Both the position numbers and the translations under genes were made by a program. From the NCBI RefSeq assembly GCF_001484195.1, contig NZ_LLYW01000012.1:1-51175 (forward strand): a stretch of DNA of 51,175 bases. Reading direction: 5' to 3'. The first letter of the stretch is position 1; every line of letters begins with the position of its first letter. Of the stretch, positions 1 through 51,175 are shown piece by piece. The notes under the pieces were generated by a model. That model worked only from the letters and a program-made list of their open reading frames with translations, did not search any database and had not been told where the DNA came from. Source of the DNA: Thermococcus celericrescens (lineage in GTDB: Archaea > Methanobacteriota_B > Thermococci > Thermococcales > Thermococcaceae).

Positions 1-1
1 A

Positions 2-964
2 CCGACGGCAGATGGCAGGCTCAAGCCAGAAGTCGTTGCCCCGGGTGTTGACATCATAGCTCCCCGCGCCAGCGGAACCAGCATGGGCACCCCGATAGAC
101 AACTACTACACCAAGGCCTCCGGTACGAGCATGGCCACTCCCCACGTTGCGGGCCTTGCGGCCCTCATACTCCAGGCCCACCCGACTTGGAGCCCGGACA
201 AGATAAAGACCGCCCTCATCGAGACCGCCGACATAGTCAAGCCCGACGAGATAGCGGACATCGCCTACGGTGCCGGTAGGGTGAACGTGTACAGGGCCAT
301 AAACTACGACAACTACGCCAAGCTCGTCTTCACCGGTTCAGTTGCCGACAAGGGAAGCGCCACCCACGCCTTCGATATCAGCGGCGCGACCTTCGTCACG
401 GCCACGCTCTACTGGGACAACAGCGCGAGCGACCTTGACCTCTACCTCTACGACCCCAACGGAAACCAGGTGGACTACTCATACACCGCCTACTACGGCT
501 TCGAAAAGGTCGGCTACTACAACCCCGCCGCGGGAACCTGGACGATTAAGGTCGTCAGCTACAGCGGTGCAGCCAACTACCAGGTCGACGTCGTCAGCGA
601 CGGCTCTCTGAGCCAGTCCAGCGGAACCACTCCCTCCCCCAGCCCGACACCGACCACCGACAGCCAGACCTTCTCTGGTTCCGTCCACGACTTCTGGGAC
701 ACCAGCGACAGCTTCACCATGACCGTCAACAGCGGCGCGACCAAGATAACCGGAGACCTGACCTTCGACACCAGCGCCCACGACCTCGACCTCTACCTCT
801 ACGACCCCAATGGCAGCATTGTTGACCGCTCTGAAACCTCCAACAGCTACGAGCACGTTGAATACCTCAACCCAGCACCGGGAACCTGGAAGTTCCTTGT
901 TTACGCCTACAGCACCTCAGGCTGGGCCAGCTACCGGCTCGACGTCGTTGTCTACTACGGCTGA
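2..964 (+). CDS. Subtilisin-like serine protease, C-terminal part (5' truncated by window edge)
   Basis: The open frame runs in from the window edge, so the start, catalytic Asp and His lie outside. The catalytic serine block [11 protein letters not shown] is near base 122. Downstream are two similar beta-rich domains, each with a [11 protein letters not shown] motif (near 431 and 784), joined by a Ser/Thr/Pro linker around 625-660. Such domains fold as jelly-roll or PPC-type modules in secreted archaeal proteases. From memory the sequence closely resembles T. kodakarensis Tk-SP, an extracellular heat-stable subtilisin. It would degrade protein outside the cell. The downstream gene is also secreted and starts 42 bases later with its own TATA-like stretch. 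Confidence 0.93.
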
Positions 965-1006
965 AGGTTTTTAACACCCTTTTCTTTTCTCTTTGAGGTG
1001 GTTGAA

Positions 1007-2776
1007 ATGAGGCGGATTCTAGGGGCAGCGCTCATCCTGATGATCATCGGATTATCCCTCCCGATGGGGAGCGCTAAAATCGAGCCGTACGTTTACAAGC
1101 CCACCGTTCCCGAAACTGCCTTTGCGGTTCTTGCCCTTTACCGAACCGGGGACTATGATAAGGTTCTTGAGGGGTGCGAATGGCTCGTGGCGTTGAAGAC
1201 GCCCTTTGATTCATGGGGAATGGCCTACGGGGAAGAACACATGGCAAAGTACACCGCAATGGCCATGCTGGCCCTTATGCGCGGTGAAAACATCGCCAGA
1301 GGCCGTTACCGTGATGTTCTTAACGGCGCCGCATACTGGCTGATATACAAGCAGAATCCCGACGGCTCGTGGGAGGACTACACCGGAACGGCGCTTGCGG
1401 TTATTGCGCTCAAGGAATTCCTGAACGGGTACATCAACGAAAACCTTACGGGGTTCGAAAAGCAGGTGAGAGATGCCATAAACCGTGGAGAGGGCTGGCT
1501 GATAGAGGCCAAGCCAAAAACCGATGCAGAGCGGATATTCGGCTACCTGGCCCTTGGAAAAAGGGACGAACTTGAAAAGATGGGCGCCGAAGGCGAGCTG
1601 AAAGCCTACCGCGCCTTTGCCCTGGCCTACCTCGGGGAGAAGGTTGAGCTCAGCGACGATTTTGAATCCACCGGGGCCATAGCGATGGCCCTGTACTCCA
1701 CCGGGGATGAGAAGTACCGCAGGGAACTGCTCGAAAAGGAACACTTCGGATTCTGGGGCGTTCTCCACTACCGCGTTCTCGACCTGCTGAGTGTTTCCAA
1801 GGTAGGGGGCTTTGAAGACCTGAGGGGCATCGCGTGTCCGTATCTCGGGAAGATAACCCCTGGAGACGACTGGGAAAGGGTAATCCTGGCCGATTACTAC
1901 CTGCTCTGCAACATGACCCCAGAGCTTCCCTCCAACTATTCCGGGCTGTTTCCGTGGCAGGTTGCCGAGATTGCCCGGGTGAAAGCCCTCCTCGGGGAAA
2001 ACTACTCGGACGAGGTGGGCTATCTTCTAAGCACTGCCAGAAACGGGGTCTGGAAGGACTTTTACAACACCGCGTACGTGGTGTGGGTGCTCAGGGAACT
2101 GAACGTCAGCCACGACTACGGCGCCTCTCTCAGCTACCTCTCAAACAACCTCACCTGGATGCTCAAAACGAAGGATCCAAAAACTGGAAACCCCGTTTAT
2201 TACAACGTCCCCACATACTACTTCGCATATGGCCTCATAGTCTTCAGCGAGTTTGGAATGGAGAAGGAGCTCAACGAAACCCTGAACCTGCTCGCGGAAA
2301 GGCAGTACCCCAACGGCGCGTTTCCATACACCCCCGGCTCGGTGGCGGGACTAACCTCCACCGCAAAGACCGTCTGGGCACTCCGGCAGGCGGGACTTGT
2401 GAATATGACCGCATACACCAAGGGTGTTTCATTCCTCAGGGATGTCCTCTACGCTGATATTCCAAAGACCACCGTGGAGGGCGGCGTGGCGAGGCTGACC
2501 AACGCCACCTTCCTGCTAATCGGGGACGGAAGGTACGTTGGGAATCTAACGGACGAGGCCAAGGTGTCCGAGCTGGACGGCTACGTGGTGATATACCCCT
2601 CCCAGAATCCAGTAATGATAAGTGCCTACGTGGTAAAAGGCTTTAGGGCGGCAGAGGGGGTCGGAGAGAACGACAAAATCGCGTACCTGTACATCGGTGC
2701 GGGTGCTGTTCTGATAGCCATGGCAGTGCTCATCATGAGAAGAAAAGAACGCGGAGGGGAGAGGGAGAAGAAATAA
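1007..2776 (+). CDS. Secreted, membrane-anchored prenyltransferase/squalene-oxidase-repeat-like protein
   Basis: This is a 589-aa protein. I place the start at ATG 1007 because GAGGTGG (995-1001) is correctly spaced for it; an in-frame GTG at 998 lies within that ribosome site. The N-terminus is a signal peptide (Arg-Arg, then a hydrophobic stretch to about residue 22). The body has repeated helical units with W/G-containing turns such as NPDGSWEDYTGTALA and YPNGAFPYTPG, as in alpha/alpha-toroid folds. A transmembrane helix (IGAGAVLIAMAVLIM) and a charged tail end the protein, so the domain should sit outside the cell, anchored by its C-terminus. No enzymatic motif is evident. Its ligand is unknown, though proximity to the secreted protease suggests a cell-surface or peptide-processing role. 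Confidence 0.75.
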   Translation: MRRILGAALILMIIGLSLPMGSAKIEPYVYKPTVPETAFAVLALYRTGDYDKVLEGCEWLVALKTPFDSWGMAYGEEHMAKYTAMAMLALMRGENIARGRYRDVLNGAAYWLIYKQNPDGSWEDYTGTALAVIALKEFLNGYINENLTGFEKQVRDAINRGEGWLIEAKPKTDAERIFGYLALGKRDELEKMGAEGELKAYRAFALAYLGEKVELSDDFESTGAIAMALYSTGDEKYRRELLEKEHFGFWGVLHYRVLDLLSVSKVGGFEDLRGIACPYLGKITPGDDWERVILADYYLLCNMTPELPSNYSGLFPWQVAEIARVKALLGENYSDEVGYLLSTARNGVWKDFYNTAYVVWVLRELNVSHDYGASLSYLSNNLTWMLKTKDPKTGNPVYYNVPTYYFAYGLIVFSEFGMEKELNETLNLLAERQYPNGAFPYTPGSVAGLTSTAKTVWALRQAGLVNMTAYTKGVSFLRDVLYADIPKTTVEGGVARLTNATFLLIGDGRYVGNLTDEAKVSELDGYVVIYPSQNPVMISAYVVKGFRAAEGVGENDKIAYLYIGAGAVLIAMAVLIMRRKERGGEREKK

Positions 2777-2793
2777 ACGGCTCTTTTAATTTT

Positions 2794-3849
2794 TCATGTC
2801 GTCGAGGCCTCTTCGTCGTTGTAGAGCTCGTCGCCAATCTCTATCTTTTCCTCGAAGCCCTTCGAGCCCTCAAGGGTCTGAATCCTGAACATGTAGCTCT
2901 TGTACCAGTTGTAGGACGGCTTGACCTTGACCGGGAGGAGCTTCCAGGCGCGCGTTTCCTCCTCGTAGCCCCAGTTCACGTACTCGTTGAAGTTCCTGAT
3001 GATGTCGGTGATGACGACTCCGAACTCGTTGAGGAGAACCCTCTGGATTTCCCTCCATTTGTCGAGCGAGCTCTCGCGCCTCGTTATGCCGAAGTAGCCG
3101 GCGCAGCCGGGCCCCTTGAGGGTCGCTATTCCCCTGCCGACGAATGCCCTTATGGCGTCAACCGTCTCGGGCGGGTCGGTGATGAAGGTGTCGAACTTGT
3201 GGAGCGCGTAGTCGGGAAGCGGCTCGCGGAGGTCGAAGGTGAACATCTCGATGTTCTCGTAGCCGAGCTCGTCGGCGGTCTTCTCGATGAACTTCACAAG
3301 GCGCTCGTCTATGTCGAGGACGGCAATGCGCTTCGGCAGGCCGCTAAGCATAAGGGCTATGCTGGTCAGGTCGTCATCGCCGAGGACGAAGACCTCCTTG
3401 TTCTCAAGGTCCCCGCGCGTGTGCATGAGGGCTATCCTGGCGACGGTCGTCTCGGGGGTAACGTAGGCCTGGTCGAAGTCATGCTTAGGCTGCGGCCTGT
3501 CCTTGACTATCTCCTTAAACTGCTCGAGAAGGTCGCTGAAGGCATCCAATTCGACCGTCTTGCCCTCGCAGTGGGAGCAGGTGTAGTCCTTTCTGGCGCC
3601 AATCCCATACTTCTCCACCAGCTTCCTGCCGCTCTGGGTGAGGACGACGCTCGGGCCGTCGAAGGCCACGTAGCCGAGCTCGTGGAGGGCGGTGACAACG
3701 GCAACGACGAGCGGGAGCGGCTCCTCGCTGAGGTCAACGATTCTCCAGACGTCTCTACTCGCCTGGATGGCGCTCAGAACGTTCTCGACCGTTCTCTCGT
3801 AAACGGGGATGCTCGTCTTCTCCCTAACCTTCTCCACTATCTCCCTCAT
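2794..3849 (-). CDS. bpsA: Branched-chain polyamine synthase (N4-bis(aminopropyl)spermidine synthase)
   Basis: A 351-aa protein beginning MREIVEKVREK; GGAGGTG lies just upstream of ATG 3849, so the 54-residue upstream extension is rejected. BpsA transfers aminopropyl groups from decarboxylated S-adenosylmethionine to spermidine, making the branched polyamine used at high temperature. An N-terminal winged-helix-like region is followed by a CSHC zinc-type motif and a Rossmann methyltransferase-like core with GDDDLTS and DPPE motifs. GDDD and the DPPE loop are the known catalytic or substrate-binding signatures of this family. It diverges from the PP-loop gene at 3959, with 109 bases between them holding both promoters. 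The length matches the T. kodakarensis enzyme as I recall it. Confidence 0.92.
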   Translation of the reverse strand: MREIVEKVREKTSIPVYERTVENVLSAIQASRDVWRIVDLSEEPLPLVVAVVTALHELGYVAFDGPSVVLTQSGRKLVEKYGIGARKDYTCSHCEGKTVELDAFSDLLEQFKEIVKDRPQPKHDFDQAYVTPETTVARIALMHTRGDLENKEVFVLGDDDLTSIALMLSGLPKRIAVLDIDERLVKFIEKTADELGYENIEMFTFDLREPLPDYALHKFDTFITDPPETVDAIRAFVGRGIATLKGPGCAGYFGITRRESSLDKWREIQRVLLNEFGVVITDIIRNFNEYVNWGYEEETRAWKLLPVKVKPSYNWYKSYMFRIQTLEGSKGFEEKIEIGDELYNDEEASTT

Positions 3850-3926
3850 CGCAAGCACCTCCAGAAGCATTTTTTGTTCGTGAACGGGGTTAAGGTGGGT
3901 CTCTTTTAAGGTTTTCCCAGCGGCAA

Positions 3927-3936
3927 GTTTAATAAA
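3927..3936 (+). promoter_or_regulatory. TATA box of the PP-loop gene
   Basis: The AT stretch GTTTAATAAA is centred about 26 bases before ATG 3959, with no clear Shine-Dalgarno in between, as expected for a leaderless archaeal transcript. The opposite strand, around 3902-3911 (CTTAAAAGAG), could serve bpsA. Confidence 0.5.
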
Positions 3937-3958
3937 CCATCCCCCGATTGGGTCTCCG

Positions 3959-4699
3959 ATGATAGGCCCCGTGGGAGACGACTTCGTCAAAAGGTACCGC
4001 CTCGAGTACAACCTGGATGCCCTTGAGCGGGTTAGGGGAGATATCGGCGAAGAAGCCTATTCCCGCCTGAAAGCCTTGGTAGAATACCGCCTTTACGGGA
4101 AGGAGTTTGACCGCTCACCTATTGACGTGAAGATAGCCCTCGCCTTTTCTGCCGGTTCGGACAGCACGGCGTCCCTCAAAATACTCAGATGGGCAGGCTT
4201 CAACGTCGTTCCAGTGATGGCAAAGCTCCCCCAGATGAGGGAGCCGGTTCTCCTCAATGCCATGACGCAGGGTGCGGTTTTCGTGGAGATACCAGGGTAT
4301 ATGGACGAGATGAGGGAGCAGATAAGGAAGGGGGCACCGGTTTGCGGCCGCTGCCACACGATGGTTATGGACGCCATCGAAGACTACGCCAGGAAGAACG
4401 GGATAAAAATCGTCGCTTCAGGCGACCTCCTGAGCTCCGGCCTTATATCAATCCACAGGAATGGGGACGTGGTTATCCTGAACCTTCCGGCCTTTCTGGC
4501 CCTTGACAAGGGCGAGGCAATAGTAACCCTCGGACGAAAGTATGCCCTCGGCTTCGGATGCACCCTCTGGAAGTCCGCGGCGAAGAACTCACCGATCCTG
4601 AAGAGGTTCGGCATTCAGAGGGTCTTGAGGGAGCTCCGCGCAAGGGCACTTACTCCCGAGATGGCGGAGAGGCTGATATTCGACATCCTATCCCAGTAG
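3959..4699 (+). CDS. PP-loop superfamily ATP-binding protein (tRNA-thiolation-like ATPase)
   Basis: A 246-aa protein with a P-loop-type pyrophosphatase signature, SAGSDS, near residue 63. Members of this fold bind ATP and adenylate a substrate, often for sulfur insertion into tRNA or for amide formation. The usual SGGxDS is altered here to SAGSDS. A CGRC pair near residue 126 and another Cys near the C-terminus could hold a metal, an Fe-S cluster or persulfide sulfur. The next gene is a MIP18-type Fe-S assembly protein and then comes ferredoxin, which fits sulfur or Fe-S chemistry. That link is inference; the exact substrate cannot be read from the sequence. Confidence 0.7.
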   Translation: MIGPVGDDFVKRYRLEYNLDALERVRGDIGEEAYSRLKALVEYRLYGKEFDRSPIDVKIALAFSAGSDSTASLKILRWAGFNVVPVMAKLPQMREPVLLNAMTQGAVFVEIPGYMDEMREQIRKGAPVCGRCHTMVMDAIEDYARKNGIKIVASGDLLSSGLISIHRNGDVVILNLPAFLALDKGEAIVTLGRKYALGFGCTLWKSAAKNSPILKRFGIQRVLRELRARALTPEMAERLIFDILSQ

Positions 4700-4762
4700 C
4701 TACCCATTTCTGACCCAAAAGGTTTAAATCTGTCATCCTGAACTTCACCCAGGTGGTGAATA

Positions 4763-5293
4763 ATGGTCACGAAAGAGGAAGTTGAGAACGTTGTTAAAGC
4801 AGTCGTTGACGAGAAGTTCGTAAAATCCGTTGAGGTGAACGAGAAGGGGGACGTGGCGGTCACCCTCGCGAAGGACACTCCGAACATCGATGACGTGCTG
4901 ATAAGGCTCAACGCGGAGCTCGGAAAGATTGGAGGAGTGGGCACCATAACGATAAACCGCGAGAGGGAGATGAAGGCCGAAGAGAACGCCGAGCTGAACA
5001 AAGATATGATACTGGAAAAGCTCAAGGAAGTTATCGACCCGGAGATAGGTGTGGACGTCGTCAACCTTGGCCTCATATACGAGGTAAATGTCAGACCGGA
5101 TAAAACCGTGTACGTGAAGATGACGATGACGACCCCAGGCTGTCCGCTCACGATGTGGATTCTCCGGGCCGTTGAGGACAAGGTTCTCGAAATCCCCGGC
5201 GTCAAGGACGCCGAAATCGAGCTAACCTTCGACCCGCCCTGGACGCCCGACAGAATCAGCCCGGAGTACAAGAAAAGGCTTGGACTCTACTGA
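4763..5293 (+). CDS. MIP18/DUF59 family iron-sulfur assembly protein
   Basis: A 176-aa protein starting at ATG 4763 behind AGGTGG, with a TATA-like GGTTTAAAT near 4721. The C-terminal ~110 residues are a MIP18/PaaD-like domain: DPEIGVDVVNLGLIYEV, then TTPGCPL with the family's conserved cysteine, and FDPPW near the end. In other organisms this domain helps insert or deliver Fe-S clusters. The N-terminal ~65 residues form a small alpha/beta extension that I do not recognise. It lies between a PP-loop ATPase and ferredoxin on the same strand, with its own promoter region. The family call is firm; the client protein is unknown. Confidence 0.85.
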   Translation: MVTKEEVENVVKAVVDEKFVKSVEVNEKGDVAVTLAKDTPNIDDVLIRLNAELGKIGGVGTITINREREMKAEENAELNKDMILEKLKEVIDPEIGVDVVNLGLIYEVNVRPDKTVYVKMTMTTPGCPLTMWILRAVEDKVLEIPGVKDAEIELTFDPPWTPDRISPEYKKRLGLY

Positions 5294-5379
5294 CCCATTC
5301 TGTCAATTTTTGTTCATCAACGGGCGGTTTGCTCCCTTTTTCTACGTATTTTCGTCTTTCAGCGTCCGTTCCTCCGACG

Positions 5380-5393
5380 AAAAGTTTATATTC
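5380..5393 (+). promoter_or_regulatory. Ferredoxin promoter TATA box
   Basis: AAAAGTTTATATTC is a strong archaeal BRE/TATA-like element about 38 bases before the ferredoxin ATG, leaving a short leader that carries GGTGAT at 5414-5419. Confidence 0.6.
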
Positions 5394-5418
5394 GCCTGGG
5401 TTCATCTAAGTCCGGTGA

Positions 5419-5628
<210 letters not shown>

Positions 5629-5630
5629 AG

Positions 5631-5650
5631 CCTCTTCTTTTTCCCCTTTC
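5631..5650 (+). terminator. Poly-T terminator after ferredoxin
   Basis: The T/C-rich run CTCTTCTTTTTCCCCTTTCA follows the ferredoxin stop. Archaeal RNA polymerase commonly terminates at such oligo-T stretches. Confidence 0.4.
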
Positions 5651-5697
5651 ATTACATGCCGCTTTTCTGAGAGATTTAGAAGATAAAAGAGAAAAGG

Positions 5698-6870
5698 TCA
5701 CTCCAGGCTAAGCCCGAACTTCTCCGCCTGTTCCAGCACGTACTTCCTTATCTCTCTCGCCTTTGGCAGCTCCGCCACTATCTCACCGTTCTCAATGAGC
5801 GGCTTGAGGAGCGGCTCAACCTTGGCCCCGCAGACGGGGCAATTTTCGAACTTCTTGTCGGCTGGAACGCGGTGGTAGTGCCCGTTCTCGCAGCGGTATA
5901 TCTGCTTCCTTCCGCTGAGCTTTCCACGCTTGGTCATAGGCTTCCCTTCGATCTCCACGATGTCGAGGGAGAAGTCAACCGGCTTGGCGCTAGCTATGCT
6001 TCCACCGACGCCGAAGGCATCGGCAACATCGGCCAGCCCCTTGAGGCTCTCCTCGTTGAGCCCGCCGCTGAGGAATATCTTGACGTGCCCGTAGCCCCTG
6101 AGGTCAAGCTCCCAGCGCACCTCTTCAACAATCTTCCTGAAGTTGCCGCGCCTTGAGCTGGGAGTGTCGAGCCTTACAGCATCAAGCCTCTCTCCGAGGG
6201 CTTCCGCGGCCATTAACGCTTCGAACTTCTCGTCGTAGAAGGTATCAATGAGGGCCGTCCTCGGAACCTCGGGCGGCATTACCTCGTCGTAGTACTTCCA
6301 GGCCTTTACCTGGTCGCCTATGGTTATGATGAGCGCGTGGGGCATGGTTCCAACGGGCTTCTCGCCGATCATCTTGGCCCCAAGAACGCCGGAAACACCA
6401 TCGCATCCGCCTATGAATGCCGAGCGGTCTATCATCGGGGCGATAGCGGGATGCATGTGCCTTATCCCGAAGGAGTAAACCGGCTTGAACTTCGCCGCTA
6501 TCTTTGTCCTGAGCGCTGCGGTGGCTATGCCACTCGCCTGGCTGAGCATGCCGAGCATGGCGGTCTCATAGATTCCGAACTCCTTGTAAAAGCCTTCGAT
6601 CTGCATAACCGGCTCGTAGGGGTGGAATATCGTCCCCTCTGGCATGGCGTAGACATTTATCGGCAGCCCTTCGAGAAGCTTTGCAACCTCCTCGATCCCC
6701 GCCAGGACACCCCACTTCCAGCCGTGCGGGAGGCTCGTCGTTGTGACATCGGCGAAGACCTTCTTGTGGATGCCCTTTTCTTCCAGAATCTTCTTTGTCC
6801 TGATGAAGTAAACGTCAGTGGTCTTTCCGGCTTTTATATCCTCCTCGTGGGCGATGTAGAAATCTCTCAT
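5698..6870 (-). CDS. Nicotinate phosphoribosyltransferase (archaeal type, zinc-ribbon tail)
   Basis: A 390-aa protein that makes nicotinate mononucleotide from nicotinate and PRPP in NAD salvage. The start is taken as ATG 6870 because GGTGAGG lies directly upstream; a TTG six codons earlier is less likely. The type II phosphoribosyltransferase barrel is visible as LPHGWKWGVLAG near residue 50, FGIRHMHPAIAPM near 140, RLDTPSSRRGN near 240 and FLSGGLNEESL near 270. The last ~80 residues hold a zinc ribbon (YRCENGHYH and CPVCGAK), common in archaeal members. It is a single gene convergent with ferredoxin, and its 5' end faces the flavodoxin/TetR operon. Confidence 0.9.
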   Translation of the reverse strand: MRDFYIAHEEDIKAGKTTDVYFIRTKKILEEKGIHKKVFADVTTTSLPHGWKWGVLAGIEEVAKLLEGLPINVYAMPEGTIFHPYEPVMQIEGFYKEFGIYETAMLGMLSQASGIATAALRTKIAAKFKPVYSFGIRHMHPAIAPMIDRSAFIGGCDGVSGVLGAKMIGEKPVGTMPHALIITIGDQVKAWKYYDEVMPPEVPRTALIDTFYDEKFEALMAAEALGERLDAVRLDTPSSRRGNFRKIVEEVRWELDLRGYGHVKIFLSGGLNEESLKGLADVADAFGVGGSIASAKPVDFSLDIVEIEGKPMTKRGKLSGRKQIYRCENGHYHRVPADKKFENCPVCGAKVEPLLKPLIENGEIVAELPKAREIRKYVLEQAEKFGLSLE

Positions 6871-6924
6871 CTTCCTCACCTGAAACAACTTTCCCCTCTC
6901 CGGGATTTAAGGCTTTCCAGCGAA

Positions 6925-6956
6925 AGGCTTATAAGGTTAAAAACCGACCGGTCGGT
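6925..6956 (+). promoter_or_regulatory. Promoter with TetR-type operator
   Basis: A TATA box, GGCTTATAAGG (6927-6937), is followed at 6943-6956 by the perfect 14-bp palindrome ACCGACCGGTCGGT, placed over the expected transcription start. This sequence is of the type bound by TetR repressors, and a TetR gene is the second gene of the operon. Autoregulation is inferred. Confidence 0.75.
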
Positions 6957-6966
6957 AGGTGAAATA

Positions 6967-7444
6967 ATGAAGGTCTGCATCGTCTATGAGTCCAGGAGGG
7001 GCTCCACAGAGAGAGTAGCACGGGCGATGGCCGAAGCGGTCAGTGGGGATAGATGTCAGAACCCTCAGAGCCTCTGACAATCCCAATGTTGAGGGCTGTG
7101 ACCTTGTAATCGTCGGGGCACCCATCTACTACGAGCGCCCCTTCCAGGAGTCAAAGAATTCCTGCTCTCAAAGAATGGCCTGGATGGGAAGCATGTAGCC
7201 GTTTTCATACTCTGCAGCGGACAGGTTTGGAAAGCTCGGAAAGAGATACCCCGAAAGGCGGTACTTGAGGATGATGACGGAGAACATCAGGGGTAGGATA
7301 ATAGCTATCAAGGTTCTCAACGGCTGGATACTCGATGAAAATCCGAAGACAGTAGCGGAGGCAAGGGGTTGGATAAAAAGAGTTCTAGATGCCTTTGAAT
7401 CGGGAAGGGAGCTTGGAATAGAGCATTCGGAGGGTGAACGATGA
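6967..7444 (+). pseudogene. Flavodoxin-like gene broken by three frameshifts
   Basis: Translation gives MKVCIVYESRRGSTERVARAM, the FMN-binding start of a flavodoxin, and then stops at 7077. The protein continues in other frames: DLVIVGAPIYYERP (near 7100), then VKEFLLSKNGLDGKHVAVFILCSG (near 7147-7215), then FGKLGKRYPERRYLRMM to ILDENPKTVAEARGW and a stop at 7442-7444. Rejoined, the product would be about 158 residues, the usual flavodoxin size. The first shift is next to a GGGG run near 7047. The end overlaps the TetR start as ATGA, so the operon structure remains. Three independent shifts argue for real decay rather than one sequencing error, but read quality cannot be judged here. Confidence 0.85.
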
Positions 7445-7989
7445 GGAAATTTGGAACCAAAAAACGAATAATAGAGGCCGCCCTTGAGCTGTTCAGCGAG
7501 AGGTCGTATCACGACGTTTCAATGGAGGAGATAGCCAGAAAGGCGGGTGTCTCAAAGGGCGGTCTTTTTCACCACTTCCCGAGCAAATATGATCTCGCAA
7601 GGGCGGTTCTGTTTACGCTCCTCGACGAATGGCTGGAGAACCTCAACGGCCGGCTGGAAGGGCTTTCGGGGGAGGAGAAGCTTAGAACTCTGATCGATGC
7701 GGCTTTCGAACTGATAACGGCCAGCCCAAAGCTTTCACGCTTCTTCCTTGAGCTGTACGAGGAGAGCCTCAAACTCAACAGAACCTGCGACTGGGATGAG
7801 TTCTACGAGAGGTACACGGGCTCGGTTTCTGATGTGCTCAGAGAAGCCAGGGTAGATGAGCCGGAAAAGAAAGCACTTCTCCTTGGAGCGCTGGTTGACG
7901 GTTTGGCCCTGCATCACCTTCTCTCGGGCGGCAAACTGTTCAACGTCGATGAGATGAAGATGGAGGTTCTAAGGATTATGGGGGTATGA
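7441..7989 (+). CDS. TetR family transcriptional regulator
   Basis: A 182-aa protein with a classical TetR N-terminus: IIEAALELFSERSYHDVSMEEIARKAGVSKGGLFHHF (helix-turn-helix about residues 25-45) and a helical ligand-binding C-terminal half. It starts at ATG 7441, overlapping the flavodoxin remnant as ATGA, and its stop overlaps the SDR gene start as ATGA, so the three form one coupled operon. The palindrome ACCGACCGGTCGGT in the operon promoter is the probable operator. The ligand is unknown; the neighbouring oxidoreductases suggest a small organic or redox-active molecule. Confidence 0.92.
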   Translation: MRKFGTKKRIIEAALELFSERSYHDVSMEEIARKAGVSKGGLFHHFPSKYDLARAVLFTLLDEWLENLNGRLEGLSGEEKLRTLIDAAFELITASPKLSRFFLELYEESLKLNRTCDWDEFYERYTGSVSDVLREARVDEPEKKALLLGALVDGLALHHLLSGGKLFNVDEMKMEVLRIMGV

Positions 7990-8783
7990 GCATGGAGAAA
8001 TCGCTGGGTGAGCTCCTTTCCCTGAGGGAAAGGCGGGCCCTGATAACGGGCGCGGCATCTGGAATAGGCCGCGCGACGGCGTTGAGGTTTGTGGAGGCCG
8101 GCGCCGACTTGGAGCTTGTGGATATAGACGAGTTCGGACTGAAGGAAACCAAGGCGCTCGCCGAGGAGTTCGGGGCTGATGTAAACGTTCACCGCGTCGA
8201 TCTTTCGAGGAAGATAGAGATAGACGCCCTCTGGGAGTCACTGAAGGGCAGGGAACCGGATATCCTCGTGAACAACGCCGGCGTCTACTGGTTCAAGGAC
8301 TTCACTGAGGTCGATGAAGGGTTCTACGAAAAGGTCATGGCGATAAACCTCGACTCCGTCTTCTGGATGTGTCAGCACTTCGTCCGGGCGAGGAAGGACA
8401 AAGGGGGAGTGATAATCAACGTGAGCTCGATAGAGGCGTTCCTGCCCTTTGCCAAGGGACTGGCGCACTACGACGCGGCCAAGCTGGGCGTGGTTGCCCT
8501 CACCAGGGCGATAGCGAGGGACTACGGGAAGAAAATCAGGGCCAACGTGGTGGTCCCGGGGGGCATAGAAACGGAAGGGGTAAAGAAGCTCAAGAAGGAG
8601 GCGATAATGAAGTTCGACATGGAGAAGATAAGCATATCTTTCAACTTCAACGCACGCCTCCCGATGGGGCGCTTCGGTCAGCCGGATGAGGTGGCCAGGG
8701 TCATGCTCTTCCTCGCGAGCGACCTGGCGAGCTACGTCAACGGGGCGATAATCCCCGTGGACGGGGGATTCCTCTCGACGTGA
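7986..8783 (+). CDS. Short-chain dehydrogenase/reductase (SDR)
   Basis: A 265-aa classical SDR. The NAD(P)-binding motif TGAASGIG is near residue 21, NNAGVY near 95, the catalytic serine in NVSSIEA near 145, and YDAAK (Tyr and Lys) near 162-166. The C-terminus has the usual FLASDLASYVNGAIIPVDGG. An acidic residue follows the second strand (ELVDIDE), which favours NAD(H) over NADP(H). It starts at ATG 7986, overlapping the TetR stop. Substrate cannot be predicted; 3-oxoacyl-ACP reductase and glucose dehydrogenase relatives share these motifs. It is the intact enzyme gene of the TetR operon. Confidence 0.9.
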   Translation: MSMEKSLGELLSLRERRALITGAASGIGRATALRFVEAGADLELVDIDEFGLKETKALAEEFGADVNVHRVDLSRKIEIDALWESLKGREPDILVNNAGVYWFKDFTEVDEGFYEKVMAINLDSVFWMCQHFVRARKDKGGVIINVSSIEAFLPFAKGLAHYDAAKLGVVALTRAIARDYGKKIRANVVVPGGIETEGVKKLKKEAIMKFDMEKISISFNFNARLPMGRFGQPDEVARVMLFLASDLASYVNGAIIPVDGGFLST

Positions 8784-8847
8784 GCCATTAGAGCGTTGTA
8801 CCAGTACATTATTAACGCAAGCTTCTGAGTTTTCTCCAGTGAGGCCG

Positions 8848-9540
8848 ATGCGCAAGGATTTTGATATCGGTGAGGTGATTCCTGGAGGGGTCCTTCTGGT
8901 CTCCTACGGCCAGTACAGCCTCGGCTGGAAGATAGGTGTGTAGTATCTCAGAAGGGAAATAGAGAGGGGCGCCTTTGGAATCATCATGAACACCACCGTC
9001 CCCGTTAGGAAGCTCTTGGAGAGGGCAAGGTCGGCTGGATTCGACATCGTTGAGGCCGGGAGGAACGGGCGGCTGGCGGTTATCGATATGTTCAACGAGC
9101 AGACTGGACTTGACTTCGTGTACTCAATCGAGACTGTGGATAGAACCCTCATAATCCCGGATCGAGAAGGTGATGGACGAGATACAGGAGAAATACAGCA
9201 TAAAGGACAGAACCGTCGTCGGGGCAATAGCAACACTCGACGGCCTTTATGAGCTGTTCGGGGGAAAGTTCCTGAAGAACATGATGCTCCAGTACCTCAT
9301 CCGGTCAGAAAGGCTCCTGAAGGAGGGCTACGACCACTGGGCAATCTTCATAGTCAACAGGGACACCATACCTAAAGAGCTCCACTCATGGATAATCAGT
9401 GTCAGCGACTACGTGATTCTGACAGAGGGCATAGTGGACAGAGAGAGCCTGATAGAAAACACGGTTCTCTTGAAGAACTGGCCCCGGGATTCTCCCAGAG
9501 AATGTTCCAGACGATGGTGCCGGCTGAGAGGCTGCAATGA
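8848..9540 (+). pseudogene. DUF257/KaiC-like gene with in-frame stop and frameshifts
   Basis: Starting at ATG 8848, the frame reads MRKDFDIGEVIPGGVLLVSY and meets an in-frame TAG at 8941-8943. It resumes at once as YLRREIERGAFGIIMNTTVPV to DRTLIIPD near 9160. Coding then shifts frame (EKVMDEIQEKYSIKDRTVV onwards) until about 9475, and shifts again (LAPGFSQRMFQTMVPAERL) to a stop at 9538-9540. The reassembled product of about 230 aa resembles the Thermococcales DUF257 family of RecA/KaiC-fold proteins, many of unknown function; that family call is from memory and tentative. The decay resembles that of the flavodoxin gene 1.5 kb upstream. Confidence 0.7.
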
Positions 9541-9541
9541 G

Positions 9542-10441
9542 TCAGAAACTGAACGGAAGCTCCACCTCCTCGCCCATCTCCCTTTTGTGAAGCTCCCTCC
9601 TGTAGGCCTCCAGCGGTCGGTCTTCAACCTTCAGGTAGCCCGCGAAGGTCTTTGGTCTATCCTCGAGCTCGTCGAAGAACCTCGGATAGTTCTTATCCCT
9701 GATGATGTGGTGGTCGAGGATTATTTCCGCGTTCGTCTCACGGATTATCTCGTTGAGGTTTTTAACCCCCGTCTCCCAGCTTCCCTCAGCGCGCTTACCT
9801 AGGTATGTCGGCGGTCCCCCAGTTATGAGCAGGTCTGGGGCCTTCTCGATTATCCACTCTACAGCTTTTTTGTTGAGCAACTGAATATCGCTCGCGTGGA
9901 TTACTCTCCTAGAGCTGTCATCTATGAGCGTCATCACAACGAAGCCGAGCCTGGAACCTTCGCTTCCGTGGGGGACGGCTGGAGAGAACTCCAACTCAAC
10001 GCCGCCGAGGTCGAAGCTCCTTCCGTCGGCGAATTCTATCGTTTCAGCTATCGGTTCGGCGTTCTTCATGAAGGCCCAGGCCCTCTTTTTCTGACTGAAG
10101 TTGATGTTCTCCCTCGGGTGCTTTATGAGGAGGAGCTTTCCGGAGTAGATTTCCCTCGCGTACTCCTCGCTTGAGCTCTCGTAGAGGCCCTCAAAGAAGG
10201 GGGTGTGGTGGTCGTAGTGGTAGTGGGAGATGGTGATCACATCCGCCCTCCGGGCATAACCCTGAAGCTTGCGGCGCATCCTATGGAGTGCCTCTATCTC
10301 GGCCTTTGCAGGCGGAAGGCCGTAGCGCTTCGGCCCGAGGGCGACACCGGGGTCGATGAGAATTTTTATTCCTCCGGCTTCCACGAACGTTGCCAGGCTC
10401 CTTACACCGAGGCTCTCAGAGGCGAGGGGAACGATGCGCAT
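9542..10441 (-). CDS. Metallo-beta-lactamase-fold hydrolase (UPF0282-like)
   Basis: A 299-aa protein starting MRIVPLASESLGVRSLA. ATG 10441 is chosen because GGTGA sits five bases upstream and family members begin this way; a second ATG lies just before it. The metal-binding motif SHYHYDHH near residue 75, a histidine in VPHG, and HASD and DHH further on are hallmarks of MBL hydrolases. Archaeal UPF0282 proteins are conserved but uncharacterised and may be nucleic-acid or phosphoester hydrolases. It is convergent with the DUF257-like pseudogene, with only a base between them. Confidence 0.85.
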   Translation of the reverse strand: MRIVPLASESLGVRSLATFVEAGGIKILIDPGVALGPKRYGLPPAKAEIEALHRMRRKLQGYARRADVITISHYHYDHHTPFFEGLYESSSEEYAREIYSGKLLLIKHPRENINFSQKKRAWAFMKNAEPIAETIEFADGRSFDLGGVELEFSPAVPHGSEGSRLGFVVMTLIDDSSRRVIHASDIQLLNKKAVEWIIEKAPDLLITGGPPTYLGKRAEGSWETGVKNLNEIIRETNAEIILDHHIIRDKNYPRFFDELEDRPKTFAGYLKVEDRPLEAYRRELHKREMGEEVELPFSF

Positions 10442-10621
10442 CATACTCACCGATGTCATGATACAGTTTTTGGGCATAAAATTCTAGTGTCTCCATTACG
10501 ATGCAATGGTTTTCATTGATCAAAAGTCCGTAGCTTAAGTAATACTATTTCATGGGGGCATAATTTTTTAATGATTTGGGAAGGTATATTCTTTAGTGAG
10601 GTCACAAAGGAGGTGCCGGAT

Positions 10622-11572
10622 ATGATGGAGACAGACCAAAGAAACGGTATTGATGAGCTGCCTGGGATAGACTCTGTTACTGCCCAAAAGCTTCGTGAGG
10701 CAGGCTATGATAGCATCGGGGCCATAGCCGTTGCTTCTCCGATGGAACTCAAGGGGATTGCGGGAATAAGTGAAGGTACAGCGCTCAAGATAATCCGGGC
10801 CGCCAGAAAAATTGCCTTCGTTGATATTTTTATAAGCGCTGAGGAATATATGAAGAAGCTCCAATCGGTTGACAAAATCTCAACAGGCAGCAATAGTTTG
10901 GATTCGATTCTTGGGGGTGGAATATGGACGGAATCAATAACTGAGGTTTTTGGCGGGCACAGAAGTGGCCGGACTCAACTTGCCCACGCTCTTGCGGTGA
11001 TGGTCCAGCTCCCCAAGGACGAAGGGGGTCTTCGCGGTTCGGTCATATGGATAGACACCGAGAACACCTTTAATCCACACCGTATACGGCAGATTGCAGA
11101 AAACCGTGGCCTTGACCCGGAGGAAGTTCTTGGGCATATCTACATCGGCAGGGCTTTCAACAGTAACCATCAGTTGCTTCTTATTGAGAGGGCAGAGGAC
11201 TTGATCCGTGAGAATGCCAAATCAGATAGGCCTGTCAGGTTATTGGTCGTTGATTCAATTCCAGCGCACTTTCGGAGGGAGTACGTGGGCAGAAGAGTCC
11301 TGGCCGAAAGACAGCAGCGGCTGGCAGAGCATTTATCGAACCTTCATCGTATCTCAGAACTTTACAGGGTGGCGGTGCTGATTACCAACGATGCCTCAAT
11401 GGGACGACCGTGGGGTGGCCATCTTCTTGAAGCGACCTCGACGTTTAGACTGTATCTGCGTAAAAAGGGGAGTGGAAACTCAAACAGGGTGGTGGCTCGT
11501 TTGATAAAGTCGCCGCACTTACCCGAAAACGAGGCGATGTTCAGGATAACCGAAAGAGGTATCGAGGATTGA
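10622..11572 (+). CDS. RadA/Rad51 paralogue with degenerate Walker A and shortened L2 loop
   Basis: A 316-aa protein, clearly derived from archaeal RadA: HhH region [19 protein letters not shown], linker, and RecA core with [21 protein letters not shown] and RAFNSNHQ. I chose ATG 10622 because AGGAGGTG is six bases upstream. The P-loop reads GGHRSGRTQ (residues 111-119) where RadA has GEFGSGKTQ, so the catalytic lysine is arginine. After the core strand, [13 protein letters not shown] replaces the ~22-residue segment TNQVQARPD...GGH of RadA, removing most of DNA-binding loop L2. Strand exchange on its own is therefore unlikely. It may regulate RadA or form mixed filaments (inference). It sits just outside the left end of the integrated element. 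Confidence 0.88.
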
Positions 11573-11593
11573 TCTGTGCTTCCAAGATTTGAG

Positions 11594-11608
11594 GAAAGCT
11601 TATTAACC
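11594..11608 (+). promoter_or_regulatory. Promoter-like BRE/TATA element for a possible small RNA
   Basis: GAAAGCTTATTAACC follows the radA paralogue stop. Its expected start, about 25 bases on (near 11627-11630), falls exactly at a strong hairpin and not near any ORF. Confidence 0.45.
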
Positions 11609-11627
11609 CTCTTTTTTCCACCACTTC

Positions 11628-11705
11628 TAGGGGAGTGGGGGTAGTAGGGTCCATTTAACCGATGATACCCACTCCGCCGAAAATGCCCGTTAGCCGAAAA
11701 ACAGG
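11628..11705 (+). ncRNA. Candidate structured small RNA of unknown class
   Basis: GGAGTGGG (11632-11639) and TA (11642-11643) pair with TACCCACTCC (11666-11675). Inside are a possible GGT/ACC stem and a purine-rich internal loop (GTAG opposite GATGA) resembling a kink-turn. An ACA triplet at 11701-11703 and a total of about 75 nt are compatible with an archaeal H/ACA guide, but I could not draw a convincing lower stem. A terminator is a simpler alternative, though no U-run follows. No protein frame fits. Confidence 0.35.
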
Positions 11706-11734
11706 TTTGAGAATGCAGATTGGAAACCCGCCCG

Positions 11735-11747
11735 TGATGAGTGTCAT
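11735..11747 (+). repeat. Left attachment-like repeat (attL)
   Basis: TGATGAGTGTCAT is repeated at 45734-45746. Base composition changes here: GAAACCCGCCCG lies to the left and AT-rich DNA to the right. Preceded by G, it forms GTGATGA, a valid C box. Joining the left flank to the right one restores a complete C/D sRNA, which supports a recombination site. Confidence 0.5.
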
Positions 11748-11917
11748 GGAAGATAAAATCCTTAATTCTCTTTTATTCGGAAAAATATCAATATTTATGT
11801 GGATATTCTAATAGTACTGGGCAACATTTTAACATGTATTTTTACAAGAAGGTATTTAAGGGATGATATCATAGAAAATAATAACAAGGAAGATAAAACC
11901 CATGGGGGGACGAAAAA

Positions 11918-13177
11918 ATGAGGGAGAACCGGATGAAAATTTTTGAGAAAGCATTAACACCCGACGGTAGTAGTATTGTAGAAAATGCCTTCAAACTAAC
12001 TACGCGTGATTTGGATAACTACAAGCGGCTACTTGTAGAGGCATACGAAAACGGGCGATACTCCTATGGAATGTACAGAAACCTCATGACTGCTTTAAAT
12101 TCCTTCGCCACATACATACTAAACAAAAAGAAGCAAGATGGTGAGATCTATTATGAGGGCCACACTAAAAGAGGCATTAACACAAACCTAACTCCATACG
12201 TGCTAATTAGTGAGAAGGACATTATCTCCTACTTACAAGATCTCTCCCTCCGAGTAAAAAGGCACACTTTCCAAGTGTACTCCTTCTATTTAAAACAAGC
12301 ATTAGACGAGATGCTAGAAATGAAAAAAGGAGGAGAACTCAGTGACTACATCAATGTCTCTAAGGTGTTCTCCGAAAAGAGGTACATAAAAGGAAAGCAT
12401 CTTTATCCAACAAGGCGCAGGAGGAACACAGTAGAAAAACGAAAACTCCTTCTGGATAAGTACAGAGAGTACGAAAATCTCAAATCCGTGACATTAAACG
12501 ATATCTTGGACGCTCTAACATACCTACGCATCCTCAAGACAAAGATCTCGGCAAAAGAAGCTAGAATGACCCAGAGAACCTTTGATGAAGTACGCATTGC
12601 AACGGCATTACTTATCTTCACTGGGGCGAGGAGTACTGAACTGTCAGATCTTCTCGTTAGGGACGTGGAGTTTGAAGAAGACTACATGTTCATAACAAGA
12701 AACAAACTGTCAGAAGACGATATCAAACATAGAACTACTATTTTCCCGCTTCATCCCTTCCTGAAAGCCTCATTGCAGAGTTACATAAGGAAATACCGCT
12801 TGTATCCTGAAAATTACTTGATAAGCTCACAGTACTTAGACAAAAAGATTAGCTATGCATTCAATCCTAGCACATTAAACATAGAAACTGGGTACATCAG
12901 CATAAATGGCAGACGCTACTCAGCGGAAAGTTCAATAATAACAGTAAGGAAGTTCAGAAAATTCTGGGATAATTATGCAGAAGCAAATAGAATGGATTTC
13001 CGAGTGAAAAATTACCTGCTCGGGAGAAGGGTCGGAGTTGACATTGAATACTACGTATCCGTCCTCAGGAACAAAAAAGTGTTCTTTAACATACAGAGCG
13101 AGTATTTCCGAGTTTTTGGAGACCTAGACAAGAAGCTCAGTCCTGTAATTCAGGAGGTGTTTGAAATCAAAATTTAA
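11918..13177 (+). CDS. Tyrosine recombinase (integrase)
   Basis: A 419-aa protein. The C-terminal catalytic half has LLIFTGARSTELSDL near residues 230-244, with the first catalytic arginine in the usual TGxRxxEL box. It also has an RKFRKFW segment near 345 at the HxxR position, LLGRR near 370, and a tyrosine in VDIEYYV near 379. The N-terminal ~200 residues are helical, as in core-binding domains (YRNLMTALNSFATYIL). The gene is intact, not split by integration as SSV-type integrase genes are. It lies 170 bases inside the left repeat and reads into the element, as expected for the enzyme that integrated it. Start ATG 11918 has only a weak GGGGGA upstream. Confidence 0.8.
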   Translation: MRENRMKIFEKALTPDGSSIVENAFKLTTRDLDNYKRLLVEAYENGRYSYGMYRNLMTALNSFATYILNKKKQDGEIYYEGHTKRGINTNLTPYVLISEKDIISYLQDLSLRVKRHTFQVYSFYLKQALDEMLEMKKGGELSDYINVSKVFSEKRYIKGKHLYPTRRRRNTVEKRKLLLDKYREYENLKSVTLNDILDALTYLRILKTKISAKEARMTQRTFDEVRIATALLIFTGARSTELSDLLVRDVEFEEDYMFITRNKLSEDDIKHRTTIFPLHPFLKASLQSYIRKYRLYPENYLISSQYLDKKISYAFNPSTLNIETGYISINGRRYSAESSIITVRKFRKFWDNYAEANRMDFRVKNYLLGRRVGVDIEYYVSVLRNKKVFFNIQSEYFRVFGDLDKKLSPVIQEVFEIKI

Positions 13178-13214
13178 TATTCATAAAACTAAAAAGGACA
13201 GAGAGGTGAGATAG

Positions 13215-13616
13215 ATGTATCCCCATGTTAATTTAAACACCTCCTGTATTAATAAACATTACTGCCCCTCCAACCGTAACCTTTACAGTCTTCTTACTGC
13301 AGTAGGCCTTACCAAGGAAGAATGGCTGGAGCTTCTTGCTGAGTATGTAAGACACTTAGATGAAGCCACATCTAAGAGTGCAGTAACAGCTTTGCTGTAC
13401 ATTGAGGCTCTGAAACTTAGTAACAGGAGAAGTGCCAGAGCATTAAGGAAAATTCTCGAAGAACACTTTGACGAGCTATTTGAGAGAGGAAAGTACGTGG
13501 ACAGCTATTATCCAACTTTTGACCTCATGAGTTTCCTTGCTACAGAAGAAGAGCAGGAGTGCGACTCCAATGCCAGAACAACAAACACAAAAAACAAGCT
13601 GGTGGTGAGCGCATGA
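13215..13616 (+). CDS. Small helical protein coupled to the primase-polymerase gene
   Basis: A 133-aa protein of unrecognised family. GAGGTGA precedes ATG 13215. The N-terminus contains a Cys/His-rich stretch (SCINKHYCPSN), the middle is helical (TKEEWLELLAEYVRHLDEA), and the tail is charged and low-complexity. Its stop overlaps the start of the next gene as ATGA, so the two are translationally coupled; a role as a replication accessory factor or regulator is inferred from this. The gene follows the integrase by 37 bases. Confidence 0.65.
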   Translation: MYPHVNLNTSCINKHYCPSNRNLYSLLTAVGLTKEEWLELLAEYVRHLDEATSKSAVTALLYIEALKLSNRRSARALRKILEEHFDELFERGKYVDSYYPTFDLMSFLATEEEQECDSNARTTNTKNKLVVSA

Positions 13617-15082
13617 GCAAGGAACTAAGCAAATACTACAACGAACCTTTGATGTATGCCATCCAATATCACAAGGAGGGACTTGCAGTGATTCCACTCA
13701 AGTTCAAAACGAAAGAAGCCGCAATTAAATGGAGGCAGTATCAAAAAAAGCGTCCCCCTGCAATAAAACTCGAGAAATGGTTCAAGAAGTCCGAACCTAA
13801 AAATATTGCAATCATATGTGGCGTTGTCTCGGGGAACCTCATTGTAATGGACTTTGATGAAGAAGACAAGTATTATGAATTCCTGAATACTATTGATGAA
13901 GACCTGAAAAACATCATTCTTGGTACAAGAACAGTAATAACTAACAGGGGAAGGCATGTGTATTTAAGAGTCGATTCAGATGAGAAGACGTTCAGGGAAT
14001 TATTCCCTTCAAAACGGAGCGAGAAATGGCATGTTGATTTTCAGTCTGAGGGAAAATATGTGGTTGCGCCACCATCTGTCCATCCATCTGGTCAGAAATA
14101 TGAACTGGAAGGGGAATGGATCGATATCAAAAAAGTCTCCATTGAAACTATGTTAAAAATCAAGAGAGTCCTCTTTCCAGAAGATAAACTCCCAACAGAA
14201 ATCTTGAAAACTAGTAAAAACGCATCATTCAACAAGTCACAGAAGAAAAATGGGCTAACGGAAGCAGATATGCTTGAAATTGCAAATGTACTTGCTCCCG
14301 CATACAAGGAAGGGTTTAGAAACAACATCGTTTACTCCCTCTCAGGATGGCTTGCAAAGGCCGGAATCAGCATGGAAGATGCATTAAAAGTTGCAACATT
14401 TCTGGCTCAAAAAGGAGATGATCCAGATTATGAGACGCCAGAATTTAGGAATAGACTTGACGTGGTAACTAGGAGCTACGAAAAGTGGAGATGTGGAATA
14501 AACGTCGCAGGCAAAAAATATTTAGTAGAGTTCCTAGAAGGGGCGCTGGAGGATGAGGAACAAGTTATTAGCATAATGAAACGTCTCGAAGAGCTCATTG
14601 GTGTCCCAAGCACAAGTTCGGGCATGATATTTGTAGATGAGAACGAAAGTGAAGGATTAGTGTATTATGCGGACCTTGCTGAAAAATACATAGGGAAGGG
14701 GCAGTTCAAAGATAAGAGTGGAAGTAAAAAGACATTCTTAAAAAAGGGACGCATTATTGAGGCAGTTCCAACTAAGGCAATACGTTACATTGATCCAATT
14801 TCCGGCACAGAAAACTTGGATATTGTTTTTGAGTCGAACCTAAGCCCAGTACCCCTGACCTTACAAGGTGTTGAGAGACGAGACATCCTTTCGGTACTAA
14901 AAAGAAATGGCTACATCGTTAAAAACCGCATTGCTGAGGATGCATTGAATGCAATTCTTAACAATATGATCCTAAGTGGACTCGTGGAGACCAAAACTGA
15001 GTTTTCAAAGATGGGAGTCTTTTGGTACCAGGGAGAAATGCACTACACAAAGATAAAACTGCCAGAGGAAATCCGTAGATGA
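13613..15082 (+). CDS. Archaeo-eukaryotic-type primase-polymerase (Prim-Pol)
   Basis: A 489-aa protein; ATG 13613 is used because GGTGGTGAG lies upstream and it overlaps the preceding stop. The N-terminal ~200 residues are a bifunctional Prim-Pol domain: WFKKSEPKNIAIICG, VMDFDEED (the metal-binding DxD), TNRGRHVYLRV, and DFQSEGKYVVAPPSVHPSG, which carries the third acidic and His residues. Such enzymes prime and extend DNA on archaeal plasmids such as pRN1. The middle is helical (PriCT-like, around KEGFRNNIVYSLSGWLAKAG) and the C-terminus looks like a winged helix (LSVLKRNGYIVKNRIAEDALN). The helicase follows in another frame, suggesting a split version of the fused primase-helicase proteins. 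Confidence 0.88.
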   Translation: MSKELSKYYNEPLMYAIQYHKEGLAVIPLKFKTKEAAIKWRQYQKKRPPAIKLEKWFKKSEPKNIAIICGVVSGNLIVMDFDEEDKYYEFLNTIDEDLKNIILGTRTVITNRGRHVYLRVDSDEKTFRELFPSKRSEKWHVDFQSEGKYVVAPPSVHPSGQKYELEGEWIDIKKVSIETMLKIKRVLFPEDKLPTEILKTSKNASFNKSQKKNGLTEADMLEIANVLAPAYKEGFRNNIVYSLSGWLAKAGISMEDALKVATFLAQKGDDPDYETPEFRNRLDVVTRSYEKWRCGINVAGKKYLVEFLEGALEDEEQVISIMKRLEELIGVPSTSSGMIFVDENESEGLVYYADLAEKYIGKGQFKDKSGSKKTFLKKGRIIEAVPTKAIRYIDPISGTENLDIVFESNLSPVPLTLQGVERRDILSVLKRNGYIVKNRIAEDALNAILNNMILSGLVETKTEFSKMGVFWYQGEMHYTKIKLPEEIRR

Positions 15083-15116
15083 ACTAAGGGAAGCACTAGA
15101 AATATTAGATGAAATC

Positions 15117-16253
15117 GTGACAAGGTGGTATGGAACTGAACAGGAGAAATTCGTGACAGTGCTGAAATGGAGCACGGTAGCTCCCTTTGCATTCATGCAA
15201 AAACAAAAAAGGGGATGGTTACCTTGGCTCTTCTTAGTTGGGGCAGCAGGAACCGGAAAATCAACAATAGCGCTTTTAGCAACTAGCATATGGGGGGACC
15301 AAGTAGTAATTGAGGAGAAAAGTGGTGCATCAGCGGCGACACCAGCTAGGTTTACAAAAATCATCGAGGAAACTACATTCCCAGTGATAATAAGTGAACC
15401 TGGAGAGATGTTTGGCAGAGATGACACGACAGAGCTGATTAAGAACTCAGTAACATCAACAATTGCAAGAGGACGCTATGTCCAAGGAGTGTACGTTACA
15501 TCCAAAGCATTATCCCCTGTAATATTTACATCGAATAAACTACTGCCAACCGATGATGCACTGTTAAGAAGGTTTCACGTGCTCTATTTTGAAATTCAGG
15601 AACGAAAAACTAGAGAGGAGGCAGAAAAATTTGAAAGGATCAAAAAAGAGGCAATGAAAAAACTAAGAGTCATTGGAGATGCAATATTGTTTCTCGTCAA
15701 GAATAAAGGAGACATTGAATTTACACCAAACAACTGGCCCGAAATAGCTACAGAATTATTAAGAGAGATCTACACCCTCAGCGGACAAGAAGAACCTAAA
15801 TGGTTAAATCTCTTTGCTGACAGTAGGACACTGGTAGATTACGAGGATAACCTTATGAGCCGCATCAGAACGATGATAATTGAAGAAGTAAATAACGCAT
15901 ACAGAATGTTTCCGGACAAGGGGGTAGAGCACAATAACTTCATGTACCGCCTCATAAAGGTCATTGAAAAAGAAGCCATTCCCTGGTTAAAAGAGAGAAA
16001 TGGGGATGTCATTATCACAAGAGAAATCCAAGAACCTCTCAGAAAACATGTTGGTGAGCTATCAATGAAAAGTCTTGCCACATTAATTGGAGGGAGCTAT
16101 GGAGTTAGACGAGTTAGCAAGAAGAACACAAAAGTCGTGGCAATTAACCTGTACAAGCTTCTAGAGTTTTTACAGGTAGAAGATGAACTTGAGAGTGACG
16201 AACCTGAAGATGAACTAAACGTGGAGACAATAACTATCCCAGCAGGGGGATGA
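15117..16253 (+). CDS. SF3/D5-like replicative helicase (AAA+ ATPase)
   Basis: A 378-aa protein with Walker A GAAGTGKST near residues 42-50, an acidic Walker B-like PVIISEPGEMF near 94, sensor PVIFTSN near 140 and an RRF arginine near 153. This is the compact AAA+ core of SF3-type plasmid and phage helicases; the C-terminal part ends in a winged-helix-like region. GTG 15117 is the only plausible start and it lacks a ribosome site. The frame upstream of it already looks coding (DELREALEILDEIV) back into the end of the Prim-Pol gene, so it may be reached by frameshifting or may have lost its start. Confidence 0.78.
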   Translation: MTRWYGTEQEKFVTVLKWSTVAPFAFMQKQKRGWLPWLFLVGAAGTGKSTIALLATSIWGDQVVIEEKSGASAATPARFTKIIEETTFPVIISEPGEMFGRDDTTELIKNSVTSTIARGRYVQGVYVTSKALSPVIFTSNKLLPTDDALLRRFHVLYFEIQERKTREEAEKFERIKKEAMKKLRVIGDAILFLVKNKGDIEFTPNNWPEIATELLREIYTLSGQEEPKWLNLFADSRTLVDYEDNLMSRIRTMIIEEVNNAYRMFPDKGVEHNNFMYRLIKVIEKEAIPWLKERNGDVIITREIQEPLRKHVGELSMKSLATLIGGSYGVRRVSKKNTKVVAINLYKLLEFLQVEDELESDEPEDELNVETITIPAGG

Positions 16254-16254
16254 T

Positions 16255-16271
16255 CTCCCTTTCTTTTTTTC
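16255..16271 (+). terminator. Poly-T terminator after the replication genes
   Basis: CTCCCTTTCTTTTTTTC follows directly on the helicase stop, typical of archaeal intrinsic termination. Confidence 0.5.
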
Positions 16272-16375
16272 AGTTGTTATGTTACTGAAGGGAATTCTAA
16301 CGGGGTATGGCTGGAGAGAATACAGGAAGAGAATCCGAGTACCAAGTCCGAGCGAAGAGACTGGAGTCACAAACC

Positions 16376-16516
16376 GCTACCAGCAAACCCGCCGCTACCC
16401 TGCATAGTGCATGCATCCATAATAAAACGTTAATATCATGATAACAAGGTAGCACTGGTAGCGGAGGTAGCGCTAAAAACTAAAAAAACTGGTGGTAGCG
16501 AGGTAGCATAGGTAGC
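16376..16516. repeat. GGTAGC iteron array (origin candidate)
   Basis: GGTAGC occurs at 16448, 16457, 16466, 16494, 16502 and 16511, in two triplets with 8-9 bp spacing. GCTACC occurs at 16376 and 16394 in reverse orientation. Regular phasing next to Prim-Pol and helicase genes suggests initiator binding sites. Confidence 0.7.
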
Positions 16517-16695
16517 AGTTTTTTCTAATAAAAATACAGTTTTTAGTATCCTCTGTTTGACTGAGAGTGTTTTTAACTCGGAGCTGAAAAAACAAAGAAA
16601 GTGTTAATATCCTCTGTCTACGCACTTGTTGGCTAAAGGTACTCATCTTAAATAAATCTAGAACGTGACACTCAAACTCCAGAAGGGTTAATCTC

Positions 16696-16733
16696 AAGTT
16701 TTCGAGTTAACATCAACATTAACTCGAAAACTT
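16696..16733. repeat. Perfect 15-bp inverted repeat
   Basis: AAGTTTTCGAGTTAA (16696-16710) and its exact complement TTAACTCGAAAACTT (16719-16733) are separated by 8 bp. It lies about 180 bp beyond the iterons and may be part of the origin, a cruciform or a dimeric protein site. Confidence 0.8.
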
Positions 16734-17040
16734 CAAGAAACATCCCCAAGATCCTCCCCAAAGTAACACTAACTATCTTTCTTTTTTGGTACCCCCTGCA
16801 GATTATGGTTTAATCGGCTCTGTTGGAATCCTTTAATTGCTCTATTCAGAAGAGCTTTAGTTTGTTATCGCTAGATCAAAGTTAATTATGCCTTATCTCC
16901 AATTACAAGGAGGGACATGCTTTTGTCGTGCATGGATATTTAGAATCTTGAAATTAATCCTCCAAAAATTTGCCTGTCATTGCAATTATTCTTGCGTAAT
17001 AACGAAAAAAACAACAATAGCCCCCTTGCACGAGTATTAT

Positions 17041-18033
17041 TTAACCCTGTCCATACATGTAAAGGGCTTTTAGAAGCTTCTCATACAGTTTGCCTCCAAG
17101 TCGAAACCGGTTATTCTTCAGATATCTCTCCAATTCCTCAGGGGATAATGCTTTGTACAACAGATACTCATCCACCTGTTCTCGGATAAAGTACCAAACG
17201 GTGGTGTATGAAACTAGTTTAAGGAGCCCGGGGAACGCCATATTTAGTTTCCACTCTCGCTCTTCTCTGTTCTCACTTGTAAACCATATCTTGATCAGTT
17301 GTAATTTAAACTCATGGATAATATTTTGTTTTTTAATGTAATTACTAGGCTGAATCCCGGAAATTTCAAAATATGCATCAGCTACAGAATTTCCAAGTCC
17401 TCCCTGCTTGGGCTTGTACCGTTTACGTTTTTTTCTAATTTTTCTCTCTCCCTCCTGAGAACCCAGCACTCTGTAGATGGCAGCCCTTACTGCTGGTATG
17501 AATTTAGAGCCTCGCCTCCCACAAACCTCCACTAGCTGCTCCTCAGTTATCTCCCCACTTTTAAGGAGTTCTTTAATATCATCCTCGTTGGTTTTTTTGA
17601 GAAGCCGAATAAACGCATACCGTGATCTAGGAACTGGGCTACTGCACCATTGCAATACATCATGAATGTCGTATTCTCCTTTTAAAAACCGCGTTAAGTT
17701 ACTCATTGTTGCCTCTTCATCCAAGGGTTGTTTGGGATTCTTGAAAGACCATCTTTTCTTGCGCTTACAATGGTAAATGTAAAACTCTTGTAATTCTTGG
17801 AGTAAGCAGTCTACTTTTTTCTTCCAGTTGAGGGTAGGGTTTAGGTAGTACTTTAAAACCAGTGGGATCAAAACCCTTTCTGCTCTGTAAATATCCTCTG
17901 GAGTTAGGTCTTTTATGGGTTTTTTAAACAAATATGCCGCGTAATACATGCTAAGAGAAGGTTTCCCCCGTTTAACGTTGCTTGAACCTCTATTGATATG
18001 ATGATCCATGATCTGACGTAGCCTCTTTAACAA
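17041..18033 (-). CDS. Basic orphan protein
   Basis: A 330-aa protein of no family I recognise. It is strongly basic, with a KIRKKRKRYKPKQGG patch near residue 205, and mostly helical; WYFIREQVDEYLLYKALSPEELERYLKNN lies near the C-terminus. The best-supported start is TTG 18033, with GGGGAC upstream; ATG 18009 (MDHHINRG) is an alternative. It faces away from the restriction genes and back towards the iteron region, so it may be a DNA-binding replication or maintenance protein, which is inference only. Codon use is AT-rich like the rest of the element. Confidence 0.6.
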   Translation of the reverse strand: MLKRLRQIMDHHINRGSSNVKRGKPSLSMYYAAYLFKKPIKDLTPEDIYRAERVLIPLVLKYYLNPTLNWKKKVDCLLQELQEFYIYHCKRKKRWSFKNPKQPLDEEATMSNLTRFLKGEYDIHDVLQWCSSPVPRSRYAFIRLLKKTNEDDIKELLKSGEITEEQLVEVCGRRGSKFIPAVRAAIYRVLGSQEGERKIRKKRKRYKPKQGGLGNSVADAYFEISGIQPSNYIKKQNIIHEFKLQLIKIWFTSENREEREWKLNMAFPGLLKLVSYTTVWYFIREQVDEYLLYKALSPEELERYLKNNRFRLGGKLYEKLLKALYMYGQG

Positions 18034-18350
18034 ATGTGTCCCCTTATTGTGATAAAGTTCAGCGGAACTTAAATTCAGCTAAATCCCTTCCTTAATGCGT
18101 TCTAGCAAACTTGAAATTACTAGTGTCCTCTATTCCACTGGCTTATTGAGCAAATGCCAATCCATGTCTCGTCAAATTGCCATTGAAAAAAGTCAAAGAC
18201 AGGAGCCAATAGGGCCCATTTAAAACAAGACTGGCCTGCTTCTTTAGGTGGTCACTAAAAGTATTGTCTCCATGTTATTACAATCATCTGCTAATAGATG
18301 TTAGTTGTGTTGTGTAGAAAACTTTTTAAACCCTTACACTAAGTGTAGAC
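18034..18350. other. Intergenic region between divergent genes
   Basis: These 317 bp hold the divergent promoters of the basic orphan and the first HsdM gene. A TCCTCTATTCC segment near 18126 resembles the ATCCTCTGT pairs in the origin region. Nothing else is recognisable. Confidence 0.5.
18322..18347 (+). promoter_or_regulatory. Leaderless promoter with 13-bp palindrome
   Basis: A TATA-like CTTTTTAAACCC (18322-18333) sits 24 bases before ATG 18351. Between them TACACTAAGTGTA (18335-18347) is a perfect palindrome around a central A, placed over the start of transcription. It is a likely operator; the N-terminal winged helix of the downstream HsdM is a possible binder. Confidence 0.55.
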
Positions 18351-20135
18351 ATGGTGATAAATATGAAGAATAAACAGACATCAGAATTTTCCCTGTTAAA
18401 GAAGCTTCCTCCATGGGCTCGCCGTAGATACTTTTTAATTAAACTGGAGTTTGGTAAAAAGCAGTTTACAATAAAAGACCTCGAGAATTTCTTTGAAGAG
18501 AAATTTAAGCAAACTGGAAACGAGGAGTTCCTGATTAAAAACGTTGGGGAACTAGTGGCCATACTTTCGAATACTGGCCTGATAAAGGAAATTGGAAGTG
18601 ATCCTTATGACTCCCGAAGAAAAATCTACCAGTTGGCTTTTCCAGAATTCGAGTCTGAAAACTTAAACGAAATTCTGATCTTCCTCTATGATCATTTAAG
18701 AATATCACTTGAGCTAGATTATGCGGAGATACTTCTACTTTCTATGTTATTCTACAAGACCATGAGCGATCGGTTTAGTGCCATTGTTGACAAGTACAAA
18801 ACTAGTGTTACAGACAGACGCAAACTTTACTCAATTGCCAATGAGCAAGTTTTAAAATTGTACGATCCTGAATCCAATGAGCTACTTGTCTGGGACTCCG
18901 TAGTATCGTCTCAGGATCTCAAGGCACAATTGAGCCATGCATTTGAAAGAATTGCAGAATTAAACCTGGACAAAGGCCTTAATGCATTAGCGAAAGTATC
19001 ACGGATTATCATGCAACTAGATCAGCAAAAACTCGCCCAAATCATTGAGATTCTTAGTCTTTATGATTTAAGCTTTTATTCGCCAGATGAAATTGGAAGA
19101 CTTTACAGAGAGTTCTTAGACAATGTATCCATTGCAAAGGGGAGCAACAAATATCGGGGAACGTTTTTAACTCCCAAAATTCTTAGAACTCTAATATCAA
19201 GTCTTTTGCATGTCCAAAATGGCTCTGTAATCCTCGACCCGGCTGTGGGAACAGGTTCATTGCTGGTTGAGACAGCTCTCCATTCAAGTTCTTCAGAAAC
19301 ATTATCTCTCATTGGGGTTGACCTTAACGGATGGGCAGTTACTCTAGCTGCAATGAATGCGCTAATCAGTGGGATTTCAAATTGCACTTTAAAAATTGGT
19401 GACAGCCTTATTGGGGATCCAATTGAAGAAATACTTGAAAACTTTGGGCTCACAAAAGCTGACTATGTAGTTGTAGACCCGCCTTGGAATGTGGTAGTTA
19501 GTGGGGAAGTAGCGGCAAAAGGGAGGAATCTCCCTTACCTCCTTGACAGAGATAATTTGCCCTCATGGAGATCCGCTGACTGGCTTTGGGTTCAACTGGC
19601 AGCATTTTACTCCAAAAGAAAGGCTGTGATAACCCTTCCTCCTGGAGCCCTTTCAAGACCTGGAGCAGAAAGAGAAATAAGAAAAACTCTCCTCTCAATG
19701 GATATTCTCGAGGCTGTTATTCAGCTTCCACCCAAGCTTATGCCATGGGTAAGCATTTCTCCGGTTGTTTTAATAATAAACAAAGAAAAAGATGAATCCC
19801 TACACAGAAAAGTCCTCATGATAAATGTAACTGAAGGGATAGAGGAAATTGGGCGCAGACTAATTCAGTTAAAACAAGAAACTATTGATAAAATAGTTTC
19901 AACATACACATCCCATAAAGAAATTGAAGGATTCTCAAGAATAGTCTCATTAGACGAAATTGCAGATAATGATTACAATTTAAGCCCCCAACTCTATGTG
20001 TTCAAAAGGGAATCCCCCAAAATCAATGTGGAAGAGGTTCTGTCTACTCTAAAAGGAATACTGCAAAAAGAGGAGAAGCTAACCAAGGATGCCATTACGC
20101 TCGCTGAAAAGATTCTGGAGGCGGAGAATAAATGA
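18351..20135 (+). CDS. HsdM-like N6-adenine methyltransferase with N-terminal winged helix
   Basis: A 594-aa protein. The methyltransferase core has the AdoMet motif ILDPAVGTGSLL near residue 296 and the catalytic motif VVDPPWN near 374; the usual HsdM motif is NPPF, so the leading residue is Asp. Residues ~10-95 look like a winged helix (FTIKDLENFFEEKF to RKIYQLAFPEF), not the standard HsdM N-terminus. The C-terminal region ending EGFSRIVSLDEIADNDYNLSPQLY is typical of HsdM. The gene overlaps its HsdS partner as ATGA. No HsdR belongs to this pair: the one in the window lies in the next operon. It may be an orphan modification system, or may share that HsdR. Confidence 0.85.
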   Translation: MVINMKNKQTSEFSLLKKLPPWARRRYFLIKLEFGKKQFTIKDLENFFEEKFKQTGNEEFLIKNVGELVAILSNTGLIKEIGSDPYDSRRKIYQLAFPEFESENLNEILIFLYDHLRISLELDYAEILLLSMLFYKTMSDRFSAIVDKYKTSVTDRRKLYSIANEQVLKLYDPESNELLVWDSVVSSQDLKAQLSHAFERIAELNLDKGLNALAKVSRIIMQLDQQKLAQIIEILSLYDLSFYSPDEIGRLYREFLDNVSIAKGSNKYRGTFLTPKILRTLISSLLHVQNGSVILDPAVGTGSLLVETALHSSSSETLSLIGVDLNGWAVTLAAMNALISGISNCTLKIGDSLIGDPIEEILENFGLTKADYVVVDPPWNVVVSGEVAAKGRNLPYLLDRDNLPSWRSADWLWVQLAAFYSKRKAVITLPPGALSRPGAEREIRKTLLSMDILEAVIQLPPKLMPWVSISPVVLIINKEKDESLHRKVLMINVTEGIEEIGRRLIQLKQETIDKIVSTYTSHKEIEGFSRIVSLDEIADNDYNLSPQLYVFKRESPKINVEEVLSTLKGILQKEEKLTKDAITLAEKILEAENK

Positions 20136-21289
20136 TTTCCTTCAAATTTTTCAAAGAAACGGAAACCGTTAGCGTTAATCTCAATGGTCTTAAGGTTACG
20201 ATTCCCCACGACTGGAAGATTGTAAAACTGTCAGAAGTGGCCAAAGTGGGCTCTGGAAGAAAACCTCCTACCCATAATGGCGGTGACATCCCAGTTTATG
20301 GAAAGTCTCTGCTTGGATTCACAACCAAGCCGATGGTCAAGTCTGGGAAAGTAATTGTCATGGGGAACTTTCCACGACCTTTTTCGCCCCAAGTTGTTAA
20401 AGCTCCAATTTGGATACCTTCAGGCTTTCTTTACATTGTCCCAAAAGAGAACATAGTATCAGCTGAGTATCTTAAACTTTTTCTCGAATTTTTAGGTCCT
20501 GATATCATACTTCCTTCAGGATCCAGTGTTCCGAGGATCTCTGCAAGAAGATTGGCAAGTCTAGATATCATAATCCCACCTATTGAGGAACAAAAAGCCA
20601 TGGTCAAAATTTTTCAGGTTTTTGACGAAGCTCTTAAGACCGGAGAGCAAACAGCTAATCTATTGGGTAAGCTCAAAAAAGCCATTATTGATACAAGACT
20701 CCAAAAGAATTATCCAAAAGTCAAAGTGGGGAATGTTGCAACTCTAGTTAAGAGGCCTCCTCAGAATTCTAGGGAGGCCTCCTCCCGCACTATCAGCGCA
20801 GCACAAGTGCCTCCCGGTACTATTTATCTCAAGGCTGAAGACATTGGCAAAATAGATAAAAAGACAAAAGCAAAGACAATATTTACATCAGGGGAAATCC
20901 TCTATGTCAGACAAAACCCCCAATTAGACAGAGTAGTTGTTTCAACATTTGAGGGCTCTGCCACTGCGGACATATTCGTTATTTCTGTCAACAAAAACAA
21001 GATACTCCCTGAATATCTTGTCATGATTCTACACTCAAGTGAGTTTCTGGATTATGCGGAAAGGCTGTCCTCGGGTAGTGTTCTTCCTCGGATGTCATGG
21101 AGAGATCTTTCAAACTTCCAGTTTCCACTACCCCCAATGGACATCCAGAGAAACGTGGTTTCGAGCGTTGTTAAGCTAGATGAGCTGCAAAGACTGAAGA
21201 TCACAAAAACTAGACTGCTAAATGACCTTCGCTTGCATGTCCTTAACCAGCTGATCACCGGCAGAGTTAAGGTGAACATAAAACAATAG
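20132..21289 (+). CDS. Type I restriction specificity subunit (HsdS)
   Basis: A 385-aa protein with two target-recognition halves. The first begins IPHDWKIVKLSEVAKVGSGRKPP and ends in a conserved helix (PPIEEQKAMVKIFQVFDEAL). The second begins YPKVKVGNVATLVKRPP and ends PLPPMDIQRNVVSSVVKLDEL. Each half binds one part of a bipartite site, and the helices act as the ruler between them. The start codon overlaps the HsdM stop, so the pair is translationally coupled. Recognition sequence cannot be predicted by eye. Confidence 0.88.
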   Translation: MISFKFFKETETVSVNLNGLKVTIPHDWKIVKLSEVAKVGSGRKPPTHNGGDIPVYGKSLLGFTTKPMVKSGKVIVMGNFPRPFSPQVVKAPIWIPSGFLYIVPKENIVSAEYLKLFLEFLGPDIILPSGSSVPRISARRLASLDIIIPPIEEQKAMVKIFQVFDEALKTGEQTANLLGKLKKAIIDTRLQKNYPKVKVGNVATLVKRPPQNSREASSRTISAAQVPPGTIYLKAEDIGKIDKKTKAKTIFTSGEILYVRQNPQLDRVVVSTFEGSATADIFVISVNKNKILPEYLVMILHSSEFLDYAERLSSGSVLPRMSWRDLSNFQFPLPPMDIQRNVVSSVVKLDELQRLKITKTRLLNDLRLHVLNQLITGRVKVNIKQ

Positions 21290-21309
21290 ATGTAACAGAT
21301 AACATCGAA

Positions 21310-21363
21310 AGATTTAAATAGTAGTAAGTCATAACATCTATTAGAAATGATGGAAAGGAGGTG
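21310..21363 (+). promoter_or_regulatory. Promoter and strong ribosome site of the NYN-type I R-M operon
   Basis: GATTTAAATAG (21310-21320) is a TATA-like box, and AGGAGGTG at 21356-21363 is a near-perfect ribosome site seven bases before ATG 21371. This separates the second operon from the first HsdM/HsdS pair. Confidence 0.6.
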
Positions 21364-21370
21364 ATGCCCT

Positions 21371-21892
21371 ATGAATGGGGCAATGTTTGTTGATGGAGAC
21401 AATATCTGTATGCACTTCAAGAATTCCAAGAAGATACACCCCGATGAAGACATCGAATGGGAAGATCTCTTCTTTACTTTTGAAACACAGGGAGTTGAGC
21501 TAACAATGAAGAAGCTTTACATGACCACATATGGACTTCATCCTAAAGGGGCAAACAACCTTCTACATTTGGGCTTTGATCTGAGACCAACCGAAGAGTA
21601 CGGAGGCAAATCTTTAACTGATGGGTACCTCATGGTTGATGCTATGGATGCTCTTGACCATAATCCAATAGACGTCTTGATAATAGTATCCGGGGATAAA
21701 GACTACCTACCCCTTGCAAGGAAAGCCCGTGCGAGGGGAATTAGAGTTATTTTTGTTGCATTTGAAGACGATACAGCGGAGATAATTAAAAGAGAATTCG
21801 AGTTCATGGATATCACCCCCTACGTAAAGTTTGAATATCTTGTCGGAAATGGTGAACTCAACGTGGGTGAAGTCGTGGAGGTGTCTCTATGA
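21371..21892 (+). CDS. NYN-domain (LabA/DUF88-like, PIN-fold) nuclease
   Basis: A 173-aa protein. The NYN signature is present: [11 protein letters not shown] near residue 4 (first Asp and Asn), [13 protein letters not shown] near 79, and [30 protein letters not shown] near 99-128 (SGDxD and the G-V-x-V strand). Together these Asp residues form a PIN-like metal site that usually cleaves RNA. The protein consists of little more than this domain. Its stop overlaps the HsdM start as ATGA, so it is the first gene of the type I R-M operon. That position suggests an accessory effector or regulator, possibly acting on RNA when restriction fails (inference). Confidence 0.82.
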
Positions 21893-24396
21893 AAACACAG
21901 AAGATTACCCTTAAACAACTCGAAACTCACCTCTTTAAGGCCGCAGATATCCTGAGGGGCAGGATGGACCCCTCAGAGTACAAAGAGTACATCTTTGGCA
22001 TGTTATTCCTGAAGTATCTCTCTGATGTATTCGAGAAGAAAAGAGACGAGCTTAGAAAACAATACGAAAAAATGGGACTAAGCAAGGATCAAATAGAAGA
22101 ACTGCTGGAAGATCCAAGTGTGTATGGAGATACATTCTTCGTACCCCCCGAGGCAAGGTGGGAAACCATTCTAAGCTTCAAGGAGGACGTTGGAAACAAA
22201 CTAAACCGGGCATTAATGGCTCTCGAAGAAGCTAATCCAGAGTTGGACGGAGTTTTAAGATACATTGACTTCAACGCCACAAAAGGAAAAACCAAGTTAA
22301 AAGACCAACAGCTTATTGACCTAATACATCACTTTAACAAGTACAAATTACTCCCCGAAAACTTTGAATTCCCCGATCTGCTTGGGGCTGCTTATGAATA
22401 TCTCCTGAAAGAGTTCGCAGATTCAGCAGGCAAAAAAGGCGGAGAGTTTTACACCCCCAATCATGTTAAGAGACTCATGGTCAGACTGGTCAAGCCTCAG
22501 GAAGGCATGACTGTGTATGACCCAACAGTCGGTTCGGGAGGTTTCCTTATTGAAGCCTACCACTACGTAGAAGAACAGGGGCAGAATCCAAAGAACCTCT
22601 CCCTTTATGGACAGGAGATTAATGGGGTAACCTGGTCAATATGCAAAATGAACATGATCTTACATGGAATCAAAGACGCAAACATTGAGAATGATGATAC
22701 TCTAGTAAACCCGAGATTCACGGAAAACGGGTACATAAAACAGTTTGACAGGATACTCGCAAACCCACCATTCTCAATGCCCAGTCCGGGAGAAGAAGTT
22801 AACTTCCCCCAGAGATTCAAGTATGGGATAATACCGAAAGGGAAGAAGAGGGCTGACTTAATGTTCCTTCAGCACATGATTTCAAGTCTCAAAAAGGATG
22901 GTATCCTGGCTACAGTCATGCCAAATGGCATTCTCTTCCGTGGAGGGCCTGAGAAAGTCATCAGAGAGGGAATAGTCAAAGACGACCTAATCGAAGCGAT
23001 AATCGGCCTTCCAAACAAGTTGTTTTACAATACTGGAATTCCCGCCTGCATTGTCGTGATAAACAAAAACAAACCGCCCGAGATGAGAGGAAAAATTCTC
23101 TTCATAAACGCAGAACGAGAATACGGGGAGGGCAAAAACCAAAACTACCTCAGACCAGAAGACATAGAGAAAATAGTCACGGTGTACGAAAAGAAGCTAG
23201 AGATACCAAAGTATTCAAGAATAGTGAGTGTAGAGGAGATTGAGAAAAACGACTTCAACCTCAACATAAGACGCTACGTTGATGCGACACCAGATCCTGA
23301 GCCAGAGGACGTGAGGGCCCATCTCATTGGCGGTGTCCCAGTGTCGGAGGTTGAGCGGTATCAGGAACTGTTTAATAAGTTCGGTTTTGATGCGTCCCAG
23401 CTTTTTGACCCATACATTGAAGGATATTTCAAATTCAAAGACGACATTGACAAGAGAAAGATACGGGAAATAGTCGAGAAAGATGAAAACGTTAAGAGAA
23501 CACTCAACTCCTATTTCACGACCCTAGATCTATGGTGGTCCCAGATAAAACCAAAAATTGAGAACATGCCAAGTAACAGCAGCCTCTGGGCCTTCAGAGA
23601 GGACGCCCTTGAGTCGTTCAAATCAACATTTCTGCCCTTGGGCGTTCTTGATGAGTTCAAGGCCATCGGCGTCTTTGTCAACTGGTGGGACGAACTGAGG
23701 TATGACTTCAAGACATTAATCTCCCTTGGCTGGAGTGTTGAGAATGGCATTACGGGCTTAATTGACGATGAGCTCATAGAGAAGAAGTTTTTCTCCAACG
23801 AACGTAGAGAAATTGAGGAACTCGAGGTCAAGGTTGCCCAGCTGAAGGCAGAGCTTGACGAGCTCTTTGAGCAAGTCGAAGATTGGGACGAGGAGGAGCA
23901 AGGCAAAAAGAGTGCTAACAGGGTTATCAATTACCTCAAGGAGCAGATAAAGGACCTGAGCAAGTACCAGCTGACGAGCAAGAGCGCAATCGAGGAGATA
24001 AAAGAACTAAAGAAACTCATGAGGGCAATTGACGAGAAGAACAAGGAGCTTAACAGGACAAAGAGAGAACTTAACAAAAAAATCAAAGCACTACGTGGGG
24101 TGTACCGCACTGACAGGGAAACAAATGAGGAGATTCTTGAGAAGCCGGGTAAAATCCACGAAAAGCGCGAGAGTATGACAGACGAAGAGGCCAAGGAGCT
24201 AATCCTCGAGAAGTTCTACAACGTGATGAGGGAGTACTTGGAACAGTACCTTGAGCGGGAGAAGAGAGAGCTCATAGGGCTCCTCGAGAAACTCTGGGAC
24301 AAATACCACAAGCCCTTAGTCGAACTTCAAGCCGAACGTGAAGAGGAGAGAGCGGAGCTTGAAGAGACTCTCAGGAGGCTTGGTTACTATGAGTGA
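21889..24396 (+). CDS. hsdM: Type I restriction-modification methyltransferase (HsdM) with long coiled-coil extension
   Basis: An 835-aa protein, against about 500-550 for a typical HsdM. The canonical part includes [30 protein letters not shown] at the N-terminus, the AdoMet motif [12 protein letters not shown] near residue 210 and the catalytic NPPF near 290, followed by [10 protein letters not shown] near 460. The extra ~370 residues end in long charged coiled coils (about 640-745) with many Glu/Lys heptads. Extensions of this kind occur in some archaeal HsdM proteins and may bridge subunits. It methylates adenine in the HsdS-defined site. The start overlaps the NYN stop and the end overlaps the HsdS start. 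Confidence 0.95.
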
Positions 24397-25663
24397 GCTC
24401 CCTGAGGGGTGGGTAAAGGCTTTGGTAAAAGACCTTTTTCATGTAGAGACCGGAACTACGCCACCAACTGGTGTCAGGGAATACTGGGAAAAGGGAACTG
24501 TGAACTGGTACACTCCTGTTGATTTAAGCAAAATAGCAGAGACTATTTATCTCCCTGAGAGTGAGCGAAAAATAACAATCCGAGCCGTAAAAGAAGCAGG
24601 CTTAAGAGTAATTCCCCGCGATTCGATAATAGTATCCACAAGGGCCCCTGTTGGGTATGTTGGGTTGACTCTGGTAGAGTCAACATTCAATCAAGGATGC
24701 AAAGGGCTAGTACCTAAAGAAAGTGATGTTGCTACTGAATTTTTTGCTTATTACTTAAAGTGGATTCGCCCCCAACTTGAGAAATACAGTGGTGGCAGTA
24801 CATTTCAAGAATTAAAAAAAGAAGCTCTTGAAAATCTCACTATCCTAAAGCCTCCACTCCCAGAACAGCGCAAAATCGCCGAGATCCTCTTGAAGGTCGA
24901 TTCCCTTATCGAAAAGACTGAAAGGATAATAGAGAAGTACGAGCGCATAAAGAGGGGCCTCTCACAGGACTTGCTCACCAGGGGCATAGACGAGAACGGC
25001 CACATCAGGAGCGAGGAGACCCATGAGTTCAAGGACTCACCTGTTGGGAGGATCCCGAAGGAGTGGAATGTAGGTTATGTTTCAGACTTTTCAGATATCA
25101 ATCCAAAAACCCCTATCGACCCGAACCAAGTTTACCCCTTCATTGAAATGGATGCTGTTCCTATTCGTGGAAAAATGTACAAATACCTGTCTTACAGGAA
25201 GGGCTCAGAGGCAGGCTCCAAATTTAAAGGTGGCGACATTCTTTTAGCCCGGATAACCCCAAGTGCAGAGAATGGAAAAGCTCTATTAGTCCCTGAGGAT
25301 ATTGAAATTGGTATTGGCTCCACAGAATTCATAGTGTTTAGAGCCAAAGAGGGAGTTGACAAAGAATTCCTGTTTTATCTCCTAACAAGTGATTATGTTC
25401 ACAACAGGGCTGTAACGTTAATGGAAGGAACTTCTGGACGCCAGAGAATTCCTACATATGTATTTGACGAGATTATTCAAGTTGCCATGCCACCCCTTCC
25501 AGAACAGCGCCGCATTGCTCAAGTCCTGTCTCAGGTGGACAATATCCTCGACAAAGAACGCAGGGAGTTAGAAAAACTTAAGAGGCTCAAGCGTGGACTA
25601 ATGAATGATCTCTTAAGTGGTAAGGTACGAGCAACTCCACTGTTGGAGGGTGAAGTTACATGA
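24389..25663 (+). CDS. hsdS: Type I restriction specificity subunit (HsdS)
   Basis: A 424-aa protein. Start ATG 24389 is preceded by AGGAGG and overlaps the HsdM end. There are two recognition domains: [19 protein letters not shown] (first) and [19 protein letters not shown] (second). Each is followed by the ruler helix, [22 protein letters not shown] and [20 protein letters not shown], nearly identical to each other. It gives sequence specificity to the methylase and to the downstream HsdR. It shares little sequence with the first HsdS in the window, so the two systems should recognise different sites. Confidence 0.93.
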
Positions 25664-28600
25664 ACTATCGTCGTCTCGACGAAGAGCACTACGTCGAGAA
25701 TCCATTCCTTGAACATCTCAGACGTCTTGGGTGGAAGGTGTACAGGGGCAATAAGCTCAACCCCCTTGTTAAGGAGATCAAAGGCTTCAAACGTGGATTT
25801 GAACCGGAGTATGGAGATGAAGTCCAGCTAAGAAAGAGCTTCAGAGAGGTAGTCCTCGAGGACGAGTTAAAGGAAGCGCTTAGGCGAATCAATCCCTGGC
25901 TGGAAGATGACCAAGTTGAAGAGGCCATAATTAGGATACAAAACCCGCCCTCAAGGTCGCTGATCGAGGCGAATATGGAAATTCATAACCTCTTGTTAGA
26001 AGGAATTTCTGTCTCAGAAAACAGAAAAACGGGAGAAAAAAGCCCAACAGTCAGATACATAGACTTTGAAAATCCCGAGAACAATTCCTTCATTGCGATT
26101 TCTCAGTTTAAGGTCAATATTCCTGGAACGGAGGGTCACATAATACCAGACATCGTTCTCTTTGTAAACGGTCTGCCCCTTGTTGTAGTTGAATGTAAAT
26201 CTCCAACGATAGCAGACCCCCTCGACGAGGCAATAAAACAACTTATGAGGTACTCAAACAGACGGGGAGCAAAGGAAGGCAACGAAAAACTGTTCTGGTA
26301 CAATCTTTTCCAGATCGCAACGTTCAGGCGGGTTGCCAAGTATGGGACGATAACCTCCGACAAAGTGCACTTTGTAGAATGGAAGGATCCATATCCTTAC
26401 ACTGTTGAGGATATCCAGGCCCTCTTAGGAAATGAACATATTTACAGCCAGGAATTACTAATTCGGGGAATGCTCTCAAAGGAAAACTTACTTGAGATAC
26501 TTCATACCTTCACGGTATTTATGGAAACTCCAAAAGGTTTCATTAAAATAGTCCCAAGGTACCAGCAATTCAGAACTGTTCAGAAGATTATTAAACGTCT
26601 AAAGTCATATGAAAGCCCGGAGAAAAGGGGTGGTATCGTTTGGCATACTCAGGGCAGCGGCAAGTCCCTAACCATGATGTTTACGATAAGAGCTCTCAAT
26701 CATGATCCCGAGCTCACAACATTCAAGGTTGTGTTAATAACAGATCGGAGGAACCTAGAAAAACAGCTTAAGGAAACGGCCAAGGGAGTAGGATACACTG
26801 TCCGGGTTGCACAAGGAGTGGATCATCTGAAGGAGTTACTTAGAACAAACACTCCTGATATTGTAATGGCAATAGTCCACAAATTCCAAGAGCGTGACCT
26901 GGAGAGGGAGTTTCCAGTCTTAAATACCTCAGATAAGATTCTCATAATGGTTGACGAGGCACACAGAAGCCAGTACAAACTGTTGGGGGCTAACATGAGG
27001 AAGGCCCTTCCCAATGCGACCAAGATAGCATTTACCGGGACCCCAATCGACAAAACGGAAGTGTGGTTTGGTGAATACATTGACAAATACACCATAAGCC
27101 AGTCAGTGAAGGATGGCGTAACTGTTGAAATTCTTTATGAGGGTCGTGCCCACAAGGCAGAGATCTCAGACGAAGAGGCCATGAATAAGCGATTTGAGGA
27201 TGTGTTTGGAGCTGTAGAGGTAGAGAAAAAGAAGCTTATTCTTGGAAAGTACACTTGGCAAGCATATCTGGAAGACGAGGATGTTATCAGAGACAAGGCC
27301 AAGGATATGATTGACCATTACCTCAAAACAATCTTTCCAAATGGATTTAAGGCACAGGTTGTTACTGTCTCAAGATTGGCCGCCATTAGGTACAAGCATG
27401 CTCTCGAAGATGCTCTAATGGAGAAAATTAAAGAGCTCGAAGAGAATCCTCCGTTGAAAAAACAACTTGGAATCACCGACGAGTTATTTGCTATGTTAAA
27501 GCGGCTAAAAGTGGGGGTTGTCATATCCGCTCGCCAGAATGATCCTCAAGAATGGAAGGAATACACAGATCCCTCAAAACACAGAGAGGTTATTGAGAGC
27601 TTCAAGACTCCCTTTGGGGAAGTATCCAAAAGTGGTATTCCTGGAGATGTTGGGATTATTGTTGTGAAGAGCATGCTGATTACAGGGTTTGACGCTCCCA
27701 TTGAGCAGGTCATGTACTTAGATACAATATTGAAAGGGCACAATCTCTTGCAGGCAATAGCAAGGGTGAATAGAGTTTACAAAAACAAGAGTGCTGGATA
27801 CGTGGTAGATTACGTTGGAATTACTGAACACCTTGAAGAAGCCCTATCTATCTACAGAGGAGAAGACATAAAGGAAATAAAGACTTCATTTTACAACAGG
27901 GAAAAGAGCTTAGACAACTTAGAAGTGCTTTCAAAGAAAATAGATACCTTCTTCTTATCCCATGGGATATCCAATTGGCGTAGTCAGTTCGAAGATTGCA
28001 TAGACTTGCTTGAAGATGAAGAGACTAGGCAGGAATTTCTGGCACTCGTCAGGAAATTTGGACAAGAGTTAGATAGGGCTCTTCCTGACCCTAGAGCTGT
28101 AAAGTATGCGCGGGACTGGAAGATACTGAGCTTTATTAGAGAAACAGCCAAAAACATCTATCGAGATGATTCATTGAGTATCTCTGAGGCAGCAAACAAA
28201 ATCCGCGAAATCGTGGAGGAATTCTTGATTTCAAAAGGAGTTGATCCCAAGATACCCCCAACACCCCTGTTTTCAGAAGAATTCGAGAAACAAGTTAAAA
28301 AATGGCCACCAAAACTCCAAGCCAAGGAAGTAGAATCCGCCATTAAAGAATACATACTAAGACACTACCCCGAAGATCCAGAACTTTATGAGCGCTTAGC
28401 GGAGAGGCTAAAACGAATCCTTGAGGAATATCAGGGACGGTGGGAGCTCCTTTCCAGAGAGTTGCTAAGATTCAGAAGGCTTGTCATACGTGGAAGAAGC
28501 GAAGAAGAAAATTATGGTCTTGACCCTAAGAAAGAAATGCCGTTCCTAGGAGTTCTCAAGAAAGAGCTGTATGGGCCCCTGCCTCTATCTGAACTACCAG

Positions 28601-28833
28601 AAGATGACGTTAAGAGCATGGTGTCCATAACTAAAAAAGCGATTGATCTTATCAAACAGAGCGTAAAAGTTGTGGATTTCTGGGAGAGTCCAACCAAGCA
28701 GAGAGAGCTTAGAGCAAAATTGCTCAATGAGGTCATAATCCCCAATGTGAGTAAGAATCCAAAGTTGTTTAAAATGAGAAACAAAATCGTGGAGAGGTGG
28801 ATGGAGCTTGCATACCACCATTACAGTAGATGA
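25660..28833 (+). CDS. hsdR: Type I restriction endonuclease subunit (HsdR)
   Basis: A 1057-aa protein. The nuclease domain has [19 protein letters not shown] (PD-ExK) near residue 165-180. The SF2 translocase follows with [12 protein letters not shown] near 328, VDEAHRSQ near 431, AFTGTPI near 455 and [14 protein letters not shown] near 700. The final ~350 residues are helical, as usual for binding to the methylase. It cuts foreign DNA lacking the methylation defined by HsdS. It starts within four bases of the HsdS stop, and its end overlaps the next gene by 26 bases. Confidence 0.95.
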
Positions 28834-29506
28834 TTTACAGGTCTATGTACACAAGACCAATAGAAAGTCATTAGAGCTGAGAGTTAGTGAAGATGGTGCA
28901 ATAATAGTAAAGGTTCCTACTGAGGCAACTATGGAAACTGTAGTTGAGTTCATAAATAAACACAGAGAGTGGATTGCAAAGAAAAGAGGGACGATACTAA
29001 AGAGAGATCCAAAAATTCTATCTAGAAGGTTTCTCCCAGGGGAAAGTTTTCTCTATTTGGGGAGATATTACCGCTTGAAGATAGTATCAAATCAGTCTAA
29101 GCCGTTAATTTTCAAAGATGGATGGTTTTACTTATCTGAAAGTTATGTCGACCAGGCAAGAGACGTTTTTGTTAGTTGGTACAGACAACAAGCAAGGGAA
29201 ATAATTAAACGACGTGTTAAATGGTATGCGTCTTTGGGGGGATTTGAGTACAAGAGAGTCAACATAACCAATGCAAGAAAACGCTGGGGGTCCTGTACCA
29301 GAGAAGGTACTTTAAATTTCTCCTGGAGGTTAATAATGGCTCCTCTTCGCGCCATTGACTATGTTGTTATCCATGAGTTAGTGCACACGATAGAACCGAG
29401 ACACACAAAAGAATTTTGGGCGAAGGTAAAAGTCCTAATGCCAGACTATGAAAATTGGAAGAAATGGCTTGATGAAAATGGATATTTGCTAACTTTGATC
29501 ATATGA
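28808..29506 (+). CDS. YgjP/DUF45-like zinc metalloprotease
   Basis: A 232-aa protein. It probably starts at TTG 28808, inside the end of HsdR, where GAGGTGG (28794-28800) provides a ribosome site. The zinc motif HELVH is near residue 190 with a third ligand histidine in EPRHTKEFW, and the preceding NARKRWGSCTREGTLNFSWRL is diagnostic of the YgjP family. The N-terminal half is beta-rich, beginning [10 protein letters not shown]. Genes of this family are often found next to hsdR in bacteria; their role there is not settled, but they might remove HsdR or cleave a target during infection. It is the fifth gene of the coupled operon. Confidence 0.9.
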   Translation: MHTTITVDDLQVYVHKTNRKSLELRVSEDGAIIVKVPTEATMETVVEFINKHREWIAKKRGTILKRDPKILSRRFLPGESFLYLGRYYRLKIVSNQSKPLIFKDGWFYLSESYVDQARDVFVSWYRQQAREIIKRRVKWYASLGGFEYKRVNITNARKRWGSCTREGTLNFSWRLIMAPLRAIDYVVIHELVHTIEPRHTKEFWAKVKVLMPDYENWKKWLDENGYLLTLII

Positions 29507-29525
29507 CCAACTGGAGGAGAATAAG

Positions 29526-32500
29526 ATGGTAGAAAAGGAAACGATTCCAGAACTCAAGCCCAACGAAATTGCCCGCTTTTTTGAACTTTATGAGTGCCCC
29601 CATTACATAAAACTTCTCTACGAGAAAAAAGAGGGAAAACTCAGCGAGTATCACTGTGTATTAGATATCAAGAGTCGTGTGGATGATGTTCTAGTGGAAT
29701 GGGGTGCAAAATTTGAGAAAATACTCCTCGAGGAGCTTCAATCTCATCTGCCCCAAGCCAAGTTTTACGGTATCTTCAATGAGAAGAGAATAGAAGAGAA
29801 GAAGCCTCCAAGTCTCGATTTTTTCATTGAAAAGCACGAAGAAGGCCTCTACATTGTAAACTCGGATGAAGAGTGCCATAAAACAACTCTTAGTTTGCTA
29901 ACCCACTTGCCTACCACAAGCCCTACCGTTATCTACCAGCCATGCCTTAAAGGGATCATCGGAAAGTTTCCAGTTTCTGGAAGAGCCGATTTTATCATAG
30001 CAGTTCCAACTGACAACGGCTTTACATTCTATGTTCTTGAGGCTAAGTTTACAAAAGAAGAAAAACTATTTCACAGATTTCAGGCAATAACATACGCCTA
30101 TCTCCTAGATCAAACATTGAACGGACTTGGAATTGAGGGAAGAATTAAGTTTGGCGTAGTGACAAAGGGAGAGCGCATATCTGAATGGCCGCCTCAGGAA
30201 ACTATGAACTTTCCTCAAGAAGCAGAAGAGTACATCTTGACTCTCGAGGACAAACTAAGTGAGGATGGGCCGTTTTACAGAATGCTGAATGCAGATCAAG
30301 CCGATCTTTGGCTAACAATGAGGTGTGCTGAATGCCCCTTTGAGCCTGTCTGCATAGCTAGAGCTGTGGAAAGAAGGGATCTAGGCCTTCTGGGTATTCA
30401 GCCGGGATATCAAAAAGTATTCAGAGAAGTTGGGGTTCATAACATAAATGATGTGGCAGATCTCTATGAGTTCCAAGGTTCTTGGCCGACTGATTTCCAG
30501 ATTCCCAAGGCCAAGAAACCCGATGTTGTCTCATACATCGTCGGAAAAACGGAACTTGGACACCTTCCGAGGCTTTCTAAAATGGCACAAGTACTGAAAA
30601 AAGAAATTGAAAGAACTATCGGGGATAAAGTATGGACGGAATTCATTCCCGGTACCGGTTACAATCTCCCCTCGGAGAATGGCCATTTTTACCCCAAGAA
30701 ATCCCTTGTTAGGGTTTATGTTTTCATCCAGCACAGTCCGATACAGGACACTTTATTGGGGATATCTGCAGTTGTCGAAAATTCTCTCACTAAGCAGGCA
30801 CGTGTTCTGTCCGAAGTAGTAGAGCACCTCCCAGAAAGCGAAGATGATGCCATTGAGACAGAAAAGACGCTCTTACAGAGATTCTTCAAAAATGTGTTCC
30901 TCGCAATCAAGCAAGTTGCGCCAAATCTAGAAGGAAAAACATGGAGACAAGAGAGTACACGAAGAGAGGTTGTTAAAGACTGTACTGACGACGACGTGTT
31001 CCTTCACCTGTACTTCTACAGTCGTTTCCACAGAGACAAGCTAATGGAAGCTGTAAAACGCCATAAAGACGTTTATGGAATGACCGCTGTGCGTTCTTTC
31101 CTGAGTCTGAGAGGTGCGATAGATCAGGAAGGATACTCAATAATTAAGGATGAATTGATAAAGCGGCACGCCTTGAGATTCCCCCCGGGCTTTGGAATAA
31201 TACCTGTTGTCCACCAGTTTAAGCTTAATAATGAAGAAGAAGCTCCTGAAAAGTACCATGGTAATGCCCCTCGTTGCTCACGGTGGGGATGGTTCAATTG
31301 GGGAGGTCTAGAACAGGAATTTGATGAACTTTTCAAGTTCCTTGTTGAAAAGACCAAAGCTGGACAGTTGGTATTAGCTAAGGACGGAGAAGAATGTCCT
31401 CTTTACAATATTGGGATTGTTTCGTTTGGAGGATACAGAAAAAGAAACGGAATCGAAATTCCTCCGCTTTATCCTGTTTTCCATCGAGAGGATGAGCAGA
31501 TTCCTCTGTACATAATTTGGAAAGCTTTCCAAGAAGGGGACAAAAGAAACTTGAAAAGATTAATGGAACGGCTGGCCCTTGCTGTCCGGCACATAGAACG
31601 CTCAATCCCCGAGAGTACTAAGGATCGATACGTTAAAAAAGAACCATTTAGCCTTCAGAACCTTGCAAATTTCAATTTGGCCGAAGTCAGCTTGGCAGAA
31701 GTCCTCGAAGAATATCAGAAACTTGAGTACAACACGAGGAGAGACGAGCTCAAAACTCACTACCGACTACCCCTTTCAGTCAGGGTTCTGACTGGACAAA
31801 GTGCAGTGATGAAGGTTGTAAGCGTTGACACTGCAAACAGAAGAATACTTGGCCACATGGTTCTTCCGCCGATGGAAGAAACTGGCAACTGGAGAAACTA
31901 CGATTATGCAGAGGCTCCCCTCTTCAGCTTGGATGAATCATCCTGGGTGGTTGTTACCCCACTTGAAAATGAATGTAGTAATGATGAAGAGTACATAAAA
32001 CTTAGATTGGCATTAAACGGAGACCCCGCTAAGGAAATTGCGAGATCACCGCTTGCAATAATACAGCATTTTGATAGGGAAAGTGGGGAAGTTGAAATCT
32101 CATTGACTTATTATCGGGATGATGGACCGTTTCTTGTGTATCATCCATATCCAAAGTACGGGGCAGGATGGATACAAATACAGGGGAAGACTATCTCAGT
32201 TGGAAGCTACATAGTGATTGATCCCGCAATGGACGATTTGAATATGAATCGAGCATATCATGTCCTCGAAGATATCTTAAGTGGCCGCCCTCATCCAGTG
32301 TATTCAAAACTCCAGGAAATTTATTCCTCAGAGTTTATTGGCCACCGAGACATTGAAAAGTACCAAGTAGCCCTCTGGAAAGATAAATACATACAAGAGT
32401 TTATCGATATTCTCGAAAACGTTAGCAAGACAAACAACAAAGTAAACCCGCCAAATAAAAAGCAAAAAGCGTTCATACAAGATATTAACCACTTTCTGGT

Positions 32501-33977
32501 AAGTCTCCAGGGGCCTCCAGGAACAGGTAAAACATCAGGTGCAGTCGCACCGGCAATACTTGCTAGAGCGTATTCTTCAATAAAACAGGGAAAGAATTCT
32601 CTTTTCATAGTCACCGGAGTTTCCCACAGGGCGATAGACGAAGCACTCATTAGGACAGCTCGTTTGCTCGTATCACTTAGACCAAATATTCCCGAGCTCG
32701 AGAACGTCGAGCTTTATCGGGTAGCAAGTAGTGAGAGCACAATAAGTAACATTAGGGAAGGATTGGAAAAAGAAAATTTCATTCCAGAAGATTACGGCAT
32801 CAATTTGGATCATGCAGGAAATGAGAGTAGGGTGAGCAAGCTCCTTTCAGTTAATCAGAAGCAACATGCACTTTTTGGAGAAGGACGTGTTAGGGTCATC
32901 TTTGCAACACCCGGAACTATTTACAAACTGTTCAGGAACTCTCGGCCCAATGCAGAACTCGTGATAATTGATGAAGCGAGCATGATGGACTTGCCTACTT
33001 TTATTATGGCAACAATGGGAGCCAAAAAGAAGTCCCAAGTACTAATTGTTGGGGATCACCGACAAATGCAACCAATTCAGGCCCACAACTGGGAACTTGA
33101 GGATAGAAAAACAATAGAGGAGCATGTACCCTTCCTCTCAGCCATAAACTTTGCGAGGTTCCTCCGCAGGGAGTTAGATCCCCATGAGCAAAAGGAGTTT
33201 GAAAAACTCCTCTATCGGAACCCACCCCAATGGGAGTCCGATATTGTGAGAGATAAAGTGTTGCCATCTCATCAGCTAGATGAGACTCATAGATTGCCAA
33301 CAATTGCTGCAGAGATGCACACGGAATTAATCTACAAAAGAGACGGAATTGAACTTAAAAGTCGGAAACATAGGAGCAAGAAATCCCAACTCCTGAAAAT
33401 CCAAAACGACTCCACTACCAGAGAGTGGGTTAAGTGGGTTCTTCATCCTGACTATCCCTATGTTGTTATTGAACATACTGATGTCTCATCTACCAAGGCC
33501 AATGAAATTGAAGCTAAGATTGTTTCTGAGATTGTAAAAGAAATACCGCCCGAGTTAGATGCCGGTGTGGTGGTTCCATACAGGGCACATAAGGCCCTAA
33601 TTTACAAGGAAATAGGCAAGACCGATAGGAATGTTATTGTTGATACTGTTGAGCGATTCCAGGGGGGAGAAAAAGATATCGTAATAGTCTCAATGGCGTC
33701 GAGTGATCCAGCATACCTTGCAACACTTTTTGATTTTATCTACAACCAAAATAGATTTAACGTGGCTGCTAGTAGGATGAAAGAAAAGTTAATTGTAGTG
33801 GCATCGAGAAGTTTCTTTGCGGCCTCAGCATTTGATTTGGATGAGTTTGAAAAAGTCAAGGTCTGGAAAAGATTTTACCTGCGGCTTAGAAACAGTGGCG
33901 AAAAGCTAGCATTAGGATCAATGGACCCGGAGGTTAAGATAAATGCGTACAGACTAGAAAAATGGGGAGAGGTTTAA
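29526..33977 (+). CDS. RecB-family (TM0106-like) Fe-S nuclease fused to SF1 Dna2/Upf1-like helicase
   Basis: A 1483-aa fusion. The N-terminal nuclease has GRADFIIA near residue 153, VLEAKF near 171 and QAITYAYLL near 185, the D, ExK and QxxxY residues of RecB-type nucleases. Cys in ECPHYIKLL (about 24) and CAECPFEPVC (about 267-276) form the four-cysteine Fe-S pattern seen in AddB, Cas4 and Dna2. The SF1 helicase follows: GPPGTGKT near 995, VIIDEAS near 1145, VGDHRQMQPI, VVVPYRAH, VERFQGGEKDIVIVSM and NVAASRMK. ATG 29526 follows the YgjP gene by 19 bases behind GGAGGA. It should unwind and degrade DNA or RNA. Location in the operon suggests that it completes degradation after HsdR cleavage (inference). 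Confidence 0.88.
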   Translation: MVEKETIPELKPNEIARFFELYECPHYIKLLYEKKEGKLSEYHCVLDIKSRVDDVLVEWGAKFEKILLEELQSHLPQAKFYGIFNEKRIEEKKPPSLDFFIEKHEEGLYIVNSDEECHKTTLSLLTHLPTTSPTVIYQPCLKGIIGKFPVSGRADFIIAVPTDNGFTFYVLEAKFTKEEKLFHRFQAITYAYLLDQTLNGLGIEGRIKFGVVTKGERISEWPPQETMNFPQEAEEYILTLEDKLSEDGPFYRMLNADQADLWLTMRCAECPFEPVCIARAVERRDLGLLGIQPGYQKVFREVGVHNINDVADLYEFQGSWPTDFQIPKAKKPDVVSYIVGKTELGHLPRLSKMAQVLKKEIERTIGDKVWTEFIPGTGYNLPSENGHFYPKKSLVRVYVFIQHSPIQDTLLGISAVVENSLTKQARVLSEVVEHLPESEDDAIETEKTLLQRFFKNVFLAIKQVAPNLEGKTWRQESTRREVVKDCTDDDVFLHLYFYSRFHRDKLMEAVKRHKDVYGMTAVRSFLSLRGAIDQEGYSIIKDELIKRHALRFPPGFGIIPVVHQFKLNNEEEAPEKYHGNAPRCSRWGWFNWGGLEQEFDELFKFLVEKTKAGQLVLAKDGEECPLYNIGIVSFGGYRKRNGIEIPPLYPVFHREDEQIPLYIIWKAFQEGDKRNLKRLMERLALAVRHIERSIPESTKDRYVKKEPFSLQNLANFNLAEVSLAEVLEEYQKLEYNTRRDELKTHYRLPLSVRVLTGQSAVMKVVSVDTANRRILGHMVLPPMEETGNWRNYDYAEAPLFSLDESSWVVVTPLENECSNDEEYIKLRLALNGDPAKEIARSPLAIIQHFDRESGEVEISLTYYRDDGPFLVYHPYPKYGAGWIQIQGKTISVGSYIVIDPAMDDLNMNRAYHVLEDILSGRPHPVYSKLQEIYSSEFIGHRDIEKYQVALWKDKYIQEFIDILENVSKTNNKVNPPNKKQKAFIQDINHFLVSLQGPPGTGKTSGAVAPAILARAYSSIKQGKNSLFIVTGVSHRAIDEALIRTARLLVSLRPNIPELENVELYRVASSESTISNIREGLEKENFIPEDYGINLDHAGNESRVSKLLSVNQKQHALFGEGRVRVIFATPGTIYKLFRNSRPNAELVIIDEASMMDLPTFIMATMGAKKKSQVLIVGDHRQMQPIQAHNWELEDRKTIEEHVPFLSAINFARFLRRELDPHEQKEFEKLLYRNPPQWESDIVRDKVLPSHQLDETHRLPTIAAEMHTELIYKRDGIELKSRKHRSKKSQLLKIQNDSTTREWVKWVLHPDYPYVVIEHTDVSSTKANEIEAKIVSEIVKEIPPELDAGVVVPYRAHKALIYKEIGKTDRNVIVDTVERFQGGEKDIVIVSMASSDPAYLATLFDFIYNQNRFNVAASRMKEKLIVVASRSFFAASAFDLDEFEKVKVWKRFYLRLRNSGEKLALGSMDPEVKINAYRLEKWGEV

Positions 33978-34318
33978 GCCCTAGAAAAGGACAAGCTTTG
34001 CCATAAAGGACATGATGGAAAGTTAGAAAGTGATTCTCTTTGAATATTTTGTTCTTGCATTACCCCCCTTGCACGCTACCGATTTTTAAGATTATCAAAT
34101 TCTTGAGAACAAGGGACATATTAAAATAACCAACAAAAAAGTAGGAAATATGCTAAAATTTTAAAAACAAAATAAAACGTGCTCTGTTTCTGTAAAACAG
34201 TAATATTAAGCTCCAAAATTTTCTAAAAATAGTTTTAAATGAATTTTGCGTAGATGCTCAGTTCAGCAAAAAGATAATACTTAAAAGAATCAGACAATAG
34301 CCGCCACAGTGATGGGGC
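33978..34318. other. AT-rich intergenic region
   Basis: 341 bp without a gene. It contains CCCCCTTGCACG at 34064-34075, also present at 17021-17032, and a promoter-like ATACTTAAAAG near 34278 for the winged-helix gene that follows. Confidence 0.5.
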
Positions 34319-34651
34319 ATGGAACACGATAAGGCGATAGAAGAACTCGAAAAATTCTTCTCCCTTGTTAACAACAAACTTAGCACAAAAAAGAAGTTAA
34401 AGGCGGGATTGCAGATACTGGAAGAACTACATCTAAATGGGGGCAGGGTAAATTCTTGGATAATGGGAAATGAAATTATCCCCAAAATCGCTGAGGAACA
34501 AAGTATTAGTGCTCCAACAGTTTATCGGGCCCTTAATGACCTTATCGAACTGGGGATCATTGCGAGAACTGCAAAAGGAGGATACACGCTTTCTCCAACA
34601 TTCAGAAAGCGAGTTTATCGACTTTACAAACAGCTGGGATATTTAGTTTAA
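34319..34651 (+). CDS. Winged-helix DNA-binding protein
   Basis: A 110-aa protein. After a helical N-terminus (EELEKFFSLVNNKLS), the sequence PKIAEEQSISAPTVYRALNDLIELGIIARTAKGGYTLSP is a clear helix-turn-helix with wing (about residues 58-97). Such small proteins are usually transcription regulators, for example autorepressors on plasmids. The gene stands alone after the long R-M operon, convergent with the orphan at 34684. What it controls cannot be read from sequence; the element's own genes are the likely targets. Confidence 0.75.
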   Translation: MEHDKAIEELEKFFSLVNNKLSTKKKLKAGLQILEELHLNGGRVNSWIMGNEIIPKIAEEQSISAPTVYRALNDLIELGIIARTAKGGYTLSPTFRKRVYRLYKQLGYLV

Positions 34652-34683
34652 AGTTAACAAAAGTTGATGGGAGTAACATAGAA

Positions 34684-35826
34684 TTAAACCAACGATATCA
34701 ATCTGGAAAAATACCTGGAACCAAGGAGTAAGAGCATATCTGTGCTGGAAATGTTAATTCTTAAAGGTCTGAGCATTTCAACATAATCTCCATTTTGGGG
34801 ATAAAGGTTAAGGACTCCCCCAACACCGAGAATGTGCTGAGTGATTCCTTGTAGAGGATGTGGGTGAATCTCAAATATGAGTACGAATTCATTATCAATG
34901 CTTTCGCAGAGTTCCTGATGTACCCCAACTACGAGTTTGGGAGTCTTAATTGAATCTGAGGTTTTATCTGAACTATCAAGGGAATCTCCATAAAGAATAT
35001 GCGGCTCAACTTTTATTAGGGAATTGCATACATCTATGGAAACTCTTGGTGTTATTTTTAGGCCAGAGCATTTTGATAGGATTTGCAGAAAGCTTTGGAG
35101 TTCTTTATCATCTAGTTTTTGGGGCTTCTCTTGTAGTATTGATTGTACTTGGTCATTCACCACGGTCAACTTCCGTGTCTGGGGGTATGTAACTGGGATG
35201 AAGCTTTGGGATAATATTGCCAAGATCCGTTCATTGAAATAGGGATTCTTTGATGAATGGAGTAGATAATTTTCAAATGGGGTCACGACGAGGGCATCTA
35301 AATACCCTCCTCTCTTTTGGGAGGAAAAAACGGTGTTTAATGAGGATGCAAGAGCTGAAAGGATTCTTTTTTTGATGTCCTCCTCTGAAAAGTTAGTTGG
35401 GTTACTGATGGAGCCTAAAACTTCATCTAATTGTTTAATAATTGTGGATTTTAATTCTTCATCAGCGCTTAAAACAAGCGCCGCTAGGTTTTTGTTATCA
35501 CTCAAAACTGTGGATTCCTCCAGTTTATTTTCGTCTATTAATATTTCTTCAATGGTAACAGACTCTATCATCTTGGCTTTTGATTTAAGATAATTGAAGA
35601 CATGAACCAAAGTTGGTTCTCTCATAAAGGTACGGACTAAATCTCTATCTTCTTCAGGAACCCTAGGGAGTATTTTATCAATAAACACTGCTTGAGGTTC
35701 AAGATAACGGAAAACTGAGTACTGGAAATGTAATTGCGGATTTTTTTCTACAGGAAACGACTGAGGAGCCGAGTGTGAGATTATCTCAGCTGTGAACCAT
35801 GCTGATAGTGCTTCAAAAATATCCAT
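34684..35826 (-). CDS. Orphan 380-aa protein
   Basis: A 380-aa protein of unrecognised family. ATG 35826 follows GGGGGAAAGG. The sequence is acidic and mixed alpha/beta, beginning MDIFEALSAWFTAEIISHSAPQ. Blocks with a conserved look include YLEPQAVFIDKILPRVPEEDRDLV near 41 and LVVGVHQELCESIDNEFVLIFEIHPHPLQG near 300. No transmembrane segment, nuclease or ATPase signature is visible. It is divergent from the ribbon-helix-helix-like gene, with 112 bp between, suggesting a shared control region. It could belong to an unknown defence or stabilisation function of the element. Confidence 0.6.
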   Translation of the reverse strand: MDIFEALSAWFTAEIISHSAPQSFPVEKNPQLHFQYSVFRYLEPQAVFIDKILPRVPEEDRDLVRTFMREPTLVHVFNYLKSKAKMIESVTIEEILIDENKLEESTVLSDNKNLAALVLSADEELKSTIIKQLDEVLGSISNPTNFSEEDIKKRILSALASSLNTVFSSQKRGGYLDALVVTPFENYLLHSSKNPYFNERILAILSQSFIPVTYPQTRKLTVVNDQVQSILQEKPQKLDDKELQSFLQILSKCSGLKITPRVSIDVCNSLIKVEPHILYGDSLDSSDKTSDSIKTPKLVVGVHQELCESIDNEFVLIFEIHPHPLQGITQHILGVGGVLNLYPQNGDYVEMLRPLRINISSTDMLLLLGSRYFSRLISLV

Positions 35827-35938
35827 GCCTTTCCCCCATTGACATATGACGAAATTCCTTTTAAAACTCTTCTTCTAGGGATATTGAGGGCAATATTTTT
35901 AAGATGTTATTAATCCTAAAATAAATGGTGATCTCAAA

Positions 35939-36343
35939 ATGGGAAAAGAATCCAAAAACCTTAAAACAAGTCAAATGCAAAAAACATCAACCCTAACAAT
36001 TTCCAAGGATGCCGCAGATCGTCTCTCCATAACCAAGGATCTTTTAAAAAGGCAGTTTGGGGAATCTTTTTCATATTCAGACATCATCAATACCTCACTA
36101 GTGCTAATGAACAAGGAACTATTCGAGAAAAACAACCCGGAGGTAGTAGGTTACTTGAAAATATTTAAACAATATCGCCTGCTTCTTGCAAAAGCAGAAA
36201 GGCTTAGGGAGATGGGATTGGACGTTTCAATGCCGACAATGGAACCTCCTAGCACCTCTGATTTTGAGTCCCTATTGTCATTTGTCATCTCTGTCCCTCC
36301 CATGGCCCCTCAGCAAAAGCAGAGTGAGGCCTCCGAAAAGTGA
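35939..36343 (+). CDS. Ribbon-helix-helix-like protein
   Basis: A 134-aa protein. The N-terminal part has a beta-strand then two helices, TSTLTISKDAADRLSITKDLLKRQF and SYSDIINTSLVLM, matching the ribbon-helix-helix pattern of small DNA-binding proteins (about residues 18-60). The C-terminal half is helical, then Pro/Ser-rich and probably disordered. ATG 35939 follows GGTGAT. It is followed by a coiled-coil winged-helix gene on the same strand. The pair may be plasmid partition or regulatory proteins; this is inferred from size and folds only. Confidence 0.6.
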   Translation: MGKESKNLKTSQMQKTSTLTISKDAADRLSITKDLLKRQFGESFSYSDIINTSLVLMNKELFEKNNPEVVGYLKIFKQYRLLLAKAERLREMGLDVSMPTMEPPSTSDFESLLSFVISVPPMAPQQKQSEASEK

Positions 36344-36408
36344 GTTAGCCAACTAGTCTATGCTTAAAAAAGCTTATTTTTCTTTTTATCCTGAGGTGAG
36401 TATGTAGG

Positions 36409-37059
36409 ATGTTTTCAAGAATAATAAGGTTACTCAAAAGGTCTCCCCCTAAGGCTGCTGACGAGGAGGGGGTTAGTGACCTCGGATTACTTGAGTCTAG
36501 TGAGAAGAAAACTGTGGATACTGTGCATCACGAAGAGAATACTAATGAGCAGGTAGAACAGCGCATTTTTTCCTGCGAGGCAAAGATTGATGATATCGAG
36601 GAGCAGATTGAGGGGATTCATAAGATCATAGATGAACTTGTCTATGAAATTAACATTGCGTTTATGGACAGTGCAGAGGTAAACTCGTTAGCCGAGAAAA
36701 TTGATTTTCTTGAACAACAGGTTAATGAACTTGAAAAGTTGATGTTTCGTGCCCAGTACCTAATTGAGGGCCTTGCGGTAAGGGTATTCACTCTTGAGCA
36801 AGTCTCCGGTCCAAAAACTGTCGTAATAAGACGATCTGAGACAGAAGAGGTTAAAAACAGGATTTTAGATGTTCTCCTCGATGGAAGGCCTAGATCTATG
36901 TCTGAATTGCAAAAAGAAGTTAATGTAAGCTCTAGAAAGTTTTATGATTCTTTTAACAAACTTTTAAGGGAAGGGAAAGTTAAAAAGAAAAAAGAAGGGA
37001 ATAAAGTCATCGTTACCCTCTCAAATAACCTTTTAGCGATAAAAAAGAGAGAAACATAG
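36409..37059 (+). CDS. Coiled-coil protein with C-terminal winged helix
   Basis: A 216-aa protein. After a short basic start (MFSRIIRLLKRS) and an acidic linker, residues about 45-125 form a coiled coil (DDIEEQIEGIHKIIDEL to FLEQQVNELEKLMF). The C-terminal ~70 residues are a winged helix: RILDVLLDGRPRSMSELQKEVNVSSRKFYDSFNKLLREGKV. ATG 36409 is preceded by GAGGTGAG. A dimerising coiled coil plus DNA-binding domain suits a partition or regulatory protein. The gene ends convergent with mcrC. Confidence 0.7.
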   Translation: MFSRIIRLLKRSPPKAADEEGVSDLGLLESSEKKTVDTVHHEENTNEQVEQRIFSCEAKIDDIEEQIEGIHKIIDELVYEINIAFMDSAEVNSLAEKIDFLEQQVNELEKLMFRAQYLIEGLAVRVFTLEQVSGPKTVVIRRSETEEVKNRILDVLLDGRPRSMSELQKEVNVSSRKFYDSFNKLLREGKVKKKKEGNKVIVTLSNNLLAIKKRET

Positions 37060-37222
37060 CTTGTTAGCGATTTTAACCCTTTTAAGATGAGTTGTTAAAT
37101 GAGCTTTGAGTCCGAACTAATAATCTCTATCAAACAGATTTTCAGTGTTTATTTATCTCCAGTGGCTAGCCATTATTTTCATGGTATTTTCATGGGAAGA
37201 TTATTTAACTTGTTAGCTCGGC

Positions 37223-38689
37223 TTAGACAGTGAGACTGTTGGATAAAGCTCCTATGAGGGACTTTCTGAAGTTTTTATCCATTTTAAGTCCTTTTTTTAG
37301 AGTTTCCATATCATACATTAGGATTAGAAGAGGCCCGCCATCAAAGAACGTTGCCCCACCCAATATTGCCTGATCATCTAGCGTAATGCCTGGGTTGTAA
37401 GTGAAACTTCGGGGAAACACAAGTGCAGTAGGTACCTCTTTTATGTCATGTTCCTTCTCAAGGATCTTGGAGTAAACATAAACCTGTCTTAGCATATCGG
37501 AACCTATTTGGATCTTGCCTTCTTTGATTTCTATTGGACGATATTTAGCATCTAACACGCCTACTGGAATGGTATTCCTGTTTACTATCTTGTTTATCAC
37601 AAAATCTGGGTATTGTTTTGTTGTTACCACATTGCTCTTCTGTTTTCTATCAAATAAACTTAGTTCTTTCTGGTATTCGATTTTGTATTCTGGGAGATCC
37701 CGTTTTAGTATCCACAGGATAAATCTCTCAAATAGCTCGTTCATGTCAACAAAGAACCCGCTAACTTCCTCCCCAGAAACTCCACCAAAGGATTTCAATA
37801 TGATCTTGGCGAGATTGAAAGGTTTCTTAAATCTCTCATTAAGCCGGTTGAAATGTACTTTATTAAAATCAGCCTTGGTAACTTTCCTTGGGCTCACACC
37901 ATCGAAAACCATCATTAACTCACCCAACAGCTTCTTATTGACCAACCACCGTGTCTTTGATAGAGAAAATCTTATCGTTGCGTAGAATATTTGATTAAGG
38001 GGATTATCCTCGCTGAATTCATGAAGTTCAACACTAAAAGTGTGCCTTTGATGAGGCAGTTTCTTTATCTGCCTGCTGAGAAGGAGTTTACCCCGCAAAA
38101 ACTTCTCTTCCTGCTGTATTTCTTGGTACTCCCGGTAATACCCTCTCTGAACTTCTTCCCATAAGCTCTTTGCGAAGAGGTGAATAAAGATTTCAAGAAT
38201 GCTATTTGGAACTTTTGCATGCTCGATGTGTGCAAGTTCCACATCTCGAATTTTTAAACCGTAAGCAACATTCAGCATGCGGATGAAGGCCAGAAGGGCT
38301 TCAGTTTCGTTTTGGTTCCTTTTTCCTTTGGGCTTGGAGACCTCAGGGAGTGTTTCCTTAGGTTTGAAGATCTTGGGAAGTACTTGGACTAGAAGATTCC
38401 CAGAAGTCCCGAAGCCAACATAGTGCCGGGCTTTTAACGAATCACCGTAAAGGAGTAAAAATCCTTTGTCTTTGTCTAAGTCTTCCTCTTCAGGGCTGTC
38501 ATTTGAAGTAGACTTGGGAGGATTTTTCGCAAAGAACTCGTTTAGCCTTCTTAGGGGCTTTGCCAAGTGTTCGTCTATTATTTTTTGATCTTTTGCTTTA
38601 TCCTCTGGCATCTTAAACTGATCTTGGAGTATGCTAAAATACGAGACTTTATCATGCTCATAAAGAGTTAAAATTTTGAGAGAGGCCAT
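37223..38689 (-). CDS. mcrC: McrC-type nuclease subunit of McrBC
   Basis: A 488-aa protein. The C-terminal half carries the PD-(D/E)xK nuclease site: YPDFVINKIV then PVGVLDAKYRPI, as in McrC, together with RSFTYNPG near the end. The N-terminal half (~1-280) is the McrB-binding region. ATG 38689 has AGAGGT upstream, and it lies 26 bases after the McrB stop in the same operon. McrC joins McrB rings on modified DNA and makes the cut. An acidic insert (NDSPEEEDLDKDKG) near residue 65 looks like a flexible loop. Confidence 0.9.
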   Translation of the reverse strand: MASLKILTLYEHDKVSYFSILQDQFKMPEDKAKDQKIIDEHLAKPLRRLNEFFAKNPPKSTSNDSPEEEDLDKDKGFLLLYGDSLKARHYVGFGTSGNLLVQVLPKIFKPKETLPEVSKPKGKRNQNETEALLAFIRMLNVAYGLKIRDVELAHIEHAKVPNSILEIFIHLFAKSLWEEVQRGYYREYQEIQQEEKFLRGKLLLSRQIKKLPHQRHTFSVELHEFSEDNPLNQIFYATIRFSLSKTRWLVNKKLLGELMMVFDGVSPRKVTKADFNKVHFNRLNERFKKPFNLAKIILKSFGGVSGEEVSGFFVDMNELFERFILWILKRDLPEYKIEYQKELSLFDRKQKSNVVTTKQYPDFVINKIVNRNTIPVGVLDAKYRPIEIKEGKIQIGSDMLRQVYVYSKILEKEHDIKEVPTALVFPRSFTYNPGITLDDQAILGGATFFDGGPLLILMYDMETLKKGLKMDKNFRKSLIGALSNSLTV

Positions 38690-38715
38690 GGTGTTTTACC
38701 TCTGCTTTGCTTTGT

Positions 38716-41316
38716 TTAGGATTGTTGAGTGCTGTCCTGCGAATTACCTGTATTTGACTCAGAGTTTCCCTGAACCCTTTCGCTGTCATCCGAAGACTTC
38801 CCCATGACTACTTTGAGGGCTTTGAGGAAGTCCCCCTTTTGGCTCGGTAACGTGTAATGTTTTATTCTGTAGACAGGATTAACTTCAATTGGAGCATTAC
38901 TGAAGCTGTTATCAAACGGGACTTCCTCTACAAACAGATTTTCTCCTAAAATCCATTTTAAAGATTCCCAGTCGTTGTAGAAGTACTCCATGAGCAGTGG
39001 GATTATCTCGTTGTACCATACGAAATGCAGCGTTTTGAGGTCGTTCACTCCTAGAAAATAACTGTGGCCAATCCTATGATCCCTGTCCTTTATTGCCTCG
39101 ATTTTAAGATTCAACGTCTCTAAGAGTTCTCTCAGATTTATTTCTTCAATGATCTTGTCTTTGCCGTTGTTATCTTTCAGTGCACTAAGATTTGGCTCGA
39201 CTTCCATGAACGCAAACCTTCTCCTAAGGGCAACGTCAAGTAGTGCAATGCTCCTATCTGCAGTGTTCATGGTTCCGATAATGTACAAGTTCAGTGGAAC
39301 TCCAAATGGTTCCCCTGAATAGGGAAGGGTTACAATCAGTTCATTCTCTCCTCCAAGACGCTTATCTCTTTCTAAGAGAGTTATCAGCTCCCCAAAGATC
39401 TTGCTGATGTTTCCGCGGTTTATCTCGTCAATGATAAGGTAAAACTCTGGGGCTGTTTCAAAGTTGAAAATAGATGTATTGCCCTGCTGTAAGGCATGGA
39501 TAATGACGGATTTAATATGTTTGTAAGCTTTCTCTATCGCCTCTTCATTGTTGACCCTTTCTAGTTCTTTGAGTACTCCAAAATAATAGGGTTCCATGCC
39601 GCTGACGGAGCTACCGAGTATTCTCAGGACATCTGAGGGTCCATTAATATTAGAACGATTCCTCCACAGTTGTTCTAGGTTAGTTTTAAATATTATGTCC
39701 GGATCATGGTCTCTCCCATCAGTGGGGAGAGTCTGTATTTTGTCATCTTCCTTGTCTTTGATCTTGAATCTTTTACCAGTTTTTGTCTCTAAAGTTGATC
39801 CCTCTGGATACATCTCCAAGAAAGCATCCCATAAAGCCTCAAATTTGAGTGTTTCATCAAGTGCGTTCCACATAGCTATTATTGGCATCTTTTTGAAAAT
39901 GCCATCCTCAACAGCATATGTAATGTTATCCCCTTTGCTAATGGGCCTGAAGCCCTCGATGAACTCCTCATAGCTGTAGGACTGGTGGAAGGTAACGAAA
40001 TCCCACCTGTTCCCAGGTTTATTTTCGCTAGTTTTAGTCTTAACATAGTTGTGAGCTAGCCAGGTTTTTCCAGTTCCTGGAGGGCCGTAGAGAATGATCT
40101 GACCCTTCCTTGAGAGGAGCTTATCCAACTTATCCTTATCTTTTAGAGGAATTGAAGGTCCTCCATTATTCGGTCCTTTTATCTCTAAAACACGCTCTAG
40201 GACTTTTCCAAATTTGCTCCAGTTGAGTTTTTCGAGAGTGTATCTAACTTTAGGTAATCCCTCTACCGTGATTCCGTTGGGATCGTACCAGAGGAACTCA
40301 ACTTTTCTGGAGTGATTGTAATCTGCACCTTCAACAGGAGATTTCTCAAGATACTCGTATTTACCAGTGATCTTGCAGAGGGCCACTACCTTGTTAGTTC
40401 CCTCCTTTAAGATAACAATGTCTTCAATATCCATTGTGTTGTAAAATGAGAGCAACATTTTTGTAGCGAGCTTAGGAGTTTTCGTGGTGTAGTCTTTGGG
40501 ATACATCTCTTTGATTTTTTGAGTTATTCTTTCACCCATCTTAGCTCCTTTTAGCAAGTTTAAATCCCCTATCTTTCCCCATCCAATAAATATCCTTCCG
40601 GTCTGATGAAATATTTCCAAATACCTGCCTTCTTCTCCAGGATACATCTGCCAAGCATTTACTTTGTCAAAGAAATTGAACATCTGGTCAATCTCAGCAT
40701 TGAGGGGGAACCCATTCTCCGAAAGCTTGCCAACCGTTTTCAAATACTCTCCTTTTAGTTCCTCAAAAGCTTCTTTGAATTCATTGTAATCGTACTTTGT
40801 AAACTCATAGTACCTTTCCAAGAATCTTCTGGAGCATGCGTTCATTATTGGATTAGTTTCTATGTGCAACTTCCCATAAAGTTCCCCCATAACATTGAAT
40901 AAGTTGCCCTGTAGTCCCTGAAAATTCTTAGCTTGCGGGTAATGTTTCCTCAGAAGTTCATACACCCCATTTATCCAGTCATCCTTGAATTCACTGGAAT
41001 TTTTAACATCAATCACAATTTCCACAAGCGTTTGGAGATCATCGATAGGGGCCTCCTTAAGGAACTTCTGGAAAAGTTTGATGTTTCCCGCCCATATCTT
41101 TTTGTTGAACAGTTCTCTTAAAACCTCTCGTGCATCCCCATCTTTGTTTTCAAGTTTTTTTACAAGTTCATTTGTCTCCTTTATGTTTTTAATCCACCCA
41201 GATTCGTTAGTTAAGTTAAAACTCTCGTAGTTTCCTCCAACAAATTTAACAAAATTCTTCCACAAGGTTAGCATACTCACAAGCTCATCACGTTTTTTTT
41301 CAATGAGTCTTACCAT
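38716..41316 (-). CDS. mcrB: McrB-type AAA+ motor with modified-base reader domain
   Basis: An 866-aa protein. The motor has IILYGPPGTGKTW near residue 408, LIIDEINRGNISKIFGEL near 627 and GTMNTADRSIALLDVALRRRF near 680, the McrB hallmarks (GTP-driven in the known cases). Residues ~215-370 (WQMYPGEEGRYLEIF, GRIFIGWGKIGDL, VALCKITGKYEY, KVEFLWYDPNG) look like an EVE/YTH-type reader. The T. gammatolerans McrB N-terminal domain is reported, from memory, to have such a fold and to prefer N6-methyladenine. A further ~200 helical residues precede it. The start overlaps the end of the small upstream gene. Confidence 0.9.
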   Translation of the reverse strand: MVRLIEKKRDELVSMLTLWKNFVKFVGGNYESFNLTNESGWIKNIKETNELVKKLENKDGDAREVLRELFNKKIWAGNIKLFQKFLKEAPIDDLQTLVEIVIDVKNSSEFKDDWINGVYELLRKHYPQAKNFQGLQGNLFNVMGELYGKLHIETNPIMNACSRRFLERYYEFTKYDYNEFKEAFEELKGEYLKTVGKLSENGFPLNAEIDQMFNFFDKVNAWQMYPGEEGRYLEIFHQTGRIFIGWGKIGDLNLLKGAKMGERITQKIKEMYPKDYTTKTPKLATKMLLSFYNTMDIEDIVILKEGTNKVVALCKITGKYEYLEKSPVEGADYNHSRKVEFLWYDPNGITVEGLPKVRYTLEKLNWSKFGKVLERVLEIKGPNNGGPSIPLKDKDKLDKLLSRKGQIILYGPPGTGKTWLAHNYVKTKTSENKPGNRWDFVTFHQSYSYEEFIEGFRPISKGDNITYAVEDGIFKKMPIIAMWNALDETLKFEALWDAFLEMYPEGSTLETKTGKRFKIKDKEDDKIQTLPTDGRDHDPDIIFKTNLEQLWRNRSNINGPSDVLRILGSSVSGMEPYYFGVLKELERVNNEEAIEKAYKHIKSVIIHALQQGNTSIFNFETAPEFYLIIDEINRGNISKIFGELITLLERDKRLGGENELIVTLPYSGEPFGVPLNLYIIGTMNTADRSIALLDVALRRRFAFMEVEPNLSALKDNNGKDKIIEEINLRELLETLNLKIEAIKDRDHRIGHSYFLGVNDLKTLHFVWYNEIIPLLMEYFYNDWESLKWILGENLFVEEVPFDNSFSNAPIEVNPVYRIKHYTLPSQKGDFLKALKVVMGKSSDDSERVQGNSESNTGNSQDSTQQS

Positions 41317-41747
41317 ACTACTCCCTCCAGCTTGGTGTTAACTTTGTCAAATACATCCTTAACGCTTTTCCAATAAATCAGGTTATCTTTTGATTTAATC
41401 CTTTCCCTGTTCACCAAATATTTTCCTTCGGGACTTGTAACAATCAACTCGTTCTTCAAAAGTTCTTCAAGTGTGTCATCCAAGGACTTCCACGGTTTTA
41501 TGATGCTAGAGAACATCTCGGAGTCTACTTCATGAAGAACCACAAGGAATTTTTCAAGATCATCCTTACTGACCCCTTGCTCCTTTCCTCCAAAGTTCTG
41601 GAGATAGTAAATGATGTTCAGCAACAAGAACCTCCTTCTTCCTGCCCTAAGCCAATCCTCCCAGTGTTCTGGATGTTCTTCAGGATGTTCCACACAGTCC
41701 TTAATGTACTCAAAAACTTCTTTGCTCCTGTTATTTTCTTTGATCAT
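41310..41747 (-). CDS. Small helical protein of the McrBC operon
   Basis: A 145-aa protein of no recognised family. It is helical and charged; the C-terminal part (SLDDTLEELLKNELIVTSPEGKYLVN) resembles a winged-helix or scaffold domain. Its stop overlaps the McrB start and it begins 13 bases after the beta-CASP gene, so it is translated with them. It may bind the McrB N-terminus or act as a DNA-binding adaptor (inference). Confidence 0.65.
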   Translation of the reverse strand: MIKENNRSKEVFEYIKDCVEHPEEHPEHWEDWLRAGRRRFLLLNIIYYLQNFGGKEQGVSKDDLEKFLVVLHEVDSEMFSSIIKPWKSLDDTLEELLKNELIVTSPEGKYLVNRERIKSKDNLIYWKSVKDVFDKVNTKLEGVVW

Positions 41748-41760
41748 AGAAGATTCCCCC

Positions 41761-43314
41761 CTAAACTTCCCAGCTTTCTCCGTCCTTTAGCGTGATAACC
41801 TTCTTATCCCATTGCCCTTTAAACCACTCAGGGTTTTCTGTATGAACAGGAATGACGTAATCCGGGTCAATCTTGTCAATGACCCTCTCCAGCTCCTCCT
41901 TTGAAATGTGACCCGAAGCGTGGAGGCTCCCCTCAAAGATAGGTTTTCCATCGTCATCAACACTAAAACCCCTAACTTCAAAGCCAAAGTACTGGAGCCA
42001 GTTCCACAGACGAAGGAAGCTGAAAGTCTGCTCCTCCGTGAAAGCCTCGCTGGAAGAGTAAATGTAAACTCCCCCTTCGGGCATCACGTCGAGGAGGTGT
42101 GGCATGTCATAGAATGAGAAGCACAGGATGTAGTTTTCCCTATCCCTGCCAACTTCCTCAGGAGTAATTCCAATGCCGGGGTAATTTAAGAAAATCCACT
42201 CTTCCCACTTCTCTGGCTTCGCCTTCGAGTTCCGGTAAACTCTCAACCCGGAAATGTAGTCTTTTCCGTCCACGAGGCCAAGAGCGTGGAGGAAGTACGC
42301 GTCCTTCGTAGTGACAACGAGCTCCCGTCCAGTCTCCTCTGCTATCTTCTTGAAGCTCTCCAGCCTCTCAAAGTTCCTCGCCGAGAAGTCCGCCACTACA
42401 AGACCTTTTGCCTCTTCCACGATAGCCTTAGCGTTCTTGTAGACTTCCTCCTCCGAGACGTTTTCATCGTCCTCTCTTCCTGCCCTTGTCCCTTCAGTTA
42501 TTAGAACGCTTGCACTTCTTGCGGCTTTAACGAACTTCCTGCTTTCTCCCCTGTTCTTGCCGTGAAGCCTGAAGTCACCAGTGTAAGCGATTGCAGTGTT
42601 ACCCTCCACAACGTATGCCAATGCACCGTAGATGGAGTGATCCACTGGGTAAGCATGAACTTCAAAGCCTAATTCTCTTTCCTTAAGGTGCTGGACTTTT
42701 CCGAGCTGGATTGACTTTGTTCTGCCCTTGCTTTTTGCCAGTTCAACATTTGCCAGCCAACTCAAGAAGTTTAAACCACTTTCAGAGAGCTCGTCCGTGA
42801 GAATTATGTTCCTATTAATGTAGTGCTTGATCTCCCTTTTCGCCTCCAGAACGTATGGGTTTGAATCGCTCGGCTTCTTGGGAGTGTAGTACGGAAGCTC
42901 CATTCCCATGTGGCTTCCTCTTGAAGTATCCCTAAGGGCCTTGAGGATTATCATAGTTGTGGGAGAGCCGACGATTGGAATGTTCTCATCCAGTAGCGTG
43001 ATGTTCCCCACGTGGTCAAGGTGAGCGTGACTTATCAGAACAGCGTTTACCGGAATCTTGGGGTATTGTGAAACTTCTCCAGTTAAGTCCTGGGGGATGA
43101 GATCCTTCCGGTAGATGTTGAGTTTTGGTATCAGGCCAAGCTTCCAGAGGTCGTGGATTCCCCTTGAGGGTCTCTCACTTATGAATTCCTCATAATACTG
43201 AGCGTACTTTGCGAAGTTCATCCCAAAGTCCAAGAAGAGGCCGTTTTCGCCTTCTTGAATATGTATCTTTGAGCCACCAATAGTCTGGGAACCATCATAG
43301 ACGGTAATTTTCAT
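41761..43314 (-). CDS. Beta-CASP/MBL nuclease (RNase J-like)
   Basis: A 517-aa protein. The metallo-beta-lactamase motifs are present: HAHLDH near residue 94, DHSIYG near 225, YTGDFRLHG near 243. The beta-CASP insertion follows (VVADFSARNFERLESFKKIAEETGRELVV). GSLHASGHISKEEL near 455 and IPVHTENPEWF near 490 match the C-terminal motifs of RNase J-like enzymes. These cut RNA, some as 5' exonucleases. It is the first gene of the operon leading to McrBC. Its sequence is more GC-rich than mcrB and mcrC, suggesting a separate origin or chromosomal ancestry. Confidence 0.85.
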   Translation of the reverse strand: MKITVYDGSQTIGGSKIHIQEGENGLFLDFGMNFAKYAQYYEEFISERPSRGIHDLWKLGLIPKLNIYRKDLIPQDLTGEVSQYPKIPVNAVLISHAHLDHVGNITLLDENIPIVGSPTTMIILKALRDTSRGSHMGMELPYYTPKKPSDSNPYVLEAKREIKHYINRNIILTDELSESGLNFLSWLANVELAKSKGRTKSIQLGKVQHLKERELGFEVHAYPVDHSIYGALAYVVEGNTAIAYTGDFRLHGKNRGESRKFVKAARSASVLITEGTRAGREDDENVSEEEVYKNAKAIVEEAKGLVVADFSARNFERLESFKKIAEETGRELVVTTKDAYFLHALGLVDGKDYISGLRVYRNSKAKPEKWEEWIFLNYPGIGITPEEVGRDRENYILCFSFYDMPHLLDVMPEGGVYIYSSSEAFTEEQTFSFLRLWNWLQYFGFEVRGFSVDDDGKPIFEGSLHASGHISKEELERVIDKIDPDYVIPVHTENPEWFKGQWDKKVITLKDGESWEV

Positions 43315-43556
43315 TACGAAGCACCAAAGGTATTATGTTGCTTTGATTTTTATCCCTTTCGGACTAAAGATAATAGAGAAAGGTGTGCATTCCAAGAAGG
43401 GGTGCAAAGGAATAGTCCTGGCCCTTGTTTCTTGCGGTCTTAGAGGCCCTCAATTAAGTGCGTTAAGGTAGAGTTCACATCGCATACAAAATCGCAAACT
43501 TTAAATTTAAAAATTCTCTATTAAGGACAAGAATATTTAGGCTAAGGCGAGAAAAA
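43315..43556. promoter_or_regulatory. Divergent promoter region of the McrBC and AbiE operons
   Basis: 242 bp with no gene. On the minus strand a TATA-like GATAAAAATC (about 43345-43354) serves the beta-CASP gene. On the plus strand CTTTAAATTTAAAAATTC (about 43499-43516) precedes AbiEi. No clear operator was found for the AbiE antitoxin. Confidence 0.5.
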
Positions 43557-44327
43557 ATGAACAAGATGGAAGTCCTGAAGAACCTCATGAAGCTGGGAAC
43601 AGCATTCACAATCCAAGAAGCCAAGGAAACACTAGGAGTAAACAGCACCCTCCTCAAGTATTACCTCCAGGAACTAACCAGAGATGGTTTTCTAAAGAGA
43701 ATTTATCGGGGCATCTACGTGATAACCCCAAACCCGGGTGAACCCCCTTCCATTGACCCATTTCTCCTCGCGTCCCTTCTCGTGAAGCCCGGCGCAATAG
43801 CATACTGGAGCGCTTTGAACTATTACGGCTTAACCGAACAGATTCCAGATACCACCTTTGTACAGACCCCCAGAAAGAGGGGATACTCAGGGGTTACAGA
43901 TGTCAACGGCCAGAGATTCAAGGTCGTTGTAGTCGCTCCTCACAAGTTCTTCGGGCTGGAAAACATCAAGATAGGCGGAAGGAACATCAATGTAACAGAA
44001 CCTGAAAAGACAATAATTGACTGCCTCGACAGGCCTCAATATTGTGGTGGAATAATCGAAGTCATCAAAGCATTAAAGAACGGAGGATACAATAAGAAAA
44101 CTCTCATAGAATATGCAAAGAGGATGAGAAACACGACGATCTTAAGGAGATTGGGCTTCGTAAGTGAAAAGCTCGGACTCGGCCTGGAAGAAATGATAAT
44201 CCCGCCCGAAGGGGGCTTTAAGGGGTTTCCTCTCCTTGACCCCACCATGCCACCCGGAGGTCGGTTTGATCGCAAGTGGGGGCTACGAATAAACGTTCCC
44301 AACGACTACTGGAGGAATCTGGAATGA
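43557..44327 (+). CDS. AbiEi-type antitoxin/transcriptional repressor
   Basis: A 256-aa protein. The N-terminal winged helix (FTIQEAKETLGVNSTLLKYYLQELTRDGFLKRIYRGIYVI) is followed by the AbiEi domain: DPFLLASLLVKPGAIAYWSALNYYGLTEQ and NVTEPEKTIIDCLDRPQYCGG. AbiEi proteins repress their own operon and neutralise the AbiEii nucleotidyltransferase in type IV toxin-antitoxin systems. The stop overlaps the toxin start as ATGA. It probably serves phage defence and maintenance of the element. Confidence 0.9.
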   Translation: MNKMEVLKNLMKLGTAFTIQEAKETLGVNSTLLKYYLQELTRDGFLKRIYRGIYVITPNPGEPPSIDPFLLASLLVKPGAIAYWSALNYYGLTEQIPDTTFVQTPRKRGYSGVTDVNGQRFKVVVVAPHKFFGLENIKIGGRNINVTEPEKTIIDCLDRPQYCGGIIEVIKALKNGGYNKKTLIEYAKRMRNTTILRRLGFVSEKLGLGLEEMIIPPEGGFKGFPLLDPTMPPGGRFDRKWGLRINVPNDYWRNLE

Positions 44328-45145
44328 TAAGCGATGAAATAAAGCGGAAGAGTTCTGAACTTGGAATCTCCGTATCCACTCTCGAAAAGGATTATGCCAT
44401 AAGCTGGATGCTCTATGGAATCTGGAAGAGTGGATTATGGAAGCAGTTAGCATTTAAAGGCGGAACCAGTATTAAAAAGGTGTATTTTGGGGAATACAGA
44501 TTCTCCGAGGATTTAGATTACACTCTCCTCAGAGGTATGGAGAGTGACGTATTCGAGGAACTACTGCATAAGGCCGTGAATTTCGCAAATGACGGGCCTG
44601 TGGAATTTATGAGTCCGGAGATAAAGAAGAGGGCGGGTGTAAAACTCCATCCGGGCAAAACCCTGGGGTTTCAGATCAAAATTCCGTTTAGATTGCTGAG
44701 CAAGACAGGGGTCTCCCCAAGAATTAAGATGGATGTGACTCTAGAAAAATACGAGGAAATCCTCTTACCTCTTCAGGATAGGCCCATTATTCATATTTAC
44801 TCCGATTTTCCCCGATTCAAGATGGTTAGGGCAAGAACGTATGCCCTTGAGGAAATTTTCGCAGAGAAGGTGAGGTCACTTTTCCAGCGTACCCGGCCCC
44901 GTGATCTCTACGATGTCTGGAAGCTAAGAGAATTTATTGATCTCACGAAGGTTCTTAGGGTACTGCCCTTGAAGTTCAAGGTTAAAGGCGTTGAGCCGAG
45001 TCTAAATTTACTGAGAAACCGCAGGGAGTACTATCTGAGAGCATGGGAGAGTAGCTTGGGGCACCAGCTCAGGGAGCTACCTGATTTTGATAGGGTCTGG
45101 GGAGATACTCTAATGTTTCTAGAGGACCTAATGGAAAGAATTTAG
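44324..45145 (+). CDS. AbiEii-type nucleotidyltransferase toxin
   Basis: A 273-aa protein starting at ATG 44324, with GGAGG nine bases upstream and the ATG overlapping the antitoxin stop. It has the family motifs LAFKGGTSIKKVYFG near residue 43 (GG-T/S-x-x-K) and FSEDLDYTL near 62 (DxD metal site), with KMDVTLEKYEEI and EEIFAEKVRSLFQRTRPRDLYDVWKL further on. These enzymes add nucleotides to RNA, in known cases tRNA ends, halting growth until neutralised. It is the last intact gene before the right end of the element. Confidence 0.9.
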   Translation: MISDEIKRKSSELGISVSTLEKDYAISWMLYGIWKSGLWKQLAFKGGTSIKKVYFGEYRFSEDLDYTLLRGMESDVFEELLHKAVNFANDGPVEFMSPEIKKRAGVKLHPGKTLGFQIKIPFRLLSKTGVSPRIKMDVTLEKYEEILLPLQDRPIIHIYSDFPRFKMVRARTYALEEIFAEKVRSLFQRTRPRDLYDVWKLREFIDLTKVLRVLPLKFKVKGVEPSLNLLRNRREYYLRAWESSLGHQLRELPDFDRVWGDTLMFLEDLMERI

Positions 45146-45187
45146 CAAACTAAAGCTTTTAGGGCAATTAGAGAAAAGCTCCATCAT

Positions 45188-45470
45188 ATGAACTTCCTTG
45201 AACAACTGTTCGAGTTATCATTTAGGTGAAGAACGCAGAAAAGACCTTGTGGAAATACTGGACAGGTTTTTCAAGTCTGGAGGAACAATTCCTCAAGTGA
45301 TAATAGTGATGCATCATCCAGAACTTGAAAACGTCGCAGACACGCTTTATTTAGTTAAAAACATTGATGGTGCCTCTCAAGTGAGAGAAGTTGAAAGCCT
45401 AGAGGGGGAGGATATGACATTCAATCTTCTTTTGAAATTCTTTTTGCTCCCTTCTTTGAATCTGCCATAG
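45188..45470 (+). pseudogene. C-terminal remnant of a Rad50/SMC-like ATPase
   Basis: The longest frame reads LGEERRKDLVEILDRFF, then IPQVIIVMHHPELENVADTLYLVKNIDGASQV. This corresponds to the region after Walker B of Rad50/SbcC ATPases: the helix after DExRR, then the H-loop strand (VIIVSHDEEL in Rad50). Just upstream another frame gives NFLEQLF, which resembles a degraded FLDEPT Walker B, so a frameshift lies near 45205. Nothing of the rest of the protein is present. It may be left from a Rad50-like or SMC-type defence gene cut by rearrangement at the element edge. Confidence 0.6.
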
Positions 45471-45727
45471 AGTAGGTGAGCATCTACTGTCCGTTAGATT
45501 GTTCCGGTCTGAGTCGTGAAGTCACGGTAGGTTTGTCCAAAGTTTTTATCCGATGACTAGAAAATCGAGTCCGTGGAGATCCCTTTGTTTTCGGAACGAA
45601 AGCTTCTTAAGCTTATTTTTCAGAGGGGGTGTTGAGCATAGGTGATGACTAGGAATTTCCGATGACTAAAAGTCCCCTTTACGAGCCGTATTTGGCAATT
45701 GGGGGGCTGTAAGAGGTGTATTTCAGC
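45471..45727. other. Non-coding right end of the element
   Basis: About 257 bases with no gene. Besides the GATGACTA repeats there is a promoter-like AAGCTTATTTTTC near 45609 with no ORF behind it. The sequence is less AT-rich than the element interior. Confidence 0.45.
45552..45668 (+). repeat. Three GATGACTA direct repeats near the right end
   Basis: GATGACTA occurs at 45552-45559, 45644-45651 and 45661-45668, the outer two preceded by CC. The spacings are 92 and 17 bases. They lie just inside the proposed right attachment site, where integrase arm-binding sites would be expected. No ORF covers them. Confidence 0.45.
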
Positions 45728-45730
45728 TGC

Positions 45731-45788
45731 CGATGATGAGTGTCATCCCTCCTGATGCCAAGATGATGACATTATCCCCACCTGAGGT
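45731..45788 (+). ncRNA. C/D box guide sRNA
   Basis: All four boxes are in order: C box ATGATGA (45733-45739), 12-nt guide, D' CTGA (45752-45755), 7-nt linker, C' ATGATGA (45763-45769), 12-nt guide, D CTGA (45782-45785). The guide lengths and spacing match archaeal 2'-O-methylation guides. The D guide (45770-45781, CATTATCCCCAC) pairs with GUGGGGAUAAUG, and the D' guide (45740-45751) with GAGGGAUGACAC; the targets are not known to me. The D box is adjacent to the ribosome site of the next gene, so both may share a transcript. Confidence 0.85.
45734..45746 (+). repeat. Right attachment-like repeat (attR) inside the sRNA
   Basis: The second copy of TGATGAGTGTCAT, identical to 11735-11747, covers the C box and the start of the D' guide of the sRNA. 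Confidence 0.5.
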
Positions 45789-45794
45789 GGTTCC

Positions 45795-46259
45795 ATGCTT
45801 GGATTCTTCAAGAAAAAGAAGAAGGAAACCTACGGGCCGCTCGTCTATCTGAGCGAGCCCACGATACTCTACCACACCCACACCGAGCGGGCGCTCCTTG
45901 AGATACTCGAGGAGAAGCTCGGCTCCAACAACTTCGTCGTTCCCTCTGACTACGGCCTCAGAACCACCGACCATCTGATTCCCGAGGCCGAGATATTCGT
46001 GGCGATAGCCATAATCGGCAAGTTCACTTCCCTGGTCGTCAGGGAGATCGAGATAGCCAGGAAACACGGGAAGAAAATATACACCCTGGACGTGGCCAGA
46101 AAGGACGACGAGATACTCTACCTCTTCGAGGAGGGAATTCCGGAGAGGATCGAGTGGCTAACCCCAGAGGAAACCCAGAGCCTCTACGCGGCCTTCCGCG
46201 GCGAGGACTTCTCAGGCTTCATGAAGTTCTTCGTTGGAGATAGGAAAAGACAGTGGTGA
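45795..46259 (+). CDS. Conserved hypothetical protein, Rossmann-like
   Basis: A 154-aa protein with GAGGTGG (45784-45790) ahead of ATG 45795. A basic start (KKKKKE) is followed by an alternating strand/helix pattern: YGPLVYLSEP, LIPEAEIFVAIAIIGKFTSLVVREIEIARKHGKKIYTLDV. The layout recalls nucleoside 2-deoxyribosyltransferase or TIR-like folds, in which acidic residues process nucleotides, but no catalytic pair can be assigned, so I name no function. It is GC-rich, belongs to the chromosome, and is preceded directly by the C/D sRNA. Confidence 0.7.
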   Translation: MLGFFKKKKKETYGPLVYLSEPTILYHTHTERALLEILEEKLGSNNFVVPSDYGLRTTDHLIPEAEIFVAIAIIGKFTSLVVREIEIARKHGKKIYTLDVARKDDEILYLFEEGIPERIEWLTPEETQSLYAAFRGEDFSGFMKFFVGDRKRQW

Positions 46260-46272
46260 AAAAAGAAAGGAC

Positions 46273-47709
<1,437 letters not shown>

Positions 47710-48552
47710 TCAGACCACCCCCTTGGACTCGAGGTAGTGCTTTTTGGCCATCTCCTGCTCGCGGACGAATCTGCTGTCACGCCTTATGACGTCGTCCCAG
47801 TCCACCTTGTGGGCGTCGAACATCGGCCCGTCGCGGCAGGCGAACTTTATCTCGCCGTTGTAGAGTATCCTGCAGGAGCCGCACATGCCGGTTCCGTCCA
47901 CCATTATCTGCCTGACCGTGACGATGGTTGGGATTCCGTACTCCCTGGTCAGCTCGGCGAGCTTCTTGAGCGAGCCTAGCTTTCCCCCGCCGAAAACTAT
48001 GTCCACCTTGTCCTTTTCGATAAGCTCCCTGAGAACGTCGAGGTAGTGTCCCTTGATTCCGCGCGAGCCGTCCTCAGTGGTGAGGTAGTATTCGTCGGCC
48101 ACGGGCTTCGCCAGGAACTTCTCGGGATAGGAGTGGGCTTTGTCCTCAAAGGTCTGAATTGAGATCGTGTAGTTCCCGGCCTCCTTCATCGCTTTGAGCG
48201 TGGCGTAGTTCTCTGCCTGACCGCAGACGGCGTCGGAGACGAAGACGACGTTTCCGTAGTGTTTGACCTCGATGGGCTTTCCGAGCGGTCCCGCGACCGC
48301 GTAGAGGTAATCTCCAACGTCGAAGTTGTCCCAGAGGTCGAAGGTGGTCTTTCCGTGCCTCCTGATGAACATTCCCATCCTCCCAGTCTCTCTGTCGGCG
48401 TAATAGATGGACATGGGAATCCTTTCGCCCTTCTCATGTATGAGTAAAACAACAAACTGACCGGGTTTCCAGGCCTTGGCCACGTGAGGAGCCTCAACCT
48501 CAATAAAAAAGTCTCTCACGTCGAGCTCTTCTTTAGCAGTTATCCGATACAT
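47710..48552 (-). CDS. Ferredoxin:NADP oxidoreductase small subunit (NfnA/SudB-like, FAD and [2Fe-2S])
   Basis: A 280-aa protein. The N-terminal FAD-binding barrel (KPGQFVVLLIHEKGERIPMS) and NAD-binding domain (DIVFGGGKLGSLKKL near residue 185) are followed by the cysteine cluster GTGMCGSCRILYNGEIKFACRDGP near 222-245, which holds a [2Fe-2S] centre. ATG 48552 follows GGTGAT. It is the first gene of the pair with the large subunit, the upper member of an operon on the minus strand, and is divergent from the phosphopantothenate synthetase gene. Confidence 0.92.
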   Translation of the reverse strand: MYRITAKEELDVRDFFIEVEAPHVAKAWKPGQFVVLLIHEKGERIPMSIYYADRETGRMGMFIRRHGKTTFDLWDNFDVGDYLYAVAGPLGKPIEVKHYGNVVFVSDAVCGQAENYATLKAMKEAGNYTISIQTFEDKAHSYPEKFLAKPVADEYYLTTEDGSRGIKGHYLDVLRELIEKDKVDIVFGGGKLGSLKKLAELTREYGIPTIVTVRQIMVDGTGMCGSCRILYNGEIKFACRDGPMFDAHKVDWDDVIRRDSRFVREQEMAKKHYLESKGVV

Positions 48553-48571
48553 GGATGCATCACCTTGAGCA

Positions 48572-48589
48572 TTTGTTCAAGTTTGTTCA
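48572..48589 (-). promoter_or_regulatory. Tandem TGAACAAA repeats in the Nfn leader
   Basis: On the minus strand TGAACAAA occurs twice with a 10-bp period (plus-strand TTTGTTCA at 48572-48579 and 48582-48589), between a TATA-like TTTAAAAAATC (about 48620-48630) and the small-subunit start. One helical turn of spacing suggests a protein binding site. It does not match the GTTn3AAC motif of SurR. Confidence 0.45.
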
Positions 48590-48663
48590 CTTTTGGTTTA
48601 TGACAAATGGCTTTTATATAGATTTTTTAAACCAAAGGTTGAGAACGGCCGTACTTGAAAGAC

Positions 48664-48675
48664 GGCGTATACGCC
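48664..48675. promoter_or_regulatory. 12-bp perfect palindrome upstream of phosphopantothenate synthetase
   Basis: GGCGTATACGCC is fully self-complementary and lies between a TATATAG box (about 48614-48620) and the gene. It is a possible operator. Confidence 0.4.
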
Positions 48676-48699
48676 CCGTGCCGGGAGAAAGGCTTTTTA

Positions 48700-48725
48700 C
48701 CCCCCGACCCCAAGTAACCGGGGGG
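48700..48725 (+). promoter_or_regulatory. GC hairpin overlapping the ribosome site
   Basis: CCCCCCG (48700-48706) and CGGGGGG (48719-48725) form a perfect 7-bp stem with a 12-nt loop. The right arm contains the G-run that serves as the ribosome site of ATG 48732, so the stem would hide it in RNA made from the upstream promoter. A second TATA-like GGCTTTTTAC (48691-48700) could yield a short transcript without the hairpin. Confidence 0.5.
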
Positions 48726-48731
48726 ATAAAA

Positions 48732-49517
48732 ATGGTCGAAATACCCAAGAGCCATCCGCGCTACTGGAGCCTGTACTACAGGGAGAAGATTATCGAGGGA
48801 ATGGAGAAGGGCATGACCGCCAAGGCCGGGCTGATAGCCCACGGCCGCGGTGAGGCCTTTGACTACCTCATCGGGGAGAAGACGATAGGACCCGCCGAGA
48901 GGGCCATGCGCGCCGCCGTCGCGAAGCTGATCCTGGCCGAACATCCGGTTATCTCGGTCAACGGCAACGTCGCGGCACTTGTTCCAAAGGAAACGATAGA
49001 GCTGGCAAAAGCGCTAAACGCCAAGCTCGAGATAAACCTCTTCTACCGCACGGAGGAGCGCGTTAAGGCGATAGCGGAGGAGCTGAGGAAGCACGATCCT
49101 GATGTGGAGCTCCTCGGGATAAACCCCACGAAGCGCATTCCGGGTCTTGAACACGAGAGGGGGAAGGTTGACGAGGAGGGAATCTGGAAAGCCGATGTAG
49201 TCGTTGTCCCGCTGGAGGACGGCGACAGAACGGAGGCCCTCGTGAGGATGGGCAAGTTCGTGATCACCGTTGACCTCAACCCGCTTTCCCGCTCCGCCAG
49301 GATGGCCGACATAACCATCGTTGACAACATAGTCCGCGCGTATCCGAGAATGACTGAGCTGGCGAGGGAGATGAAGGACTACAGCCGCGGAGAGCTCCTC
49401 GCGATTCTGGAGGGGTACAACAACGAAAAAACGCTGGGCGACGTGCTCATCCACATGAAGCGCAGGCTGACCAAGCTGGCCGAAGGAGGGGTCTGGAGGA
49501 AGAAGACGCTGGAGTGA
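48732..49517 (+). CDS. Phosphopantothenate synthetase (4-phosphopantoate-beta-alanine ligase)
   Basis: A 261-aa protein. ATG 48732 is used; the 59-residue upstream extension crosses the promoter and hairpin and is not protein-like. The archaeal enzyme joins 4-phosphopantoate and beta-alanine with ATP in coenzyme A synthesis. Family blocks visible are IPKSHPRYWSLYYREK at the N-terminus, AHGRGEAFDYLIGE near 38, and ITVDLNPLSRSARMADITIVDNIVRA near 180-205. Its T. kodakarensis counterpart (TK1686 from memory) lies near the Nfn genes as here. The leader carries a hairpin over the ribosome site. Confidence 0.92.
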   Translation: MVEIPKSHPRYWSLYYREKIIEGMEKGMTAKAGLIAHGRGEAFDYLIGEKTIGPAERAMRAAVAKLILAEHPVISVNGNVAALVPKETIELAKALNAKLEINLFYRTEERVKAIAEELRKHDPDVELLGINPTKRIPGLEHERGKVDEEGIWKADVVVVPLEDGDRTEALVRMGKFVITVDLNPLSRSARMADITIVDNIVRAYPRMTELAREMKDYSRGELLAILEGYNNEKTLGDVLIHMKRRLTKLAEGGVWRKKTLE

Positions 49518-49519
49518 GC

Positions 49520-50251
49520 TCAGAACTCCTTCTCCGTCTTTTCTACCAGCCTTCTGAGGCCGGCAATGAGCTCTGCCTCACTTCCAACGTTCGATATCAC
49601 CAGCGGAACCCTCTCACGCTCGGCGAGCTTTACAGCGAGCTCATCGAGCTTTTTGACCCCGTGGAGAACAACAACGGCCGGCTTGAGTCCTTGAACGCGA
49701 ACCGCTATCATCGGGCTCCTTCCCGTTGTGACCTTGGTGAATATCAGCGCCCTCTCGGTCGTCCAGCCGTAGAGCTTGAGGAACTCCTCGCTGCTCATCT
49801 CAAGGATCGCCTTTATGCTGTCGACGACCGTGTAGCCGTATATGCGCCTGTCGAGGAGGTGCATGTTGGCGACGACCTCCCCCCTGACGGCCCCAACGAG
49901 GTCCTTTATGGTTATCGGAAGGGCGAACTCCCTGATGTCAAGTATGGCGCTCGTGGGAAGCTCGCTGCCGAGGGTCTTGCTGAACGCGCGGATCACGTTT
50001 CCACCGCGCTTCTCGTCTATCTCAAGGAGGGCCTCGACGAACTTCCGTATCGTGGACGCCCCGGGGCTCTTTCTCCTGCCGCCCTCGTAGTCGCTTATGA
50101 CCGAAGAAGAAACGCCGAGGTATTCGGCCAGTTCCGTCTGGCTGATACCGAATATTTCACGCCACTTGCGCATGGTTTTACCGGGGTCGGAGGAGAGGGT
50201 TATTTCTCCCGCTATCCTCTTTGCCAGGGCTTCTTTCTCCTTTTCAAGCAT
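49520..50251 (-). CDS. HTH (Xre-type) transcriptional regulator of archaeal type
   Basis: A 243-aa protein. The helix-turn-helix is clear: MRKWREIFGISQTELAEYLGVSSSVISDYEGGRRKSPGASTIRKFVEAL (residues ~27-75). The remaining ~165 residues form an archaea-specific alpha/beta domain beginning ALPITIKDLVGAVRGEVVANMHLLDRRIYGYTVVDS, possibly a ligand-sensing part. No ribosome site is present; the TATA-like AAGCTTATAACG about 25 bases upstream (50271-50282) suggests a leaderless transcript. It is divergent from dphB and convergent with phosphopantothenate synthetase, 2 bases apart. Confidence 0.88.
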   Translation of the reverse strand: MLEKEKEALAKRIAGEITLSSDPGKTMRKWREIFGISQTELAEYLGVSSSVISDYEGGRRKSPGASTIRKFVEALLEIDEKRGGNVIRAFSKTLGSELPTSAILDIREFALPITIKDLVGAVRGEVVANMHLLDRRIYGYTVVDSIKAILEMSSEEFLKLYGWTTERALIFTKVTTGRSPMIAVRVQGLKPAVVVLHGVKKLDELAVKLAERERVPLVISNVGSEAELIAGLRRLVEKTEKEF

Positions 50252-50313
50252 GTTGGTAAAGTGTTCGTCAATCGTTATAAGCTTTTCGGCAATTGCCTAA
50301 CATCCCCGCCCTC

Positions 50314-50325
50314 AAGCTTAAAAAC
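50314..50325 (+). promoter_or_regulatory. dphB promoter TATA box
   Basis: AAGCTTAAAAAC lies about 30 bases before the GGTGAGG ribosome site (50345-50351). Confidence 0.5.
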
Positions 50326-50354
50326 TCCCCGCCCTACGCTCCCCGGTGAGGCTC

Positions 50355-51149
50355 ATGGCGATATACTTCATAGGGCTTGGCCTTTACGACGAGAGGGACA
50401 CCACGCTCAAAGGGCTTGAAACCGCCAGAAAATGCGACCTGGTCTTTGCCGAGTTCTACACGTCCCTTCTGGCCGGAACAACGCTGGACAGGGTTGAGGA
50501 GCTCATCGGAAAGCCCATAAGAAGGCTCAGCAGGGAGGAGGTTGAGCTTCACTTCGAGCGCATCGTGCTGAGCGAGGCCAAGGAGAAAGACGTGGCCTTT
50601 CTGACCGCCGGCGATCCGATGGTGGCGACGACGCACTCCGACCTCAGGATAAGGGCCAAGGAGCTCGGAATCGAGAGCTACGTCATCCACGCTCCGAGCA
50701 TCTACTCGGCGATAGCGATAACCGGACTGCAGATATACAAGTTCGGCAAGAGCGCAACCGTCGCTTATCCCGAGAAGAACTGGTTTCCGACGAGCCACTA
50801 CGACGTGATAAGGGAGAACATGGAAAGAAACCTGCACACGATGCTCTTCCTTGACATAAAGGCCGAGCAGAACCGCTACATGACGGCCAACGAGGCGATG
50901 GAAATACTGCTCCAAGTAGAGGAGATGAAGAAAGAAAACGTCTTCACCCCAGACACGCTGGTCGTGGTTTTGGCGAGGGCTGGCTCCCTGAACCCAACGC
51001 TCAGGGCCGGCTACGTTCGGGACATGATCAAGGAGGACTTCGGAAGGCAGCCCCACGTGATGGTCGTTCCGGGTAGGCTCCACATAGTGGAGGCGGAGTA
51101 CCTGGTGGCCTTCGCGGGGGCCCCGAAAGAGATACTCGACGGAATCTAG
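50355..51149 (+). CDS. dphB: Diphthine synthase
   Basis: A 264-aa S-adenosylmethionine methyltransferase of the tetrapyrrole-methylase fold, which methylates the modified histidine of elongation factor 2 in diphthamide synthesis. ATG 50355 is preferred over GTG 50346, since GGTGAGG then serves as the ribosome site. Motifs: YFIGLGLYDERDTTLKG at the start, VAFLTAGDPMVATTHSDLR near 80, APSIYSAIAITGLQIYKFGKSATV near 113 and YPEKNWFPTSHYDVI. The length is normal for the family. Confidence 0.95.
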   Translation: MAIYFIGLGLYDERDTTLKGLETARKCDLVFAEFYTSLLAGTTLDRVEELIGKPIRRLSREEVELHFERIVLSEAKEKDVAFLTAGDPMVATTHSDLRIRAKELGIESYVIHAPSIYSAIAITGLQIYKFGKSATVAYPEKNWFPTSHYDVIRENMERNLHTMLFLDIKAEQNRYMTANEAMEILLQVEEMKKENVFTPDTLVVVLARAGSLNPTLRAGYVRDMIKEDFGRQPHVMVVPGRLHIVEAEYLVAFAGAPKEILDGI

Positions 51150-51154
51150 CGAAA

Positions 51155-51166
51155 GCTTTATATTTC
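51155..51166 (+). promoter_or_regulatory. Promoter of the next gene (outside window)
   Basis: AAGCTTTATATT after the dphB stop is a strong TATA-like box, about 20 bases before the window end, probably for a gene beyond it. Confidence 0.45.
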
Positions 51167-51175
51167 TCTCCACAT

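Follow-up and report, generated by a model that had tools for sequence, protein, structure and literature searches.

Iteron origins served by self-loading helicases are already known in bacteria, and plasmid pRN1 of Sulfolobus islandicus is known as an archaeal case. In pRN1, a 100-bp stem-loop located 3' of orf904 serves as the origin and is sufficient for replication in combination with the rep operon (Berkner 2014, PMC4234260; Joshua 2013, PMC3869888). It has been described as having no iteron structure, and compensatory mutations in the stem rescued replication solely where they re-established symmetry (PMC4234260). In the bacterial systems SaPI and SCCmec, the iterons lie immediately downstream of the helicase gene and are bound by the C-terminal domain of its product (Rep and Cch2, respectively); SaPI Rep apparently acts as two hexamers (PMC7581432). 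The pT26-2 plasmid family of archaea has seven conserved core genes, and a published analysis of its putative origins saw no conserved consensus (Badel 2019, PMC6972569). An earlier note on the DNA described here had remarked that few archaeal origins of this sort are known; few archaeal plasmid or virus origins have indeed been mapped, but the SaPI/SCC origins of bacteria resemble this one closely (PMC7581432).

The window, as the whole stretch of 51,175 nucleotides analysed is called, is an entire contig of the 2.34-Mb genome of Thermococcus celericrescens. It harbours a 34-kb integrated element of plasmid- or virus-like character, with low G+C content from ~11.7 to ~45.7 kb, and sequence comparison makes it highly probable that the GGTAGC cluster within 16376-16733 serves, or until recently served, as the origin from which that element replicates. 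The features concerned are the following.

11735..11747, no strand: attL core TGATGAGTGTCAT, left end of the element (13-bp direct repeat; empty site in L024)
11918..13177, plus strand: tyrosine integrase, 419 aa, uninterrupted (weak Pfam and PHROG integrase matches; relatives in 11 other genomes)
13559..15082, plus strand: 5' part of rep, Prim-Pol domain (PF09250, E 9.6e-22; 29% to pORA1 Rep)
15057..16253, plus strand: 3' part of rep in another frame, SF3/D5-like AAA+ helicase, DUF5906-like (30% to pORA1 Rep over 93%)
15918..16196, plus strand: C-terminal winged-helix-like domain, proposed iteron reader (predicted H-EE-H-H-EE-H; weak PDB matches)
16376..16399, minus strand: two inverted iterons, GCTACC, starting at 16376 and 16394 (motif search)
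16400..16447, no strand: spacer of 48 nt, 69% AT, containing GTG; proposed melting site (sequence)
16448..16471, plus strand: iteron triplet 1, GGTAGC, 9-bp period (motif search)
16483..16524, no strand: inverted repeat AAAAAACTG / CAGTTTTTT, enclosing the second triplet (repeat search)
16494..16516, plus strand: iteron triplet 2, GGTAGC, 8-9-bp period (motif search)
16696..16733, no strand: perfect 15-bp inverted repeat AAGTTTTCGAGTTAA-N8-TTAACTCGAAAACTT (arms 16696-16710 and 16719-16733, 8-nt spacer)
45734..45746, no strand: attR core TGATGAGTGTCAT, right end of the element, within the sR55 gene (13-bp direct repeat; L024; Rfam)

The borders of the element are given by an empty site in the relative L024, in which the sequence left of 11747 joins directly that right of 45746, and homology to relatives picks up again at ~45730 in nearly all of them. 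The element is inserted into sR55, a C/D-box sRNA gene (45729-45787; Rfam RF01307, 66.7 bits), the att core spanning box C plus the beginning of the guide. A review of archaeal tyrosine recombinases gives tRNA genes, intergenic sequence and protein genes as targets, and no mention of an sRNA or snoRNA target was found in it (PMC8371274). Five other genomes (G009, G013, G024, G030 and G031) contain relatives of the integrase (~30-37% identity) at 0.7-21 kb upstream of the gene adjoining sR55, which therefore looks like a recurrent integration site. Assigned in part from a reading of the sequence, the cargo at 18351-43314 comprises type I restriction-modification genes, including two methylase and two specificity genes, together with a McrBC-like pair and a 1483-aa helicase-like protein weakly similar to MkoA. 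Just outside attL lies a RadA-like gene (10571-11572), apparently divergent from the housekeeping RadA, in a stretch that is absent from several relatives.

The repeats had been noted as adjoining a Prim-Pol gene and a helicase gene. Their position 3' of these coding sequences stands, but the two ORFs are better described as one rep gene of the pORA1/HAV2 type carrying a frameshift. Each aligns to the single fused pORA1 protein over 92-93% of the ORF length, and Rep identity to HAV2 is 37-38%. The linker ELREALEILDEI, conserved relative to pORA1 and HAV2, is situated upstream of the GTG at 15117, and it is because this conserved linker sits in another frame, its spacing off by one base relative to pORA1, that the two ORFs are taken as a single frameshifted gene. 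The frameshift, of +1 type, falls at 15057-15116 within the Prim-Pol/helicase linker, an interval with no obvious slippery site; mutation, recoding or a sequence error may each account for it. A structure search with the whole helicase returned D5/Cch/MCM-type AAA+ matches, all with low TM-scores, and the window helicase is 24% identical to t26-22p over 92%. Relatives were recovered better by alignments than by scans, which yielded none when the window helicase or pORA1 Rep was run against genome contigs, or the window helicase alone against viral contigs. A rep match likewise spread across two annotated ORFs was seen in the Methanothermobacter plasmid NZ_CP113502.

Since rep is frameshifted, this copy may be inactive. 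The site could then be a decayed origin within a fixed genomic island devoted to defence, its identity unchanged but replication lost, an interpretation with which the predominance of restriction-modification genes in the cargo agrees. Against it, the integrase is open, the att cores are intact, all eight hexamers are exact and the helicase residues are conserved; the frameshift itself may reflect recoding or a mistake in the sequence. Decay of this kind is judged a serious possibility, at somewhat below even chances.

The array that would constitute the origin lies in a gene-free stretch of 787 bp (16254-17040) flanked by convergent genes. On the plus strand GGTAGC starts at 16448, 16457 and 16466 and again at 16494, 16502 and 16511 (periods 9, 9 and 8, 9), with 28 separating the triplets; with the inverted pair, the array can be written '- - [54] +++ [28] +++'. 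Re-examination thus confirmed what had been reported of the two triplets, the two inverted copies and the size of the gene-free region, as it did the perfect 15-bp inverted repeat. The cumulative GC skew changes sign near 16.5-17 kb, where gene direction also flips and confounds it. An Rfam search of the region returned no match, which leaves an RNA reading without support. The 330-aa protein convergent with rep (17041-18033, minus strand) matched no Pfam or PHROG family.

The non-coding region beside rep was compared among relatives of the window Rep. The earlier note had named a search for the same repeats in homologous elements as a test capable of refuting an origin. The layout does recur beside rep, but each element has its own iteron sequence: other hexamers are repeated every 8-9 bp, with inverted partners mostly 54-60 nt away. 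It lies 3' of rep in pORA1, HAV2, Drs3, vir080, a Methanothermobacter DP plasmid and viral contigs L066, L067, L068, L079 and L081, and 5' of rep in Thermococcus pT26-2, pGE2, the integrants L051-L054 and pTI1. The matches closest to the window array are those of Drs3, L067, L068, L079, L081 and pTI1. No such layout was present beside rep in pRN2, pIT3, L055 or L056; pRN2 has a stem with a 57-nt loop and no repeated units, and pIT3 direct repeats only. Away from rep, the triplet-plus-inverted layout was found in 5 of 6464 tiles, every one in pTI1; the strong array there proved to be that situated 5' of rep, beyond the stretch initially counted as rep-adjacent. Because inspection of the first elements preceded the choice of layout criteria, L066-L081, L051-L054 and pTI1 constitute the more independent tests.

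The closest Rep homologues are those of pORA1 (Sulfolobus neozealandicus) and HAV2 (Hyperthermophilic Archaeal Virus 2), both with inverted repeats 3' of rep as in the window. pORA1 keeps the core GTAGC at an offset from the rep stop nearly that of the window (117-217 versus 121-211) and has a 12-bp inverted repeat, CTTTGTAGCCTG / CAGGCTACAAAG, with a spacer of 77, also 3' of rep; the HAV2 unit is GTAAGA. Both differ from the window element in an unbroken rep and a wider spacing (87 nt in pORA1, 84 nt in HAV2), spacer and offsets varying between elements. We know of no experimental mapping of the pORA1 or HAV2 origins, and the literature searched contained nothing on where Drs3 or HAV2 replication begins.

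Methanobacteriales virus Drs3, vir080, L066-L068, L079 and L081 resemble the window element in an array 3' of rep with an inverted unit 54-73 nt distant and two same-strand triplets of 8-9-bp period, in place of which vir080 has two doublets. The five viral contigs carry two triplets like those of the window, L067 only through a 5-base core. The units are GGTTGA (12 copies) in Drs3, AGTAAC in vir080 and GTAACA (15 copies) in the Methanothermobacter plasmid. This group differs from the window in its hexamers (GTAAC or GGTTGA), and the ORFs of the Rep relatives found there do not include a Prim-Pol half. In the pT26-2 family, t26-22p is a homologous helicase and clusters opposed at 58-60 nt adjoin rep in pT26-2, pGE2 and L051-L054; unlike that of the window, the array is 5' of rep and Rep lacks a Prim-Pol signature. 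L051 (G000:C13:36488-37864), a second element in the genome to which the window belongs, encodes a Rep sharing 93% identity with the pT26-2 protein; a GTCACA array of its own lies 5' of this rep. In pTI1 the order 5' of rep is ACCACC three times, three times again, and two inverted copies 58 nt further. The origin interpretation is supported by this recurrence in homologues and by the site required in pRN1, which is also 3' of rep (PMC4234260, PMC3869888); with a layout common to distant relatives, the case is better supported than the earlier note could know.

The comparison with pRN1 introduces a second alternative, in which the stem-loop at approximately 16374-16472 is the working part and the hexamers result incidentally from the stem. 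In the window 16375-16381 and 16392-16399 pair with 16457-16464 and 16466-16472 to form an imperfect nested stem of 98 bp, comparable to the ~100-bp stem-loop 3' of rep that typifies the pRN1 family, and the GTG-bearing loop of 57 nt is very near the 58 nt of pRN1. The pRN1 stem of 21 bp, ATGTCCATAGTGTCCAAC, itself contains two GTCCA units per arm at 9-bp spacing, inverted across the loop, and both sites lie 3' of a Prim-Pol/SF3 rep. pRN1 differs in having four units in a perfect stem as against eight units in two triplets and an inverted pair, and in its helicase, which is distant (hhalign probability 77%, ATPase part); tblastn with both halves of the window rep gave no match to ORF904 of pRN1. 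The CopG-like ORF56 found upstream of rep in the pRN1 family has no counterpart here, the ORF in that position encoding a 133-aa protein with no Pfam or PHROG match. A dependence on stem symmetry such as that established for pRN1 (PMC4234260) would favour the hairpin; however, no stem partner exists for triplet 2 of the window or for the majority of copies in relatives that have two triplets against one inverted copy, and in L067 a single inverted copy faces six. DNA folding at temperatures over 60 °C produced structures that were implausible and were disregarded, stem stability at growth temperature not being reliably computable. A hairpin as the working part is accordingly considered unlikely.

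Still less likely is an operator array whose hexamers bind a transcription or partition factor, for example the 133-aa protein. Operators or centromere-like sites can consist of short repeated hexamers and a palindrome, but with convergent flanking genes no gene starts in the region, the array is linked across distant elements to rep and not to any regulator gene, and no family could be assigned to the 133-aa protein, whose role as binder of the site is less well supported.

Chance or unrelated simple repeats are for practical purposes refuted, notwithstanding that GGTAGC is not enriched across the whole 51 kb (18 observed, 14 expected) and that bare triplets occur in viral contigs, since the layout recurs in homologues, has no second occurrence in the window and was reproduced in none of 5000 shuffles (a triplet of any hexamer at 8-10-bp period plus an inverted copy 45-100 nt off). 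Eight copies of GGTAGC were counted in the 787-bp region, compared with at most three in any of 2000 dinucleotide shuffles; the signal is one of clustering, not of abundance. Because at least 120 unrelated-looking viral stretches match it, a bare GGTAGC triplet is not diagnostic by itself.

If the site is an origin, Rep, comprising Prim-Pol, SF3/D5-like helicase and C-terminal winged-helix-like domain, would be made from the gene just upstream and would read the GGTAGC hexamers through its C-terminal domain. As the hexamers face each other across ~54 bp, two oppositely oriented helicase rings may be assembled around the spacer; these would melt its AT-rich 48 nt, where the Prim-Pol domain could then prime. 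SaPI and SCCmec share with this proposed scheme a self-loading helicase, C-terminal iteron binding and a partner primase, and their initiator helicase gene, like that of the window, is immediately followed by several short direct repeats, but they are bacterial and of other helicase branches, so that the likeness is one of mechanism and general fold only.

The order predicted for the helicase C-terminus is that of a winged helix. Its PDB matches are weak and not significant (best E 0.02); the top match is the relaxosome protein TcpK on oriT DNA, and SaPIbov1 Rep is also among them. Between close pairs of t26-22p Reps with different iterons, 50-column blocks are 74-100% identical over the first 600 residues and 62-90% identical in the last blocks, the most variable part. 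This divergence fits a C-terminal iteron reader, although it is only suggestive.

It seems rather likely that pORA1, HAV2, pT26-2, pGE2, pTI1, the Methanobacteriales viruses and the window element share one ancestral origin architecture, in which iterons of 8-9-bp period form opposed clusters mostly ~58 bp apart beside rep and the iteron sequence and the Rep C-terminal domain change together. pRN1 is included with less support. Were the shared architecture true, its 'stem-loop' would be a reduced case, a reading that stays tentative because the hexamer count in pRN1 is not significant alone (p 0.19) and the compensatory stem mutants support a structural role. The common layout across archaeal elements appears to be new within the open-access papers searched. 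Being independent of the letters of the repeat, it offers a simple rule for finding origins in archaeal mobile elements, a testable model of two opposed helicase rings ~58 bp apart with the Rep C-terminal domain as reader, and origins that could be tried in vectors for Thermococcus.

As for the 15-bp inverted repeat, its existence and perfection are confirmed, but a function for it is less well supported. No copy was found elsewhere among 61 genomes of the genus, and the second match of the region in its own genome is nothing more than this palindrome against itself. Right beside the second triplet lies an imperfect direct repeat (16542-16560 and 16603-16621) with ATCCTCTGT in common.
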